The notes under the pieces were generated by a model. The model was given only the letters and a program-made list of their open reading frames with translations, searched no databases and was not told the origin of the DNA. A stretch of 64,000 nucleotides of DNA from Cyclobacteriaceae bacterium (lineage in GTDB: Bacteria > Bacteroidota > Bacteroidia > Cytophagales > Cyclobacteriaceae). The position numbers and the translations under genes are program-made. Of the stretch, positions 1-64,000 are shown piece by piece; position 1 is the first letter of the stretch, and each line of letters starts with the position of its first letter. The stretch covers positions 186,001 through 250,000 of the forward strand of contig JAEUUF010000022.1 in the NCBI GenBank assembly GCA_016787645.1. Reading direction: 5' to 3'.

Positions 1-2180
1 AATGACCGTCCTCCCTTAAAATCCACTCCAAGGTTCAGGCCTTGTAACGCAATCAGGATGAACCCGATAAGAATTACCACAGAAGAGAAAATATAGGCCC
101 TTTTGCGCAAGGAGATGAAATCAATGACCATATCCTTGGGCACTGTCCAGGAAATTCCTGTTTCGAAAGTCAGTTTGGCCTCATCGCCCTTGCGGACCAT
201 CCATTCAATAATTACCCGCGAGATATACACCGCTGAGAAGAAGGAGGTTCCGATACCAATCATGAGCACGATGGCAAATCCCTTCAATGGACCAAGACCA
301 AAAATGTAGAGGAACATACCGGTGAGGAACGTCGTCAGGTTGGAATCAAAGATGGCAGAGAACGCACGTTGATAGCCTAGCTTGATGGCTTCGCGCAGTT
401 TCTTTCCATGCCTCAATTCTTCCCGTATCCGTTCGTAAATGAGGACGTTCGCGTCTACTGCCATACCCATGGTCAATACGATACCGGCAATACCAGGAAG
501 AGTCAGCGCCGCATTGAGCTGCGCTAGGATTCCCAGGATGAAGAAGATGTTGAAGAGCAGGGCCAGGTTGGCGATAAAGCCACCCTTGGCGTAATAAATA
601 ACCATGAAAATCACCACGAGGATCAAACCGGCCGCCGAGGAAATCAGACCCTGGTTCTGAGCCATTTGACCCAGGGAAGGCCCGATGTAAGCTTCTTCAA
701 CAATGCGGGTTGGTGCGGGCAGTGATCCCGCCTTCAAAACGTTGGCCAGGTCCTTCGCTTCCTCCACGTCAAAATTTCCGGTGATTTGCGAATTGCCATT
801 GGGAATTTCTCCCTGTACCGTGGGCGCTGTGTACACATAATTGTCGAGCACAATCGCGATGCGGCCCTGAGGGGATTTGCTGGCCGCAGTTGCTGTCACT
901 TTTGCCCAAACACGCGAGCCGGTAGCGTTCATCGTCATACTGACCGCAGGGCGCGCAAACTGGTCGTAGTCCAGGCGGGCGTCGTTGATCACTTCACCTG
1001 AAAGCAGTGGTTTGCCGCTCCGGCCCAGGTTGATAAAATTCAACCGAAGATCATCAACGCCTGGGGTAATGTCCGGTTCGGGTTTGACATCCCAAAAGAA
1101 GCCGATCGTTCGCGGAATCATAGCGCGCACATCTTCGCGCTTCAACAGGCGGTTAATCTCTGCCGTGTCTTTAACGGCGTAGAGAAAGGGTATGCCCGGA
1201 TTACTCAACGCGAAGAGCGGCGACACCGTCAGGTTGCGCAGAGAGTCAAGCGTGTTGCCGGTCGTGTCGGAAGCAGCTTTGGCTAACTGGGCTTCGAGAG
1301 CGGATTGTGTGGTGTCGGTCTTCGCCTCTGTTGAAACTTTGGTGGTAGTTTTCTCCGCAGTGGTTCCCTGTGCGCGGGCAGCGGTCTGTTCCTTCAACAG
1401 CATCTGGTTCACGGCCATCAAGGACTGCTGCAATTGCGGATCATCATATTCCACCACATCCCAGAATTCAAGACGTGCCACGCCCGAGAGGAGTTTCCTG
1501 ACGCGTTGCGGGTTATCTGCACCGGGTATTTCCACCTGGATTCGGCCGCTTCCCTGCAGGCGCTGAATGTTCGGCTGCGAAGTGCCAAACTTGTCAATGC
1601 GGGTTTTCAGGATGGTAAACGAACGATCAAACGCGCGCTCGATTTCCTCCTTCAAGAACTTCACGACGGTCTCGTCGCTATCCCCCAGGTTAACCCGGCC
1701 GCGGTTGGCGGTAGAAACAAACATCGACGCAAGGGTACGATCAGGGTTAGCTTCCTTGAAGGCGGCATAAAAAAGATCCGCAAAGTTGGCATTGCTTGTC
1801 TTGTAGCGCTCACGGGCAGTTTGCAACGCGGCAATGAACGCCGGATCCTGGTTGTTGCCACTCAGTCCACGGACGATATCCAGCGGCGATACTTCGAGTA
1901 CCAGGTGCATCCCGCCCTGGAGGTCAAGACCCTGGCTAAGTTCATTTTCTTTTACCTCTTTATAAGTGTACTCCAGGCCAAAAAGGTTGTACACCGGCAG
2001 GCTCCAGACCGAGTCCAGATACCGCTGTTTCTTTGAAAGATTCAACGCACCCTGCTGGTCAGTCGCATAATTGACCGCATCCTGCTGAACACCTCTCGAT
2101 ACGAACGTAAACGACAGGTAATACAAACAGAGCAGGGTAATAAGAATACCCAATACAACAACAACTCCTTTATTACGCAT
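1..2180 (-). CDS. secDF: Protein translocase SecDF fusion (partial, 3' end outside window)
   Basis: SecD and SecF are the membrane partners of SecYEG that use the proton gradient to pull exported proteins across the inner membrane. The reading frame opens at ATG 2180 and stays open to the left edge, giving about 726 residues. It starts with one TM helix, has the periplasmic SecD motif GLDLQGGMHLVLEV near residue 85, and a C-terminal SecD membrane domain with GMAVDANVLIYERIREEL (about residues 565-582). A second TM helix and the SecF signature GVDFKGGRS lie within the last 30 visible codons, so this is the fused SecDF of Bacteroidota, normally about 1000 residues. It is the last visible gene of the minus-strand operon that begins at 6327. 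The SecF half lies mostly outside the window. Confidence 0.95.
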   Translation of the reverse strand, partial: MRNKGVVVVLGILITLLCLYYLSFTFVSRGVQQDAVNYATDQQGALNLSKKQRYLDSVWSLPVYNLFGLEYTYKEVKENELSQGLDLQGGMHLVLEVSPLDIVRGLSGNNQDPAFIAALQTARERYKTSNANFADLFYAAFKEANPDRTLASMFVSTANRGRVNLGDSDETVVKFLKEEIERAFDRSFTILKTRIDKFGTSQPNIQRLQGSGRIQVEIPGADNPQRVRKLLSGVARLEFWDVVEYDDPQLQQSLMAVNQMLLKEQTAARAQGTTAEKTTTKVSTEAKTDTTQSALEAQLAKAASDTTGNTLDSLRNLTVSPLFALSNPGIPFLYAVKDTAEINRLLKREDVRAMIPRTIGFFWDVKPEPDITPGVDDLRLNFINLGRSGKPLLSGEVINDARLDYDQFARPAVSMTMNATGSRVWAKVTATAASKSPQGRIAIVLDNYVYTAPTVQGEIPNGNSQITGNFDVEEAKDLANVLKAGSLPAPTRIVEEAYIGPSLGQMAQNQGLISSAAGLILVVIFMVIYYAKGGFIANLALLFNIFFILGILAQLNAALTLPGIAGIVLTMGMAVDANVLIYERIREELRHGKKLREAIKLGYQRAFSAIFDSNLTTFLTGMFLYIFGLGPLKGFAIVLMIGIGTSFFSAVYISRVIIEWMVRKGDEAKLTFETGISWTVPKDMVIDFISLRKRAYIFSSVVILIGFILIALQGLNLGVDFKGGRS

Positions 2181-2266
2181 AAACTTGAATGATTAATTAC
2201 CGATGAATGAGAAACAACAATCGACAGCCGGTGGGAACAGACTGTGCAGCAAGCGGGTGAATATCC

Positions 2267-2608
2267 TCAGGGTGCCTGAGGCGAAATTACTGACCGGAGG
2301 AACGTCGAGAGTACCGACGCAGGTAAAGTAACCCGCGGCGGAGGCAACAGGGAAGTCTGTTCACCTTCTGTGATGATCTCCTGGATGGTGAAAGGATTTG
2401 CCGACTCCACCTCTACCGCCTGGCTGGTGGTCACCGCATCGGGGGACACATTGACATATGTGTCATTACCGCCGGGTTCTGCAGTCGCTTTGAATTCAGT
2501 AAGAACGCGGCTGGCTTCCAGCTCAAAGGTGGGCGACAACAGGATAGTAAGCGCTGCCAGCAAGCCGGCAGCAATCATAAGTTTCCTGTAGGTGGACCGT
2601 TCCTTCAT
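2267..2608 (-). CDS. Small single-TM membrane or exported protein, function unknown
   Basis: This is a 113-residue protein starting at ATG 2608. An upstream GTG in frame (2644) would add 12 residues that do not look like a signal region. A charged N-terminus (MKERSTYRK) is followed by one hydrophobic segment at about residues 9-25, so the protein is anchored or exported. The rest is rich in Thr, Val, Glu and Pro and has no motif I recognise. It sits between udk and secDF with short spacings, so it is co-transcribed with them. No function is proposed. Confidence 0.6.
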   Translation of the reverse strand: MKERSTYRKLMIAAGLLAALTILLSPTFELEASRVLTEFKATAEPGGNDTYVNVSPDAVTTSQAVEVESANPFTIQEIITEGEQTSLLPPPRVTLPASVLSTFLRSVISPQAP

Positions 2609-2659
2609 TTTCAGTTGAGGGACACAAAGGTAGCCATTGGGCACAATTTTGCAACCCGG

Positions 2660-3274
2660 CTAAAGCAGGCCTTTCAGGTAGCCAGCCAACACTTCCAGGG
2701 CCCTGTCAAAGCCATGATCATTGGGGATGACAAGGTCCGCATGATGCTTCAAGGGCTCAATCATTGACTCATAAACCGGCATGACATGATGCTGGTAGCG
2801 GTAAAGAACGTCGTCCAGGTCATAGCCCCGGTCAATCCGGTCCCGCTTGATCCGACGGCCAAATTTTACATGATCCTTTGCTTCGATGAAGATCTTGAGA
2901 TCAAGTTCCCCGGCGATTTCTTCAAAGTACTGAACAAACAATCCTTCGACCACGATGATGGGCGTCGGACGGAAGACCAGCATGCGCGGTTCCCTGGACG
3001 GATTATTGAAGGTGTATTCTTTCCGGGTAACGGTCTGTCCACCCTTCAGCATCTGCAGGTCATGATAGAAGGCCTCGCGGTCAATGGACTCGGGCAGGTC
3101 AAAATTTTTCACCTGGTTCTTGTCCAAGGGTTGCTGATCGCGTGGCTTGTAATAGTTATCCTGGGAAATGAGGCACAGTTGCTCAGGCGTAAAGCGTGAA
3201 GAGAGGCCCTCCAGGAAAAACGTTTTGCCGGAACCGCTGCCGCCGGTAATGCCAATAGTAACAGGCTTCTTCAC
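2660..3274 (-). CDS. udk: Uridine kinase
   Basis: This P-loop kinase phosphorylates uridine and cytidine to UMP and CMP in pyrimidine salvage. It has the Walker A motif GITGGSGSGKT at about residues 7-17, the family phrases ISQDNYY and FNNPSRE, and VVEGLFVQYF. I chose the GTG start at 3274 (VKKPVTIGI), which gives 204 residues, the usual size. A start further upstream would overlap rdgB and add a Cys/Phe-rich stretch absent from the family. It is transcribed 43 bases downstream of rdgB. Together with upp at 14898 it gives the cell two routes to UMP. Confidence 0.9.
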   Translation of the reverse strand: MKKPVTIGITGGSGSGKTFFLEGLSSRFTPEQLCLISQDNYYKPRDQQPLDKNQVKNFDLPESIDREAFYHDLQMLKGGQTVTRKEYTFNNPSREPRMLVFRPTPIIVVEGLFVQYFEEIAGELDLKIFIEAKDHVKFGRRIKRDRIDRGYDLDDVLYRYQHHVMPVYESMIEPLKHHADLVIPNDHGFDRALEVLAGYLKGLL

Positions 3275-3317
3275 GTGATGGATAACGACGCAAAATGGGA
3301 AACAAAATTCGAACGGC

Positions 3318-3893
3318 CTATCGACTGAGCAGAAATTCAGCGAGCTTGCGCACCGCCATGCCCCGGTGGCTGATACGGTTCTTTTCATCCATGGTCATTT
3401 CTGCCAGTGTCATTGAAGCAGATTCCGGCATGAAGACCGGATCGTACCCGAAGCCCCCGGAGCCCCGACATGTGGTGAGTATTGTACCGCGAACAATTCC
3501 CTCAAACGACCATTCTCCTTCTGGATTAACCAGCCAGATCACCGACCGAAACTGGGCGGTTCTTGGTGCTTTTCCTTCGAGGTTCTTCAGCAGGAGGATA
3601 ATATTGTCTTCACTTTTTCGCTGGGGACCGGCGTACCTGGCCGAATAGACACCAGGAGCGCCCCCGAGAGCATCTACCTCCAGGCCAGTGTCGTCAGCAA
3701 AGCACGAAATTCCATAACGCTCAAAGACATGGAGTGCCTTTTGACGGGCGTTACCCTCCAGGGTTGATTGAGTTTCCGGAAGCTCTTCATGTATTCCGGC
3801 TTCTTCCAATGTAATCAGCTGGAAAGAATTGCCCAATGCCGCGCTGACCTCCTCTACCTTGTGGCGGTTGTTGGTGGCAAAGCAAATCCGCAT
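3318..3893 (-). CDS. rdgB: XTP/dITP diphosphatase (non-canonical purine NTP pyrophosphatase)
   Basis: The enzyme hydrolyses dITP, dXTP and ITP to monophosphates and keeps deaminated purines out of DNA and RNA. The 191-residue protein has all family landmarks: the N-terminal FATNNRHKVEE, the acidic substrate and metal loop FADDTGLEVDALGGAPG, SARYAG, FGYDPVF, and the C-terminal SHRGMAVRKL. Length is normal. It lies 16 bases downstream of the second FKBP gene in the minus-strand operon. Confidence 0.94.
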   Translation of the reverse strand: MRICFATNNRHKVEEVSAALGNSFQLITLEEAGIHEELPETQSTLEGNARQKALHVFERYGISCFADDTGLEVDALGGAPGVYSARYAGPQRKSEDNIILLLKNLEGKAPRTAQFRSVIWLVNPEGEWSFEGIVRGTILTTCRGSGGFGYDPVFMPESASMTLAEMTMDEKNRISHRGMAVRKLAEFLLSR

Positions 3894-3909
3894 AGCCGGG
3901 AGGGAATGC

Positions 3910-4410
3910 CTAATAGCTGAAGTTGATCAACTCAACTTCAAAGATCAGGTTGGCGTTGGGCGGAATAGTTCCGGAGCCTGTGTGGCCATAAGCAAGGCCC
4001 GAAGGCACGTAGATCGTCGCCTTGCCCCCCTTGGCCACATACTTGGTAAACGTTATTTGCCACGCCTCAATCATGTCCTTCAAGGGAAGCAATTCACCTG
4101 TCCTGCCTCTAAACGGCTCGGGCAAACCGGCGCTATTCAAGGTGGATTGAGCAAACACAGCGCCATTGAAGAACTTGCCGGTATACTTCACCACCAGACC
4201 GCGGGCGTCGATCGTCATCGGAACACCTGACCCAGCATTGTCGATTTTAAGTCTCAAGCCCGTCTCGTCCTTAATAGTAGTGATATTGTTCTCCTCGAGG
4301 TATTTGTCTATGTACTTGAGGTCCTTCTTCATTTGGTCCTCGTACGACAAAACATTGTCTGTGCTGCATCCCATAATCAGCAACAGGCCAAACACAACCA
4401 ACTTCCTCAT
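3910..4410 (-). CDS. FKBP-type peptidyl-prolyl isomerase lipoprotein
   Basis: This is a 166-residue lipoprotein that should isomerise X-Pro bonds in envelope proteins. The N-terminus MRKLVVFGLLLIMGC is a lipoprotein signal with the acylated Cys at residue 15. An alternative ATG two codons upstream (4416) is possible. The C-terminal FKBP domain shows VKYTGKFFNG, WQITF, YVPSGLAYG and IPPNANLIFEVELINF, the usual binding-pocket strands. It lies 12 bases after a larger FKBP paralogue and is probably a tandem duplicate of that gene's C-terminal domain. Confidence 0.88.
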   Translation of the reverse strand: MRKLVVFGLLLIMGCSTDNVLSYEDQMKKDLKYIDKYLEENNITTIKDETGLRLKIDNAGSGVPMTIDARGLVVKYTGKFFNGAVFAQSTLNSAGLPEPFRGRTGELLPLKDMIEAWQITFTKYVAKGGKATIYVPSGLAYGHTGSGTIPPNANLIFEVELINFSY

Positions 4411-4422
4411 ATGCATTTGTTT

Positions 4423-5289
4423 TTACTTAAAGTCCACCAATTCAACATCAAACACCAGGTTAGCGTTCGGGGGGATACCCGGCTGAAAGCCGTTAGGACC
4501 ATACCCCAGGCCCGAAGGGACATACAAGGTAGCCTTAGATCCTTTTGGCAGCAACGGAAAAATAATTTGCCAGCCCTGGATCAACTGATTGAGCGGGTAT
4601 TCAATGGGCGTCGCAGATTCGTCGAACGTCCGCCCGTCATCCAGAAAAGTTCCTTTGTACTTGAATTTGAGCACACTGGTAGCAACCGGTTTGGGACCGG
4701 TTCCCAACTTTGTAATAACGTACCGCACCCCGGACTTGTCCTTGATGGCATTGATGCTTTTGGAGGCGAGGTAAGCGTCAATGGCCACGGTATCGGCAGC
4801 AATTTGGTTGTCCTGGGCTTTCCGGGCTTCGGCCATTTGGCGCTGCTGAAGATCCATTTGAACACGATTGACCCCGGCCTGGTCGGTAATATCGTTGACG
4901 GTAAATACGAACGTGATCATATCTTCCGGTTTCACATTGGGCGGAAGGGGCTGATCGCGAAACAAAGTCTTGGCATCAATATTCACGGCCACACTATCAT
5001 GCAACTTCATGACGCGAAAGCAGCTTTCTACGCCTTTTTCATTGGCCGCGGCAGACTCTTCGCCAACCGGAATGATCATGGGAAGATTTTGAACGTGGGT
5101 GTCCCGCCACACAGAATCTTTGGAATCTTTGATGATCATGCTGGTGATGAGGAACTCACCGGGCTTGGCATACGTACCCGTGCCTTCCTTGAGCACTTTC
5201 ACTTTAAGGCCGTTGGGTGCCTCGCGTTCTTTGCTGCAGGCAGCAGTGAGTAGAGCAAGGAGGAGAACAGAATAGGTTGCGATTTTCAT
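4423..5289 (-). CDS. Two-domain FKBP-type peptidyl-prolyl isomerase lipoprotein
   Basis: This 288-residue lipoprotein has signal and lipobox LLALLTAAC with Cys at residue 18. The C-terminal half (about 165-288) is a clear FKBP domain with FKYKGTFLDDGRTFDES, LIQGWQIIFPLLPKGSKA, YVPSGLGYG and IPPNANLVFDVELVDF. Residues about 25-145 resemble a second FKBP fold (GLKVKVLKEGTGTYAKPGE, then a FVFTVNDI-like last strand) but lack the Tyr-Val-Pro pocket phrases, so that half may be a substrate-holding domain. A charged Gln-rich linker joins the halves. It sits between nrnA and the one-domain FKBP gene. Confidence 0.87.
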   Translation of the reverse strand: MKIATYSVLLLALLTAACSKEREAPNGLKVKVLKEGTGTYAKPGEFLITSMIIKDSKDSVWRDTHVQNLPMIIPVGEESAAANEKGVESCFRVMKLHDSVAVNIDAKTLFRDQPLPPNVKPEDMITFVFTVNDITDQAGVNRVQMDLQQRQMAEARKAQDNQIAADTVAIDAYLASKSINAIKDKSGVRYVITKLGTGPKPVATSVLKFKYKGTFLDDGRTFDESATPIEYPLNQLIQGWQIIFPLLPKGSKATLYVPSGLGYGPNGFQPGIPPNANLVFDVELVDFK

Positions 5290-5307
5290 GAAGTCGTTAG
5301 CTAAAGG

Positions 5308-6327
5308 TTAAGAATTAAGTTTCGATTTGTATTCAGGGAGCAGGTCGAGGAATTTCTTCAACGCCTCCTCCAATGTACCGTTAAACGTTCCGCCCGCGGC
5401 GTTCTTGTGTCCGCCACCTTCAAAGTGCTTTCGCGCCAATTCATTAACGGAAAAATCACCCAATGACCGGAAGGAGTATTTGATTTCCGACTTGCGCTCG
5501 TGGAGCAATACTGATAGCCGGATATTGCTGATGGAAAGCCCATAATTTACCAGTCCTTCGGTATCGCCCGTTTGCGAGCCAAAACGTTTCAGTTCTTCTG
5601 CGCTCAGCACCATGTAAGCGGTCCGGTATTCAGGCAGCACTTTCAGCTTTTCCGCCAGGACGAAGCCGGTGAGGCGAAGACGTTCCAGGGTATTATTGTC
5701 GTAAATCAGTTTGGCCACCAGGCTGGGATTCGCGCCCCGGCCCACCAACGCTGAAGCGATCATGAATTCCGAACGGGTGGTGTTGGAGTGCCGGAAGCCG
5801 CCTGTGTCTGTCATCAATCCCGCGTACAAACAGTTGGCCACGTCGGCATCGATCAAGTCTTCTTCTCCTAATTCTTCAATCAAGTTAAAGATCAGCCCTG
5901 CGGTGGATGCTGACGCTGTGGTCCATTGCTCAAAATCGGCAAATTTCTCAGGTTCCAGGTGATGATCGATGAGCACCTTCACTGCCTTGGATTGCCGGAT
6001 GGCGTCCTGGAGATCTTCCGTGCGTTTGAGCGCAGAGAAATCAAGACAGAAGAGCATGTCTGCCTCCGCAATTGCCGCTTTGGCCCTTAATCCCGGCGAA
6101 GGGTTGTCTTTGGAAACGGCGATAACTTCATCATTGCCGGGCATCCAGGCCAGGAAGGAAGGGTAATCACTGGGCGTAACGACCTGGACGCTGTGGCTTT
6201 TTTTCTTTAAAAAACCAGCAAGGCCCAACGACGAACCCAGTGCGTCGGCGTCAGGTTTGAAATGGGTAACCACAACAACCTTACGCGGAACGTCCAACAG
6301 GCGCTTAAAGGCTTGGATGTTTTCCAT
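5308..6327 (-). CDS. nrnA: DHH/DHHA1 phosphoesterase, oligoribonuclease / pAp phosphatase type
   Basis: NrnA-type enzymes degrade oligoribonucleotides of 2-5 residues and dephosphorylate 3'-phosphoadenosine 5'-phosphate, using two Mn ions. Visible motifs are THFKPDADALGSSLG (motif I, about residue 25), FCLDFSAL, LIDHHLEP (DHH motif), a metal-binding Asp in LMTDTGGFRHSNT, and the C-terminal DHHA1 nucleotide-binding phrase FEGGGHKNAAGG. The ATG at 6327 gives 339 residues. The in-frame TTG at 6339 lies inside the predicted promoter and is rejected. It is the first gene of the minus-strand operon running to secDF. Confidence 0.9.
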   Translation of the reverse strand: MENIQAFKRLLDVPRKVVVVTHFKPDADALGSSLGLAGFLKKKSHSVQVVTPSDYPSFLAWMPGNDEVIAVSKDNPSPGLRAKAAIAEADMLFCLDFSALKRTEDLQDAIRQSKAVKVLIDHHLEPEKFADFEQWTTASASTAGLIFNLIEELGEEDLIDADVANCLYAGLMTDTGGFRHSNTTRSEFMIASALVGRGANPSLVAKLIYDNNTLERLRLTGFVLAEKLKVLPEYRTAYMVLSAEELKRFGSQTGDTEGLVNYGLSISNIRLSVLLHERKSEIKYSFRSLGDFSVNELARKHFEGGGHKNAAGGTFNGTLEEALKKFLDLLPEYKSKLNS

Positions 6328-6336
6328 GCAGGGGGG

Positions 6337-6344
6337 CAAAAATA
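6337..6344 (-). promoter_or_regulatory. Bacteroidota -7 box before nrnA operon
   Basis: The minus strand reads TATTTTTG, an exact match to the Bacteroidota -7 consensus TAnnTTTG. It ends 9 bases before the nrnA ATG, implying a leader of only a few bases. No convincing TTTG was found 18-21 bases upstream, so confidence is moderate. Confidence 0.4.
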
Positions 6345-6449
6345 GTGAGGATTTGAGGATCTGCGGTTGAATCGAAGTTTATTCTCCCCGAAGAGGCCAA
6401 AACACCCACAAATGATTGATACGCCTTCCTGAATGTACCTGCTTTTTGA

Positions 6450-6457
6450 TAGTTTTG
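6450..6457 (+). promoter_or_regulatory. Bacteroidota -7 box before ndk
   Basis: The plus strand reads TAGTTTTG, an exact TAnnTTTG match, 72 bases before the ndk ATG. The -33 element is not clear. Confidence 0.4.
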
Positions 6458-6529
6458 CGGCCGAAAATTCCTCCAGTTGCCCCACTATCGGGACCACGGA
6501 TGGCCACGCAAACCCATAAATCAATACGA

Positions 6530-6955
6530 ATGGCAACCAACAGAACTTTTACTATGATTAAGCCCGACGCCACTGGCGCAGGCAAGACCGGAGCTATCAC
6601 CAAAATGATCGAGGAGGCTGGATTCAAAATCATCGCCATGAAGAAGGTATGGTTGACCCCCGCCCTGGCCGGAAAATTCTATGCGATCCATAAAGAGCGC
6701 CCCTTCTACAAAGACCTTTGCGCATACATGTCTTCCGGTCCGATTGTTCCGATGATCCTCGAAAAGGACAATGCGGTGGAAGATTTTCGCAAATTGATTG
6801 GCGCTACCGATCCTGCGAAGGCCGCCCCTGGCACCATCCGGGCCCTGTTTGCCAAGTCGATCGATGCCAATGCGATCCACGGCTCAGACTCAGACGCTAA
6901 CGCGGAAATCGAAGGAAATTTCTTCTTCTCGCAGTTCGAGCGATTCGAAAATTAA
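6530..6955 (+). CDS. ndk: Nucleoside diphosphate kinase
   Basis: Ndk moves the gamma phosphate between nucleoside triphosphates and diphosphates through a phosphohistidine and balances the NTP and dNTP pools. The start at ATG 6530 ([14 protein letters not shown]) gives 141 residues, the usual length. The active-site phrase is [13 protein letters not shown] with the catalytic His near residue 118. FTMIKPDA and the ending FFFSQFE are also typical. It is a single-gene unit, read divergently from nrnA and closed by a terminator. Confidence 0.96.
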
Positions 6956-6962
6956 ATAATAG

Positions 6963-6993
6963 GTGGCCGGGACTTTTCCTGGCCACTTTTGTT
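6963..6993 (+). terminator. Rho-independent terminator after ndk
   Basis: GTGGCCGGG and CCTGGCCAC form a 9-bp stem with one G-T pair around a 6-base loop (ACTTTT), followed directly by TTTTGTT. It lies 8 bases after the ndk stop. Confidence 0.85.
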
Positions 6994-6999
6994 AGTAAT

Positions 7000-7029
7000 G
7001 GAGTCATGGTTTTTCGGGGCCATGGCTCC
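7000..7029 (+). other. Hairpin in the gcvP leader
   Basis: GGAGTCATGG and CCATGGCTCC form a 10-bp stem with one G-T pair around a 10-base loop. It ends 41 bases before the gcvP ATG and has no T tract, so it is not an ordinary terminator. Role unknown; it could be a leader structure of gcvP. Confidence 0.4.
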
Positions 7030-7070
7030 CTTCCCTACCGAAACCGTTCAAGCCTCAGACATTCCATTCC

Positions 7071-9938
<2,868 letters not shown>

Positions 9939-9941
9939 CAC

Positions 9942-10003
9942 CTCACCTCCTACCCCTTCTTTGTTGCACGGAGAGGGGGCCAACTTTGCTGCGTTTCGGC
10001 CGT
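9942..10003 (+). repeat. Decayed copy of the DUF559-associated palindromic element
   Basis: This sequence has the same layout as the intact element at 43844-43915: CTCACC, a C-rich arm, a loop, GAGAGGGGG, then two GGCC words that bracket a short loop. The arms are imperfect and the closing GGTGAG arm is gone. It begins three bases after the gcvP stop codon and carries no DUF559 gene. Confidence 0.45.
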
Positions 10004-10029
10004 GTAATACCTGGTATTCACAAACACGC

Positions 10030-10881
10030 ATGAAACATCTTATCTTTTTAATGGCACTTGTCTATCTGGTATTTCCCGGATGGTGCCAGCCTGGCAACTC
10101 TGATCTTCAAGCCATGGTGGATGCTGAAAAAGCATTCATCAAGATGGCCCGGACACAAAACCGACGGGATGCATTTCTCTTCTACCTCAGCGACAGTGCG
10201 GTGACGCAGGGGCCGAATGGACCCATCAAGGGTAAAGCCCGCATCCAGGCACAACCCATTGCCGATGATTTACTTGACTGGGAGGTGGGCTACAGTGACA
10301 TCGCTGCATCAGGAGATTTTGGATTCAACACGGGGCCGTGGTATTACCGACAAAAGAAGACCGACGAAAAACCGGTTGCCTTCGGTGAGTTCAACTCCGT
10401 ATGGAAGAAACAATCCGACGGTAACTGGAAGAATGTCCTGGACATCGGTATCAGTCACGGTCCATTCACCGAACCTCTAACCTGGTCCACTTCGAAGCGG
10501 TCATCAACTGGAACAAGATCCAGGAAAATGGGAGCCGCCCTGGCGGCAGAAAAAGCTTTCGCAGCAGAGTTGGTGAAGGGACGCAAGGCAGCTTACCGCA
10601 AAGCCATTAGCGAAGAGGTTCGAATGATGGTGGTTGGTCACCTGCCATTTGTAGGATCGTCAACACTCGATCGCTACCTCGATGCATGTCCCCCGCACCA
10701 AAATGCCCGCATACTCGGTACCGAAACGGCAACGTCTGGTGACCTCGGTTATGTCTATGGTACGGTGGACGCCACGGTCACGAAAGATGGAAAGTCGCAG
10801 ACCAAGACTGCCACGTTTGTCCGCATTTGGAAATTCGAAGGCGGCAAATGGAAGATTGTGCTTGATGTCCTGACCTTCTGA
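10030..10881 (+). CDS. Exported protein with two NTF2-like (DUF4440/SnoaL-type) domains
   Basis: A 283-residue protein with a signal peptide (MKHLIFLMALVYLVFPGWCQ). Two related domains follow, at about residues 28-145 and 170-283. Each begins with a helix of the type AEKAFxxxx and ends in a strand such as SVWKKQSDGNWKNVLDI or VRIWKFEGGKWKIVLDV. That is the NTF2-like fold of DUF4440 proteins, which often bind small molecules. No catalytic residues can be assigned. It lies between gcvP and the convergent M28 peptidase gene. The start at ATG 10030 is fixed by the signal peptide. Confidence 0.75.
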   Translation: MKHLIFLMALVYLVFPGWCQPGNSDLQAMVDAEKAFIKMARTQNRRDAFLFYLSDSAVTQGPNGPIKGKARIQAQPIADDLLDWEVGYSDIAASGDFGFNTGPWYYRQKKTDEKPVAFGEFNSVWKKQSDGNWKNVLDIGISHGPFTEPLTWSTSKRSSTGTRSRKMGAALAAEKAFAAELVKGRKAAYRKAISEEVRMMVVGHLPFVGSSTLDRYLDACPPHQNARILGTETATSGDLGYVYGTVDATVTKDGKSQTKTATFVRIWKFEGGKWKIVLDVLTF

Positions 10882-10901
10882 GCAGGGCATTCCCTTGCTG
10901 A

Positions 10902-12284
10902 CTACTTCAATCCGTGCTGATCGATCAGGTAAACCAACGCGGCCATTGACGCCGACCCCAATTCGAGCTCGCGCTTGTCTACTTTGTCGAACGTGTCTTC
11001 GGAAGTATGATGATAGCTAAAATACCGTTGTGAATCCGGCAAGTACCCAATAAGTGTTACTCCCTGTGGAGCGAGCGGTCCGATATCGGCCCCGCCACCC
11101 GGCGAACTGAGATCAGAAAGTCCGTAGGGTTCGAGGAGCGGTTTCCAGGACTGTATTTTAGACCGCTTCTCCGGCTGACCTTCCGGCGCGCCGATGGTAA
11201 ATCCGCGGGGGGTAAATCCTCCGCGATCAGATTCAATGGCAGCCAGGTGAGTCTCTTTGTTTTGTTTGGCGAGGTCTGCATACTTCTGTCCACCACGCAA
11301 TCCGTTCTCTTCGTTCATAAACATGACTGCCCGGATGGTCCGTTTGGGTTTGTAGCCCATAGCTTTGAAAATGCGAAGAACTTCAATTGACTGCACGCAT
11401 CCAGCGCCATCATCGTGTGCGCCCTGGCCGAGATCCCACGAGTCGAGGTGGCCACCCACCACAATGATCTCATTCTTGTATTCCGATCCGCGAATTTCGC
11501 CGATTACATTGAACGAAGGCGCGTCTTCCAGGATCTGGCAATGCATCTCCATATAGAACGTCAGTGATTTGTCATCTTTGATCAGGCGGCTTAACAAGTC
11601 TGCATGTTGTGTACTGATTGCCATGGCGGGAATCATCGGGGTACCTGTTGCATAACGCATACCTCCTGTATGTGGATAGCTTTCCGGGTTGATACCCATT
11701 GACCGGACGATTACTCCTGCCGCGCCATATTTTGCCGCTTCGGAGGCTCCGCTTCCCCGTTGGTTCACGGCCCCACCGTAAGCGGTGAAAGTCTGCAGTT
11801 GATTGGGGTCCATGGGGCGATTAAAGAATACGAACCGACCCTGAACGTTCTTTGTACCCAAGGCCGCCAATTCTTCAAAACTTTTTACTTCAATTACACT
11901 GGCTGATATTCCTTCCGGGCCGGTTCCTACTGAACCACCGAGTGCGCACACCGAAAGTTCTACGGTCCCCATTTTCCGGGAATTCACAATGCGTCCAATT
12001 TCTTTTTGACCACGTACCCAATGTGGCACCATGACCGGCTGCAGCCAGACCGAGTCGAAGCCATATTCTTCCATCACATGACGGGTGTACTCCACGGCAG
12101 CGGCGGCGCCCGGGGAGCCGCTCAGGCGTGCACCCACTTTATTGCACAAATAGTCAAGCATTTGATACGATTGGCCTTCTGAGAGGGCTTTGTCATAAAT
12201 CTTACGAATGGCAAGCTCATCGCTTGACTGGGCGCTCACGAAAGTGGGTGCGACAAGGAGGAGGAGGAAGTAAATTCGGTTCAT
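10902..12284 (-). CDS. Secreted M28-family zinc aminopeptidase/carboxypeptidase
   Basis: A 460-residue exported metallopeptidase with signal peptide ending near FVSAQ. A PA-type insert (about 110-230, containing VQGRFVFFNRPMD) precedes the M28 catalytic domain. The two-zinc ligands can be placed in GGHLDSWD (His and Asp), AHDDGAGC (Asp), MNEENGLRGG (Glu pair), ESDRGG (Asp) and YHHTSEDTFD (His). It resembles plasma glutamate carboxypeptidase / carboxypeptidase Q, which trims dipeptides. Likely periplasmic or surface nutrient peptidase. It is read divergently from sdaA and converges on the NTF2-like gene. Confidence 0.9.
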   Translation of the reverse strand: MNRIYFLLLLVAPTFVSAQSSDELAIRKIYDKALSEGQSYQMLDYLCNKVGARLSGSPGAAAAVEYTRHVMEEYGFDSVWLQPVMVPHWVRGQKEIGRIVNSRKMGTVELSVCALGGSVGTGPEGISASVIEVKSFEELAALGTKNVQGRFVFFNRPMDPNQLQTFTAYGGAVNQRGSGASEAAKYGAAGVIVRSMGINPESYPHTGGMRYATGTPMIPAMAISTQHADLLSRLIKDDKSLTFYMEMHCQILEDAPSFNVIGEIRGSEYKNEIIVVGGHLDSWDLGQGAHDDGAGCVQSIEVLRIFKAMGYKPKRTIRAVMFMNEENGLRGGQKYADLAKQNKETHLAAIESDRGGFTPRGFTIGAPEGQPEKRSKIQSWKPLLEPYGLSDLSSPGGGADIGPLAPQGVTLIGYLPDSQRYFSYHHTSEDTFDKVDKRELELGSASMAALVYLIDQHGLK

Positions 12285-12389
12285 GTGCTGGCAATAGGTT
12301 AGAAAATGATATGGCGTGAAGATAGAACTTTCTATAAGCCGAAATTGTATTCCCTACACAAACGGTTAACTTCGTAAACTTCAAGTACC

Positions 12390-13301
12390 ATGGCATTCCT
12401 TTTTGACTCATTCAGCGGTTGGAAGCAGTACAGCAGCGAACACAAGCTGTCGCTGGTGGACGTTGTTATGGAGTATGAAATGGAGCAAAAAGGCCGGACC
12501 GCCGAAACCATTTGGCAAGGGCTGGACACGGCATGGGCCGTGATGAAGGATGCCGTCCGCGCCGGCCTTGAAGAAGACATGACGTCACGGTCTGGAATGA
12601 TCAACAACGGCGCCAAAAAAGTTTATCGCTATCCAACCGCCGTCCTATCGAAGGAATTCCAGCAACTGATTTCTCGTGCGCTAGCCGCCAAGGAAGTGAA
12701 TTCCTGCATGGGGCGGATTGTGGCTGCACCCACTGCCGGCGCCAGCGGCATTATGCCCGGTGTACTCTATACGTTACAGGAGATCCACCACATACCTGAC
12801 CGAAAAATTCTGGAAGCCATGTTGCTCGCCGCGGGAGTGGCACTCATCATGGAGCAACGCGCATCGATCTCCGGCGCCGTTGGCGGATGCCAGGCCGAGA
12901 CGGGTACTGCGGCAGCCATGGGCTCAGCGGCGATCGTTTATTGTCTCGGTGGCAATACCGACCAGATCTTCAACACGGTAGCCATCACGGTTCAATGTAT
13001 GTTGGGATTGGTTTGCGATCCTGTTGCCGGGCTCGTTGAAGTGCCGTGTGTCGTACGCAATGCCAGCGCTGCCGCCATCGCGAATAGTTCCGCGCAAATC
13101 GGGTTGGCCGATGTGAGCAGCGTGATACCTGTAGATGAAGTGATTGAAGCCATGGGCGAGATCGGCGCCAGCATGGAGACCCGGTACAAGGAGACTGCGC
13201 TGGGCGGACTCGCGGCTACTGCCACTGCGCAGAAGATCTCAAAACGAGTGCTGATCCGGGATATTGAAATGTTGCCGGACGAGGCAGAAGGCAAGGAGTA
13301 A
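12390..13301 (+). CDS. sdaAA: L-serine ammonia-lyase (iron-sulfur type), alpha subunit
   Basis: The enzyme deaminates L-serine to pyruvate with a [4Fe-4S] cluster. The 303-residue protein matches the alpha (catalytic) chain only: CMGRIVAAPTAGASGIMPG, AVGGCQAETG, and CDPVAGLVEVPCVVRN hold the expected three cysteines. The beta (regulatory) chain is not in the window. Length is normal for a separate alpha subunit. A weak promoter-like TAACTTCG lies just upstream at 12369. Conserved residues are intact. Confidence 0.9.
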   Translation: MAFLFDSFSGWKQYSSEHKLSLVDVVMEYEMEQKGRTAETIWQGLDTAWAVMKDAVRAGLEEDMTSRSGMINNGAKKVYRYPTAVLSKEFQQLISRALAAKEVNSCMGRIVAAPTAGASGIMPGVLYTLQEIHHIPDRKILEAMLLAAGVALIMEQRASISGAVGGCQAETGTAAAMGSAAIVYCLGGNTDQIFNTVAITVQCMLGLVCDPVAGLVEVPCVVRNASAAAIANSSAQIGLADVSSVIPVDEVIEAMGEIGASMETRYKETALGGLAATATAQKISKRVLIRDIEMLPDEAEGKE

Positions 13302-13413
13302 TTGCCAGCATGTCCGGGGGTGGTGGCCAATTGGATAGTTGAGAGATTTAAGATCCAATCTTCTGTTAACGGTATTGGAATTGAACACTCCTTCGCCTCA
13401 TAACAATCACTCA

Positions 13414-14386
13414 GTGAGAGCTTGGTTTCTTCCTCTTCTTATTCTTTTATGCTCACCTCTTCTCTGTTCAGGGCAATCGCTAAAGAGCTACATCAATGGC
13501 TCTTTGACCTTATATTATGAAGAAATAGGGACCGGACCCGCACTTTACATTTTGTCCGGCGGACCGGGTGAGGCTCCTGAGCATCCCTATCGACAAATTA
13601 TGGATAGCCTGAAAACCTACTATACCTGCATCCTAATCCATCAGCGTGGTTCCGGTAAATCAAGAAATATTCCCATCAATGAAAAGACAATCTCCATAGG
13701 TAACTACACCCAGGACATTGAACTATTGAGAAAAGCGCGCGGAGACAGGAAAATTACCCTGTTGGGCATTATCGTGGGGCGGTTTGCTCGCCATGAATTA
13801 TGCAGTTCAACATACAGAAAGCGTCTCCGCCTTGATTCTGATAAGTTCGGCTCCTCCTTCCTACACTGTTTGGAATGTCTTGTTTGACAATCAATATGCA
13901 AGGCGATCAAGTGTGGAATTGGATTCGATGATCCTCCTCCAAAAGGTATTCTCTTCAAAGACCGCCAAGGAATTAGATTCTCTGAAGGTAACAAATCCCA
14001 CCGCACCGGAAGTCATTGCCTATCGAGACTTTATCGCCCTGCATGTCCGGGCGATGTACTATGACAGGTCTAAAATTTCAAAACAAGGACTTGAAGATCT
14101 TTTTTACAGTTTCAATTTTCAACCCATTCCATGGATTGATAAAGAAGTAGTAGAAACCAAATGGGACATCACGGGCCATTTGAAAAGAATAAAGATCCCC
14201 GCGTTGATCATTTACGGCAGACAGGATGATCAAGGTGAATCAACTTTCTATTTGCAAAAGGAATGTTTGAGATACAGTGAAATTCACGTCATCGAACAAT
14301 GTGGGCATAATATCTTGAATGAACAGCCCCAAAAATTCTTCAAAATACTGATGACTTATGTTAAGAAGAACCGGACCATGCCATGA
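13414..14386 (+). pseudogene. Alpha/beta hydrolase (proline iminopeptidase-like), frameshifted
   Basis: Two overlapping frames together make one exported S33-type hydrolase. The first frame (GTG 13414, or upstream ATG 13339, to stop 13887) has a signal peptide, the oxyanion motif LSGGPGEAPEH and HQRGSGKSR. The second frame (from about 13770 to 14386) carries the downstream helix LLAMNYAVQHTES, a cap region, the acid Asp region IIYGRQDDQGES and the His in CGHNIL. The frames switch at 13762-13778, exactly where the nucleophile elbow G-x-S-W-G-G should be; the second frame reads SWGG there. This needs a net +1 base change. The gene is visibly AT-richer than its neighbours. It is either a true pseudogene or a sequencing error. 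Confidence 0.8.
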
Positions 14387-14407
14387 TTGCTTAAACTGTT
14401 GCAATCA
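14384..14407. terminator. Possible bidirectional hairpin between convergent genes
   Basis: TGATTGC and GCAATCA form a 7-bp stem with a 10-base loop in the gap between the hydrolase and the membrane protein gene. The T tract is poor, so it is a weak candidate. Confidence 0.3.
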
Positions 14408-14413
14408 CCTTTG

Positions 14414-14896
14414 CTATATATTCGGCGGAGCATTCCGGAAGATCCATTTCATGAACTCCGGGAAGTAATCACTTCCCAGGAAATAAATGACTCCGGTAAA
14501 CAGGACAGACCATCCGGTGGCGCTCAGCAACATCACCAACAAGATTTTCTCTTTGGAACGTGTTGCCCCAACCGCCAGCAACGTACCCAGGATCGGCGTA
14601 AGCAACAAGGGCGTAAGTACAGCGATACCGGTAAGTCCGTATTTTCTGCGCCGTACAATTCGGCGTGTACGCGGGGAAAATTTTTTGCTATTGCGGTAGA
14701 ACCGCCTCAGAAGAACGGCGCGAATCCATTCTCCAAAATAGGTAAATAGCGTCACCGAAGTCATCATCCCTCCGATGGTCGCGAGTATAGTCGTAACAAA
14801 GTGAAGCCCGGCCGCGTAACCCAGGGTCGGCCCAAGAATAAACTTCAACATACTGAACAGGAAAGCCGGGATGGCCTTCAATACCTCCTCCGCCAT
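14414..14896 (-). CDS. Small polytopic membrane protein, function unknown
   Basis: A 160-residue protein with four likely TM helices: about 8-28, 32-52, 87-107 and 118-140. A basic cytoplasmic loop (RRFYRNSKKFSPRTRRIVRRR) separates the two pairs. The Pro- and Thr-rich third helix (GLTGIAVLTPLLLTPILG) recalls small DedA or small multidrug export-type membrane proteins, but the match is too weak to name. It starts one base after the upp stop, so the two genes are co-transcribed. Confidence 0.65.
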   Translation of the reverse strand: MAEEVLKAIPAFLFSMLKFILGPTLGYAAGLHFVTTILATIGGMMTSVTLFTYFGEWIRAVLLRRFYRNSKKFSPRTRRIVRRRKYGLTGIAVLTPLLLTPILGTLLAVGATRSKEKILLVMLLSATGWSVLFTGVIYFLGSDYFPEFMKWIFRNAPPNI

Positions 14897-14897
14897 A

Positions 14898-15542
14898 TCA
14901 TTTCTCCCCGAAACTTAGATCGCCCGCATCGCCAAGGCCGGGAACGATGTAAAACTGGTCATTAAGTCGCTCATCAATTGAAAACGTCCATAGGGAAGCA
15001 GGTACCGTAACGGTCTCCTGGAGAAACTTCACTCCCTCGGGTGCTGCGATCACGGATGCAAGGTACAAGTGTGCAGGCGCTCCGTGTCCCTTCAGCAATC
15101 GCAGTACTTCGGCCAACGACTTGCCGGTCGCGAGCATGGTGTCGATCAGGATCACCCGCTTTCCGGCAAGGTTGGGTACAGCCACATAACCCGCTTGAAT
15201 TTTAAGTTCCTGAGCGCCTTCGACCCTGAATGCTCCAACGAACCCGGTATCGGCCTGCTCGAACACCTCCTGAAACCCTTCGAGAAACGGGAGTCCAGCG
15301 CGCATCACGGTCAAAAGCACCACATCTGCGGCCGGGAGCATCATCGATTTTTTTCCCAATGGAGTTGACACGACTTCAGCATGATACGTGAGCTCCTTAG
15401 AAATTTCATAAGCCATGATGGCTCCGAGCCTTGCCAGATTGCGACGAAATTGGTGACGGTTCGTCTGCCGCTCCGGGTTGCGCAGTTCAGCCAAGTACTG
15501 ATTCGCGATAGAAGGGTGATCTCCAAGATTTCGAACGATCAT
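14898..15542 (-). CDS. upp: Uracil phosphoribosyltransferase
   Basis: Upp converts uracil and PRPP to UMP. The 214-residue protein has the PRPP-binding loop VILIDTMLATGKSLAEVL (about residues 128-145), VMRAGLPFLEG and the uracil-binding C-terminal region YIVPGLGDAGDLSFG. All are typical of the bacterial enzyme. Followed immediately by a small membrane protein gene. Confidence 0.94.
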   Translation of the reverse strand: MIVRNLGDHPSIANQYLAELRNPERQTNRHQFRRNLARLGAIMAYEISKELTYHAEVVSTPLGKKSMMLPAADVVLLTVMRAGLPFLEGFQEVFEQADTGFVGAFRVEGAQELKIQAGYVAVPNLAGKRVILIDTMLATGKSLAEVLRLLKGHGAPAHLYLASVIAAPEGVKFLQETVTVPASLWTFSIDERLNDQFYIVPGLGDAGDLSFGEK

Positions 15543-15601
15543 GATCGGCTATTGCTTCAGAAAAGTATCCGGTATATAGTCACATCGTTGACATCACAAA
15601 A

Positions 15602-17428
15602 TCAGTCCATCGAGGAGACTGCCATTTCGTAAGCCTGTTGATAATAGCGAATAAGATTCTTCCAGTCAAACGATGTGGCATTGTTTTCAACATTGTTGCG
15701 CTGCATAATCCGCTCACGGCGCGACATGGTGAGGAATCGGTACAATGTGCCTGCCAATTGTCTTGCGCTCCAGTCGTACGTACGCCGGCCTCGCTCAATC
15801 ACATACATTCCATTCTTCTCATAATCCGGAAAATTCTTGGTCAGGTAATCACCAAATCCTGAAAGATCACTGGTGACCGAGGGAACGCCGCTGGCCATGC
15901 ACTCCAATGGGGTGTAGCCCCACGGCTCATAATAGCTGGGAAACACACCCAGGTGACACCCACGGACAAACTGCTGGTAATCCATCCCAAACAAGGGGTT
16001 AGTCGAAGTGATAAAATCCGGGTGATAGACGATCTTGACTTTGTCCTCCGGACGATTGAGCATGTTGCGACGGAGCAGATATTGCAGAATCTCATCGCTC
16101 TCTTCGTTGACCAGCTTGTGCGTAATGACGCCAGGCAGCTTGTTGCTCTTCCAGCTCTGGACGGTGCGCCGGTAGCGAAGCTTCCAATAGTCGCTGACGA
16201 AGTTGTTGAGGTTGGGCAACCGGTTATCCTGCTGCATGCTTGAAGCATTAAAGAGCGCCTTACCCACCTCCTTTTCGATGGTGTCGCACGTCTGGCGGAT
16301 TTCCTCCAACATGGCACGAGACTGCAGCACTTCGGGCTTGATGCTGTAATACTCCCGCTTGGTGACAAAGAACATCACGACGGTAATATCGGCTTGTTCC
16401 GCTTTTAGCTTTTCATTCAACCGCCAAAGCGCTTCTAGTGTCAGGTCAAAACCTTTGTTTCGGTACTCATACCGGCCCGAGGTAAAGAAGTAGATAGTCT
16501 TGTCGAGGTCGAATGTGTACGAATGAAAAAAGTGGCCCATGACAAATTCATGGATTTCCTTTTTATACTGCGAGTGCAGGTTCTGGAATTCGTGCAAAGC
16601 CTCAAACCGTTCGACGTTTAGCCCATTGGGGACGATGACGTCGGGCTTTCGCTTCAGCAAGTGCCTGCATTCGCGGGCGGTCACTTCGCTCACGGTGGTA
16701 AAAACATCACAATGCTGTGCACACTTGAATTCAATCACCTCCTCCGTGACCACTCCAAAATTTCGGGCTTCCAGTTCGCGGTTGAAGAACGGAAGGTGCG
16801 CATAGAAAAGCGGGGAATTGATCGCCAGGTGTCGGCCCAACTGGGTGGCATGTGTGGTAAAAACGGTCTTTACCGGCATCTTCTCCTTTCGGATATCGAG
16901 GATCGGGAGGCCAGCCATCCATTCATGAAAATGGGCAATGACCGGGTTGGCCTTGTCCGTTAGTTTAACCAGTTCATCGATAAAGAGTTTGGTGAGATAA
17001 CCAAACGCTACCACCTGGTTGATCAATAAATGGTTGTCCGGTGTGCTGACCCCATGATTTTTCCAGAGGAGGTATTTAATGACGCTTAGCGCTTTGTCCT
17101 CAATCACATTGGGATTGAGAAGTACCACCCGGGGTTTGCCTGTAACGAGCCACTCCGCGTAATGCACATCATAGCCGCGCTTGCGAAGGTTCGACGCGGC
17201 CTGCCCGAAGATATCCTGGACGTCATCGAGCGATTCCAGCTCGGACTGTATGTTCTTGCTCACGTAAGGTCCGATCATGCAGAACGGACCATTTACATAC
17301 TCAGACATGGCAGGAGCTTTCGAGCGGATTACGGTGTAAATCCCTCCCACCTGGTTGCAAACTTCCCAGGCTACTTCCACCAATACTGATTTGGGAAAAC
17401 CCGGCTGCTGTGACTTTGCTTTCAACAT
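15602..17428 (-). CDS. Glycogen synthase of the GT3 (eukaryote-like) family
   Basis: This cytoplasmic enzyme adds glucose from a nucleotide sugar to the non-reducing ends of glycogen. The 608-residue protein matches animal and fungal glycogen synthases (GT3), not bacterial GlgA (GT5). Matching phrases are VAWEVCNQVGGIYTVIRSKA at residues 19-38, VIAHFHEWMAGLP, FTTHATQLGRHL, HLLKRKPDVIVPNGLNVERF, HEFQNLHSQ, and near the end YYEPWGYTPLECMASGVPS followed by SDLSGFGDY. The Glu of the EPWGYTPLE motif and the GGIYTV donor loop are intact. A phosphorylase homologue lies 8 kb away at 25585. The start at ATG 17428 directly follows a predicted promoter, so the mRNA may be nearly leaderless. Confidence 0.93.
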   Translation of the reverse strand: MLKAKSQQPGFPKSVLVEVAWEVCNQVGGIYTVIRSKAPAMSEYVNGPFCMIGPYVSKNIQSELESLDDVQDIFGQAASNLRKRGYDVHYAEWLVTGKPRVVLLNPNVIEDKALSVIKYLLWKNHGVSTPDNHLLINQVVAFGYLTKLFIDELVKLTDKANPVIAHFHEWMAGLPILDIRKEKMPVKTVFTTHATQLGRHLAINSPLFYAHLPFFNRELEARNFGVVTEEVIEFKCAQHCDVFTTVSEVTARECRHLLKRKPDVIVPNGLNVERFEALHEFQNLHSQYKKEIHEFVMGHFFHSYTFDLDKTIYFFTSGRYEYRNKGFDLTLEALWRLNEKLKAEQADITVVMFFVTKREYYSIKPEVLQSRAMLEEIRQTCDTIEKEVGKALFNASSMQQDNRLPNLNNFVSDYWKLRYRRTVQSWKSNKLPGVITHKLVNEESDEILQYLLRRNMLNRPEDKVKIVYHPDFITSTNPLFGMDYQQFVRGCHLGVFPSYYEPWGYTPLECMASGVPSVTSDLSGFGDYLTKNFPDYEKNGMYVIERGRRTYDWSARQLAGTLYRFLTMSRRERIMQRNNVENNATSFDWKNLIRYYQQAYEMAVSSMD

Positions 17429-17435
17429 ATTTTCT

Positions 17436-17467
17436 AAAAGCTACGCTCTATTTGCTACAGAATCAAC
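17436..17467 (-). promoter_or_regulatory. Bacteroidota-type promoter of the glycogen synthase gene
   Basis: On the minus strand GTTG, 20 bases, then TAGCTTTT; each box has one mismatch to TTTG-N19-21-TAnnTTTG. Transcription would begin at or within a base or two of the ATG. Confidence 0.5.
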
Positions 17468-17594
17468 CGTCAATGTCACTTCGCACAGAAGTCAAAATGG
17501 CCGGAAAATACCCGTTCATACACCTGATTCAGGACAAAATTGCCTGAAATCACAAGGATGCACCCTTGGCTGAGGATTTGAGGCCCGGGTCAGC

Positions 17595-17600
17595 GGAGGA
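17595..17600 (+). promoter_or_regulatory. Strong Shine-Dalgarno of clpB
   Basis: GGAGGA lies 8 bases before the clpB ATG. Strong Shine-Dalgarno sequences are uncommon in Bacteroidota. It supports ATG 17609 over the out-of-frame ATG at 17602. Confidence 0.6.
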
Positions 17601-17608
17601 AATGAACC

Positions 17609-20221
17609 ATGAACTTTGAAAAATTCACCATAAAGTCACAGGAAGCACTGCAGAAAGCTGCCGAGATCGCCATGTCGGCGCAACAGCAGGCTATTGAGCC
17701 GGCACATGTGCTGAAAGCGTTGTTGGAAACCGATGAAAACGTCATTGGCTACCTGATGTCCAAATTGAATGTCAGTCGCGCGATGCTGGACACTCGGCTT
17801 GACGAATTGATGAATTCCTACCCGCGGGTTTCGGGCACGCAGCCCTATCTCTCCGCCTCCACCAATACCATCCTGCAAAACGCGGAAAAAGAACTGCGGG
17901 AGTTTAAAGATGAATTCATTTCGGTTGAGCACCTGTTATTGGCCCTACTCGCTTCCAAAGACAAAGTCGCTTCGATACTGAAAGACGCCGGCTTCACCCG
18001 GGCGTCCTTGATCAAGGCTATTCAGAGTTTACGTGGGGACTCAAGGGTGACGGATGCTAATGCAGAAGGAAAATATAAATCCCTGGAGCGCTATTCTAAG
18101 AATCTTAACAACCTTGCCAAGGAAGGAAAGATTGATCCTGTCATTGGTCGCGATGAAGAAATTCGTCGCGTACTCCAGATTCTTGCCCGGCGTACCAAGA
18201 ATAACCCCATTCTCCTTGGAGAGCCCGGTGTAGGCAAAACCGCCATTGTGGAGGGGATGGCACAGCGAATCATCAATGGTGACGTCCCCGAAAATCTCCG
18301 CGACAAGATTCTCATTTCGCTCGACATGGGTCTGCTGGTGGCTGGAGCGAAATACAAGGGTGAATTCGAGGAACGCCTGAAGTCTGTCATTAAAGAAGTG
18401 ACCGATTCCAATGGGCAGATTATTCTTTTCATCGATGAGATCCACACCCTCATTGGTGCCGGTGGTGGAGAAGGGGCCATGGATGCCGCCAATTTACTCA
18501 AGCCGGCCCTCGCCCGGGGCGAACTTCATGCCATCGGGGCCACCACGCTGAAGGAATATCAAAAACATATTGAGAAAGACAAGGCGCTTGAGCGCAGGTT
18601 CCAGGCCGTGATGGTGGATGAGCCCTCGGTGGAGGATAGCATTTCCATCCTTCGCGGGATAAAAGACAAATACGAATTGCATCACGGCGTTCGCATCAAG
18701 GATGATGCGGTGATTTCCGCCGTTGAACTCTCTCATCGGTATATCGCCGACCGGTTCCTTCCTGACAAAGCCATCGACCTGATGGATGAGGCCGCCTCAA
18801 AATTGCGCATCGAGATGAATTCCCTCCCGGAAGAACTGGATGAGCTCAACCGCAAGATCATGCAACTCGAAATTGAACGAGAGGCTATCCGGCGTGAGAA
18901 AGACCGTGACAAGGAATCGGGACTTAGCAAAGAGATTGCTGAACTCTCCGGGAAGCGCAACGAACTCAAGGCCAAGTGGGAAAGTGAAAAGGAAATTGTC
19001 CACGGCATCCAGAAGGAAAAAGAGGCGATCGACAAGTTAAAGTTTGAAGCTGACCAGGCCGAAAAAGCCGGGGATTATGGTCGCGTAGCTGAAATCCGCT
19101 ATGGCAAAATCGCCGAATCTGAAAAGCGACTGGCCGCACTGCAGCAACAAATGAATGCTATGGCCGACGGGTCCCTCATGAAAGAAGAAGTTGACAGCGA
19201 TGACATTGCCGAAGTAGTCGCCAAGTGGACCGGCATTCCGGTATCCCGCATGTTGCAAAGTGAACGGGAGAAGTTATTGAGCCTGGAGAAAGAACTGGGT
19301 AAGCGGGTGGCCGGCCAGGAAGAAGCCATCCGGCTGCTCTCCGACGCCGTTCGACGCAGTCGCGCCGGTCTGCAGGATCCGAAGCGGCCGATCGGGTCAT
19401 TTATTTTTATGGGAACCACCGGCGTTGGCAAGACTGAACTCAGTAAGGCCTTGGCCGAGTATCTCTTCAATGATGAGAATGCCATGGTGCGCATTGACAT
19501 GAGTGAATACCAGGAACGGCATAGTGTAAGCCGGTTGATCGGCGCGCCTCCCGGCTACGTCGGGTACGATGAGGGGGGCCAACTGACGGAGGCTGTGCGT
19601 CGGAAGCCCTACTCCGTCATTCTGCTGGACGAGATTGAGAAGGCACATCCTGATGTATTCAACATCCTCCTGCAAGTGCTGGACGATGGTCGCCTGACTG
19701 ACAACAAAGGCAGGGTGGCCAACTTCAAGAATACCATAGTTATTATGACGACCAACATTGGGTCATCGCTGATCCAGGAACGGTTTGAAAGTATCCGGGA
19801 TGATAACTACTTCGAAGTGATGGAAGAAACCAAGGAGGCCGTCCTTGACCTGCTCCGGAAGACGGTGCGGCCGGAGTTTATCAACCGCATCGATGAAATT
19901 GTCATGTTCCGTCCGCTGAGCCGGAAGGAAGTGCGCAAGATCGTGGACATCCAGGTTGAATTGATCCGGAGGCGTTTGTTGGAAAGTGGAATTCAACTGG
20001 ACGTGACGGAAGCAGCGAAAGATCGCCTTGCTGTGCTTGGGTTTGATCCACAGTATGGCGCGCGCCCGCTGAAGCGGATCCTGCAACGTGAATTGTTAAA
20101 TGAGCTCTCCAAGCAAATTCTCGCCGGTGAGATCACCAAGGACTCCATCATCCAGGTGGACATGAAGAACGACGTTGAATTTGACTTTCAGAATATCCAG
20201 GCCGTCGAGGTGACCGGGTAA
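17609..20221 (+). CDS. clpB: ATP-dependent disaggregase ClpB
   Basis: ClpB is the cytoplasmic AAA+ hexamer that works with DnaK to rescue aggregated proteins. The 870 residues show the full layout: N-terminal Clp repeat domain (1-145), NBD1 with Walker A GEPGVGKT near 205 and Walker [21 protein letters not shown], the coiled-coil M domain (about 400-530), NBD2 with GTTGVGKT near 602 and [14 protein letters not shown], sensor 2 GARPLKR, and the C-terminal domain. The M domain separates it from ClpA and ClpC. A strong ribosome binding site precedes it. No CIRCE repeat was found upstream. Confidence 0.97.
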
Positions 20222-20256
20222 GCGCGCGCCCTCGGGCTCCTGAGGGAGTTGCCCTC

Positions 20257-22527
20257 CTAGTCATCCACATAAAATCGAAAGGTGATTCGGGAGGGGGAGG
20301 CATACGCCACGGTGGAAGGAGTGGCCGGATCCGCCATCGAAAAGCGCTCAGGCTGAATTCCCTTTACGTTCACCAGGTAGTTGTACACCATTTCTGTACG
20401 AGCCCGGTAGATTTCTTCCAGGTGTCGTTTCAGTTTCTCGGAACCGGAAAGGCGCCTGGATTTTTCGTATACCGAAACCAGTTCTCCATTCGTATTGACC
20501 TGTTGGTTAAGGTAGGCATTGAACGTAGAGTCATTGTGGTTCACCGATTCCACTTTCGACATTTCATCGGGCTGGATAGTGTCTTCGGAGCGAATCCGGC
20601 GATGGAAGAAAAGGTATTTCTTTTTACCCTCCCGCACGGCCAGTTCATCGGTTTCCATGGGAAGGTTATAGCTCTTTGTGAACTCAACTTTCATCTCATG
20701 GGTTGTCTCCAATGATTTGGCGAGCGCATCCAGAGACCGAATCTGCGGGTCACCAAGTTCTGCCTGGAGGGGCGCCCATTCAAAGCCCTCCAATAATTTT
20801 TCCTCCACCCCCGCCTTGCCCGCCAGGAGTTTACCGGGTGAAGCAACCGCTTTGGAAATCAGGTTTTTGAAAACCTGCCAGATCACTTTTCCGATTTTGT
20901 ACTTCGGATCATTCAGGTTGCCCTCAATGGGCAATTCCAGGTGAACATCGCCATTCTTGTCGCGGAGCAACGCAACCGCCAGCCGTACCGGGATGTTGTA
21001 GGCAGTTTTATTCTTCACCTTCTTACCCACTTTAATGGATTCAATATCCAGCACATGGCTGCTTTTTAAATATTGATCCTGGACCGAACTCTTGCTCACG
21101 TACGTGCAGATTCCGTCAGTGAATGGATGAGCAACGTAATAATTGGAATAAGGATTAAAATCCGAGACACGCAGGCCTGAAATGGAGTAGTCAATCGTCA
21201 TGTTGCTGAACCCATGGGGGTCCACCAAAAGCTGTCCCTTTAGCCGGCCCGAAGTATTAAGGATAGAGGCCGCCTCCACCATGATGTCAGCATCGGCAGA
21301 ACTCACCTTATCGGCCTTTACCAGCAGCCCTTCAAGAAGGTAATTGAACCGGTTCTGAAGAGTGAAGTCATTGAACACCAATGTGCCTCCCCGGATCACC
21401 AGGCTATCAGCGTTATAATCGCTGAAAGCATAGAGGCGTGACATCTCTCGGGTATAGGCTGCCATGAGGGCAAAGATGTTGCCGTAGGCAGCTGCTTTGG
21501 ATAGGGAATCGGATGAAATGCCTGAACCTGTCGCTGATTCCTCCCGCATCAACCTGGAGAAGTTGTTTCCCTCTTCAAACAACTCAACTTTCAGGTATGG
21601 CTTGTTGGCCGTGATGTATTTGAAATCATAGATCGAGGCGCCCATATCCACGGAATCGATGCGTGCTTCCAGGGCGGCCACACCTACCAGTTTATCTTCC
21701 CGCGGATCGGTCAAAGCAAATCCTTCCAGCCGGAGCATGCCCTGGGTTGCCACCGCTGTGGGTTGATTGAAATTACCGCGAATCGCCTGGTGACTGGTGA
21801 ACCATCCGGTGAGCGCGCCGACATTCATGTAATCCTTCAAGTAGGGAAGGAATATTTCAAGGTTAAGTGAATCCAGGTCATACCCCGTGCGGTAATCAAG
21901 GGTCGACGCATTCAACAGGAAAACACCTTTGGCCTTGCCGCCCTTTTCAAAATCAAAATCAAACGAATACGTAGCCTGGGGGTCCTTGCTGCTGATGAGG
22001 GGGCAGGAGGCGTTCAGGCGGACCAACTTTACCAGCGCCTCAACATCCTGGTTTATATAGGCAAAGATGCCACCCTCGAGGTGAAGGTTTTCAATACGGT
22101 AGGTTGGCGTCTCTTCGGGTGCGGTAACCTTTTCAGTGGAATCCGTGGAGAGAAACCGCTCCAACATATCGTCAAAATTAAAAGTGGCTCCTCGTTGGGC
22201 AACGATCACCTGTGGTTGACTGATCCCGATCTCCGCGATGGCATAGTTGCCCAACAAGATCGACCATAATTCCAGGTTGACATAGATTTCATTTACCTGT
22301 ACGAACAGGGATGGTCCATTCTTTTCATGGACCTCCAGTTTCTCCACAGTAACTCCGCCGGTAAGCAAGTTGAAATCGATATCCTCCATCCGGATGATCC
22401 GACCGGTGAGTTCTTCGCTGTTTGATTCTACGTACCACTCCATGGCGGCGGGCAGTACGAGGTAAGAAAGCAAGCCCAGGGCAAGAACAGCAACGGAGAA
22501 CCTCTTGATCCAGACTTTTTTCCACAT
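20257..22527 (-). CDS. DUF748/AsmA-like envelope protein
   Basis: A 756-residue protein with one N-terminal TM helix (about 9-28; start MWKKVWIKRF at ATG 22527) and a large periplasmic part. The early region with LSYLVLPAAMEWYV, INFNLLTGGVTVEKLEV-like phrasing and VYVNLELWSILLGNYAIAEI is typical of DUF748, a relative of AsmA/TamB bridge proteins that carry lipid between membranes. The middle reads like repeated beta segments, and DKNGDVHLELPIEGNLNDPKY is the usual DUF748 strand. The last 150 residues are charged and helical. It starts 10 bases after the potassium channel stop, so it shares that transcript. Confidence 0.75.
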   Translation of the reverse strand: MWKKVWIKRFSVAVLALGLLSYLVLPAAMEWYVESNSEELTGRIIRMEDIDFNLLTGGVTVEKLEVHEKNGPSLFVQVNEIYVNLELWSILLGNYAIAEIGISQPQVIVAQRGATFNFDDMLERFLSTDSTEKVTAPEETPTYRIENLHLEGGIFAYINQDVEALVKLVRLNASCPLISSKDPQATYSFDFDFEKGGKAKGVFLLNASTLDYRTGYDLDSLNLEIFLPYLKDYMNVGALTGWFTSHQAIRGNFNQPTAVATQGMLRLEGFALTDPREDKLVGVAALEARIDSVDMGASIYDFKYITANKPYLKVELFEEGNNFSRLMREESATGSGISSDSLSKAAAYGNIFALMAAYTREMSRLYAFSDYNADSLVIRGGTLVFNDFTLQNRFNYLLEGLLVKADKVSSADADIMVEAASILNTSGRLKGQLLVDPHGFSNMTIDYSISGLRVSDFNPYSNYYVAHPFTDGICTYVSKSSVQDQYLKSSHVLDIESIKVGKKVKNKTAYNIPVRLAVALLRDKNGDVHLELPIEGNLNDPKYKIGKVIWQVFKNLISKAVASPGKLLAGKAGVEEKLLEGFEWAPLQAELGDPQIRSLDALAKSLETTHEMKVEFTKSYNLPMETDELAVREGKKKYLFFHRRIRSEDTIQPDEMSKVESVNHNDSTFNAYLNQQVNTNGELVSVYEKSRRLSGSEKLKRHLEEIYRARTEMVYNYLVNVKGIQPERFSMADPATPSTVAYASPSRITFRFYVDD

Positions 22528-22537
22528 GGATAGGTGT

Positions 22538-23593
22538 TTAAATTCCTTCCTCAATCAGGAATATCTTCCTGAGCCGATCCAGGCCACCCTGGTTCATCAG
22601 CATGATCAGGTAGTCGCCTTGCCGGATGATCAACTCACTTTCCGGGTTCTTATACAAGTGACGTTTGCCATTTTCAATGCGCACCAGCCCGAACAGGATC
22701 ACATTGGATTGCTTCTTGATATCGAAGAACGCCTTCTCATAGGCGACCCCGGCCAGCGGGTTGTTTTCCTTCACCAGAAATTCCTTGATATCATATTCAT
22801 GTCCTTCATGCGCATACGCAATCAGTTCCTCACTGAGGACCGCCACATCGGGTTCGTAGATATAGCTCGCCAGCAACTTGGAAGAAATTTCGTTCTTGGA
22901 AATGGCATAGGTACAGCCCGCATTGGCAAATGTGGCTTTAAGGTTTCCATTATCAAGCGTGACTACATAGTTCAGATCCGGGTAATGCTTCCGGATATTG
23001 ATGATATAGACCAGCTTTTCCGTATCGTCGTTGAGGTTAATGAATACGATCGATGCTTCCCGCAAGTTCACCTTCTCCAACAAGTCATGATTGTTGGGGT
23101 CCGAAAAAAGCGTGAACACCTGCTGGTCGTGATAAAATTCATGAATGAGCGAAATGCTGGCGCGGTCTTTAGTGACAACGGCTACCTGTCGACCGGCGGC
23201 GACCAGCGTATTGACCACCGACTGGCCAAACTCATTCCAGCCGATAATGACTACGTGTCCCTGGAACCGGGTGCCCCCGAGACCAAGCTCCTTCTGTTCC
23301 TTAAGTGTTGTCATAACGTTTGCAATCTGTCCAATGATAAATCCATACACGCCGAAGCTGGAGAACAGGAAGACGAATCCAATCATCCTGCCCCAATACG
23401 TAACCGGAAGCGCATCCCCATAACCTACTGTGGTCAGGGTCTCAATCAGGTACCAAAGGGCATCCTGCAGGGTGTTGATCTTGCTGTTTGGGTGCCCCGA
23501 CTCCAACTCCAGGAGTACGGTAATCAAACTCCCATATACAAGGAGTACAATACCAATAGTGACGATTATTCGCCGCAGATTAGGGCCCTTCAT
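22538..23593 (-). CDS. Two-TM potassium channel with RCK (TrkA-N) domain
   Basis: A 351-residue channel subunit. TM1 is at about residues 9-29 and TM2 at about 66-87, with the selectivity filter TVGYGD at 55-60. A cytoplasmic RCK domain follows: the Rossmann phrase VVIIGWNEFGQSV at about 114, then the acidic loop FINLNDDTEK. A TrkA-C-like segment ends with RQGDYLIML. This is the plan of MthK- and GsuK-type gated channels. The Rossmann glycines are partly replaced (GWNEFG), which is common in this group. It heads the transcript that continues into the DUF748 gene. Confidence 0.88.
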   Translation of the reverse strand: MKGPNLRRIIVTIGIVLLVYGSLITVLLELESGHPNSKINTLQDALWYLIETLTTVGYGDALPVTYWGRMIGFVFLFSSFGVYGFIIGQIANVMTTLKEQKELGLGGTRFQGHVVIIGWNEFGQSVVNTLVAAGRQVAVVTKDRASISLIHEFYHDQQVFTLFSDPNNHDLLEKVNLREASIVFINLNDDTEKLVYIINIRKHYPDLNYVVTLDNGNLKATFANAGCTYAISKNEISSKLLASYIYEPDVAVLSEELIAYAHEGHEYDIKEFLVKENNPLAGVAYEKAFFDIKKQSNVILFGLVRIENGKRHLYKNPESELIIRQGDYLIMLMNQGGLDRLRKIFLIEEGI

Positions 23594-23668
23594 GTCAGCA
23601 ACTTTGGGGGTGTGCTACCTGCAAGAAACGCAAAAAACGAACGCGAAGAAACTTGCTTGATTGCTTTC

Positions 23669-24118
23669 TTATCGCCGATACCGCGGCCGCGCACATGAGT
23701 CGAGGAGAGCCGCCATTGATTTGGATTCTATCAATCCCCGCTGGTGCCCCCAGGAATTATAAATATAGGTGGCAATCTCGGCCAGTTCGAGTTCTGTCAA
23801 TGATGGCACTCCGGGCATCGCCTGCACGTAGCTGTTGCCATTCACGCTGATTTCGCCCTGAAGCCCATATTTCATCCCACAAATGACCTTCTCAAAATTC
23901 TGGTCCATGTAGTCCGAAGGAGCTAACGGCGGATAGACCCGCCGAAGGCCACGACCGTCCTTCTGGTGGCAATTGCTGCAATGGACTAGGTATAGTTGCT
24001 CACCTTCCACCAGGTATTGCTGGAATTTTGGGTCCGGAGTATTACAGGAGGCCATTATCCCAACCAGCAGGGCAATCGCCAACCGGGCAAGCAAGAATTT
24101 TCCAGACTTACTCTTCAC
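23669..24118 (-). CDS. Monohaem cytochrome c lipoprotein
   Basis: A 149-residue exported c-type cytochrome. The GTG start at 24118 (VKSKSGKFLLARLAI) gives a Lys-rich lipoprotein signal with Cys in IMASC. The haem site is CSNCH, followed by GRGLRRVYPPLAPSDY; the axial Met is likely in VQAMPGV. It overlaps the 3' end of the SCO gene by 11 bases, so they are co-translated. It closely resembles the cytochrome at 39014 in the molybdenum hydroxylase cluster. Probably carries electrons in the periplasm; its partner is unknown. Confidence 0.82.
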   Translation of the reverse strand: MKSKSGKFLLARLAIALLVGIMASCNTPDPKFQQYLVEGEQLYLVHCSNCHQKDGRGLRRVYPPLAPSDYMDQNFEKVICGMKYGLQGEISVNGNSYVQAMPGVPSLTELELAEIATYIYNSWGHQRGLIESKSMAALLDSCARPRYRR

Positions 24119-24743
24119 GTCGCAGCTTCTTGATATCGCCAATAAGGCGGTTTACATCTTTTTCCTTTGTCCCGTCGTATTTGCCCCGAATTCGTCCCCG
24201 CTTGTCAACAAGGAGAAAAGCGCCGCTGTGAATGAATCCGTCAGGTTCGGTACGATCTTCGAGGGCTGTGGCGTAGTAACTTGTCTGGGCAATTTTATAG
24301 ATGGAATCCTTTACACCCGTTACGAAATGCCAGCGCTTGCTGTCCACACCGAGTCGCTTGGCAAAGTCATGGAGCAAAGCCACCGTGTCCCATTCCGGGT
24401 CAATGGTATGCGACAAAAGAAGGACCTCGGGCATTTCCTCCGTGGCTTCATAGACCCTCAACATCTGCGTCTTCATGATGGGGCATATGGTACGGCAAGT
24501 GGTAAAGAAGAAGTCTGCCACATAGATTTTGCCCGCAAAGTCTGCATTGGTTACCACGGTGCTGTCCTGATCTACAAACTGAAACGGCGCAATGGTGTGG
24601 TAGACAGTGTCCTTGCCATTGAACTCCCGTGTTCCGAGGACAGGCAATCGCTGATCCTGGGTTGAACAGGAAAACAAGAGGGCCATGCCCAGCAGCCCTA
24701 CAAGGTTAGTCGACACTAATCTCATCACCTTCATGAATCTCAT
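24108..24743 (-). CDS. SCO1/SenC family copper chaperone lipoprotein
   Basis: SCO proteins deliver copper to the CuA site of cytochrome oxidase or act as thiol reductases. This 211-residue protein has a lipoprotein signal (MALLFSC), a thioredoxin fold with the copper-binding CRTIC in FFFTTCRTICPIM, and the third ligand His probably in the later segment KRWHFVTG. Later ATG codons at 24734 and 24725 are also possible starts. It overlaps the MOSC gene upstream and the cytochrome c gene downstream. No cytochrome oxidase genes are in the window. Confidence 0.85.
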   Translation of the reverse strand: MRFMKVMRLVSTNLVGLLGMALLFSCSTQDQRLPVLGTREFNGKDTVYHTIAPFQFVDQDSTVVTNADFAGKIYVADFFFTTCRTICPIMKTQMLRVYEATEEMPEVLLLSHTIDPEWDTVALLHDFAKRLGVDSKRWHFVTGVKDSIYKIAQTSYYATALEDRTEPDGFIHSGAFLLVDKRGRIRGKYDGTKEKDVNRLIGDIKKLRREE

Positions 24744-25497
24744 GGCAATTAATTGGGATTACGTTTTGGCCAAAATTGATCTTCTCATTGAATCTCCGGT
24801 ATTTCGATAGGGTAAGCAACGGTTCTCTGCCCACTTCGCCGGTAGTTTGATCCACCGTTGTCAATACACACCGGCTGCAAGGTTTTACGCCCATAAATGA
24901 ATTGCTTCCTACGCTAAAGTTTCTCCATTGGTCTTCTTCATACGGCGCTCCGCCGGAGAAGACCAGGTTTGGACGAAATCGGTTCATCGGGACTGGCTTT
25001 TCCAGCCGTGCATTGAGATCGTCCAGCGAAGCCTGACCGATGATGAGTAGCGGGTAGCCGTCAGCGAGGCTGACATTTTCGTTGGCTAGACGGTACCGGT
25101 GGTCAACCGGGCGCTGGTTCTTCTCCGGGAAATTGACGAGCCGGCAATTCATTCCCAGTCGGTCAGAAAACCATTGATGATACACCTTGGGAGCAAGGAC
25201 TACCTCAACCGAATCGTCCCAAATCTGTGCGTGAAAGCTTTCTCCATGCTCGCTGCTGGGCAATAACAGACTCTCTTCCTGAAAAGAAACGGCAAACCCA
25301 TCGCCCTCCTGCCGTAGTTTGAAAAGGGCCATTTGTGGCCATGCGCGTTGGGTGAGAAACTTTCCTTGCTCATCCACCAACATCCATCGGCGATCGTACT
25401 GCAGGCCCTTCTCCATCACCCTGGAGGAAGAGAGGCGTATGCCCCCCAGGGATTTCACCGGGTAAATCCAGATTTCAGTCAGTATACGTTGGGTCAC
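24706..25497 (-). CDS. MOSC-domain molybdenum-cofactor protein (mARC/YiiM type)
   Basis: A 263-residue cytoplasmic protein with an N-terminal beta-barrel (ILTEIWIYPVKSLGGI at the start, DRRWMLVDEQGKFLTQRAWP) and a C-terminal MOSC domain with GVKPCSRCVLTTVDQTTGE holding the conserved Cys that ligands molybdenum. Members reduce N-hydroxylated compounds or sulfoxides. I chose GTG 25497; an upstream TTG at 25524 is less likely. It overlaps the SCO gene by up to 38 bases. A link with the molybdenum enzymes at 36-44 kb is possible but not shown by position. Confidence 0.82.
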   Translation of the reverse strand: MTQRILTEIWIYPVKSLGGIRLSSSRVMEKGLQYDRRWMLVDEQGKFLTQRAWPQMALFKLRQEGDGFAVSFQEESLLLPSSEHGESFHAQIWDDSVEVVLAPKVYHQWFSDRLGMNCRLVNFPEKNQRPVDHRYRLANENVSLADGYPLLIIGQASLDDLNARLEKPVPMNRFRPNLVFSGGAPYEEDQWRNFSVGSNSFMGVKPCSRCVLTTVDQTTGEVGREPLLTLSKYRRFNEKINFGQNVIPINCHEIHEGDEISVD

Positions 25498-25584
25498 AAG
25501 AGGCAGGGTCAAACCTGTCCGCAAAGATCACATTTAAGGCGAAACTTCGGGAATGAGGGCCGACATAGGGTTTGTAGCGCCACT

Positions 25585-27234
25585 TTACTTGTAGAGCACT
25601 TCGTAATATTCCCTGGCCATGCGATTGGAATCAAAATCTGCCTTCACGTCCGCCCAGCCTTGTGTCATGATTCCGAACCATTTTTCGGGATCATTGTAGT
25701 AGGTAGGAATTACCTCGCGTTCGAGGACATCATAGATATTGGATGCTTCAATGCGGTTCTTCTCCGTTTCCTCCAACTTTTCGTCGGCAGGCTCCACACA
25801 GAAGCAATTCTTTCCATGCTTGGCAAACTCAGGTACCCAGCCGTCGGGGATGGAAACATTGACACAGCCATTCATTGCCGCCGCCATACCGGAAGTTCCT
25901 GACGCTTCTCTGTAAATCTTGGGGTTATTCAGCCAAACATCCGATCCGCCTTTCAACAATGCCGATAGATGCAATTCATAGCCGGTAAGAATAGTACATG
26001 TGGCCATGGGCATGGTTTTGCGGATAATGTCATTGAAGATTTCAATGGAGGCCGTGTCTTCAGGATAAGGCTTTCCTGCCCAGATTACTTGCACCGGCAT
26101 ACCTGCGCGGTTCACCATTCGATAGAACCGATCCAGGTCGCTCAGCAACAAGTTGGCTCGCTTGTAACCCGCAAACCGACGAGCCCACACGATCGTCATC
26201 ACATCCTCCTTTAAAATCTTTCCGGTCTGATCGGCCACAAAATCAAACAACTCCCGCTTCATATCCTTCTTTCTCTTGAAAGCTCGCTTCATGTCCTGCT
26301 TCTCGAAGGCAACTTCCAATTCCGGGTCCTGCCAGTAGGTGTGATTTTGGGCATTAGTGATCGATGTAATTTCGCATATGCCCGAATAGGATGTCCACAT
26401 GTCGTTGGCCACCTTGCCGTGAAGTTTGGAAACTCCGTTCGCCATCTTTGACATTCTGAGCGCGGCAAGCGTGTAGTTCAGTTTTGTACTTTCGGGTTCC
26501 ACCAATTGCTGATAATCCTCTTTTGAAACGCCGTCGAAAAAACTCATCACCTCCAGGCGATTGACATCGTGCTCTTCATTGCCGGCAAGCTCCGGGGTGT
26601 GTGTAGTAAAGACCACACGTTTTTTAACTTCTTCGAGGCTCTTGTATTTGTCCCAGAGGTAAAAACAAAGCGGAAGGCCATGGCCTTCATTCATGTGGTA
26701 GACTTCCGTTTCGCGAAACAGGCAATCCAGCAGTTTGGCACCTCCATAACCCAGCAAGCAGGATTGGGCGATCCGCGCACTTTCGTGAGAATCGTAGAGC
26801 CGGTGGGTGATCGTCTTGGCCAGGTGGTCGTTCTCTGGCAGATCGGTAGTGAGCAGAAAAAGAGGAGCCGTGTTAAACACTTCCGGCCGCAGGAGCATAG
26901 CCTTGACTTTCACTTCATGGTTATGAATGCGGATTGGGAACACAATACCTGTGTCCGTCAGGAAACTGTAATGCTTTTCAATATAGACGGCTTTCATGGT
27001 GCCATCCATATTCCTTACCTGGTCGTAGTAGCCGTATTTCCAGAGAATGCCGATTCCAATAAAGTTTTGCTTGAGTTCGTAAGCGCTGCGCAGATGGGAT
27101 CCCGAAAGAAATCCGAGTCCACCGCTGTAGATCTTCAGGGACTGATCAACGGCAAACTCCATGGAGAAGTAAGCCACCGGTTTTGAGTATTTCTTGTCAA
27201 ACGTATAGGGAAACAACTCCTTCAGATCGATCAT
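25585..27234 (-). CDS. Alpha-glucan phosphorylase family protein (short GT35), PLP lysine replaced by Ala
   Basis: A 549-residue homologue of the short bacterial and archaeal alpha-glucan phosphorylases that release glucose 1-phosphate from glycogen. Family phrases are PVAYFSMEFAVDQSLKIYSGGLG, YHMNEGHGLP, VVFTTHTPELAGNEEHD, MTIVWARRFAGYKRANLLL, VIWAGKPYPED and VWLNNPKIYREASGTSGM. In active phosphorylases a Lys that binds PLP follows EASGTSGM; here residue 451 is Ala (codon at 25882-25884) in GMAAAMNG. The rest of the fold seems complete. It may be inactive as a phosphorylase, act as a glycosyltransferase, or be a glycogen-binding regulator. It is a single-gene unit. Confidence 0.85.
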   Translation of the reverse strand: MIDLKELFPYTFDKKYSKPVAYFSMEFAVDQSLKIYSGGLGFLSGSHLRSAYELKQNFIGIGILWKYGYYDQVRNMDGTMKAVYIEKHYSFLTDTGIVFPIRIHNHEVKVKAMLLRPEVFNTAPLFLLTTDLPENDHLAKTITHRLYDSHESARIAQSCLLGYGGAKLLDCLFRETEVYHMNEGHGLPLCFYLWDKYKSLEEVKKRVVFTTHTPELAGNEEHDVNRLEVMSFFDGVSKEDYQQLVEPESTKLNYTLAALRMSKMANGVSKLHGKVANDMWTSYSGICEITSITNAQNHTYWQDPELEVAFEKQDMKRAFKRKKDMKRELFDFVADQTGKILKEDVMTIVWARRFAGYKRANLLLSDLDRFYRMVNRAGMPVQVIWAGKPYPEDTASIEIFNDIIRKTMPMATCTILTGYELHLSALLKGGSDVWLNNPKIYREASGTSGMAAAMNGCVNVSIPDGWVPEFAKHGKNCFCVEPADEKLEETEKNRIEASNIYDVLEREVIPTYYNDPEKWFGIMTQGWADVKADFDSNRMAREYYEVLYK

Positions 27235-27339
27235 AAGGGTTCAGATTTCAGGCGTGCGAAGCTAAGAAAACATTAATTAACAGTGAACGGTCCAGCGGGT
27301 TAGAATATGCCAACCTCATTCTGCAATCGTTTGAAGCAA

Positions 27340-29571
27340 CTACTTGGGCAGGTTGGTGCACACAATTTCACAAAGCCGGTTGCTCATGATATGCACCATT
27401 TCATCTTCCGGGCTCAGCGGCTGGGACTGCTGATTGCCCTGCTTTCCGACGAGGTTGATGGAGCGATCCGTCACTTTGACGAGGTTGGTGATATGCACCG
27501 GGCCCTGGGTGGGAATGGCCAGAACTTTTTCAACGTCACCGCGTTCACTGAATTTCACCAGGAAGGGATTGGACTCGCCCGCCTTGGCAATGTGTTCCTT
27601 TCCACTCAAGTCGCGGAGTTGCGTGTAGTTGCCTGCCAACAGGTGACCATCCATAATATTTACCAAGTCGACTATTTCGCCGGCCAGGGCAAGTTGGCGC
27701 CTCCACAGCCGGTCACCCAGGGCATTAACACCAACCAGTGCCAGGTTTTCAAGCGCTGCAAAGTTGGGGGCATCCTCCTGGCCTTTGAACAACAGCACAA
27801 ACGAGTTGCTCCGCTCACTGAAGGTGATTTTGCGTGCCACTGCGCGATCGGCTAGACGGACATGAAACTTCTCCTCTCCTTTTTCATTGAGATACACCAG
27901 CACATTTCTCGCTGTTGCCTGAGTCCGATGTACCGCGCGAACCACAAGCACGCATCCCTCCTGGGTGAGTTCAAAAGGACCCAGGAAATTATTCGCATCC
28001 GGCGCAGCAGCAAGACTGTCTACTTTGAACGCAAAGGTCTGCATCCAGCCCGGTTTCCCGTCCGGGAGCACCCTCGCTACAAACGTGGCCACCAGATTGG
28101 TCTTCTTGTCCGGCTTATAGGTTCCTGCCAGGTAAAGACTACCGTCGGGACTTCTGCGGTTGATCAGTGTTAAGGGGTCGCCTTTCTCCACGAGTTCCGG
28201 CCTGGGTGTTTGTATGGAAGCAGAAAGATTCCACCGGTTGTTGAATCGAATCACTTTGCTGGCCTCTGCCACCATGGGTGTCGTGACCATATGGAGCAAC
28301 GCGGATCGCAAGCCTCCCGTATACTGCACAAAGGTGACACGGATGTTTTCACTTTCTGATTCTATGTACTTATGAAGACCTTCCGATCCACCATAGTACT
28401 TCTCAATAAACTCGTGGTGCTTGCGAATCTTGTCCTTGGTGGCCCGATTACGGACCGTGGTCAACAAGGTATCCGCCGTACGGTTGGAATAGATCAACGC
28501 GCTGTATAATGTCGCATTGCGTTCTCCGTTAAGTGTATCGGGCACATACGTCTTGATTTTCAACAGCCAATCCTGCTTGAATTGTTTGTACTCAAGCAAG
28601 GCCAGCACGAGTGATTGCTTTTCATAATTATTCAGGTTGAATACTACCTGTTTGTCAAGGCCAACGGGCACCACTTCGCCGTTGGATGCCGAGATCTTGG
28701 CCAGGTTCTCCGTCAATCGCATTTCATTTTGGCCCAATCGGCTACGGAGTGTCAAAATCTCATCCGCGACCGCCTTGCGCACCTTGTCTACCCAGGTGCT
28801 GTAGTCCCAAAATTCGACATCGTTCGTAAGAAAGTTCATCCGGGTGATCAATCCGTCGAGGCGATACGTGACGATAGGTTTTACATGGTACTTCTGGTGA
28901 TGATCAGGAATTGGATACGTCTTGGTCAAGGACAAGTAGCGGTCGAAATGAAATCGGGCAGAGTCATAGCTTGATTTCAACGCGGCCAGTTTCTTGTCCA
29001 ATGTGGGGTCAAAGTACAGGTAGAGATCGTCCAGGCTGAGAAACTCACTGTTGATTTCGCTGAAGATTTTGACTGCTTTGTCATAAAAGACAACACTCTG
29101 CGTAAAACTTTGGTAGATCGGCGGAACATTCGTCAGAAATTGCATGGAGGAATCAAGGCCATGGGTGATCTTGTCAGCGACCCTGTTATATTCAACAAAT
29201 GGCCTCCCCTTGGCGTCTACGGTTTTGAAGATGGGTGCATAGAATTCATTGTTTCGGTCGACCTCTTTCTCGTCCACCAGTTGTCTTGCCTTGGTGAATC
29301 GCAACCGTGCCTGTGTGGCGTTTGCTATGGCATATTCGTAACGGGTCAGGACGTCAGCCGTTTTGTAGTTTGATTCATAGATCAGCGCAAGCCGGAAATT
29401 CGCGTTGGGATGGTCCAGATCATAAAGCAAATACTCTTTGAGTGTATTCTTCAGTTCCTCGTTGCCCATGCCTTGAAACGTTGGCACCAGGTCTTTGTAC
29501 CGGGGTTGTGCCGTGGCCGTGAGGGCGACGAGACAGAGGAAAAGAAAGCTGAAGGAAGTCGGAGTGCGCAT
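27340..29571 (-). CDS. Large exported protein of unrecognised family (third gene of CHAT operon)
   Basis: A 743-residue protein with signal peptide MRTPTSFSFLFLCLVALTATAQ. The N-terminal 450 residues look mainly helical, with TPR-like spacing (NANFRLALIYESNYKTADVLTRYEYA) and long helices. From about residue 470 it turns into beta strands with repeated phrases such as GSLYLAGTYKPDKKTNLVATFVARV and GEIVDLVNIMDGHLLAGNYTQ, like a beta-propeller. I do not recognise a named family. It starts 2 bases after the OmpA gene stop, so it is tightly coupled to it. Probably periplasmic or surface-attached, working with the two upstream products. Confidence 0.7.
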   Translation of the reverse strand: MRTPTSFSFLFLCLVALTATAQPRYKDLVPTFQGMGNEELKNTLKEYLLYDLDHPNANFRLALIYESNYKTADVLTRYEYAIANATQARLRFTKARQLVDEKEVDRNNEFYAPIFKTVDAKGRPFVEYNRVADKITHGLDSSMQFLTNVPPIYQSFTQSVVFYDKAVKIFSEINSEFLSLDDLYLYFDPTLDKKLAALKSSYDSARFHFDRYLSLTKTYPIPDHHQKYHVKPIVTYRLDGLITRMNFLTNDVEFWDYSTWVDKVRKAVADEILTLRSRLGQNEMRLTENLAKISASNGEVVPVGLDKQVVFNLNNYEKQSLVLALLEYKQFKQDWLLKIKTYVPDTLNGERNATLYSALIYSNRTADTLLTTVRNRATKDKIRKHHEFIEKYYGGSEGLHKYIESESENIRVTFVQYTGGLRSALLHMVTTPMVAEASKVIRFNNRWNLSASIQTPRPELVEKGDPLTLINRRSPDGSLYLAGTYKPDKKTNLVATFVARVLPDGKPGWMQTFAFKVDSLAAAPDANNFLGPFELTQEGCVLVVRAVHRTQATARNVLVYLNEKGEEKFHVRLADRAVARKITFSERSNSFVLLFKGQEDAPNFAALENLALVGVNALGDRLWRRQLALAGEIVDLVNIMDGHLLAGNYTQLRDLSGKEHIAKAGESNPFLVKFSERGDVEKVLAIPTQGPVHITNLVKVTDRSINLVGKQGNQQSQPLSPEDEMVHIMSNRLCEIVCTNLPK

Positions 29572-29573
29572 GG

Positions 29574-31679
29574 TCAAATGCTGAGGATTCTCAGTTCTAC
29601 CCGACGGTTGATCGCCCGGTTCGTTTCACTGTCATTGGCCACTTTGGCCTGGGATTCCCCATACCCTTTCGCCTCAAAGCGGGAAGGGTCAATCTTGTTC
29701 TCCATCAGAAAATTGGCCACGCTCTTCGCCCGTTGTTGGGACAGGGACTGGTTATAATTTTCTGAACCCAAATCATCGGTGTGAGCCGCCACTTCCACAC
29801 GGAGGGTTGGATTTTCTTTCATCAGCTGGATCACCCTGCGGAGCTCCGTATAGGAGATATCAGACAGCTGCACTGAATTGGATTCAAAATTGATATCGCG
29901 CAACGTGAGCTTGGCGTCCCGCTCGAGCTTCATCAACCGTACATCCAGTGGCGCAACGGCTCCTCCACCCGAAAGATCGAGCACGGTGGAATTAAACGCG
30001 TAGCCCTGGTCACTGGTGACCTCCACCTCATAGCGGTCACCAGCGCGCAGCGACACCAATTGATTGCCGCTCACTTCAATGACTTCGTCGCGATTCTTGT
30101 TCTTTAATACCACCTTGGCCTTCACCTTCGAGTTGTTCACCAAGTCAGAGACATTGACCATAACGTCCGTCTTCTCTGGCACGAGTTCGATATACTTTTC
30201 AAAATTGCGGTAGATCACCAGCCCGGAAACATTGAACTCCAGGATTTCGCTCTTAAAATGATTTGCGCTGAGGATGATCTCATACTCCTTTCCCACAGCG
30301 AGGTCAATGAAAGCACGACCATCTCTTGGATTATTCTTCATGTCGGCCACAAAAGCATTTTTCCCCTTCTCCCTAATTTTCACTTCGGCGGGAATCGGCT
30401 CATAAATTTCGTGATCGCTGATGTTCAGGGTCAATTTGATGGTCTTGAACAGGTTTACGTCCAGCACTTTTTCCTGGTACTTGTGCACGTCCCTTAAATC
30501 CAGCGATTGAGTAAAAGAAGAATACCCCGACTTCTTGTATTCAATATTGAAACTTTTGCCCACCGGCAAAACAAGAGTATACCTGCCGTCTGCCGGGTTG
30601 CTTTCCAGCTTCATCACTGTCTCTGAAGTCAATGCATCGGTTACCACAATCTCTGTCTCAATGCCCATTTTGGTGTCCTCATCCCGTACATAGCCCTGCA
30701 CGATGTTGTTCATGAACTGCCGCAGCTTGGGAGGTATGACGACAGAATAGATGTCACTATTATTATAGGTGTAATACATCAAGTCACCTTCCGCGGAGAT
30801 GGAAGGCAACTGGTCATCTTTCTCAGTGTTCACAAAATTCAGGGGCACTGGCATACTCCATTCATCGAGCTCATTGAGGGTGGATTGATACATGTCATAC
30901 CCGCCCTTTCCGCCGGGCCGATTGGAGGAGAAGATCAAGGTCCGTCCATCAGCCATGATCCGCGGTGCCTTTTCACAGTCCTGGTTGATTGGCCAGGGAA
31001 GCTTTTCCGGTTTCATCCACTTGCCCTCCTTATCCTTTGCCGCCTTATAGATACAGAGGCAGAACAGCGTTTCTTTTTCCTTGCGTAACAGCTTGTCCTG
31101 AGGACCTTGTTCATTCTTGCGAACAAAATAGAGCGTAGAACCATCAGCACTGATTGACGGGAAAGCTTCATATCCACCGTTGAAGTTGCCATTCTTGTCT
31201 GCGATTGGCTGTGAATTGATGGGTGCTCCCACGTTTTTGGGCTCGCTCCATCCATCACGGGTTCGCTCTGAAAAGAAGATCTCGTGATCACCCATCATAC
31301 CTACAGAACGGAAGTAATACATCGTGTTACCATCGAAGCTGAGGCTGGGGCCGCCGATCAGGTCAGTGGTGTCGCCAAAAGAATTTACGCGCGTGAGTGG
31401 AAGTGGTTTTCCCCAGGTTCCGTTTTCCATGCGGCTCTCATACAATGCGTACTTTTTGCCTTTCTCCGACTGTTCCAGCAGCATCGTTTTGCCATCGGCT
31501 TGGATGGTCGGAGCGTATTCCGTGACGGCCGGGTCGCTGATGGCGGGCTTCTTGGTTTGATTGTAGTACTCCATCGAATCCAACGGCTGAGGCGCAGGCG
31601 GATTCGCAGCCTGCGCCTGGCAATACACGGCGCGGCTGGATATACCTACAGCAACCAGAAAAAAAAGGAATACGCGCAT
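29574..31679 (-). CDS. OmpA-family protein with PD40 (WD40-like) beta-propeller
   Basis: A 701-residue exported protein (start ATG 31679, signal MRVFLFFLVAVGISSRAVYC). The first 300 residues carry PD40-type propeller blades: YAPTIQADGKTMLLEQ, GGPSLSFDGNTMYYFR, EAFPSISADGSTLYFVR, KAPRIMADGRTLIFSSNR and QLPSISAEGDLMYYTYN. Carboxypeptidase-regulatory-like beta domains follow. The C-terminus (about 590-701) is an OmpA peptidoglycan-binding domain with INFESNSVQLSD, VEVAAHTDDLGSENYN, LSQQRAKSVANFL and NRAINRRVEL. Similar PD40-OmpA proteins, such as PorE, anchor type 9 secretion parts to peptidoglycan. Here the neighbours suggest an anchor for the CHAT protein complex. Confidence 0.88.
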   Translation of the reverse strand: MRVFLFFLVAVGISSRAVYCQAQAANPPAPQPLDSMEYYNQTKKPAISDPAVTEYAPTIQADGKTMLLEQSEKGKKYALYESRMENGTWGKPLPLTRVNSFGDTTDLIGGPSLSFDGNTMYYFRSVGMMGDHEIFFSERTRDGWSEPKNVGAPINSQPIADKNGNFNGGYEAFPSISADGSTLYFVRKNEQGPQDKLLRKEKETLFCLCIYKAAKDKEGKWMKPEKLPWPINQDCEKAPRIMADGRTLIFSSNRPGGKGGYDMYQSTLNELDEWSMPVPLNFVNTEKDDQLPSISAEGDLMYYTYNNSDIYSVVIPPKLRQFMNNIVQGYVRDEDTKMGIETEIVVTDALTSETVMKLESNPADGRYTLVLPVGKSFNIEYKKSGYSSFTQSLDLRDVHKYQEKVLDVNLFKTIKLTLNISDHEIYEPIPAEVKIREKGKNAFVADMKNNPRDGRAFIDLAVGKEYEIILSANHFKSEILEFNVSGLVIYRNFEKYIELVPEKTDVMVNVSDLVNNSKVKAKVVLKNKNRDEVIEVSGNQLVSLRAGDRYEVEVTSDQGYAFNSTVLDLSGGGAVAPLDVRLMKLERDAKLTLRDINFESNSVQLSDISYTELRRVIQLMKENPTLRVEVAAHTDDLGSENYNQSLSQQRAKSVANFLMENKIDPSRFEAKGYGESQAKVANDSETNRAINRRVELRILSI

Positions 31680-31700
31680 AGCAAAGGGCAAGCAGCTGGA

Positions 31701-34700
31701 TCAGTTACCAATCAACACAAAAGCACCCCAAAAATAAGGTATTTGATACTTTTCCTTCATCTGAAGTTGGGCCTTGCGAAAGGCCTCATGTTTTTCTATT
31801 CCGGTAAGCCAGAAAGCATAGAAAGCATTCATCAACTCCTGCGTCGCCACATCGTCAACCTGCCAAAGACTCATCAGCACGGTATTGGCACCGGCGACGA
31901 GAAAGGAACGCTGCAGGCCGTAAACACCTTCCCCGTTTCGCACTTCACCCAAGCCGGTCTCACAGGCCGAGAGTACCACCAGTTCTGTCTGATCCAGATT
32001 GAGGTTCATCGCTTCATAAGCCGTGAGTACACCGTCTTCCAGCCGAAGAGATTCATCCCGATCCACACCGGCACCTGCCAACAGCACTCCTGATCGAAAG
32101 AGCGGGTTTTGGGCCAGCTCGCTATTTTCGGAATCATCGAGGTCGACGTCACTAAGGAAGAATCCATGGGTCGCGATATGGATAAGTTTGGGGTTAACTG
32201 ATTTCTTCAAGTTGTCCTCAGTCGCGTCTGACCGTTTGAAATTTTGTGCTTTCCAGGCATTTCTTCCCAACAAGCTGGCAATTTCGTCCACCTCCTTCTC
32301 AGTGGCCGGCAGTACTGGAATACTTTCCCCTTCGAATCCCATCGACCTGGCCAGGTTCCGCTTGGAAGAATGCGAGACCACATCGGCGGCCCCAAGATTG
32401 AAATCGGCAAAACCGAAGAGCACACCGCTGTTTTCGGAAGTTTTTGTCACTGATGCCCGTTCAATCAATTCCCGGGTGTTGCTCAGGAGGTGCAGCCGGT
32501 AATCATCAATAACGAACCGTCGTGCAGCGGCATCATAAAGCGAGTTGAAATTCACTTTATTAAATACTCCATCGCAACTCAGAAATACGGTAGAACCTGG
32601 CTTAACCCTTTCCTGAATGGGCTTCCAATAAAACGCGAAAGACACCGTATCGTTGACATGGTGCTTAATGGTGTTGCGGTGATATTTGAATTTGCGACTC
32701 TCCATCTGTGCGCCCAGCTTCCAGGTAACCAACTCCGGGGCGGTGCTTTCCTTTTTCAGAATCATCCCCACGTAATACACCGAGTCCTTGGTATACTTCT
32801 TCCGCACACGCAGAATCTCTACAGCGACTTCTCCATCGGCCAGCGATTTACGAACATCTATCCATCCGACTCGTTCTTTGTCGACCTGGGAACGGAAAGC
32901 ATCGGATCGGGATGACAACTGTTTTTCTACCTCGTTGGCGTGGGTCTCCAACTGGGTGAGATTCATTCCCAGTTTAAGGCGCTCTTCCTGCGATGCACTG
33001 TAGTACCGGACCAACTGTTCTTTGGTAGTAACCCAATCCCGGAAAAGGGCCTGGAGCCCAGGGTCGCCGCTGGAAAGGATGCGGGCTCTCACCTTGTTGG
33101 TCGAATTCAACAATATTGCCTTGGTGCCCAGTTGAAGATCATAGAGTTTCCCGATCGTCACGTCACGCTCTGCGGGAAGATGATAGAGGTACTGAACATA
33201 GAAATCCTGGTAGGCATCAAAGACCGGCTTGATCTTGGCATAAAAGGCACCTTTCTCCTTTTCGCTCAGCGCGGGGAAAAATTCCTCCAGTTGTTTCAGA
33301 TACTTCTCCACCACGGGTTCATAATAAACCTTCGCTTTTTCCCACTGGCCCTGGGCATGATAGACGCCAGCCAGTCCGTATAGCGATCGTGCATAGTCGG
33401 GGTGATCTTCCCCAAGCACTTCCTTTCTGAGCTCTACGCTTTTCTTCCATGTTGTTTCGGCCAACATGAAGTTGCCCTGGTCTTGGTAAAGTGCGGCGAG
33501 GTTGCTGAGCGTAGTAATGTAGGACGGATGTTTCATCCCAAAGTTTTGCGCAGTGAGCTGGAGCACCTTTTCCAGCATTCCCTTCGCCTCTTCCTTCCGT
33601 CCCAGTTTCTGGCAAAGCGTCGCCAGGTTCTGCAGGGTAATGGCGTACTGCGGGTGACGGTCACCTAATGTCTTTCGGTCGATCTCCAGGGCTTCCCGCT
33701 GCAAGGGTTCAGCGCGGTCGTAAGCGCCCTCCAACTGGTATAGCGCTGCAAGATTCTGTACGACGGTAGCATACTCAGGGTCTGACGTCCCCAATGTTTT
33801 TTCATAAATAGCCTTCGCTTCTTTGAGGGCCGCTTCCGCATCACGATAGTTGCCCAGGGTTTGATACAACAAGGCCAGGCTGTTTTGCACACCGGCAAAC
33901 TCGGGCGACGAAACACCTTTCTTGGTGCGAATGATTTCCCGCGCATTTTTTAGGTAGGGCTCGGCACGCGTGTAATCCCCGGTAACCTGGTGATAACGCC
34001 CAAGGGTCATCAGCCCATTGGCAAATTCCAGCGATTCTTTGCCGGCTGCTTGCTCATAGATGTGCAACGCTGAATCGAGAGCAACCTTTGCGCCAACCAG
34101 GTCGCCAAGTCTCATACGGAGCACAGCCTCATTCTCCAGTTCGCCGCCGTAAGACAGGCTGCTTTGGCCATACAAGTTTCGACGCGCACTCACCGATCTC
34201 CTCACCCAGGAAAGCGCATCATTAAACTTCCCTTGTGATTGGGACGAGGCCACCAGGTTATGAAGAGCGTTTGCATAATATCCGTCGCGACTTCTGTTGC
34301 CGGTTTCATAAGATCCTATCACCACCTGATACAATGAATCTGCTGCCCGGTAGTTACCTTTTCGCCACGCTACCTCGCCGAGACCATTGATCAACAGGTA
34401 TTTCTCTGCATCAGACACCAACGGTAGTTTGGCCAGCAATTGGGAAGCCTCGCGCAAAGTTGCTTCCGCTGCACTCACCTGGTTGGTTTGGAGCTGAACC
34501 ACTCCAGTCCGGTTGAGCACTACGAGGTATAATGTGCTGTTCGTGCCCACGCGCTTGGCAATAAGATCTCGACTTTCATTGATCCGCTCGAGGGCTTCCT
34601 TTGTATTTCCCCGGTCAGCACAGAGCGCCGCGAGGTTCACATTCGTTTCGGCATAATGAAGTTGTGTGGCCTCCGCTGTCTTGTCATAGTGCGACAGGGC

Positions 34701-35699
34701 CTCCCGGTAGTAAGCATCTGCTTTCTCAAGGTCTCCTCGTCCATGATAATACACGCCGAGCGAAGCGGCAGAAGTAGCGTAGGCTGCTTTTCCTTGCGCA
34801 GCTGAAAGCAATTGGGGTTTAATCTCTTCTCCTTTGGCGGGTTGACCAAGGTGATGGTAGTTTACCATCCTGGCCGCCAGAATTGAAAAATAACCCTCCC
34901 CCTCGTTTCCGGCAATGGACTGATAAGTTTTCTGGGCCTCTGCATAAGCCTCTTCCGCTTCCACAAACTGATGGAGTTGTTGACGTGCCTGGGCTTTCCC
35001 ATAGATAATCATCGGGTATGTCAGCGATCCCGTCATTGAAGTCGCCTTAAAAATCTCGATGGCTTTGTCAAACACAGCCAAAGCTTCCTTTCCCTCTCCG
35101 GATTCCAGGTCCACCATACCGGCATAGTAGTAGCCTTCGAGTATTTCCTCAGTGAATTCCCCTGTCTTTTCGGCAGCTACAAGTGCTGGATCCATCCACG
35201 CTTCTGCCTTCCTGAAGTCATTCAACAAATAGTAATTGGTAGCAATCCCCACGGCACAGGCAATCACATTGCTATTGTTCTCCTTATAATAGGTGAGAAA
35301 TAATGTCCGTGCTTCAGTCAAGGTCTGAATAGCTGCCCCATATTGGCCTAATTGCTCCTGGAAGAGTGCCTTGTTCGTGAGCGCCACCGCATAAGCGGTA
35401 TCCTTCTTCGGCTCCCTCACCGTGATTTCCTGGTCAGCAAAGGAAAGTCCTTCATGAAGATCCTGCTGAGCGTAGCAAATGGTGGACAACAGCCGGAGAA
35501 GCGCGGCGTGGGTCTCCATACTGGAAAGTCCTTCAGCCAGGTAACCATTTAGCGACTCAGTCGCCAGCGTCCTCGCTTCTTCGTTTTTGTTTTGGGAGAA
35601 AAGCTCCTGGGCCCGGTAGTATTTATCCTTCCAGACCTGCCCATTCGCATTCCATGAAGTGATTAAAAAGACAAACCCTACTATCCACGCCGGTTTCAT
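31701..35699 (-). CDS. Secreted TPR-CHAT (caspase-like peptidase) protein
   Basis: A 1332-residue exported protein. Start ATG 35699 gives the signal peptide MKPAWIVGFVFLITSWNANGQ; an ATG four codons upstream is less suited. About 18 tetratricopeptide repeats fill residues 25-830, many of the form YATVVQNLAALYQLEGAYDRAEPLQREALEI seen at shorter scale as NLAALYQ and HPDYARSLYGLAGVY. A coiled linker follows, then a C-terminal CHAT domain. Its catalytic dyad is visible: His in LIHIATHGFFLSD (about 1173) and Cys in VVLSACETGLGEVRNGEGVYGL (about 1243). CHAT proteases belong to the caspase clan. It is the first gene of a three-gene operon with the PD40-OmpA and 743-residue proteins. Target unknown. 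Confidence 0.9.
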   Translation of the reverse strand: MKPAWIVGFVFLITSWNANGQVWKDKYYRAQELFSQNKNEEARTLATESLNGYLAEGLSSMETHAALLRLLSTICYAQQDLHEGLSFADQEITVREPKKDTAYAVALTNKALFQEQLGQYGAAIQTLTEARTLFLTYYKENNSNVIACAVGIATNYYLLNDFRKAEAWMDPALVAAEKTGEFTEEILEGYYYAGMVDLESGEGKEALAVFDKAIEIFKATSMTGSLTYPMIIYGKAQARQQLHQFVEAEEAYAEAQKTYQSIAGNEGEGYFSILAARMVNYHHLGQPAKGEEIKPQLLSAAQGKAAYATSAASLGVYYHGRGDLEKADAYYREALSHYDKTAEATQLHYAETNVNLAALCADRGNTKEALERINESRDLIAKRVGTNSTLYLVVLNRTGVVQLQTNQVSAAEATLREASQLLAKLPLVSDAEKYLLINGLGEVAWRKGNYRAADSLYQVVIGSYETGNRSRDGYYANALHNLVASSQSQGKFNDALSWVRRSVSARRNLYGQSSLSYGGELENEAVLRMRLGDLVGAKVALDSALHIYEQAAGKESLEFANGLMTLGRYHQVTGDYTRAEPYLKNAREIIRTKKGVSSPEFAGVQNSLALLYQTLGNYRDAEAALKEAKAIYEKTLGTSDPEYATVVQNLAALYQLEGAYDRAEPLQREALEIDRKTLGDRHPQYAITLQNLATLCQKLGRKEEAKGMLEKVLQLTAQNFGMKHPSYITTLSNLAALYQDQGNFMLAETTWKKSVELRKEVLGEDHPDYARSLYGLAGVYHAQGQWEKAKVYYEPVVEKYLKQLEEFFPALSEKEKGAFYAKIKPVFDAYQDFYVQYLYHLPAERDVTIGKLYDLQLGTKAILLNSTNKVRARILSSGDPGLQALFRDWVTTKEQLVRYYSASQEERLKLGMNLTQLETHANEVEKQLSSRSDAFRSQVDKERVGWIDVRKSLADGEVAVEILRVRKKYTKDSVYYVGMILKKESTAPELVTWKLGAQMESRKFKYHRNTIKHHVNDTVSFAFYWKPIQERVKPGSTVFLSCDGVFNKVNFNSLYDAAARRFVIDDYRLHLLSNTRELIERASVTKTSENSGVLFGFADFNLGAADVVSHSSKRNLARSMGFEGESIPVLPATEKEVDEIASLLGRNAWKAQNFKRSDATEDNLKKSVNPKLIHIATHGFFLSDVDLDDSENSELAQNPLFRSGVLLAGAGVDRDESLRLEDGVLTAYEAMNLNLDQTELVVLSACETGLGEVRNGEGVYGLQRSFLVAGANTVLMSLWQVDDVATQELMNAFYAFWLTGIEKHEAFRKAQLQMKEKYQIPYFWGAFVLIGN

Positions 35700-35723
35700 G
35701 ATATCACACACTTCGAGTGGGTT

Positions 35724-35755
35724 GAAAACTAGTCAATTTGAGAGGCAAGGGCAAA
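35724..35755 (-). promoter_or_regulatory. Bacteroidota promoter of the CHAT operon
   Basis: The minus strand reads TTTG, 20 bases, TAGTTTTC, one mismatch from TTTG-N20-TAnnTTTG. Transcription would begin near 35717, about 18 bases before ATG 35699, which supports that start. Confidence 0.6.
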
Positions 35756-35781
35756 CCGGCTAACCGTGCGACGAGTCGGTG

Positions 35782-36198
35782 TTACAGGTACTTTAGGGTA
35801 ATCCGCAGGGTTGATGTGGCTGGGATTTTGATGCTGGCCTTTTCAAACGAAGGTGGACCAAATTTTCCCATCGCATTATTCGAGAATCCAAAACCCTCTT
35901 TGGGGATTCCAAAGAGATTGGCATCAAGTTTCCCATTTCGGTTGGCATCGTGAATAATGCTGATGGCATAGGTGCCCGGATTCACCCCTTCAAATACAAC
36001 TATTGCAGCCCCCTTCTTCGCCTTTACAGACTTCCCTGCGAGCGGCTTTTTCAGGAAAGTTCCGGGCTCCTTGAACAAGGCAACATGAATGGTGCCCACT
36101 GTGTCGCGAATCCCATCCACCACCACTTCCACTTTCGATTGGGCCAAAATCGCTTGCGACACCCCATTAATAAGCAGGATCAAAATGAGTTCTTTCAT
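35782..36198 (-). CDS. DUF2141 exported protein
   Basis: A 138-residue protein with signal peptide MKELILILLINGVSQAILAQ. The rest matches DUF2141: VEVVVDGIRDTVGTIHVALF, PGTYAISIIHDANRNGKLDANLFGIPKEGFGFSNN, and a final strand RITLKYL. Members are small beta proteins of the Bacteroidota and Proteobacteria envelope with no proven role. It is read divergently from the molybdenum hydroxylase cluster and lies upstream of the CHAT operon on the same strand, but that operon has its own promoter. Confidence 0.85.
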   Translation of the reverse strand: MKELILILLINGVSQAILAQSKVEVVVDGIRDTVGTIHVALFKEPGTFLKKPLAGKSVKAKKGAAIVVFEGVNPGTYAISIIHDANRNGKLDANLFGIPKEGFGFSNNAMGKFGPPSFEKASIKIPATSTLRITLKYL

Positions 36199-36300
36199 TC
36201 AAATCAGGGCCTTACGATTGGCCTCGGCAAAGTTCATCCTTTCCCGGCAGACCGTTTGATATCGATTTGCTAAATTACAAGGCACCATTCCTTTTTCCGC

Positions 36301-36774
36301 ATGGCTACCATCAAACTGCTCATCAACCAAAAACCTTTCACCATCGACGCCGATCCAAGGATGCCCCTGCTCTGGGCCCTTCGCGATGTGATCGGACTGA
36401 CCGGCACCAAGTACGGCTGTGGTGTGTCCCAATGCGGGGCATGCACCGTTCACCTCGATGGAAATCCGATCCGGTCGTGCTCCATCCCTGTTTCGTCGGT
36501 TGCCAACAAGAATATCACCACGATTGAAGGGCTTTCTCCAGACCTGTCGCACCCTGTTCAACAGGCATGGATTGCGGAGCAGGTACCGCAGTGCGGGTAT
36601 TGCCAAGGTGGCCAGATCATGACAGCGGCCGCTCTTCTCAAGCGAAATCCGAATCCTACGGATAAAGACATCGACGCCGCCATGCAGGGAAATATCTGCC
36701 GGTGCGGCACTTATCCCCGGATACGAAAGGCCGTCAAAACGGCCGCTCAACTTGCCAAAGCCACCACCAAATAA
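36301..36774 (+). CDS. iorA: Molybdenum hydroxylase small subunit, (2Fe-2S) protein (IorA-like), copy 1
   Basis: The small subunit passes electrons from the molybdenum site through two [2Fe-2S] clusters. The 157-residue protein has the plant-ferredoxin motif [20 protein letters not shown] (first cluster, with a fourth Cys in RSCSIP) and the second-cluster motifs CGYCQGGQ and GNICRCGTY. This is the xanthine oxidase-type small subunit as in isoquinoline 1-oxidoreductase (IorA) and aldehyde dehydrogenases. The large subunit gene begins 12 bases downstream. Confidence 0.92.
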
Positions 36775-36785
36775 CCAGCGGAATC

Positions 36786-38951
36786 ATGAACACAAACGAA
36801 CAAGCCATTTCCAGGCGCTCTTTCATCAAGGCCAGTGGCCTGACTGGTGTCGCGCTTACGCTTGGATTCTCCTTCCCGTCAAAGGCTGGTGATTCTCCCG
36901 ATATACTCAACGCTGCTGATGCGGGATCAGTTGAACTCAACGCGTGGATTTCGATTGACTCCGCCGGCAAGGTGACACTAACGAATCACCGCGCTGAAAT
37001 GGGCCAGGGTTCATTTCAGTCCGTGCCCCAGATGATCGCCGAAGAACTTGAGGTAGACCTTAACCAGGTTTCCATTCAGTTTGCCCCGGGTAATCCAGGA
37101 AAATATGGAAGCCAAATCACTGGTGGGAGCTCGACCATCCGGGGTTCGTATGAACGAATGCTGCGTCTCGGAGCTACCGCGCGTGAGATGCTCATAGAAG
37201 CCGCCGCAAAAAAATGGGAGGTGCCTGCCAATCAGTGTTATGCGGAAAACGGTAAAGTGTTTCATCGTCCATCGGGTCGATCCATGGGGTACGGCGAGCT
37301 GGTAACGGAAGCTGCAAAACTTCCAGTGCCTTCTGCCGTAAAGCTCAAGGATCCCCGTGACTATAAAATCATTCGCAAGCCACTCCCCCGGCAGGACAAC
37401 CCTGCTAAAATCAATGGCCAGGCAATTTTCGGGCTTGACAAGCGTGTGCCCGGGATGCTTTTCGCGGTCGTGGAGCGCAACCCTCGCTTCATGGGAAAAG
37501 TAAAAAGTTTCAACTCCGACGAGGTGCTTAAACTTCCCGGTGTGAAGTATGTAATGAAAGTGGAGCGAGACGTATTCGGCAATCTGCTGGAAGGGGTAGC
37601 GGTGATCGGCGACTCAACCTGGTCCGCATTGCAAGGCCGTAAAGCACTCAAAGTAGAGTGGGACGACAATGGCTTCGAACATCTCAGCACCCAGCAATTA
37701 TATGACCGCATGCGTACTGACCTGAAATCCAGAAAGTTTATTTCTGCCCGGACACAGGGGAACTTCGATTCGCTTTTTGACAAAGCAGAGAAGAAAGTAG
37801 AAGCACTTTACGAAACACCCTACGAGTCGCACAGCAACATGGAGCCCCTGAACTGCATCGCCGATGTCAAGGATGACTCGTGCGAAATTTGGGGACCGAT
37901 TCAGGCGCCGGATTGGATCCAGGGCGCTACTGCGGGCTTCCTCAAATTACCCCCGGAAAAAGTTACCGTGCACATGACCTTCCTTGGCGGAGGCCTTGGG
38001 CGAAAGGCATTCACCGATTACCCTTATGAGGCCGTTGCACTTTCCAAAGCAATCAAAGCCCCGGTCCAGGTAGTCTGGACACGAGAAGATGATATGACCA
38101 TGGGACCCTTCCGGCCAGGCATGGTATATCAATGTCGTGGCGCCGTGAGTCGTGGCAACCGGATCGCCGCGTTAGAAATAATCGCTGCCGGACAAAACAT
38201 GAATACGCAAGAACCTGGTGCCGACAAGTCAGCGTATAACCTGGACGTGGTGGATGGATTGCTCAAGCCTTATTTTGATTCCATTCCTCACTACCGATTC
38301 GGTGACGCACCCCTGGAAGCACCCATCCCGGTGATGTGGTGGCGTTCAGTGTATGCCTCCACCAACGGTTTCGCTTTTGAGAGCTTCTTTGATGAGATGG
38401 CCGTGGCGGCAGGAAAAGATCCCCTTGATTTTCGTTCTCAACACCTGGGTGAAGCCCGTTACCAGGCTTTGATCGCCAAACTGCGTGAAGTCAGTCATTG
38501 GGACGGCCGCAAGAAAAACGAAGGCTATGGTGTGTCCATCACGGAATGTTTCAGCAGCATCGTGGGCGAGGTATGCAAAGTATCGCGCAATGCCGCAGGG
38601 AAAGTTCGGATCGACAAGGTGTGGGCCGTTATGGATTGTGGCTGGTATGTAAACCCGGACATCATTCGGGCCCAGGTTGAAGGCAGCATCATCATGGCCT
38701 TGGGTGCAGCCACCAAACACGCTACCACATTTTTGGATGGGAAAGCCGTTGAACACAATTTCGACACCTACAAAATGGGTCGGATTGGCGAAGCCCCGGA
38801 CATCGAGGTGCATATCATGGACAACCAGGAACGCGCTGGCGGTGTGGGAGAACCCGGGCTTCCTCCCTTCACCGCAGCGTTGACCAATGCCATATTCGAC
38901 CTCACCGGAAAACGGATCCGCGTACTCCCGTTCTCCTTGGATGAAGTATGA
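36786..38951 (+). CDS. iorB: Molybdenum hydroxylase large subunit (IorB-like), copy 1
   Basis: The large subunit holds the molybdopterin cytosine dinucleotide and hydroxylates an N-heterocycle or aldehyde. ATG 36786 gives 721 residues. The N-terminus SRRSFIKASGLTGVALTLG is a Tat signal, so the assembled complex is exported folded, with the small subunit carried along. Two repeated halves follow, including AEMGQGSFQSVPQMIAEEL, GGGLGRKAFTDYPYEAVALS, and near the end GGVGEPGLPPF, where the Glu is the expected catalytic base. The substrate cannot be told from sequence. Confidence 0.9.
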   Translation: MNTNEQAISRRSFIKASGLTGVALTLGFSFPSKAGDSPDILNAADAGSVELNAWISIDSAGKVTLTNHRAEMGQGSFQSVPQMIAEELEVDLNQVSIQFAPGNPGKYGSQITGGSSTIRGSYERMLRLGATAREMLIEAAAKKWEVPANQCYAENGKVFHRPSGRSMGYGELVTEAAKLPVPSAVKLKDPRDYKIIRKPLPRQDNPAKINGQAIFGLDKRVPGMLFAVVERNPRFMGKVKSFNSDEVLKLPGVKYVMKVERDVFGNLLEGVAVIGDSTWSALQGRKALKVEWDDNGFEHLSTQQLYDRMRTDLKSRKFISARTQGNFDSLFDKAEKKVEALYETPYESHSNMEPLNCIADVKDDSCEIWGPIQAPDWIQGATAGFLKLPPEKVTVHMTFLGGGLGRKAFTDYPYEAVALSKAIKAPVQVVWTREDDMTMGPFRPGMVYQCRGAVSRGNRIAALEIIAAGQNMNTQEPGADKSAYNLDVVDGLLKPYFDSIPHYRFGDAPLEAPIPVMWWRSVYASTNGFAFESFFDEMAVAAGKDPLDFRSQHLGEARYQALIAKLREVSHWDGRKKNEGYGVSITECFSSIVGEVCKVSRNAAGKVRIDKVWAVMDCGWYVNPDIIRAQVEGSIIMALGAATKHATTFLDGKAVEHNFDTYKMGRIGEAPDIEVHIMDNQERAGGVGEPGLPPFTAALTNAIFDLTGKRIRVLPFSLDEV

Positions 38952-39013
38952 CCTGCTTGGCATAATGATTGCCGTGAATTTATTTTGTGACGATTACCTA
39001 TATCCCCTTTGGC

Positions 39014-39433
39014 ATGAAATCCACTATTGCATTGACCCTCGTTGTTGCTTCCGGAATTTTAATGTTCGGGCTTTCCTCTTTTCAGAAGAAGCCTGCCATT
39101 GATCTCAAAGCCAGCATGGCCAGAGGGCGTGAAACGTATGTCACTTATTGTCTTTCGTGTCACATGGATCAGGGCGAAGGGATCGAAGGGGTATACCCAC
39201 CGTTGGCAAAGGCGGATTACCTCCTGGCAGACAAGAACCGGGCAATCCGGCAAGTGCTGTATGGCACTTCCGGGGAGATGACCGTAAATGGCAAGAAATA
39301 CAACCTCGAAATGACGGGTGTAGACATTACCGACCAGGAAGTCAGCGATGTGATGAACTATATTCTCAACTCCTTTGGCAACAAAGGAGGCACTGTTACA
39401 CCCGAACAGGTGGCCACCATACGTAAAAAGTAG
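39014..39433 (+). CDS. Monohaem cytochrome c of the molybdenum hydroxylase cluster
   Basis: A 139-residue exported cytochrome (start ATG 39014, signal MKSTIALTLVVASGILMFGLSSF). The haem site is CLSCH, followed by GEGIEGVYPPLAKADYLL, and the axial Met is probably in NLEMTGV. It sits between the two iorAB pairs and is the likely periplasmic electron acceptor for both. It is a close relative of the lipoprotein cytochrome at 23669: both have CxxCH, then VYPPLA, then a GEISVNG or GEMTVNG strand. Confidence 0.88.
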   Translation: MKSTIALTLVVASGILMFGLSSFQKKPAIDLKASMARGRETYVTYCLSCHMDQGEGIEGVYPPLAKADYLLADKNRAIRQVLYGTSGEMTVNGKKYNLEMTGVDITDQEVSDVMNYILNSFGNKGGTVTPEQVATIRKK

Positions 39434-39503
39434 AACCCCAACGGGGATATCGCCGTAGGCATCTGTTAGCCCGGGTGGGCTCGCTGCAGTCCACTCTAAC
39501 CCT
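39434..39503. repeat. GC-rich palindromic intergenic sequence
   Basis: Between the cytochrome stop and the second iorA lie CCCCAACGGGG, GCCGTAGGC and AGCCCGGGTGGGCT in succession, three short inverted repeats. The layout recalls palindromic extragenic elements of Bacteroidota. Whether other copies exist cannot be judged from this window. Confidence 0.35.
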
Positions 39504-39512
39504 GATTACGTT

Positions 39513-39983
39513 ATGCCTACCTATGTACTGAACATCAATGATCGCACGGTTTCTGTTGATGCGGCAGCCGACACTCCCCTGCTTTGGGTCCTGCGCGATG
39601 AATTGGAGCTGAAAGGAACCAAATATGGTTGTGGAAAATCACAGTGCGGCGCGTGCACGATTCTCATGAACGGCAATGCGGTCCGGTCATGCAGCTTGCC
39701 GGTCACTGCGGCGACCAAAGTCAAGATCACCACCATTGAAGGATTGTCACCTGACGGTAAGCATCCGTTGCAGCAAGCGTGGATGGAATTGGATGTCCCC
39801 CAGTGCGGCTACTGCCAGGCGGGCCAAATCATGTCAGCGGCTGCCTTGCTGGCCCGGAAGCCAAACCCCAGCGATGCCGATATTGATGCCGCCATGTCGG
39901 GAAACATCTGCCGGTGCGGGACATATAACCGTGTACGACTGGCCATCAAGCGGGCAGCAGAGAAGAAGGGAGGCAAGTCATGA
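39513..39983 (+). CDS. iorA: Molybdenum hydroxylase small subunit, (2Fe-2S) protein (IorA-like), copy 2
   Basis: A 156-residue paralogue of the 36301 product, clearly from a duplication. Cluster motifs are [20 protein letters not shown] with RSCSLP, then CGYCQAGQ and GNICRCGTY; all eight Cys are intact. It has no signal peptide of its own and would be exported with its large subunit. Its stop overlaps the start of the next gene by 4 bases (ATGA), which implies translational coupling. Confidence 0.92.
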
Positions 39984-42211
39984 GGAAGTTCAACGCACAA
40001 GAGCAATTGGGCATCGAAGCGGGCCTGCTCCCTACCGAAATTCAACGTCGCGATTTTCTAAAACTCTCTGGATTGTCTGTGGCCGGTCTGCTGATCGGCA
40101 TCGGACCTGCCAAGGGCGCCACCGCTCCCGAAGAAAAACCATTTGAGCCCAATGCATTCCTCAGCATTCAGCCGGATGGTCGCATTATCCTGTTCTCCAA
40201 GAACCCGGAGATCGGCCAGGGAATAAAAACTTCATTGCCTCAATTGATTGCTGAGGAATTGGAAGTGGATTGGAAAAGTGTTGAAGTTCGGCAGGCACCA
40301 TTGGACAATCGGTATGGTGCTCAGTTTGCCGGCGGAAGTACAGGCATCAAAACAAACTTCGTCGCTGTACGGACCGCCGGTGCGGCAGCTCGTGAAATGC
40401 TGATCGAGGCTGCGGCACGCCGGTGGCAGATATCGCTGGATCAATGTTTTGCACGCAACGGATTTGTCATACGCAAGGACACCAACGAACAGTTATCCTA
40501 TGCATCCCTGGCCACGGCCGCCGCAAAGCTTAATGTCCGCGAAAATCCCGTTCTAAAAAGTCGCAAGGATTTTCGCATCATCGGACAATCGATTCCTGGT
40601 GTTGATAATGCCCAAATCGTCACCGGCAAGGCGGAGTTTGGATTGGACGCAAGGCCCAGGGGAATGAGGGTTGCCTTTATTGAACGATGCCCCGTTTTTG
40701 GCGGCAAGATTAAGGCCGTTGATGATTCTGCTGCACTTGCGATTGCCGGTGTTGAGCAGGTAATACGAATTGAACCTACGAAAAATCCAACGCAGTTGGT
40801 GGCGGGTGTTGCCGTGATTGCCTCAAACACGTGGGCAGCTATGAAGGGCAGAAAGGCGCTTCGCATTGAATGGGATTTGCCTGCTGAACTTCCTGAGAGC
40901 GATGAAGCGCTTCGGTCGCGTTTTGAAAAGAGTCTGGAGTCCACCGAAGTGCTGCGGGACGACGGTAATGTGATCGATTCACTGGCGAAATGCAAGATCG
41001 TTCATGAGGCGACTTTTGAAGCGCCGTTCCTTGCGCACGCTCCCATGGAGCCTCAAAACTACATCGCCGACGTGCAGGCTGACAAGGCTGACCTTTGGGG
41101 TCCTACCCAGGTTCCCGGCAGCGTACGCCAGCGTGCTGCTGAGATTACTGGCCTCCCACCGAACAAGATCAATGTTCGCATGACTCGAGTTGGCGGGGGA
41201 TTCGGTAGGCGCTTGATGGCTGATTACGCTTGTGAAGCCATCTACCTTTCAAAAACAATTGGCAAACCGGTGCAAGTGGTCTGGACAAGGGAAGATGACT
41301 TGCAACACGACTTTTATCGACCCGCGGGTTTGTTCAAATTAAAAGCAGGACTCGATGAGAATGGCCAACTCGTGTCCTGGCATTTGAAAGCGACGACTAC
41401 CTCGAGGTACGTCTTTGCAGGTTCCTCATCCCCTGCCTACCAAACAGAAGTCTTCCCGGATGGTTTTCCTGCCGGCTTTGTAAAGAACTTTCGGATGGAG
41501 TACGCTCCCACGTCGAGTCCGGTTCCTCGCGGGGCTTGGAGGGCGCCTGGTCATAACATTACCGCATGGGTTGATCAATGTTTCATCGACGAGATGGCGC
41601 AGAAGGCTGGTAAAGATCCCGTCGACTTTCGGCTTGAACTGCTGGGGGAAGAAGATCGACTGATGCCGTATAGCGATCACGGCGGACCTGTATACTCAAC
41701 CCGAAGATTGAAAAATGTTATCCGGTTGGCTGCCGAAAAGTCCAACTGGCGACAGGCAGCACCAAAAGGGATTTACCGGGGATTTGCCGCTCACTTTATG
41801 TTTGGCGCCTATATTGCTGAAGTAGTTAGCCTCTCGTTGAAAGAAGATGGGACGCCCAAGGTGGAACGTGTAGTTGTGGCCGCAGATTGCGGTTTAGTGA
41901 TCAACAAAAGCGGCGCATTGAATCAATTGGAAGGCGGTATTATAGATGGACTGAGTTCAGCGCTCAGGCAGGCTATTCACATTACGAAAGGCCGTGTACA
42001 AGAACAGAACTTTGATGACTACCCTTTGTTGCGCATGAAAGATGCGCCTCCTGTCGAAATCTTCCTCGTGGAAAGCGAAGAAGATCCTGAAGGCATGGGT
42101 GAAATGACCTTACCCCCGCTGGCCGCGGCACTTTGCAACGCCCTGTTTGCGGCCACCGGCAAAAGAATTCGTAAATTGCCTATACAGTCCAGGGACCGGG
42201 TAACCACCTGA
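39980..42211 (+). CDS. iorB: Molybdenum hydroxylase large subunit (IorB-like), copy 2
   Basis: A 743-residue paralogue of the 36786 product. The Tat signal is [20 protein letters not shown] at residues 21-40, preceded by a 20-residue extension. It keeps [47 protein letters not shown], and the C-terminal [13 protein letters not shown] with the likely catalytic Glu. The Pro-Gly of GEPG in copy 1 is Met-Thr here, so the substrate probably differs. Coupled by overlap to its small subunit and followed 7 bases later by xdhC. Confidence 0.9.
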
Positions 42212-42218
42212 AGAACTC

Positions 42219-43406
42219 ATGAAGGATTTTAGGGCCATTGTCGACGAATACCGGAAGATTGATTTCACCCAACGACGGGCAGCCCTCGCAACAGTTATCA
42301 AAGTGCACGGCTCATCGTATCGCAGTCCCGGTGCGCGGATGCTGATCACCGACGATGGTCGCTGGGTGGGATCCATCAGTGGCGGTTGCCTGGAAGGTGA
42401 CGCCCTCCGAAAAGCAAGGCAGGTCATGACCGACCACCAGGCGATAACTGTCACCTACGATACCCGGGAAGAGAGCAATCAAAACCTTGGCATCGGACTG
42501 GGATGCAATGGGGTCATTGATGTCCTGATTGAACCTGTATTGCCGGGAACGAAAGTTAACCCGGTAAGTCTTTTTGAAGGTTTTATTGATACCCAGGAAC
42601 CGCTCGCCTTGGCCACGGTGTATGAACCCCAGGGTCAGGCCGGCAAGAAAATACTTATCAACCATGCGGGGAGTATTCAAGGTGGTTCGGGAGAAGGTGT
42701 CCCATCGGTGGTGATACCTGATCTTCAGAAATTGTTTGAGACCCGTAAATCAGAAACCAGGAAATACACCACGCCCGAGGGCGAAGTGAGTCTCTTTCTG
42801 GAACTCATTCAACCGGTTGTTACGGTAATACTTTTTGGTGGCGGTTTTGATGCGCGTCCTGTGAGCCAGTTGGCCAGGTCGCTGGGTTGGAACGTGGAGG
42901 TCACGGACGAATGCGTTGCCCATATCGCCCCGGTATTTTTTCCTGATGCGTCGAAGCTTTCGCTGTGCCAGCGTGAATTCATTGACCGCGAATTTACCAT
43001 TACCCCCTACACCGCCTGCGTGCTGATGTCGCACAATTACGAGTATGACCGCGACGTGCTTCTGAAATTAATTTCAAGGAATGCACCCTACATTGGCATT
43101 CTTGGCCCGCGAAAACGCTTTGAGAAGATGTTGGATGAATTCCGGGGGAAGGGCATTACGCTGACGTCCGCGCAAATACGCAACATCCACTCTCCCATCG
43201 GGCTCGACATTGGCGCCGAAGCGCCGGATGAAATTGCCGTGTCCATTGTCGCCGAGATTCAAAGTGTGTTTGCCAACCGGTCCGGTGGTTTTCTGAAGTA
43301 TCGTAGCGGACCCATTCATCAACGGGAAGCAGGATCAGATGAAGTATTCAAGCAGGTTTATATCAGTGAAACCCTAAGCCGAACTTCGGGGGAAAAGCGA
43401 TCCTGA
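42219..43406 (+). CDS. xdhC: XdhC/CoxI family molybdenum cofactor maturation protein
   Basis: XdhC proteins bind molybdenum cofactor, promote its sulfuration and insert it into xanthine oxidase-type enzymes. The 395-residue protein has an N-terminal XdhC/CoxI domain (ALATVIKVHGSSYRSPGARML, SISGGCLEGD, then a GIGLGCNGVIDVLIEP) and a C-terminal Rossmann domain (VILFGGGFDARPVSQLARSLGW, LMSHNYEYDRDVL, GILGPRKR, IHSPIGLDIGAEAPDEIAVS). It follows the second iorB by 7 bases and is surely its maturation factor. Confidence 0.93.
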   Translation: MKDFRAIVDEYRKIDFTQRRAALATVIKVHGSSYRSPGARMLITDDGRWVGSISGGCLEGDALRKARQVMTDHQAITVTYDTREESNQNLGIGLGCNGVIDVLIEPVLPGTKVNPVSLFEGFIDTQEPLALATVYEPQGQAGKKILINHAGSIQGGSGEGVPSVVIPDLQKLFETRKSETRKYTTPEGEVSLFLELIQPVVTVILFGGGFDARPVSQLARSLGWNVEVTDECVAHIAPVFFPDASKLSLCQREFIDREFTITPYTACVLMSHNYEYDRDVLLKLISRNAPYIGILGPRKRFEKMLDEFRGKGITLTSAQIRNIHSPIGLDIGAEAPDEIAVSIVAEIQSVFANRSGGFLKYRSGPIHQREAGSDEVFKQVYISETLSRTSGEKRS

Positions 43407-43480
43407 AGCAGAAGGTTGTCAGGAAAACCAGGTTGCCTCGGGAATTGAGCAGTTGGATCTTGCGGCACAAATTCTGACCA

Positions 43481-43876
43481 ATGCCGCTCAACCATTCGAT
43501 TGTCAAGATTTGCAGGGAATTAAGAAGAAACCAGACACCAGAAGAGGAACTCGTTTGGCAACATCTCCGCAACAGACAGCTTGGGGGATTCAAATTTCTG
43601 CGACAACATCCGTTTGTTTTTGGAGGAACCCCTTACCGTCCGGAGTTCTATGTGGCGGATTTCTATTGTGCTGAAAAGAAGTTGGTCGTTGAGCTCGATG
43701 GCCGAATTCATGATTCTCAACTCGGCTATGATCGAGACAGAGATGAAGTAATGACCGAATTGGGACTCCATGTCTTGAGAATCCGGAACGAAGAGTTGAA
43801 TAATCTCGACGTAGTGTTAAATAAGATACGAGCTGCTTGTTCTAACTCACCCCCCTTCCCCCTCTCTACTTTGTAG
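43481..43876 (+). CDS. DUF559 (Vsr-like nuclease fold) protein whose 3' end lies in a palindromic element
   Basis: A 131-residue protein with the DUF559 layout: LRRNQTPEEELVWQHLRNRQLGG at the N-terminus, FRQHPF-like FLRQHPFVFGG, FYVADFYCAEKKLVVELDGRIHD with the putative Asp/Glu nuclease residues, and VLRIRNEEL. DUF559 is related to very-short-patch repair endonucleases; activity is unproven. The last ten or so residues (SNSPPFPLSTL) and the stop codon are encoded inside the palindrome at 43844-43915. It interrupts the xdhC and mocA genes of the molybdenum cluster and so probably arrived by transposition-like movement. Confidence 0.8.
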   Translation: MPLNHSIVKICRELRRNQTPEEELVWQHLRNRQLGGFKFLRQHPFVFGGTPYRPEFYVADFYCAEKKLVVELDGRIHDSQLGYDRDRDEVMTELGLHVLRIRNEELNNLDVVLNKIRAACSNSPPFPLSTL

Positions 43877-43915
43877 AGAGGGGGTGGCCGAACGGAGTGA
43901 GGCCGGGGGTGAGTT
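43844..43915 (+). repeat. Palindromic three-stem element at the DUF559 3' end
   Basis: The outer arms AACTCACCCCC (43844-43854) and GGGGGTGAGTT (43905-43915) pair perfectly over 11 bp. Inside are a 12-bp hairpin CCCCCTCTCTAC-TTT-GTAGAGAGGGGG (43858-43884) and a GGCC-bounded hairpin (43886-43904). The whole could fold as a three-way junction. The DUF559 stop lies in the inner hairpin. Confidence 0.85.
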
Positions 43916-43952
43916 GACCAATGAATAAATACAAAGCATTACCTTCATTGTA

Positions 43953-44552
43953 ATGTCAACAACCATCCTTCTCCTCGCCGCCGGCTCCTCCTCCCGCATG
44001 GGCCAATCCAAGCAACTCTTGCCGGTAAATGGAATGCCTCTGTTGGTTCACGCCGCGCATGAAGCGCTCAATGCTTGCCCACGTGTAATCGTCGTGCTTG
44101 GTGCCGAAGCTAAGGCCCATCGATCGGCGTTGGCTGGACTTCCATTGAACATCGTGGTGAATCCGCATTGGCAAAAGGGAATGGGCAGTTCACTGAAACA
44201 AGGACTTGCTCAGCTGTTGCAGACCGATCCTTCGGTCGAAGGTGTACTCGTGATGGTTTGCGATCAGCCTGGCGCAACCTCTTCACATCTTGTCAAACTG
44301 ATCAAGCTTGCCGCCCAATCGACAAAGGCAATCATCGCTTCGGCCTATGGCAATACCCAAGGTGTTCCTGCGTTGTTCAAGCGACAGGCCTTCGGGCTCC
44401 TCTCGTTGATTGGCGACGAGTCAGGAGCAGCAAAACTTATCCGCCAGCATCCCGAAATGGTGGATGTAATTGATTTACCTGGTGGTGACATTGACATTGA
44501 CACGCCGACGGACTATCAACGCTTCCTCAACCCTCCGCAAAACAGGCGATAG
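43953..44552 (+). CDS. mocA: Molybdenum cofactor cytidylyltransferase (MocA/MobA-like)
   Basis: A 199-residue NTP transferase that joins CMP to molybdopterin to make the dinucleotide form used by Ior-type hydroxylases. Key phrases are LLLAAGSSSRMGQSKQLLP (nucleotide loop, residues 6-24), VNPHWQKGMGSSLKQGL, VLVMVCDQPGATSSHL (metal Asp), GVPALFKRQAF, GDESGAAKLI and DIDTPTDYQRF. It closes the cluster of two iorAB pairs and xdhC. The choice of CTP over GTP is inferred from this context. Confidence 0.9.
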   Translation: MSTTILLLAAGSSSRMGQSKQLLPVNGMPLLVHAAHEALNACPRVIVVLGAEAKAHRSALAGLPLNIVVNPHWQKGMGSSLKQGLAQLLQTDPSVEGVLVMVCDQPGATSSHLVKLIKLAAQSTKAIIASAYGNTQGVPALFKRQAFGLLSLIGDESGAAKLIRQHPEMVDVIDLPGGDIDIDTPTDYQRFLNPPQNRR

Positions 44553-44602
44553 GAGTCGCGGTCGAATCGTTGTATTTTAGCATTCATCAAATTCAACCGA
44601 TT

Positions 44603-45472
44603 ATGATAAGACTCCTGGCGGTCCTCCTCCTATTCTCCACAATCAGTTTTGCGCAATCCAAGCGCATCCAGCCAGGCAAAGTCTATGAGGCCGGAGATGG
44701 TCTGTTCGCCCCCCGGCTTGGTTTCCGGGCAAGTGTTCCAACAGGTTGGACCGGTGTTTTGCCCCGGGAGAGTGAAGTTTTTCTGCTCACCTCTTACACT
44801 TCCCCCGCTGAAATTTTTGTATTGGGTCGCGAGGGAGGGACACTGGAACAGCTGAAGAAATCATGGGAAGCAGGAATTGAGCTGGATGATCAGATAAAGT
44901 TGAAGGCTACAGGAGCCAACCTCACCAATGGTCTACTCACTGCAGAGGTGGTCGCCACTGGTGATTTCATTAACAAGAGTTTTCGCGGCTTTGCGGTTGC
45001 CCGTTGCAGCGACAGCGGACCCTGCGTCACCTGCCTGGCTGTCATGCCCGCGCAGCAGTATGAAGAGATCAAGAAGGCCACCGAAGCTTTTATGGCTGCA
45101 GCCTCCTTTGAGGCGCCCTCCCTGGCTTCACCTTATGCGGACTTTGTGTGGAAGGATTTTCTGAACAATAAGATGGTTACCACTTACGCCTTCCTGGAAA
45201 ACGGATCCAAGGAATCCACCATTCACCTTTGCGCGGACGGTCACTTTTCGGCCAAAGTGACGAAGAAGGGTATCCTCAAGAATCAGAATCCGCAGTATAA
45301 GGGCAAAATGAGCGGCACATGGACCGTGGAGGGTGTCGGCGAAAAAGCGCGCCTTCGCCTGACGTTTGACAAGGGTCTGCCTGGCCTGGACACCGAACTT
45401 ACCATCAAGGAAGAAAAGATATTTGCCGGAGGTGAGCGATACTTCGTGGGCAACAGCGATCAATGCAAATAA
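44603..45472 (+). CDS. Exported protein, function unknown
   Basis: A 289-residue protein with signal peptide MIRLLAVLLLFSTISFAQ at ATG 44603. The body looks like mixed alpha/beta, with GFRASVPTGWTGVLPRESEVF in the N-terminal domain. The C-terminal 100 residues (IHLCADGHFSAKVTKKG, then YKGKMSGTWTVEGVGEKARLRLTF) resemble a lipocalin-like barrel used by secreted Bacteroidota proteins. No family is assigned. It is closed by a strong terminator that it shares with the convergent operon. Confidence 0.7.
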   Translation: MIRLLAVLLLFSTISFAQSKRIQPGKVYEAGDGLFAPRLGFRASVPTGWTGVLPRESEVFLLTSYTSPAEIFVLGREGGTLEQLKKSWEAGIELDDQIKLKATGANLTNGLLTAEVVATGDFINKSFRGFAVARCSDSGPCVTCLAVMPAQQYEEIKKATEAFMAAASFEAPSLASPYADFVWKDFLNNKMVTTYAFLENGSKESTIHLCADGHFSAKVTKKGILKNQNPQYKGKMSGTWTVEGVGEKARLRLTFDKGLPGLDTELTIKEEKIFAGGERYFVGNSDQCK

Positions 45473-45498
45473 AAAGGGGCCCGTTGAAGGCCCCTTTT
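45472..45498. terminator. Bidirectional rho-independent terminator
   Basis: AAAAGGGGCC, a 7-base loop and GGCCCCTTTT form a perfect 10-bp stem with A and T tracts on the two sides. It serves both the 44603 gene and the convergent operon ending at 45517. Confidence 0.9.
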
Positions 45499-45516
45499 CT
45501 TCAGATTCTGATTCGC

Positions 45517-45999
45517 TTAGTTCTTGCGGGTATCATCCAGTTCCCCAATCATCGGGATATCATCCTGGATATTCAGGCGAATAACCGTCTCCAGGTAGTT
45601 CTCCAACTGGATAAACTGGGCCGCACGTTTCGGGGCGATGACTTTGGCCATCTTCTTGAACGTAGCCTCCTGCAACTTGGTGAATGAAACCTGGTTCTCC
45701 AGGCTCTTCTTGATCAGCTCAGAAGCTTTCTCATCAGTAAGGTTTGCGTAGTTGTTGGCATAATCCACAATGTTATCTACGCGACGCTTGCCATACTCCT
45801 TGCGCTTTACTTCATATTCATCATAGGCCTTCCAGAAATTCGCCGCTTCGGCTTCCGTGAGCTTCATGTATTGCTCCACGATGGCACGCTTTTCCATTCC
45901 GTAGGCACTTTGAATCAGGTTGATTTCGTCCACGGTGGGTTGGGCCTTGAGGATCATGGCACCGAAGAGAAAACAGGAGAGAAGAATAAATTTTTTCAT
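45517..45999 (-). CDS. Exported helical protein, function unknown
   Basis: A 160-residue protein with signal peptide MKKFILLSCFLFGAMILKAQ. The mature part is nearly all helix and rich in Lys, Glu and Ala (VEQYMKLTEAEAANFWKAYDEYEVKRKEYG), with a spacing like Spy/CpxP-type periplasmic proteins or Bacteroidota gene pairs of similar type. Function unknown. It is the last gene of a four-gene envelope operon. Confidence 0.7.
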   Translation of the reverse strand: MKKFILLSCFLFGAMILKAQPTVDEINLIQSAYGMEKRAIVEQYMKLTEAEAANFWKAYDEYEVKRKEYGKRRVDNIVDYANNYANLTDEKASELIKKSLENQVSFTKLQEATFKKMAKVIAPKRAAQFIQLENYLETVIRLNIQDDIPMIGELDDTRKN

Positions 46000-46027
46000 A
46001 GAATAGTAGTGTTAGTAGTGGGTAAGG

Positions 46028-46609
46028 TTATTTCCAGACAAATCCGACGTTGAACGTCATGTAGTTTTGTTGTGCCGTATCGGATGTACCGAAGGCGTTG
46101 TTGTAACGGAACGCCAGGATCAGGTCCATGTCGGGAGACAGGCTGACCAGCACGCCGGCTTCGGGCTTAATGGCAAAGTGCCACTTATCTTCGGTTACAC
46201 GGAAAATGCCCATGTCCACATAGCGTGAGAGGTAAATGGTACCTATGCCAACACCGATAAACGGGTTGATTTTTTCACCGGGTGAAAAATAGAAGCTTGG
46301 CGTAATGTAGATCGGTACGGCGTTGGCATAGCGGAACTGCACACCGGTATATGAAGCAGTTCCATTGGTATACGTATCATATGCTCTTCGCTCATAGAAG
46401 TGGTTCCAACCTGCGTCAATACCAATGCTGATATTGGGCTGGGGATACAACTTGTATTCAAAGGTGGCGCCCCGAACACTGGTGGTCGTGATGTAATTGT
46501 TCATTGTTCCTCCAAAACCCATGGAATACTGGATGGAGAACGAACTCTGCGCGAGGGACGGTGTGATAAACGCTCCGGTTATCAACACAATGAGAATGAT
46601 CTTTTTCAT
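46028..46609 (-). CDS. Outer-membrane beta-barrel protein, OmpA/porin-like
   Basis: A 193-residue protein with signal peptide MKKIILIVLITGAFITPSLAQ. The body alternates hydrophobic and polar residues in strands about ten long (FSIQYSMGFGG, FEYKLYPQPNISIGIDAGW, FYFSPGEKINPFIGVGIGTIYLS, MDLILAFRYNNAFG) and ends YMTFNVGFVWK, the pattern of an eight-strand barrel. Sits in the operon with the 47292 barrel gene and the DUF4136-type lipoprotein. Confidence 0.78.
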   Translation of the reverse strand: MKKIILIVLITGAFITPSLAQSSFSIQYSMGFGGTMNNYITTTSVRGATFEYKLYPQPNISIGIDAGWNHFYERRAYDTYTNGTASYTGVQFRYANAVPIYITPSFYFSPGEKINPFIGVGIGTIYLSRYVDMGIFRVTEDKWHFAIKPEAGVLVSLSPDMDLILAFRYNNAFGTSDTAQQNYMTFNVGFVWK

Positions 46610-46634
46610 AGTTTACATCTATTTACCGGAGTTA

Positions 46635-47258
46635 TCAGTTCGTTTTAAGATAAGGTGACTGCGTGAACGCCTGGTCAATTCCCTTCTTGATGCGGCCTAT
46701 GTCGGTGCTGCCGAGTAGCCCGTTCAACGCACCCGTCCATGTAACTTGCTTACTGCCGTCAGCGACTTCCACATTGGGGTTAACCAAGGTCATCAGCAAG
46801 GTACCGGAGCTATAGCTGCTCACCGGGTAATAAGGATAATACCAACCGCCTCCACAGTAGTATGGATAGTACCAGCAATAGTAGCCTCCATAATAACCGC
46901 CATAAACAATCGTCGTCGTTGTCCATGCTGCAGGGAGAAGTTGGAGATCCGGAGGGGGAACAGCATTCACATCGACCTTCGTCCAACCCAAATTGTTCAT
47001 GTTGAGCTCAATTTGGTCCAATATTGCCTTTCCATAAGGGATATCATTTATGTACTCCGGGGGGGCCAATGGATCCCCGGTAATCTTCACAATCTTGTCA
47101 GGAAGTGAATAAGTCCCTTTCCCGGCAAAGTCAAACTTGCTGTCGTGGTTGGTGTACACGAGGTCCAACTCGTCGGTGTATTCGGGACCCTCGAAGTAAC
47201 ATCCCCACAGTGCAAACTGGGAGGCGATCATCATCAGGGCAATCAACTTATTTCTCAT
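46635..47258 (-). CDS. Lipoprotein with DUF4136-like domain and Tyr/Gly-rich insert
   Basis: A 207-residue lipoprotein with signal ending FALWGC. Residues about 30-95 and 150-205 resemble DUF4136 (DLVYTNHDSKFDFAGKGTYSLPD at the start, IGRIKKGIDQAF near the end). Between them, at about residues 118-150, lies an extreme Tyr/Trp/Gly/Cys-rich stretch (YGGYYGGYYCWYYPYYCGGG). Many DUF4136 proteins have a milder Gly/Tyr insert here, as in the 58331 protein. Role unknown. Confidence 0.75.
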   Translation of the reverse strand: MRNKLIALMMIASQFALWGCYFEGPEYTDELDLVYTNHDSKFDFAGKGTYSLPDKIVKITGDPLAPPEYINDIPYGKAILDQIELNMNNLGWTKVDVNAVPPPDLQLLPAAWTTTTIVYGGYYGGYYCWYYPYYCGGGWYYPYYPVSSYSSGTLLMTLVNPNVEVADGSKQVTWTGALNGLLGSTDIGRIKKGIDQAFTQSPYLKTN

Positions 47259-47291
47259 AGCACAATATTTAGATACGTAATTGTTTCTGCT

Positions 47292-47903
47292 TTAACGGAG
47301 TTTAATCTCCAGACCACCGGTGAAGCCGAGCTGCGTAGCTGACGTAGTTGTGGTAGCCCCTGCTCCTCCCGTTCCAAAGTAAACACCAAGACCCTGCACC
47401 GGCATCATTAACTGCGTTTGGATCATGATGCCAAATTTCTCATTGATGTGATACACCGCGCCAAGCCTTGCTCCTACCGCAAACTTCCAGGTCTCAGAAG
47501 TAATGGTCGAGTTGAAAATCGCCGCTCCAATCATGAGGCCTCCATAGGGTGCCAGTTTAGCATTGAAGTCCGGGCTGTGTTTGGATCCGAGCATTAGGTA
47601 ACTCACGGAGCCGTTGTAGTTACCCGATCGGTTGCTTGGCCCAATGGTATACACATCCTTCACCTGAAAGGTCGTGGATTGATAACTGTAGGTCAGGTCC
47701 GCAGCCAAGTTGCTTGATTTCTCATAAGCAAGTGACACGCCATAATGGGCGCCATCACCAATGATGACATCGCCATAATACCCGTATACTTTATCTTGAA
47801 TCGTGTAGCCTCCAAACGGAGTCAACTTCAGTCCTTGCCCAAAGGAGGGCAGAACCATAATGGTTAATACCGTCAAAGAGGTGATTAGGCCAATTTTTTT
47901 CAT
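47292..47903 (-). CDS. Outer-membrane beta-barrel protein
   Basis: A 203-residue protein with signal peptide MKKIGLITSLTVLTIMVLPSFGQ and strand-turn repeats (LKLTPFGGYTIQDKVYGYYG, VSLAYEKSSNLAADLTYSYQST, VGARLGAVYHINEKFGIMIQTQLMMPV), ending TGGLEIKLR. It is an eight-strand barrel type, like its operon partner at 46028. It is the first gene after a near-perfect promoter. Confidence 0.75.
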   Translation of the reverse strand: MKKIGLITSLTVLTIMVLPSFGQGLKLTPFGGYTIQDKVYGYYGDVIIGDGAHYGVSLAYEKSSNLAADLTYSYQSTTFQVKDVYTIGPSNRSGNYNGSVSYLMLGSKHSPDFNAKLAPYGGLMIGAAIFNSTITSETWKFAVGARLGAVYHINEKFGIMIQTQLMMPVQGLGVYFGTGGAGATTTTSATQLGFTGGLEIKLR

Positions 47904-47932
47904 AACAGTTGGGGATTCATTTAAAGAGTTGG

Positions 47933-47963
47933 CAAAAATATCGTTTCGTTTTCAAAACGCAAA
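47933..47963 (-). promoter_or_regulatory. Consensus Bacteroidota promoter of the 47903-45517 operon
   Basis: The minus strand reads TTTG, exactly 19 bases, then TATTTTTG: both boxes match TTTG-N19-TAnnTTTG perfectly. Transcription would start near 47926, about 23 bases before the ATG at 47903. Confidence 0.8.
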
Positions 47964-48134
47964 CAGACTGCCCGATTCAAGGTCACCGCGATCAACCTAG
48001 GCTTGATTTTCGAGCCCGCAATTTACCAGCGCGCGCTGTGCAATTCGATGATTTTAGTCAGGCCACAAGAACCATCAACATTCATAGAGGCCTCATTTTT
48101 TGCGATATTGTAGATCAAAATCACCCTAACACCT

Positions 48135-49238
48135 ATGAGCCTGCCCGACAAATCTTCCACCGAAAAACCAATCCTGGGCCAGGCAATCGAAATTGCTGTC
48201 CGGTTGGGCCTTCTGGCAGCATTGCTTTACTGGTGCCTGATGATCCTGAAGCCGTTCATCCCCTTATTGATCTGGGGGGTCATCATTGCCGTAGCGACGT
48301 ATCCCTTTTTTCAAACACTCAACAAGAAATTGGGCAATCGCAATGGCCTCACGGCCACGTTGATTGCTCTGTTGATGATCGCGATCATTATTGTTCCTTG
48401 TGTCTTGCTGGCCGATTCGCTCCTGGAAGGAATTCATCACCTCCGCGACACCTACGAACAAAATGGATCACTTATTCCTCCACCCGATGATCGCGTGAAA
48501 TCCTGGCCGGCGGCGGCCAAACCCGTCGTGGACCTATGGACCATGGCTTCAAAAAGTACACAAGCTTTTGTGGTGCAGTACAAAGACCAGCTTGCGGATA
48601 TCGTCAAATGGACCGTGAAATCATTGGCCGGCATCGGCATTGGCATTCTGGAATTTATTGTCGCCGTAATTGTATCCGCCATCATGCTGGCATATTCTAA
48701 ATCCGGGGGCGAAGCAACCGAGCGCATCTTCATTCGCCTCATTGGCCGGCGTGGACAAGAGTTTGTTCAGCTCACCGAAACCACCATTCGACAAGTGGTG
48801 AAAGGAATACTTGGGGTGGCCTTCATCCAAACCATTCTTGCCAGCATTGGTTTTTTTGTTGCCGGTGTACCGGCTGCCGGGCTGTGGGCCGTCATTTGCC
48901 TGGTACTGGCCATCGTGCAGATAGGAGTCGGGCCGGTCGTCATTCCGCTGATTATCTATATATGGTCCACCTCATCCACGTTAACGGCCATTCTCTTCAC
49001 CGTATGGAGCATCATGGTCCTCACCATTGACAACATCCTGAAGCCATGGTTATTGGGAAAAGGAGCGCCAGTACCCATGCTCGTCATCTTCCTGGGTGCG
49101 ATCGGCGGGTTTATGGCCGTTGGTTTCGTGGGGCTCTTCCTGGGCGCCGTAATCCTTTCATTGACTTACAAACTGGCTATTGAATGGGTTGCGGCGGAAG
49201 AAACAACGAAGGATACGCCGGAAGCCCCACTTGTGTAA
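48135..49238 (+). CDS. AI-2E family transporter (YdiK/PerM-like membrane protein)
   Basis: A 367-residue membrane protein with about eight TM helices, in two clusters (about 20-110 and 180-350). Family phrases are FIPLLIWGVIIAVATYPFF at the N-terminus, VVKGILGVAFIQTILASIGFFVAGVP and the last pair GKGAPVPMLVIFLGAIGGFMAVGFVGLFLGAV. Members export autoinducer or act as ion antiporters, so the substrate is open. It is monocistronic and converges on the Omp85-like gene. Confidence 0.88.
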   Translation: MSLPDKSSTEKPILGQAIEIAVRLGLLAALLYWCLMILKPFIPLLIWGVIIAVATYPFFQTLNKKLGNRNGLTATLIALLMIAIIIVPCVLLADSLLEGIHHLRDTYEQNGSLIPPPDDRVKSWPAAAKPVVDLWTMASKSTQAFVVQYKDQLADIVKWTVKSLAGIGIGILEFIVAVIVSAIMLAYSKSGGEATERIFIRLIGRRGQEFVQLTETTIRQVVKGILGVAFIQTILASIGFFVAGVPAAGLWAVICLVLAIVQIGVGPVVIPLIIYIWSTSSTLTAILFTVWSIMVLTIDNILKPWLLGKGAPVPMLVIFLGAIGGFMAVGFVGLFLGAVILSLTYKLAIEWVAAEETTKDTPEAPLV

Positions 49239-49248
49239 TCACCCGCAC

Positions 49249-50511
49249 TCAAAACACTTCGGCCGCACCAAAGTAGATGCCCATGGAGTGTTCACCAAAA
49301 CCAACGTCAATCGCAATGTTGGTGCGTGACATCTTATCTGCCGCAATGCGAAGACCAAATCCGTAACCGGCCTTCACATAATCAAATACACGGGTCTGCG
49401 CCCCTGGCTCGCGGTTAGACGTCGTGATTCCATTCACGAACAATACACCGCCCAATACACCCGTGCAGGGAGAAATTGGAAACCGGTACTCCATTTCGGC
49501 ATAGACAAGTTCTTCGCCTCGATAACGTCCTTGCACATACGCGCGGGCCGAACGATTTCGCGTGTCATAGTTGGCCGCTGGCAACGTAAGATAAGGTGCA
49601 GAACCACCCACCAGCGCGTTCGCAAATGCCCAGACCCCAATCAGGTGCCGCGGTTTCTCCTTCGACAGGCTCTTGTAACCGCGCACTTCCAGCCATGCAA
49701 ACTCGCTATCCCGTGAACTGCCAAAGCCGCTGCTATTCAGTTTATACTGCCCATTCACGTAGAATCCTTTGTAAGGATTGATCTGGTTATCGCGGCTGTC
49801 ATACACCACGTTGACGCTGATACCGGATATCGAATACTTGGTTGGATCAAATCCGCGTTGCACCGAATATTGATAGTGATCGGTAAGCTTGTTGTTGGCA
49901 AGATCAAGATTCTTGTCCACTATGTTTTGATACAGGTCGAGATGGTAGCCAAAACCGACGTAGAGATTCTTTCTTACTTCGCGCAATCCAACTTCGTGAA
50001 GGCGCAGCCACCGGAAATCCATGGGTTGTTCACCAGGGTTGGATTCCGCATCCACGCCGCCAACGTTTATTCCATAATCAAGTGACGCGCTGTCGGGCGC
50101 GTTGGTTCCCAATCCATACGTGGATTGCGAATAGAAATAATACCGCCAATCTCCCATCCAGATCCATTTATCCTGCTTGCCCATGATGGTTGACTTCATG
50201 GTAATTAACACCTGGCCTTTTCCGGTTACGGTAACGTTGGCCGAGGCCTGTGAAATGCGGGTGTTTTCTGGCGAGTCGTTGTACCAGGCGCCCTGGCCAG
50301 CAGCGCCCAACTGAATCCCTGTAGCAGGCGAAGAAGCGATGACGGGAATCAGGATAATGGACGGTTTCTTGATCACCACCACTTTAGGTTCGACGGGCTT
50401 TCCCTTCTTGCTGAACACGTCCTTGATGTCCTGTTCCACGCAGTCAGTTTGACTGTACGCAGGAATGCAGGTCGCAAGCGTGAAAATATATAACAACCGC
50501 CAACCATTCAT
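49249..50511 (-). CDS. Short Omp85-like outer-membrane barrel (D15 domain), no POTRA
   Basis: A 420-residue protein with signal peptide MNGWRLLYIFTLATCIPAYSQ. The whole mature part is a 16-strand-like D15 barrel, with GISVNVVYDSRDNQINPYKGFYVNGQYK and LPAANYDTRNRSARAYVQGRYRGEELVYAEMEYRFP as the D15 hallmarks, and a terminal Phe (GAAEVF) needed for BAM assembly. POTRA domains are missing. Related to the 57038 protein. Function unknown; may be a patatin-like or porin partner. Confidence 0.8.
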   Translation of the reverse strand: MNGWRLLYIFTLATCIPAYSQTDCVEQDIKDVFSKKGKPVEPKVVVIKKPSIILIPVIASSPATGIQLGAAGQGAWYNDSPENTRISQASANVTVTGKGQVLITMKSTIMGKQDKWIWMGDWRYYFYSQSTYGLGTNAPDSASLDYGINVGGVDAESNPGEQPMDFRWLRLHEVGLREVRKNLYVGFGYHLDLYQNIVDKNLDLANNKLTDHYQYSVQRGFDPTKYSISGISVNVVYDSRDNQINPYKGFYVNGQYKLNSSGFGSSRDSEFAWLEVRGYKSLSKEKPRHLIGVWAFANALVGGSAPYLTLPAANYDTRNRSARAYVQGRYRGEELVYAEMEYRFPISPCTGVLGGVLFVNGITTSNREPGAQTRVFDYVKAGYGFGLRIAADKMSRTNIAIDVGFGEHSMGIYFGAAEVF

Positions 50512-50536
50512 TTTATAAATGCCAGAAAAAGGGATT

Positions 50537-50566
50537 CAAAGGTATCATGCAGCGTTAAACCACAAT
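50537..50566 (-). promoter_or_regulatory. Promoter of the Omp85-like gene
   Basis: On the minus strand ATTG, 18 bases, then TACCTTTG, an exact TAnnTTTG box with a one-mismatch -33 box. It lies 25 bases before the ATG at 50511. Confidence 0.6.
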
Positions 50567-50652
50567 ACTGATATTTATCAGCAGGCAAAAAAAGCAGAAA
50601 AGCGTGTACGAGTGGCGGATATTTGAGATATTTGATCACAAACGACATCACC

Positions 50653-51201
50653 ATGAAATCTCACGTCAGACTGCTGCTCATTATCTTGTTGACTCTTCCC
50701 TTGACCGTGCTCGCTCAAAAAGGAGGTTCTGGCCAGGCCCAGAAGGGCGGCCAGGGCCAGAAAGATTCTGAGCGCGGGAATTCACAAGGAAATTCCGGCA
50801 ATTGCTTCAAGGAATGGTACGATCTCTTCCGGGATCGAGGCGCTTCCACGGTAACCGACGGCACCCATGAAGTCATTCTTACGCTGCGCAATACCCGTGA
50901 CGGAAGCAGCAAATGTTATATGGGCCGCGCGGAAGTGGTCGGTGGAAAGTTCAAGAGACCCGTGATGATTCAGAAGATGGATGGCAGTTACGAACCCTTC
51001 ACAACCATCGGGAAAGGATTGGATCCTGCTTTTGCCAAGTCACTTACAGAAGATGAGTTCGGTACCATCACCGATGGCATGAGCATTAATTTCCTGATGT
51101 CTGATCAGGAATATGGGCGTATCTTTTTCTATACGTTTCTCAATGAGAAACCAAAGTCCCTCAAACAAGCTCCTTCTCCAAAATCCTTAGTGAAGAACTA
51201 G
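50653..51201 (+). CDS. Exported protein with Gln/Gly-rich N-terminus, function unknown
   Basis: A 182-residue protein with signal peptide MKSHVRLLLIILLTLPLTVLAQ at ATG 50653. A low-complexity stretch of Lys, Gly, Gln and Ser (about 22-48) leads to a compact domain with a Cys pair (NCFKEWYDLF and SKCYMGRAEV). No family is recognised. It is closed by a strong terminator. Confidence 0.7.
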   Translation: MKSHVRLLLIILLTLPLTVLAQKGGSGQAQKGGQGQKDSERGNSQGNSGNCFKEWYDLFRDRGASTVTDGTHEVILTLRNTRDGSSKCYMGRAEVVGGKFKRPVMIQKMDGSYEPFTTIGKGLDPAFAKSLTEDEFGTITDGMSINFLMSDQEYGRIFFYTFLNEKPKSLKQAPSPKSLVKN

Positions 51202-51227
51202 GATTCCCTTAGAAAAGAATCGTTATT

Positions 51228-51261
51228 CAAGACCAGGATAGCTTCCTGGTCTTGTTTTTTT
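51228..51261 (+). terminator. Rho-independent terminator
   Basis: CAAGACCAGGA and TCCTGGTCTTG form a perfect 11-bp stem with a 5-base loop, followed by seven T. It lies 27 bases after the stop at 51201. Confidence 0.92.
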
Positions 51262-51335
51262 ATGCTCCTGACTTGCATCAGCACAGGGCAGGTCAAAAAA
51301 TATTTATCTTGTTTGCTCTTAGACTTAAAATGCTT

Positions 51336-52445
51336 ATGAATCGCCTACTCATTTTTGTGGTCCTGTTCGGGGTGCTATCGTGTAAGAAGGAACAAGCCGC
51401 CCAACAGCAAACGCCGGAAGTACCGGTTGCCCAGGTCTTGCAGCAGCCGGTGGATATCACACAGGATTTTGTCGGGCAAACCTACGGAGGCTCGGACATT
51501 GAAATCCGTGCACGCGTCCAGGGCTGGCTCCTGCAGAAACATTTTGTGGAGGGATCCGAAGTGAAGAAGGGACAATTGTTATATACCATTGACCCACTCC
51601 CCTACCAAACTAAAGTAGACCAAGCCAAAGGCCAGTTGGCCGAAGCAGACGCCATGCTGGTGAAGGCAAAGAGCGATCTTGACCGTATCAAACCGCTTGC
51701 TGAGATGAACGCGGTGAGTCAACGTGAACTCGTGGCCGCCCAGGGACAATATGATGCCGCTGTCGCGCGCAAAAGATCGATGGCCTCCAATCTTGAAAAC
51801 GCACAAATTGAACTCAGTTATTGCCGGATAGCGTCGCCCATTGACGGAACGATTGGTATCAGCAAGGCCGATATCGGCGACTTTGTCGGCGGGCTTAACC
51901 TGCTTGTGCTGAACACCGTATCCAGCATCACGGCCATGCGCGTCCGCTTTTCTATTTCCGAGCGCGAGTACCTGAGCTTCCGCAAACGGATCCTCGCCGG
52001 TGGTAAAATTAACCCCTCGGCAGAACTCATTCTCTCCGACGGAAGCCTGCATGAGCAGAAAGGACAACTCAATCTTGCCAACCGGGAGATCGATCCCGCT
52101 ACCGGCACACTCACCCTGGAAGCAGTTTTTCCCAATCCCAACAAGATCCTCCGCCCCGGACAGTTCGCACGTGTTCGCATGATCACCGAATCCTTGCCGG
52201 CAGCACTCCTTGTACCTCAACGGGCTGTCACCGAAATCCAGGGCACGTACCAGGTGTATGTGGTGGATAAAGAAAACAAACTTCAGATCAAGGTGGTTGA
52301 AACCGGTGATCGTCTCGGTGACAATTGGATCATTACGAAAGGTGTGGAACCCACGGACAGGGTAGCGCTCGTGGGCAATGCAGCCCTTCGTGTCAACACG
52401 GTGATCACCCCGGTGCCGGTGAAGTCGGGAACGACCAACCCTTAA
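51336..52445 (+). CDS. RND efflux periplasmic adaptor (membrane fusion) lipoprotein
   Basis: A 369-residue adaptor that links the inner-membrane pump to the outer-membrane channel. The signal ends GVLSC, so it is a lipoprotein. The lipoyl half-motifs (FVEGSEVKKGQLLYTIDPLPY and ASPIDGTIGISKADIGDFV) flank a helical hairpin at about residues 95-165 (KAKSDLDRIKPLAEMNAVS). Beta-barrel and membrane-proximal domains follow (FANPNKILRPGQFARVRM-like phrase, VPQRAVTEIQGTYQVYVV). Start could also be ATG 51330. It heads a three-gene efflux operon. Confidence 0.92.
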   Translation: MNRLLIFVVLFGVLSCKKEQAAQQQTPEVPVAQVLQQPVDITQDFVGQTYGGSDIEIRARVQGWLLQKHFVEGSEVKKGQLLYTIDPLPYQTKVDQAKGQLAEADAMLVKAKSDLDRIKPLAEMNAVSQRELVAAQGQYDAAVARKRSMASNLENAQIELSYCRIASPIDGTIGISKADIGDFVGGLNLLVLNTVSSITAMRVRFSISEREYLSFRKRILAGGKINPSAELILSDGSLHEQKGQLNLANREIDPATGTLTLEAVFPNPNKILRPGQFARVRMITESLPAALLVPQRAVTEIQGTYQVYVVDKENKLQIKVVETGDRLGDNWIITKGVEPTDRVALVGNAALRVNTVITPVPVKSGTTNP

Positions 52446-52456
52446 CCCACACGGCT

Positions 52457-55400
52457 ATGTCAGAATTCTTTATCCGGAGGCCCATCGTGGCCATGGTGAT
52501 TTCAATCATCATCGTGTTGGTAGGGTTTATCTCCATGCGTTCGTTGCCCATTGCTCAATATCCCGATATCACTCCCCCGGAAGTCCAGGTCACTACTTCT
52601 TTCCAGGGCGCAAACGCCATCAACGTGGAGCGCGCGGTGGCAACACCGATCGAACAAAAAGTCAATGGCGTAGAGAACATGATCTACATGAAGTCGATCA
52701 ATGCTGCCGATGGTAGTCTAACACTACGTGTTTCCTTCGAAGTAGGTGTCGATCTTGACAATTCCAACATGCTCACCCTTAACCGGGTAAACCAGGCCGA
52801 AGCTATTCTGCCCACTGAAGTGAAGAATATGGGCGTGGTCACCAAGAAAGCCCTCGCCTTCCCGCTCCTGCTCGTCGGGTTGCAATCGCCAAACGGAACT
52901 TTTGATAACTACTTTCTTTCGAACTACGCCAACATCAACGTCGTCGATGTCATTTCACGCATCCAGGGTGTCGGCGATGTGAAACTTTTCGGAGGCAGTG
53001 ACTATGCCATGCGGATTTGGGTAAAACCGGATCAGCTCGCCAAACTGGGTTTAACTATGCCTGATTTGATCAAGGCGGTGCGCGCCCAAAACACCATCTC
53101 CCCGGCCGGTAAGTTTGGCGGAAACCCGGCTCCCGAAGGAACGCAAATGACCTACACGGTGCTGCTCAAGGATCGATTGGTCACCGAAAAAGAATTCGGC
53201 GATATCATCGTGCGTACCAATGCCTCTGGTTCTCAAGTAAGATTAAAAGATGTGGCGCGCCTTCAACTGGGTACAGAAAACTACAACTCGGAAGGCCGGA
53301 TCAACCGAAAGCCCGGTGCTACCATTGCCATTTTCCAGGTCCCAGGTTCCAACGCTCTCGATGTAGCTGAAAAGGTGAAACAGACGATGATGGAATTGTC
53401 GGGGCGATTCCCGGATGATCTTTCCTATGCCATCACACTGGACACCACGCTCGCCGTTGACGCGGGCATAGAGGAAATCATTCACACCTTGTTTGAAGCC
53501 ATTGTGCTCGTGATCCTGGTGGTTTTCATCTTCCTGCAGGATTGGCGCGCCACCTTGATTCCGTTGCTGACGGTACCGGTATCACTTGTGGGTACGTTCA
53601 TGGTTTTCCCGCTATTGGGTTTTTCCATCAACGTATTATCCCTACTCGGCCTTGTGCTGGCGATCGGTATCGTCGTGGACGATGCCATTGTCGTGGTCGA
53701 GGCGGTTATGCATCACATTGAACAAGGAAAGACTCCGCGGGAAGCAACCGTACAGGCCATGAAGGAAGTATCGGGTCCGGTAGTCGCCATCGCGTTAATT
53801 CTTTGCGCGGTGTTTGTGCCCGTGGCCGGTATGGGCGGAATCACCGGGAGCTTGTACCAGCAGTTCGCCATCACCATCGCCATCTCCGTGGCCTTCTCCG
53901 CGTTCAGCGCGCTTACCCTGAGCCCCGCGCTCAGCGCCATGCTGTTGCGCCCGCACCAAAAGAGCAAAGGAATCCTCGGTAAGTTTTTTGACGGATTCAA
54001 CCGGGTGTTTGACAAGTTCACCAACGGCTATGTGGGCGTTACTCAGCTCTTTGTCAAGAAGACCATTCGAACAGTGATCCTGCTTGCTGTGCTGATCACG
54101 ACGATTGTCCTCCTGGGTCGTCGCATCCCGGCAGGATTCGTTCCGGAAGAAGACCAGGGATACTTCCTCGTCAACGTTACATTGCCGGATGCCGCCTCCC
54201 TGGAGCGGACTCGGTCCACGATGAACACGATTGAAAACATTCTCGCCGAAGAGGAGTCGATTGAAACAGTCACAGGCATCTCCGGATTTAGCCTGCTCAT
54301 CAACGCCTATTCACCCAACTTTGGATTCTTCTTCGTATCCATGAAGGAGTGGGGTGAGCGCCCGGATGCCAAAGTCTCCGACGTGCTGAAGAAAGTCAAT
54401 CGCCGGCTGATGCGGGAAATACCTGAGGCCAACGCCATGGCCTTTGGCCCGCCGCCTATCCAGGGACTTGGCAATGCCGCCGGATTTACGATGATGGTCC
54501 AGGACCGAGGCGGCAATACGCCGCAATACCTGGCAGATCATACGATGCGCTTTATCCAGGCCGCCAGTCAGCGGCCAGAAATTGGCAGAATCTATACCAC
54601 CTACCGCACCAATGTGCCGCAGGTCTACCTCGACCTGGATCGTGACAAGGTGTTGAAACTTGGCCTAACCCTGGAAGATGTTAATCAAACTATTGGCGCC
54701 GCGCTGGGGGCATCCTACGTAAACGATTTTAACCGGTTCGGACGGCAGTACAAGGTCTTTCTCCAAGCCGAAGGTAACTACCGGGTTGATCCACAGGATC
54801 TGAACAAGATTTTTGTCCGCACTCCCAACGGTGACATGGTCCCCTTGTCAACTTTGATTACGGTGACGCGGACCACGGGCCCCGAATTTACCAACCGGTT
54901 TAACTTGTACCGTGCCGCCGAACTTGGCGGCGCTCCTGCTCCCGGGTTCAGTTCGGATCAGGCACTGACTGCGCTGGAAGAGGTTGCCACGACAACCTTG
55001 CCGAAAGATATGGGCTATGAATGGGCGTATATGTCATACCAGGAAAAGAAAGCCGCGGGAACCGGGAGTGTAGTCTTCCTGCTGGCCATGTTGTTCGTCT
55101 TTCTCATCCTCGCCGCTCAGTATGAGAGCTGGTCACTTCCGTTCTCAGTCCTTCTTGGTACCCCCTTTGCGGTATTCGGAGCCTTCTTAGGCCTGTGGCT
55201 CGCCGGTTTCTTCCTCGTGGGATATGAAAATAATGTGTTTGCCCAAATCGGATTGGTGATGCTGATTGGGTTGGCGGCCAAGAACGCTATCCTTATTGTG
55301 GAGTTTGCCAAAGAGGGAGTGGAAAAAGGAAAGACGGCTTATGACGCAGCAATGGAAGCTGCCCGATTACGACTTCGTCCCATCTTGATGACGGCGTTTG

Positions 55401-55591
55401 CCTTTATCCTGGGTGTGGTGCCTCTCGTAAGGGCAGTTGGCGCTGGCGCGGAAGGTCGAAAAGTAATGGGGATGACGGTATTCAGCGGCATGCTCATCGC
55501 GACCATCCTTGGTGTGTTGCTTGTTCCTTCCTTGTTTGTAATGATTGAAAAGTTGGCCAAACGCAAAGCCGCGGAGGGGCCTAAAGCATGA
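52457..55591 (+). CDS. RND multidrug efflux pump, HAE1 (AcrB/MexB) family
   Basis: A 1044-residue proton-driven pump. Twelve TM helices, two large periplasmic loops, and the proton relay are visible: VVDDAIVVVEAVMHHIEQGK (Asp pair in TM4) and GLAAKNAILIVEFAKEGVEKG (Lys in TM10). The start FFIRRPIVAMVISIIIVLVG and SFQGANAINVERAVATPIEQ are typical of the HAE1 branch. It begins 11 bases after the adaptor stop and overlaps the channel gene by 4 bases. Substrates are probably hydrophobic drugs, but not identifiable. Confidence 0.95.
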   Translation: MSEFFIRRPIVAMVISIIIVLVGFISMRSLPIAQYPDITPPEVQVTTSFQGANAINVERAVATPIEQKVNGVENMIYMKSINAADGSLTLRVSFEVGVDLDNSNMLTLNRVNQAEAILPTEVKNMGVVTKKALAFPLLLVGLQSPNGTFDNYFLSNYANINVVDVISRIQGVGDVKLFGGSDYAMRIWVKPDQLAKLGLTMPDLIKAVRAQNTISPAGKFGGNPAPEGTQMTYTVLLKDRLVTEKEFGDIIVRTNASGSQVRLKDVARLQLGTENYNSEGRINRKPGATIAIFQVPGSNALDVAEKVKQTMMELSGRFPDDLSYAITLDTTLAVDAGIEEIIHTLFEAIVLVILVVFIFLQDWRATLIPLLTVPVSLVGTFMVFPLLGFSINVLSLLGLVLAIGIVVDDAIVVVEAVMHHIEQGKTPREATVQAMKEVSGPVVAIALILCAVFVPVAGMGGITGSLYQQFAITIAISVAFSAFSALTLSPALSAMLLRPHQKSKGILGKFFDGFNRVFDKFTNGYVGVTQLFVKKTIRTVILLAVLITTIVLLGRRIPAGFVPEEDQGYFLVNVTLPDAASLERTRSTMNTIENILAEEESIETVTGISGFSLLINAYSPNFGFFFVSMKEWGERPDAKVSDVLKKVNRRLMREIPEANAMAFGPPPIQGLGNAAGFTMMVQDRGGNTPQYLADHTMRFIQAASQRPEIGRIYTTYRTNVPQVYLDLDRDKVLKLGLTLEDVNQTIGAALGASYVNDFNRFGRQYKVFLQAEGNYRVDPQDLNKIFVRTPNGDMVPLSTLITVTRTTGPEFTNRFNLYRAAELGGAPAPGFSSDQALTALEEVATTTLPKDMGYEWAYMSYQEKKAAGTGSVVFLLAMLFVFLILAAQYESWSLPFSVLLGTPFAVFGAFLGLWLAGFFLVGYENNVFAQIGLVMLIGLAAKNAILIVEFAKEGVEKGKTAYDAAMEAARLRLRPILMTAFAFILGVVPLVRAVGAGAEGRKVMGMTVFSGMLIATILGVLLVPSLFVMIEKLAKRKAAEGPKA

Positions 55592-56973
55592 AACAGAAAT
55601 TTCTAATACTGTTCCTTACCCTTACTCTTTCTGGCTGCCTGGTAGGGCCAAAAGTCGAAAAGACAGAAAAGAAAGGCGCTGAAAATTATCGGACTGCCAC
55701 CAACATGCCAGCCGGAGATTCGACCGCCATCATGAAGTGGGCGGAGGTCTATCAGGATCCTGTATTACAATCGCTGATCACCACAGCGCTGAAGCAGAAT
55801 TATGACGTACTCACGGCCATGGCGAAGATCGACGAATCCCGTGCGGCTGCCGGGTATTCCAAGGCTGATATCTTCCCAAGCTTGAATTACACCGCCGGCG
55901 CCAGCAAACTTAACCTGGACAACAGTTCAGCTAATGAACTTGGCATTCAACAACGCGATGTTTTCTATGGCTTCGGGCTTCTTTCGTGGGAACTGGACAT
56001 TTGGGGCAAAGCGCGTCATGGCAACCGCTCTGCAAAGGCTGAACTCGCCGCGTCTATCGAGTCACAACGGGCGGTAACTTCTAGCCTCATCGCACAGGTT
56101 GCCCTGTTGTATTTTCAACTGCGCGGGTTGGACGACCGGCTTGCCATCGCCAACGCTACGCTCGTTTTGCGCAAAGAAGCGACCCGACTGATTACCCTTC
56201 GTTTCAAGGGCGGAGAGGTTGCTGAGCTGGATAAGTTCCAGGCCGAAACCCAGGAGGCCATTGCCGCTGCACTGGTGCCCAGCCTGGAACGTGACGTCCA
56301 ACAAACAGAAAACGCACTGAGTATCCTTCTTGGTCACTTGCCCGGCGAGATCGACCGCGGGCTTGAACTGCGTCAACAAAAAATTGTAGAGATACCCGCC
56401 GGCCTTCCTTCCGATTTGCTGGCGCGGCGCCCGGATGTCAACAAAGCAGAGCAGCAATGGATTGCCCAGAACGAACGCATCGGTGTGTCGCAGGCACAGC
56501 GATTCCCAACCATCAGCCTGACCGGGGCATTGGGGGTTGCCAGCAATGATCTATCCACCATTTCTTCGGGCGGTGGCATTTGGCACCTTGCCGGGGGGAT
56601 TACCGGTCCTCTTTTCGCATTCAACAAGAACAAGCGGCGCGTTGAAATAGAACGTGCCAGAACAGAGCAAAGTCGTCTGCAATATGAGAAGGCTGCACTG
56701 ACAGCTTTTGCTGAAGTAGAGGATGCCTTGATCGCCGTAAATACATATGCTCGTGAATACGAAGCCCGCGCTCGCCAGGTTGAGGCGGTTCGTGGCGCAA
56801 CGTTGCTTTCACGAAGAAGGTACGATGACGGCTTTACCAATTACCTTGAGGTGCTCGACAACGAACGCACACTGCTCGATGCTGAACTTCAGGCCTCCAC
56901 TACGTTGCAGCGACAATTGCAGGCCACAGTGCAGTTGTACAAGGCCCTCGGCGGCGGTTGGCAGACTAACTAA
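55588..56973 (+). CDS. RND efflux outer-membrane channel lipoprotein (NodT/OprM type)
   Basis: A 461-residue TolC-family protein. The signal MKQKFLILFLTLTLSGC ends in a lipobox, as in OprM. The two pseudo-repeats of the outer-membrane efflux protein family are seen at about 55-250 and 270-455, with WAEVYQDPVLQSLITTALKQN, DLLARRPDVNKAEQQWIAQN, FPTISLTGALG and NYLEVLDNERTLLDAELQ. Its ATG overlaps the pump stop (ATGA). The three genes together form a complete tripartite pump. Confidence 0.94.
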   Translation: MKQKFLILFLTLTLSGCLVGPKVEKTEKKGAENYRTATNMPAGDSTAIMKWAEVYQDPVLQSLITTALKQNYDVLTAMAKIDESRAAAGYSKADIFPSLNYTAGASKLNLDNSSANELGIQQRDVFYGFGLLSWELDIWGKARHGNRSAKAELAASIESQRAVTSSLIAQVALLYFQLRGLDDRLAIANATLVLRKEATRLITLRFKGGEVAELDKFQAETQEAIAAALVPSLERDVQQTENALSILLGHLPGEIDRGLELRQQKIVEIPAGLPSDLLARRPDVNKAEQQWIAQNERIGVSQAQRFPTISLTGALGVASNDLSTISSGGGIWHLAGGITGPLFAFNKNKRRVEIERARTEQSRLQYEKAALTAFAEVEDALIAVNTYAREYEARARQVEAVRGATLLSRRRYDDGFTNYLEVLDNERTLLDAELQASTTLQRQLQATVQLYKALGGGWQTN

Positions 56974-57024
56974 GTTTTTTCGGGCGGTCCGTCGACGGCA
57001 ATTCCGGTGCAGTTCGCAGGAATG

Positions 57025-57032
57025 TATCTTTG
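57025..57032 (+). promoter_or_regulatory. -7 box overlapping the start region of the next barrel gene
   Basis: TATCTTTG matches TAnnTTTG exactly but ends only 5 bases before the ATG at 57038. If used, the mRNA would be leaderless. No good -33 box. Confidence 0.3.
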
Positions 57033-57037
57033 TTGAT

Positions 57038-58255
57038 ATGACCGGGACTGGCGGGATTCGCATTGTGACGCTGATGGGATTGGCGGTCTTCTCCATCCAG
57101 TTTGCTTTCGCCCAGAAGCGATCGGACTCCCTCCGCCTGGAAATGCTGGAGAGAACTGACCTTATTGATTTTGGTTCCGCGTTGTTTGCTTCAAAGTTCA
57201 AGAAGAGCCGACCTGAGGAAGCCCCGGAAGGAAAAGTACACTTCTCCGTAATCCCCATTGCACCCACTTCATCAGGCGGCAAGGGCACGGTTTCCATTTC
57301 CGCGATCAACGCCTCGTTCTATATGGCGAAGGAGACCAACCTGAGCACGATCTACTTCTACCCCTACACCAATTTCTCCACCAGTTATGGGATAGCTCTT
57401 TCACCTTACATCTGGTTTCCCAAGAACGAGTGGAACGGTAGCGGCGATTTCAGGGTGTTGCACAATGCCATGCGCGATTGGGGCTTGGGGGGTGGAGTGC
57501 CTCCCTCCGATTACAATGTCATCGAGCATTCCCAGGTACGCACCTACTTCACCGCCCACACCCGCATCCTGAAAAATTTCTACCTGGGTGTGGGCTACAA
57601 TCTCGATTACTTCTGGGGTATTACCGAGCAGGATCCCACACCGGAGACCCCCAGTGACTTCCGGCAGTATGGTATAGGGACCAGCTCCACTTCCATCGCG
57701 TCGGGAATTACTTTCAACATCCTTCGCGACAGCCGGAAAAATTCTGTGAACCCGGAGAACGGAATGTACTCCACCCTTATTCTTCGCACCAACCGAAAAT
57801 CGATGGGGAGTACCGATGACTGGGGATCAGTATACCTTGATGTGAGACGTTATAAATCATTTTCATCCTACCGTCACAAGGTACTGGCTGGCCGGGCCTT
57901 CTACCTCGGCACGTTTGGTAATGTTCCTTACCTCAGTTTGCCCGCTACCTTCGACGATCCCAGTGGTCGCGCTGGTCGAGGCTACAATGCCAACCGGTTC
58001 CGCGGAACGCACTGGTTTTTCACTGAAGCAGAATATCGGTTTGACATTTCTTCCCGGGGATTCTTTGGGGGAACGGTATTCGCCAATGCCCAATCCCTCA
58101 CCAACAAGGCTGGTCAATTCGCCCATGTGCACCTGGCCACCGGTTTTGGCCTGCGATTTAAATTCAACCGTCATTCCAATACCAATCTCACTTTTGATTT
58201 CGCTTATGGTGAAGAAGGATGGAACTGGTACATCAATTTGGGGGAGTACTTCTAG
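57038..58255 (+). CDS. Short Omp85-like outer-membrane barrel (D15 domain)
   Basis: A 405-residue paralogue of the 49249 product. Start ATG 57038 gives a signal peptide ending QFAFAQ; ATG 57074 is an alternative but loses the positive residue. The D15 hallmarks are SGITFNILRDSRKNSVNPENGMYSTLILR, LPATFDDPSGRAGRGYNANRFRGTHWFFTEAEYRF and a terminal Phe (NLGEYF). No POTRA domain. It follows the efflux operon in the same direction. Confidence 0.8.
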   Translation: MTGTGGIRIVTLMGLAVFSIQFAFAQKRSDSLRLEMLERTDLIDFGSALFASKFKKSRPEEAPEGKVHFSVIPIAPTSSGGKGTVSISAINASFYMAKETNLSTIYFYPYTNFSTSYGIALSPYIWFPKNEWNGSGDFRVLHNAMRDWGLGGGVPPSDYNVIEHSQVRTYFTAHTRILKNFYLGVGYNLDYFWGITEQDPTPETPSDFRQYGIGTSSTSIASGITFNILRDSRKNSVNPENGMYSTLILRTNRKSMGSTDDWGSVYLDVRRYKSFSSYRHKVLAGRAFYLGTFGNVPYLSLPATFDDPSGRAGRGYNANRFRGTHWFFTEAEYRFDISSRGFFGGTVFANAQSLTNKAGQFAHVHLATGFGLRFKFNRHSNTNLTFDFAYGEEGWNWYINLGEYF

Positions 58256-58275
58256 CATGGGCTTCGTCTCCTTGT

Positions 58276-58308
58276 ATTGCTTCCATTTCCCCAAAAAACA
58301 TATCTTTA
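58276..58308 (+). promoter_or_regulatory. Promoter of the DUF4136 lipoprotein gene
   Basis: ATTG, 21 bases, then TATCTTTA, one mismatch in each box. The predicted start is about 16 bases before ATG 58331. Confidence 0.5.
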
Positions 58309-58330
58309 GCCTTTCAAAATCCAATTATTT

Positions 58331-58864
58331 ATGAAACACCTTCTCTATGTTAGCCTTTTCCTGCTAGCCTCGTGCAGCAGTATCAAGGTAACGTACGACT
58401 ATGACAGCCAGGCTGACTTCAGTAAGTACAAGACGTATGAATTTACGGATGAGGCCAAGAACTTTCCCATCCAGGAGCTTGATCGCTCCCGCGTCCTTTC
58501 CGCCATTGAAAAGGAAATGGCAGCAAAAGGCTTTACCAAATCTTCAACACCGGATGTTCTTCTTGACTTGCAGGTGAAGTTGGAGCAGAAACAAACCGCC
58601 ACGGCCACCAACACTGGTGGTTATTATGGCCCCTATCGCTACGGCTGGGGCGCCGGCTATGGCGGCACTACCCATATCAACGTGGAAAACTATGTAGATG
58701 GAACGCTCTTTGTGAACATGATCGACAAGTCGACCGAGAAGATGGTCTGGCAAGGTCGCGGAACAAAGACGCTGGAGGATCATCCCTCCCCTCAGAAGAA
58801 AGAGCAGAACATCAATTACGCAGTTCAGCAAATCTTCACGAAGTATCCGCCGAAGAAGAAATAG
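58331..58864 (+). CDS. DUF4136 lipoprotein
   Basis: A 177-residue lipoprotein; the signal ends LFLLASC. DUF4136 is recognised from YDSQADFSKYKTYEF, RVLSAIEKEMAAKGF, PDVLLDLQVKLEQK, a Gly/Tyr insert (GGYYGPYRYGWGAGYGG), then GTLFVNMIDKSTEKMVWQGRG and the final INYAVQQIFTKYPP. Function in the family is unknown; it is common in Bacteroidota. Monocistronic and terminated by a clear hairpin. Confidence 0.88.
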   Translation: MKHLLYVSLFLLASCSSIKVTYDYDSQADFSKYKTYEFTDEAKNFPIQELDRSRVLSAIEKEMAAKGFTKSSTPDVLLDLQVKLEQKQTATATNTGGYYGPYRYGWGAGYGGTTHINVENYVDGTLFVNMIDKSTEKMVWQGRGTKTLEDHPSPQKKEQNINYAVQQIFTKYPPKKK

Positions 58865-58882
58865 CCTTTCGGTAGTGCATTT

Positions 58883-58917
58883 AAAAAAGGGAGGAGCGTT
58901 ATGCTCATCCCTTTTTT
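58883..58917. terminator. Rho-independent terminator after the DUF4136 gene
   Basis: AAAAAAGGGAGGAGC and GCTCATCCCTTTTTT pair over 15 positions with one mismatch around a 5-base loop. The A and T tracts could also serve the converging fnr gene. Confidence 0.85.
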
Positions 58918-59028
58918 GTTTGGCGTGACCGCGCAAGGTAAAAACTGCCTTCCTAGAACTCCTCCACCCCTTGCCCTAAAGGGTAACAACTCTCCAGGTC
59001 CCTGAACCCTGACCCCTGATCCCTCCCG

Positions 59029-60039
59029 TCAGAATTCATTCACACCGCTCACCGTCGTATACTTGAAGCTCGGCTTCTGGTTGGGATACACATGCTTGAA
59101 CGCGCTGTGGGCCATGAGCGCCGCTTCATGAAATCCGCAAAGGATCAATTTTAGCTTGCCCGGATAAGTATTGATATCGCCGATGGCGTAGATGCCCGGA
59201 ATGCTGGTTGAATAGTCCAGCGTATTCACCTGGATGTTGTTCTTGTCGAGGGAAAGTCCCCAATCCGCAATCGGGCCGAGCTTGGGGCTCAGGCCGTAGA
59301 GGGGCACCAGGTAATCTGTCTCGACGGTGATTGGCTGCTGATTCTTATCCACCAACGTCACCGAAGTCAATCGATCATTGCCCTGCACGGATTGAAGATC
59401 CGAATTCATGTAGAGATCGATCTTGCCTTCACGGGCAAGGGTAAACACTTTCTCACCGGAATCGGGCGCCCCGCGAAATGTTTCGTTGCGATGCACCAGC
59501 GTAAGATGACCGGCCACCGAAGAAAGAAAAATTGTCCAGTCCAGGGCCGAATCACCGCCACCGGCCAGTACCACCCGCTTGCCGCGAAAAGCTTCGGGAT
59601 CCCTGATCATGTACAGGATTCCTTTGTCCTTCCCCTCAAACTTATCGAGATTTTCGAGCGCGGGCTTTCTCGGCTCAAAGCTTCCCAGGCCTCCGGCAAT
59701 GACTACAGCCTTGCAGCGGATCTCGGTGTTTTCGCCCGTAATAATGACAAACGAACCATCATCCAGTTTGCTGACCTGCTTCACGCGCTCGCCGAGGGTG
59801 AAGGTAGGTTTGAACGGCGCAATCTGCTTCATCAGGTTGTCCACCAACTGTTGGGCATTCACTTCCGGGTAGCCGGGTATGTCGTAGATCGGTTTTTTGG
59901 GGTAGATCTCCGAAAGCTGGCCACCCACCTGAGGAAGAACGTCGACCAGGTGGCACCTCATTTTAAGAAGGCCGGCTTCAAAGACGGCAAACAGGCCAAC
60001 TGGGCCTGCACCAATGATGCATAAATCTGTCGTAATCAT
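59029..60039 (-). CDS. Ferredoxin-NADP reductase, thioredoxin-reductase-like type
   Basis: A 336-residue FAD enzyme that moves electrons between NADPH and ferredoxin or flavodoxin. The FAD motif CIIGAGPVGLFAVFEAGLL lies at residues 7-25, LPQVGGQLSEIYPKKPIYDIPG follows, then the NADPH-site VVLAGGGDSALDWT near 163-176, and PGIYAIGDINTYPGKLKLI. The redox CxxC of thioredoxin reductase is absent, so it is the TrxR-like FNR. Its ATG follows the tRNA-Pro and its terminator. Confidence 0.92.
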   Translation of the reverse strand: MITTDLCIIGAGPVGLFAVFEAGLLKMRCHLVDVLPQVGGQLSEIYPKKPIYDIPGYPEVNAQQLVDNLMKQIAPFKPTFTLGERVKQVSKLDDGSFVIITGENTEIRCKAVVIAGGLGSFEPRKPALENLDKFEGKDKGILYMIRDPEAFRGKRVVLAGGGDSALDWTIFLSSVAGHLTLVHRNETFRGAPDSGEKVFTLAREGKIDLYMNSDLQSVQGNDRLTSVTLVDKNQQPITVETDYLVPLYGLSPKLGPIADWGLSLDKNNIQVNTLDYSTSIPGIYAIGDINTYPGKLKLILCGFHEAALMAHSAFKHVYPNQKPSFKYTTVSGVNEF

Positions 60040-60046
60040 CTTTATT

Positions 60047-60092
60047 ACAAAAAGAGCCCGCCTACACTCCGAAATGGAGCTTCGGCGGGCTT
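60047..60092 (-). terminator. Terminator of the tRNA-Pro gene
   Basis: On the minus strand AGCCCGCC and GGCGGGCT form an 8-bp stem with an inner CTCC/GGAG helix, followed by CTTTTTG. It lies just downstream of the tRNA 3' end. Confidence 0.85.
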
Positions 60093-60093
60093 G

Positions 60094-60168
60094 TCGGGAT
60101 GACTGGATTCGAACCAGCGACCTCTACGTCCCGAACGTAGCGCACTAGCCGGGCTGTGCTACATCCCG
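60094..60168 (-). tRNA. tRNA-Pro (anticodon CGG)
   Basis: The minus strand folds as a complete cloverleaf. The acceptor stem is CGGGATG/CATCCCG, with the C1-G72 pair usual for bacterial tRNA-Pro. The anticodon stem CTACG/CGTAG holds the loop TTCGGGA, so the anticodon is CGG (codon CCG). The T arm reads GCTGGTTCGAATCCAGT. The discriminator is A; CCA is not encoded. Confidence 0.95.
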
Positions 60169-60179
60169 ATATGGGACGG

Positions 60180-60209
60180 CAAAAATAAGGAAACCATTGG
60201 ATTTTCAAT
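60180..60209 (-). promoter_or_regulatory. Promoter of tRNA-Pro
   Basis: On the minus strand ATTG, 18 bases, then TATTTTTG, an exact -7 box. Transcription would start about 5 bases before the mature tRNA 5' end. Confidence 0.65.
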
Positions 60210-60257
60210 GATGATGAGCGCCACCTGGAGAGGATGAATGCATGTGGATCCAGGGGA

Positions 60258-60794
60258 TTAGAATCTAAAACCAAATCCCGCTGACGCCGTTCCGATCGAC
60301 CCGGTATTGGCAAACGCATTCGACAACCACAGCCATTCGTATTCCGCGCTGAGAAACATCTTCTCGCTCATCCAAAACATCGCCCCGCCACCCAGGCTCC
60401 CTGACATTCCCCATTGCTGGTCGCTTGGAGCTACCAACGTTCCTGAATAGGAAATAGTGGACACATGGGTGCCAAGGCCGCCACGGACAAATGCCTTGAA
60501 CTTTTCACCCCCGAACATGTACCGCGATACAAAGCATATAGGTAAGGAAGACAGGGAAAAACTTCCGTTGTTTTCAGTCATTGAAAGCTTAACCCAACCA
60601 ATGGATCCCCCCATCGTCCATTTGTCACCCATGGGCTGGAACTCCCAGGCTGCATTGATTTTGTAGCCCGTTGGCTGAGTACCATTGCTCCGGTTGCCCA
60701 CCGAATAGCCGCCCTGTATCAGGCCAATGTTCTCCTGCCCGAATGTGATGTTAGCCAAGGAGGCCAGGGAAATAACCAGCAGTAGATGTTTCAT
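60258..60794 (-). CDS. Outer-membrane beta-barrel protein
   Basis: A 178-residue protein with signal peptide MKHLLLVISLASLANITFGQ at ATG 60794. Alternating strands (AWEFQPMGDKWTMGGSIGWVKLS, LPICFVSRYMFGGEKFKAFVRGGLGTHV, GGGAMFWMSEKMFLSAEYEWLWLSN) and the ending TASAGFGFRF with terminal Phe show an eight-strand OmpA/OmpX-type barrel. It lies just upstream of the tRNA-Pro. Confidence 0.82.
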   Translation of the reverse strand: MKHLLLVISLASLANITFGQENIGLIQGGYSVGNRSNGTQPTGYKINAAWEFQPMGDKWTMGGSIGWVKLSMTENNGSFSLSSLPICFVSRYMFGGEKFKAFVRGGLGTHVSTISYSGTLVAPSDQQWGMSGSLGGGAMFWMSEKMFLSAEYEWLWLSNAFANTGSIGTASAGFGFRF

Positions 60795-60857
60795 GGGTTC
60801 TTGGTTCGGAGGCCAATTTACCCAATCTCTTTCGACGCCTGAATGATTTTTCGCAGG

Positions 60858-60888
60858 GTTGAAATCCGAACTCACCGGACTATCTTTT
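60858..60888 (+). promoter_or_regulatory. Promoter of the ECF sigma factor gene
   Basis: GTTG, 19 bases, then TATCTTTT, one mismatch in each box. It would give a leader of roughly 75 bases before ATG 60969. Confidence 0.45.
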
Positions 60889-60968
60889 GTAACCTTTTGA
60901 CCACCTACCGGTAATAAGGGCAGAATTCAGGACAAAAGAAGCAATCGGGCCCGAAAATAGCGCACTGG

Positions 60969-61508
60969 ATGACCGACGAACAGCTCATGGAGGCCGTGAA
61001 AAACGGCGATCTGCAGCAGGCCTCCCTGTTGTTTGATCGCTACCACAAGCGACTGTTCAACTACCTCGTGCGCATGACAGTGGACCGCGACCTGGCCGAG
61101 GACCTCACGCAGAATGTCTTCGTCCGCATGCTCCGGTACCGCGCGTCTTACAAGCAAGGCCTGAAGTTTCAGTCCTGGATCTACCAGGTGGCCCGCAATG
61201 TGTTCTCCGATCACTACCAGGCCAACCGCAACCGGAAAAAAGAGGTGATGGATATTGAACAACTGGGCGAACGACTGGCCGATGCCAATGAATCCCGGCA
61301 CGTGGAAGAGCAGGAACAACTCCTCCACCGCGCCATGGCACGACTCAGCGATGAACACCGCGAACTGCTGGTGCTCACACGCTTCCAGCACCTCAAGTAC
61401 GAGGAGGTCGCTACCCTGCTGGACACCACCGTGGCCAACATCAAGGTGAAAGTGCACCGGGCCATCGGAAAACTGAGGGAACACTATTTCGAACTGGAGA
61501 AGATTTAA
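60969..61508 (+). CDS. ECF-type RNA polymerase sigma factor
   Basis: A 179-residue sigma-70 family factor. Region 2 is at about 22-90 (LFDRYHKRLFNYLVRM, DLAEDLTQNVFVRMLRY, KFQSWIYQVARNVFSDHYQANR), and region 4 at about 122-172 (LSDEHRELLVLTRFQHLKYEEVATLLDTTVANIKVKVHRAIGKLRE, shown here only as its ends). Regions 1 and 3 are absent, as in ECF factors. The gene for its likely anti-sigma factor starts 9 bases downstream. Confidence 0.95.
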   Translation: MTDEQLMEAVKNGDLQQASLLFDRYHKRLFNYLVRMTVDRDLAEDLTQNVFVRMLRYRASYKQGLKFQSWIYQVARNVFSDHYQANRNRKKEVMDIEQLGERLADANESRHVEEQEQLLHRAMARLSDEHRELLVLTRFQHLKYEEVATLLDTTVANIKVKVHRAIGKLREHYFELEKI

Positions 61509-61517
61509 CGAATCATT

Positions 61518-62291
61518 ATGGAACGCGAAAAACTGGAATCACTGATCATCGACTACATTGACGGCAAGCTCACCGACAGCGATCGCCAATCGCTCGAACT
61601 TCAGCTCGCCCGCGATCCCGAAGCTTTCAAACTTTACGAGCAGCTGCGTGAGGTGATGAGCGCCATGGACAAGTCGACCGCGATCGAACCCTCCGTTCGC
61701 CTCCGGGCTTCTTTCGAACATGCGCTGGCCGAAGAGATGCGGCAACTGCCGGCCGGGCGACAGGTCTTCTTCAGTCCGATCTTCTATCGCGCCGCAGCGG
61801 CCATTGCGTTGGTTGTTTCTGGTATTGCCGCCGGTTACTGGATTTCCACGCAGCAGCGCCAGAACGATGAACTCGTGGCGCTCCGCAAAGAAATGGAATC
61901 GACCAAGCAACTCATGCAATCTATGTTGAGCAATGAAGGATCTGCCAGCCAGCGGTTGCAGGGGGTGAATGTTGCGCTGCGAGTGACCCACGCCGACGAC
62001 GAAGTGGTCAACGCCCTGGTGCGCACCATGAATCAAGATCCTAATTCCAACGTGCGCCTGGCCGCCTTGGAGGCCCTGGCCACATTCCAGGCTGAACCGG
62101 CGGTGCGGAAAGCGTTGATTGCGTCGCTTTCCACTCAAACCGACCCCGTAGTCCAGATTGCGCTCATCCAACTCCTCGTTCGACTCAAAGAAAAGAGTGT
62201 TATCAAAGACCTCGAGCGCATGGTAGAAGACGAGCGCAACCTGAAGGCCGTGAAAGACGAAGCCTCGAGCGGCATTCTCAAATTATCCTAA
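61518..62291 (+). CDS. Membrane anti-sigma factor with HEAT-like periplasmic domain
   Basis: A 257-residue protein. The cytoplasmic N-terminus (1-75) is a zinc-free anti-sigma-like helical region: IDYIDGKLTDSDRQSLELQLARDPEA. A TM helix lies at about 92-112 (AAAAIALVVSGIAAGYWIS). Beyond it, a short coiled coil leads to HEAT-like repeats at about 150-255 (DPNSNVRLAALEALATFQAEPAVRKALIAS, TDPVVQIALIQLLVRLKEKSVIKDLERM). HEAT repeats bind proteins, so they could sense an envelope signal. It is co-transcribed with the sigma gene and the DUF4097 genes. Confidence 0.85.
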   Translation: MEREKLESLIIDYIDGKLTDSDRQSLELQLARDPEAFKLYEQLREVMSAMDKSTAIEPSVRLRASFEHALAEEMRQLPAGRQVFFSPIFYRAAAAIALVVSGIAAGYWISTQQRQNDELVALRKEMESTKQLMQSMLSNEGSASQRLQGVNVALRVTHADDEVVNALVRTMNQDPNSNVRLAALEALATFQAEPAVRKALIASLSTQTDPVVQIALIQLLVRLKEKSVIKDLERMVEDERNLKAVKDEASSGILKLS

Positions 62292-62311
62292 CATCAAAAA
62301 AGCACTTACCC

Positions 62312-63064
62312 ATGAAATCTCTTATTGCATTTATTTTTTTCTTCTCGCTCATCGCGACGGGCACAAAAGCCCAGGAATTTAAAGTGAGCAAAGGCACAGG
62401 CCGGCTGGTCATTAATATTGGCCGCGTGGTCGTGGAGGGTTACTCCGGCAATGAAATCATATTCACCTCCCGGTCACGCGACCGTAAGGATGATGAGCGC
62501 GCCAAGGGCCTCAAAGAAATCAATGGCCTCGGGCTTGAAGATAATACCGGCCTTGGCATCAACGTAGAAGACAAAGGCACCACGGTGACTGTGCGACAGC
62601 TCAAAAAGATGAACTCACCGGAAATCCGCATCCAGGTGCCGAAAGGCATGACCATCGCTTACGGCTTTGAATCACAGTATGGCGGAGAGGTAGTATTCCG
62701 CAACGTGGAGTCTGAAATCGAGGTTGCCGCCAACTACAACAGCATAGAACTCACCAACGTTACCGGTCCGGTCACCGCTAAAACGATCTACGGAAACATC
62801 GAAGCCAATTTCGATCAGAATGTGAAAGGACCTCTCTCTATTATCTCGGTCTATGGTTACGCCGACGTCACCCTGCCGGCCAGCATCAAGGCGAACATCA
62901 AGTTGAGCACCGCTTACGGAGAGCTTTACGCCTCACCCGACCTGAAGATCGAAGTGGACCGTAGCCTCGACGATGAGAATCGGGTCAATGGAAAGATCAA
63001 TGGCGGCGGCATGTCCATTGACATCAACAGCAGCTATGGCAAGGTCTACCTCCGGAAAAAATAG
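62312..63064 (+). CDS. Exported DUF4097-type beta-helix protein, copy 1
   Basis: A 250-residue protein with signal peptide MKSLIAFIFFFSLIATGTKAQ. It has the DUF4097 adhesin-like layout: an early GRLVINIGRVVVEGYSGNEIIF strand, then repeated turns with Tyr-Gly (FESQYGGEVVF, AKTIYGNIEA, ISVYGYADV, STAYGELYA, NSSYGKVYLRKK) every 20-30 residues, which suggests a stacked beta structure. It lies 20 bases after the anti-sigma gene, so is probably under its control. Confidence 0.82.
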   Translation: MKSLIAFIFFFSLIATGTKAQEFKVSKGTGRLVINIGRVVVEGYSGNEIIFTSRSRDRKDDERAKGLKEINGLGLEDNTGLGINVEDKGTTVTVRQLKKMNSPEIRIQVPKGMTIAYGFESQYGGEVVFRNVESEIEVAANYNSIELTNVTGPVTAKTIYGNIEANFDQNVKGPLSIISVYGYADVTLPASIKANIKLSTAYGELYASPDLKIEVDRSLDDENRVNGKINGGGMSIDINSSYGKVYLRKK

Positions 63065-63075
63065 GCCATACCACC

Positions 63076-63816
63076 ATGAAACAGATAACTACCCTGGCGT
63101 TGCTTGCGTTCTCGCTGACAGCAATCGCGCAAACCAAACTCGACAAGACCATTGCCCTCAAAGCCGGGCAGGAAGTACGCCTGACCTTCGACTACCCGAA
63201 ACTGATCCAGGTGTCCACCTGGGATAAAAATGAAATCGCCATCCGTGGTACAGTAAGTATTAATGACGGTGAGAATGACGACGCCTTCGTACTCGACATT
63301 GACGATAAGGGTGGCTTTCTGGATATCCGTGGACGCATCAAAGACATGGACAACCTCCCCCATCGCATTACCGTGATGAACGACGGCCAGAAGACTACTT
63401 TCCGCAATGAAACGGAGTGGCGCAAATTCCAGAAAGAAAATGGCAAACGGTCCTACGACATGATGAATCGAGGCCTCGACCTGGAGATTACGCTCGAGAT
63501 CATGATCCCTGCCAAGGTGGCTACTTCGCTAGTGTCCGTCTATGGCATGGTGGAAGTCCGGCAATTCAATGGACCGCTGTTCGTCCAGGCGACCTATGGC
63601 GGTGTAGATGCATCACTGACCGAAAGCACAACCGGCGAGCTGATTGCGGAAACCAATTACGGCCACATCTACAGTGACCTGGCCATTCAACTCAACAGCG
63701 ACAAGGTGCGTGAAGAAGAATTTCACACCCTGGTGGCAGCCAAACCGGGCAAGGGTCCCGCTTACCGATTTGAGTCAGCGTACGGTAATGTTTACTTACG
63801 TCGCAGCAAACCGTAA
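63076..63816 (+). CDS. Exported DUF4097-type beta-helix protein, copy 2
   Basis: A 246-residue paralogue of copy 1, with signal peptide ending SLTAIAQ. The Tyr-Gly turns recur (VSVYGMVEV, QATYGGVDA, ETNYGHIYS, ESAYGNVYLRRS), and the C-terminus YGxVYLR matches copy 1. The middle differs, with an extra charged loop (about 105-135). Begins 11 bases after copy 1. Confidence 0.82.
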   Translation: MKQITTLALLAFSLTAIAQTKLDKTIALKAGQEVRLTFDYPKLIQVSTWDKNEIAIRGTVSINDGENDDAFVLDIDDKGGFLDIRGRIKDMDNLPHRITVMNDGQKTTFRNETEWRKFQKENGKRSYDMMNRGLDLEITLEIMIPAKVATSLVSVYGMVEVRQFNGPLFVQATYGGVDASLTESTTGELIAETNYGHIYSDLAIQLNSDKVREEEFHTLVAAKPGKGPAYRFESAYGNVYLRRSKP

Positions 63817-63855
63817 CCTAATGATCCTTGGCCAGTAACAAAGAAAAACAACGAC

Positions 63856-64000
63856 ATGAAAAAGAAACTCATTATCACCGCAGCGGGACTTCTCTTCTCC
63901 TGCCTCCTCTTTGCCCAGGAATACAAACTCGCCAAGAACACTGGCAAACTGGTCATCAAAGACGTTAACCACCTTACCATCGAAGGATCTTCCGGCAACG
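63856..64000 (+). CDS. Exported DUF4097-type protein, copy 3 (partial)
   Basis: ATG 63856 opens a frame that runs off the right edge after 48 codons. The signal peptide MKKKLIITAAGLLFSCLLFAQ is followed by EYKLAKNTGKLVIKDVNHLTIEGSSGN, the same beginning as copy 1 (EFKVSKGTGRLVIN and EGYSGN). The rest lies outside the window. Confidence 0.75.
   Translation, partial: MKKKLIITAAGLLFSCLLFAQEYKLAKNTGKLVIKDVNHLTIEGSSGN

Follow-up and report, generated by a model that had tools for sequence, protein, structure and literature searches.

A three-gene cassette is conserved in some Cytophagales, and its constant part is a pair of proteins, one combining a PD40 propeller with an OmpA domain (PD40-OmpA) and the other without family match ('UNK'), which is paired with an interchangeable clan-CD protease. 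The cassette, that is, is not CHAT-specific. An earlier, sequence-only reading of this DNA had instead posited a CHAT-centred unit of three genes; the gene order that it described has held up across genomes, whereas the centring on CHAT has not, as it is PD40-OmpA plus UNK which stays constant, with a C14 caspase found at the other end of that pair in nine loci. The explanation that we consider to be best, at a probability of roughly 60%, is an extracytoplasmic caspase-clan protease cassette, i.e., one that is peptidoglycan-anchored, triggered, and periplasmic, with a fixed adaptor along with a clan-CD protease.

The term 'window' is used here for the whole stretch of DNA that was analysed, which is 64,000 nt long and corresponds to positions 186,001-250,000 of the forward strand of contig JAEUUF010000022.1 (Cyclobacteriaceae bacterium, assembly GCA_016787645.1). 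On its minus strand three ORFs lie head to tail, in the order TPR-CHAT, PD40-OmpA, and then UNK (Table 1), all with predicted signal peptides. 'UNK' is a working name, for a protein of 743-745 residues. The intergenic gaps are 9 nt (TPR-CHAT to PD40-OmpA) and -4 nt (PD40-OmpA to UNK), and with the signal-peptide-like N-termini these bear out the earlier description of three exported products in a tight minus-strand operon. For the first gene the ATG at 35699 is a more likely start than the GTG.

Table 1. Positions, within the window, of the cassette genes along with their principal features
Feature	Position	Strand	Description
TPR-CHAT gene	31701..35711	(-)	1336 aa from GTG; 1332 aa from ATG at 35699; signal peptide, TPR superhelix, C-terminal CHAT
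PD40-OmpA gene	29574..31691	(-)	705 aa; signal peptide, PD40 propeller, carboxypeptidase-regulatory-like region (under cut-off), OmpA_C
UNK gene	27340..29577	(-)	745 aa from TTG, 743 from ATG two codons in; 4-nt overlap with PD40-OmpA stop
Possible Bacteroidota-type promoter, TTTG-N20-TAGTTTT	35725..35755	(-)	82-nt gap before TPR-CHAT ATG
Predicted signal peptide of TPR-CHAT, Sec/SPI-like	35640..35699	(-)	MKPAWIVGFVFLITSWNANG, then Gln; cleavage site by eye
CHAT domain	31704..32627	(-)	residues 1029-1336; dyad His1182 (codon 32166-32168) and Cys1250 (codon 31962-31964)
OmpA_C peptidoglycan-binding domain	29604..29888	(-)	residues 602-696 of PD40-OmpA
UNK helical half	28282..29499	(-)	residues 27-432; AlphaFold2 model
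UNK beta-strand half, propeller-like	27355..28254	(-)	residues 442-741; AlphaFold2 model and Foldseek

That the operon has its own promoter, at 35755-35725, is plausible. The sequence-only reading had asserted as much, and a TTTG-N20-TAGTTTT pattern is indeed seen in the upstream gap; the pattern was, however, fitted after the site was seen, with its last base left off from the Bacteroidota consensus, and its 3 occurrences in the window versus 4.6 expected from shuffles represent no enrichment. A sigma-70 scan found no site in the 82-nt gap. Intrinsic terminators, as scanned for, are not in excess either (10 sites versus 10.7 in shuffled sequence). Neither the upstream DUF2141 gene nor the downstream glycogen phosphorylase gene was retained as a cassette member, as such genes, judged by size, flank the closest relatives only. 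Further out are found, by eye, SCO-like and cytochrome c-like genes downstream (23669-25524) and a molybdenum hydroxylase-like pair plus another cytochrome c-like gene upstream (36301-39433), all of which looks like ordinary metabolism.

Relatives were gathered by similarity to PD40-OmpA or to UNK, with CHAT never used as bait. UNK matches were found in 136/296 genomes of the family sample, 17/148 of the order sample, 6/395 of the class sample, and 4/395 of the phylum sample, and from a PD40-OmpA search of named records the best 78 of 116 loci were taken. The surroundings of these matches were ORF-annotated, giving 90 records and 67 distinct loci. Classification took all 90 of the given loci, with four short UNK paralogues (L037, L038, L040, L044) and the window genome's other CHATs (L041-L043) standing outside of it. 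Among the 67, 62 possess a PD40-OmpA core and five have UNK without PD40-OmpA (L034, L035, and L039, plus L154 and L164 at contig ends). Six cores are not assessable, the contig ending inside PD40-OmpA (L049, L155, L158, L159, L162, L169), which leaves 56.

In 44 of these 56 assessable cores a TPR-CHAT gene is directly upstream, in nine a C14 caspase gene is directly downstream of UNK, and in three there is neither; a clan-CD protease gene, that is, adjoins the core in 53/56, with CHAT and C14 seen together in none, though five of those 44 loci (L053, L057, L069, L046, L047) have no visible sequence downstream of the core. UNK follows PD40-OmpA in 59/59 loci with contigs that are long enough, those of L053, L057, and L069 ending inside PD40-OmpA. 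In one locus (L061) the cassette genes are frameshifted, being broken into two ORFs each. Among the carriers are cultured, named species, such as Chryseotalea sanaruensis, Marinoscillum furvescens, and Thermonema rossianum. Recurring as it does in 44/56 assessable loci which were gathered without CHAT bait, the operon order is more than chance. The rare co-occurrence against which the sequence-only reading had set its proposal was, in other words, not what the neighbourhoods displayed.

Four observations on the loci count against a protease-cassette reading. First, three cores are protease-less, i.e., L056 (507 nt upstream, no tblastn match), L165, and L174, with CHAT matches elsewhere in the genomes of the latter two numbering 4 and 1, respectively; these 3/56 show either a separable adaptor and protease or a protease that may be encoded elsewhere. 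Second, UNK occurs without PD40-OmpA, twice in one genome (L034, L039) and once in another (L035). Third, the cassette is absent from most of the order genomes sampled, with presence in at least 11/148. And fourth, no gene common to all loci was noticed as a possible substrate. Two side observations may be added. Upstream of the protease-less core of L165, with three ORFs between, is a fusion of PorP/SprF barrel and OmpA domain (L165:4186-5799). A cassette is present as well in a MAG titled Rickettsiales (L078), the CHAT of which groups with that of Marinoscillum pacificum, and which probably is a mislabelled or mixed bin.

A more general link between caspases and PD40-OmpA proteins was considered and rejected, as none of 43 more distant loci (L080-L122) has a UNK-labelled ORF or an adjacent CHAT, some of these loci being cut by contig ends and one (L113) lacking an annotated PD40-OmpA ORF. 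CHAT is found 2 to 7 ORFs away from PD40-OmpA in seven of them (L097-L102, L106), and a Pfam scan of nine nearby proteins in six distant loci returned no clan-CD protease.

Exchange of the protease is seen in two lineages, with the C14 loci consisting of eight from Flammeovirga and one from a Microscillaceae MAG, in each of which a C14 gene with predicted signal peptide directly follows UNK. Of these C14s, two (L031, L025) were scanned with Pfam, giving TPR plus Peptidase_C14, with the other seven assigned by similarity; SGHG and DAC dyad motifs are present in 9/9. Within the stretches as taken there is no CHAT-labelled ORF in the C14 loci and no C14-labelled ORF in the CHAT loci, though the Microscillaceae contig does carry a CHAT about 20 kb from the core, i.e., beyond the stretch annotated. 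The eight Flammeovirga loci have one more protein upstream, with an N-terminus resembling a signal peptide, the one scanned being a DUF4384 match below cut-off. Two of these loci also have a second caspase gene following the cassette C14 (L033:13043-15904 and L036:3055-5922), which for L033 combines WD40-type repeats with C14, as scanned, and which for L036 was assigned by similarity.

Clan-CD matches are few per genome, ranging among 13 genomes from 0 to 17 for C14 and from 2 to 10 for CHAT, and by this informal argument chance adjacency to the core in separate lineages is unlikely. In a PD40-OmpA tree of 57 rows longer than 550 aa, the core from Microscillaceae groups as sister to those of Thermonema, which bear CHAT (SH-aLRT 99), and the C14 label needs at least two changes on starred branches, as seen in what is a quick tree with long-branch warnings. 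(In that tree a score threshold gave L069, a cassette member truncated where its contig ends, the label 'dist', and L049 has the label 'none' despite being cut on its upstream side.) Protease type thus is out of step with the core tree, i.e., a constant core is combined with a variable protease family. The cassette C14s are close together in their own tree, with one non-cassette row among them.

Whether CHATs were recruited to the core more than once is a matter on which no claim is made. The CHAT set of 97 was reduced to 81 by removal of identical C-termini, with L061 left out, and its 31 non-cassette members come from six genomes, rather than being all CHAT matches of the genomes surveyed. 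In a bootstrap analysis of 62 of these 81 domains, after manual removal of 9 non-cassette rows, most of them on long branches, and of 10 cassette rows that were near-duplicates, cassette CHATs form one clade in 0/200 trees. An AU test nevertheless does not reject a single origin (p 0.226). Independent recruitment accordingly is suggested by the trees, with one origin being compatible with the AU test.

One rival explanation for such conserved order is that the genes are merely co-transcribed, without their products sharing a complex. Adjacency alone is indeed no proof of a complex, and UNK is found without the others in two genomes (G049 and G079). Gene order is kept, though, despite UNK identities of just 19-25% between the families compared, and a different protease family is found at the opposite end of the same core. 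Mere co-transcription is an improbable account, the least probable of those weighed here.

Turning to the protease as found in the window, Pfam assigns to it many TPRs along with a CHAT domain (PF12770) at 209.2 bits, versus a cut-off of 24, covering residues 1029-1336. The dyad that the sequence-only reading had described as intact, His1182 and Cys1250, is present in the translation, and loss of that dyad from orthologues, which the same reading had named as grounds for its refutation, is not what is seen: H/C is kept in 44/44 cassette CHATs. Among 22 of these, as aligned, the dyad columns are invariant despite identities to the window fragment of down to 29%. An intact active site is supported at the level of residues. 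An AlphaFold2 model of residues 141-1336 has a mean pLDDT of 83.4 and a pTM of 0.72, with pLDDT below 50 at fragment residues 970-983, 1046-1056, 1058-1065, and 1113-1121, the catalytic His and Cys being at 1042 and 1110 in that numbering. Mobile active-site loops would fit these stretches, low confidence proving nothing alone.

Foldseek searches with this model ranked human separase first (9hn0_B; E 9.5e-15, rmsd 17.5 A), with type III-E TPR-CHAT proteins at ranks 15, 18, and 19 (7y84_C, 8eey_B, 7zoq_A; E 4e-11 to 1e-10). Alignments are loose, with rmsd of 13-24 A, and as many other top matches are generic helical-repeat proteins, part of the score is from the repeats. Separase consists of a helical superhelix with a C-terminal clan-CD protease, and is eukaryotic and intracellular. 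Csx29 of type III-E CRISPR (Craspase), which we take to be cytoplasmic, resembles the window protein in its TPR superhelix and C-terminal CHAT with His/Cys dyad, as well as by the above Foldseek match. Its protease is switched on allosterically via the TPR domain, and it differs in having Cas7-11 as partner and RNA as trigger (PMC10028731), whereas cassette products carry export signals. Membership in type III-E was rejected, as the adjoining genes are PD40-OmpA, UNK, and DUF2141 rather than cas7-11 or csx30/31. HetF of Anabaena likewise combines CHAT with TPR and is tied to envelope and division machinery, but its CHAT is N-terminal (residues 1-555), there is one predicted transmembrane segment, and no OmpA partner is noted in the portion of PMC8406250 that was accessible. 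In Bacteroides fragilis, CHAT proteins are found beside T6SS effectors, with one apparently transmembrane (PMC11854122).

Export of the cassette products is supported by their N-termini. Signal peptides, as called by a simple heuristic, are predicted in 36/40 CHATs, 43/52 PD40-OmpA proteins, 56/58 UNK proteins, and 9/9 C14s, counted without truncated, frameshifted (L061), and short rows, the heuristic being not very specific, i.e., positive also in 162/392 neighbouring ORFs. Gln is at +1 following the predicted cleavage site in 138/159 cassette proteins versus 73/392 neighbouring ORFs, and this fits the Bacteroidetes Q-rule, by which Gln follows the signal-peptide cleavage site (PMC5837995). 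No type IX C-terminal sorting domain is among the Pfam matches of the window proteins, which makes the periplasm likelier than the surface as their location.

CHAT proteins, according to the sequence-only reading, are not usually described outside of the cytoplasm. This stands for the open-access literature, among the matches listed, where we found no paper saying that exported CHATs are common in this group. It does not stand for the genomes. The window's genome (4.0 Mb, 28 contigs) has four CHAT matches in all, and the heuristic calls signal peptides in 4/4 of these plus in 6/6 others tried, all of one type of about 950 residues; exported CHATs, going by such predictions, look ordinary in this group. 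The other three of this genome (G000; C5:182956, C15:137755, C25:29607), all signal-peptide positive, have no PD40-OmpA or UNK relative within 19 kb of surroundings.

UNK, too, was correctly described as without known family: no Pfam, NCBIfam, or PADLOC family matches it at E 0.01, and a PDB sequence search gave nothing (best E 0.78). Its AlphaFold2 model (29 sequences; mean pLDDT 88.8, pTM 0.69) consists of long helices as far as residue 432, with beta strands predominating from residue 442. Foldseek matches include CylK, GH43, strictosidine synthase, and paraoxonase, all of which presumably are beta-propellers, over about 300 aligned columns and with TM to query of at most 0.3. The long form of UNK is found in at least 41/296 family genomes, with most other matches listed covering the N-terminal half only, in a paralogue of about 600 residues that is common in Cyclobacteriaceae genomes and that shares with UNK just this helical half. 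That short paralogue (e.g., L040:8244-10031, genome C15:57810-59021) is near topA- or SIR2-type genes, by eye, in 3/4 loci (L037, L040, and L044, but not L038).

For PD40-OmpA, Pfam assigns OmpA (PF00691) at 78.1 bits and PD40 at 59 bits, in agreement with the earlier description of a PD40 propeller paired with a peptidoglycan-binding OmpA domain, while CarboxypepD_reg is below its cut-off. Thr638-Asp639 and Arg654 of OmpA_C are invariant in 8/8 aligned orthologues, and such conserved Asp and Arg residues (D639, R654) presumably bind diaminopimelate. Anchoring to peptidoglycan via OmpA_C is, as far as residues can indicate, supported. PD40-OmpA scores far below cut-off on two NCBIfam models, i.e., 141.7 bits on PorE (NF052230; cut-off 600) and 175.7 bits on the CHU_0125 'outer membrane integrity' OmpA model (NF053607; cut-off 620), and membership in the CHU_0125 family was rejected on that score.

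Those two matches bear on another rival explanation, that the cassette encodes an envelope or type IX secretion structural or assembly factor, with a PorE-like anchor, UNK as scaffold, and the caspase-fold protein serving as interaction platform or as cargo maturation protease. PorE does resemble PD40-OmpA, as it consists of TPR, a five-bladed propeller, a carboxypeptidase-regulatory-like region (CRD), and OmpA_C, but it is a lipoprotein (PMC7192894), whereas PD40-OmpA of the window has no TPR match (Pfam) and no lipobox (by eye). Four other proteins of this genome furthermore outscore it on the PorE model (419, 296, 194, and 193 bits), though none is above cut-off, and with the score under cut-off and TPR missing, PorE membership was rejected. 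As this rival would have it, genes for a PorP/SprF-OmpA protein and for a protein with CHU_C, a type IX signal, are found near the protease-less core of L165, three small ORFs intervening; yet presence of the cassette among order genomes is patchy, and the conserved dyad makes a purely structural role of the caspase-fold protein unlikely. A structural or type IX assembly role we hold, on balance, to be unlikely.

The extracytoplasmic protease cassette, which is the preferred reading, may be envisaged as follows. All three products would be secreted through Sec. PD40-OmpA would have its C-terminal domain on peptidoglycan with its propeller displayed, and UNK would supply a second, helical-plus-propeller scaffold, the two together forming a fixed wall-anchored adaptor. 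On that adaptor a clan-CD cysteine protease with repeats of its own (TPR-CHAT here, TPR-C14 in Flammeovirga and the Microscillaceae MAG) would dock, remaining inactive until the TPR or propeller surfaces encounter either a ligand or an envelope protein that has been disturbed. Once active, the protease would then cut one or a few envelope substrates. It is the physical complex, the periplasmic rather than surface location, the gating, and the proteolysis which here we infer.

Triggering of an envelope protease by phage or by rivals would, alternatively, make the cassette a defence or conflict system, similar to type III-E TPR-CHAT or to gasdermin-activating caspases. CHAT and caspase-type peptidases are effectors in bacterial conflict systems (in part per PMC10907252). 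PADLOC, though, as run on the three proteins, gives only generic TPR and ZorB/MotB-like OmpA matches, none of which is system-specific, Pfam scans of five window proteins turned up neither nuclease nor gasdermin, and the export signals carried by cassette parts also argue against defence. Such a role seems to us improbable, more so than the type IX or structural one, and a known anti-phage defence system was rejected given no PADLOC support for the three proteins.

In the open-access literature, among the matches listed, no description of this cassette was found, absence being weak evidence, nor was an open-access paper found that pairs a CHAT domain with OmpA. In bacteria it is chiefly as immune effectors of the cytoplasm that triggered caspase-like proteases are known. 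As a tentative proposal, held at somewhat under even odds, the Cytophagales may possess an envelope counterpart of these cytoplasmic triggered caspases, that is, a periplasmic, wall-anchored caspase platform on which the executioner has changed at least twice between CHAT and C14 over a fixed, two-protein sensor and anchor. The cassette would provide a handle on UNK, a family which is unannotated in the libraries searched, as well as on further exported proteins of the CHAT and C14 types in these genomes, and with the protease swapped on a constant core, partner specificity becomes directly testable. If true, a conserved set that is exported and wall-anchored, and in which the caspase is exchangeable, would carry the triggered-protease principle to the envelope.
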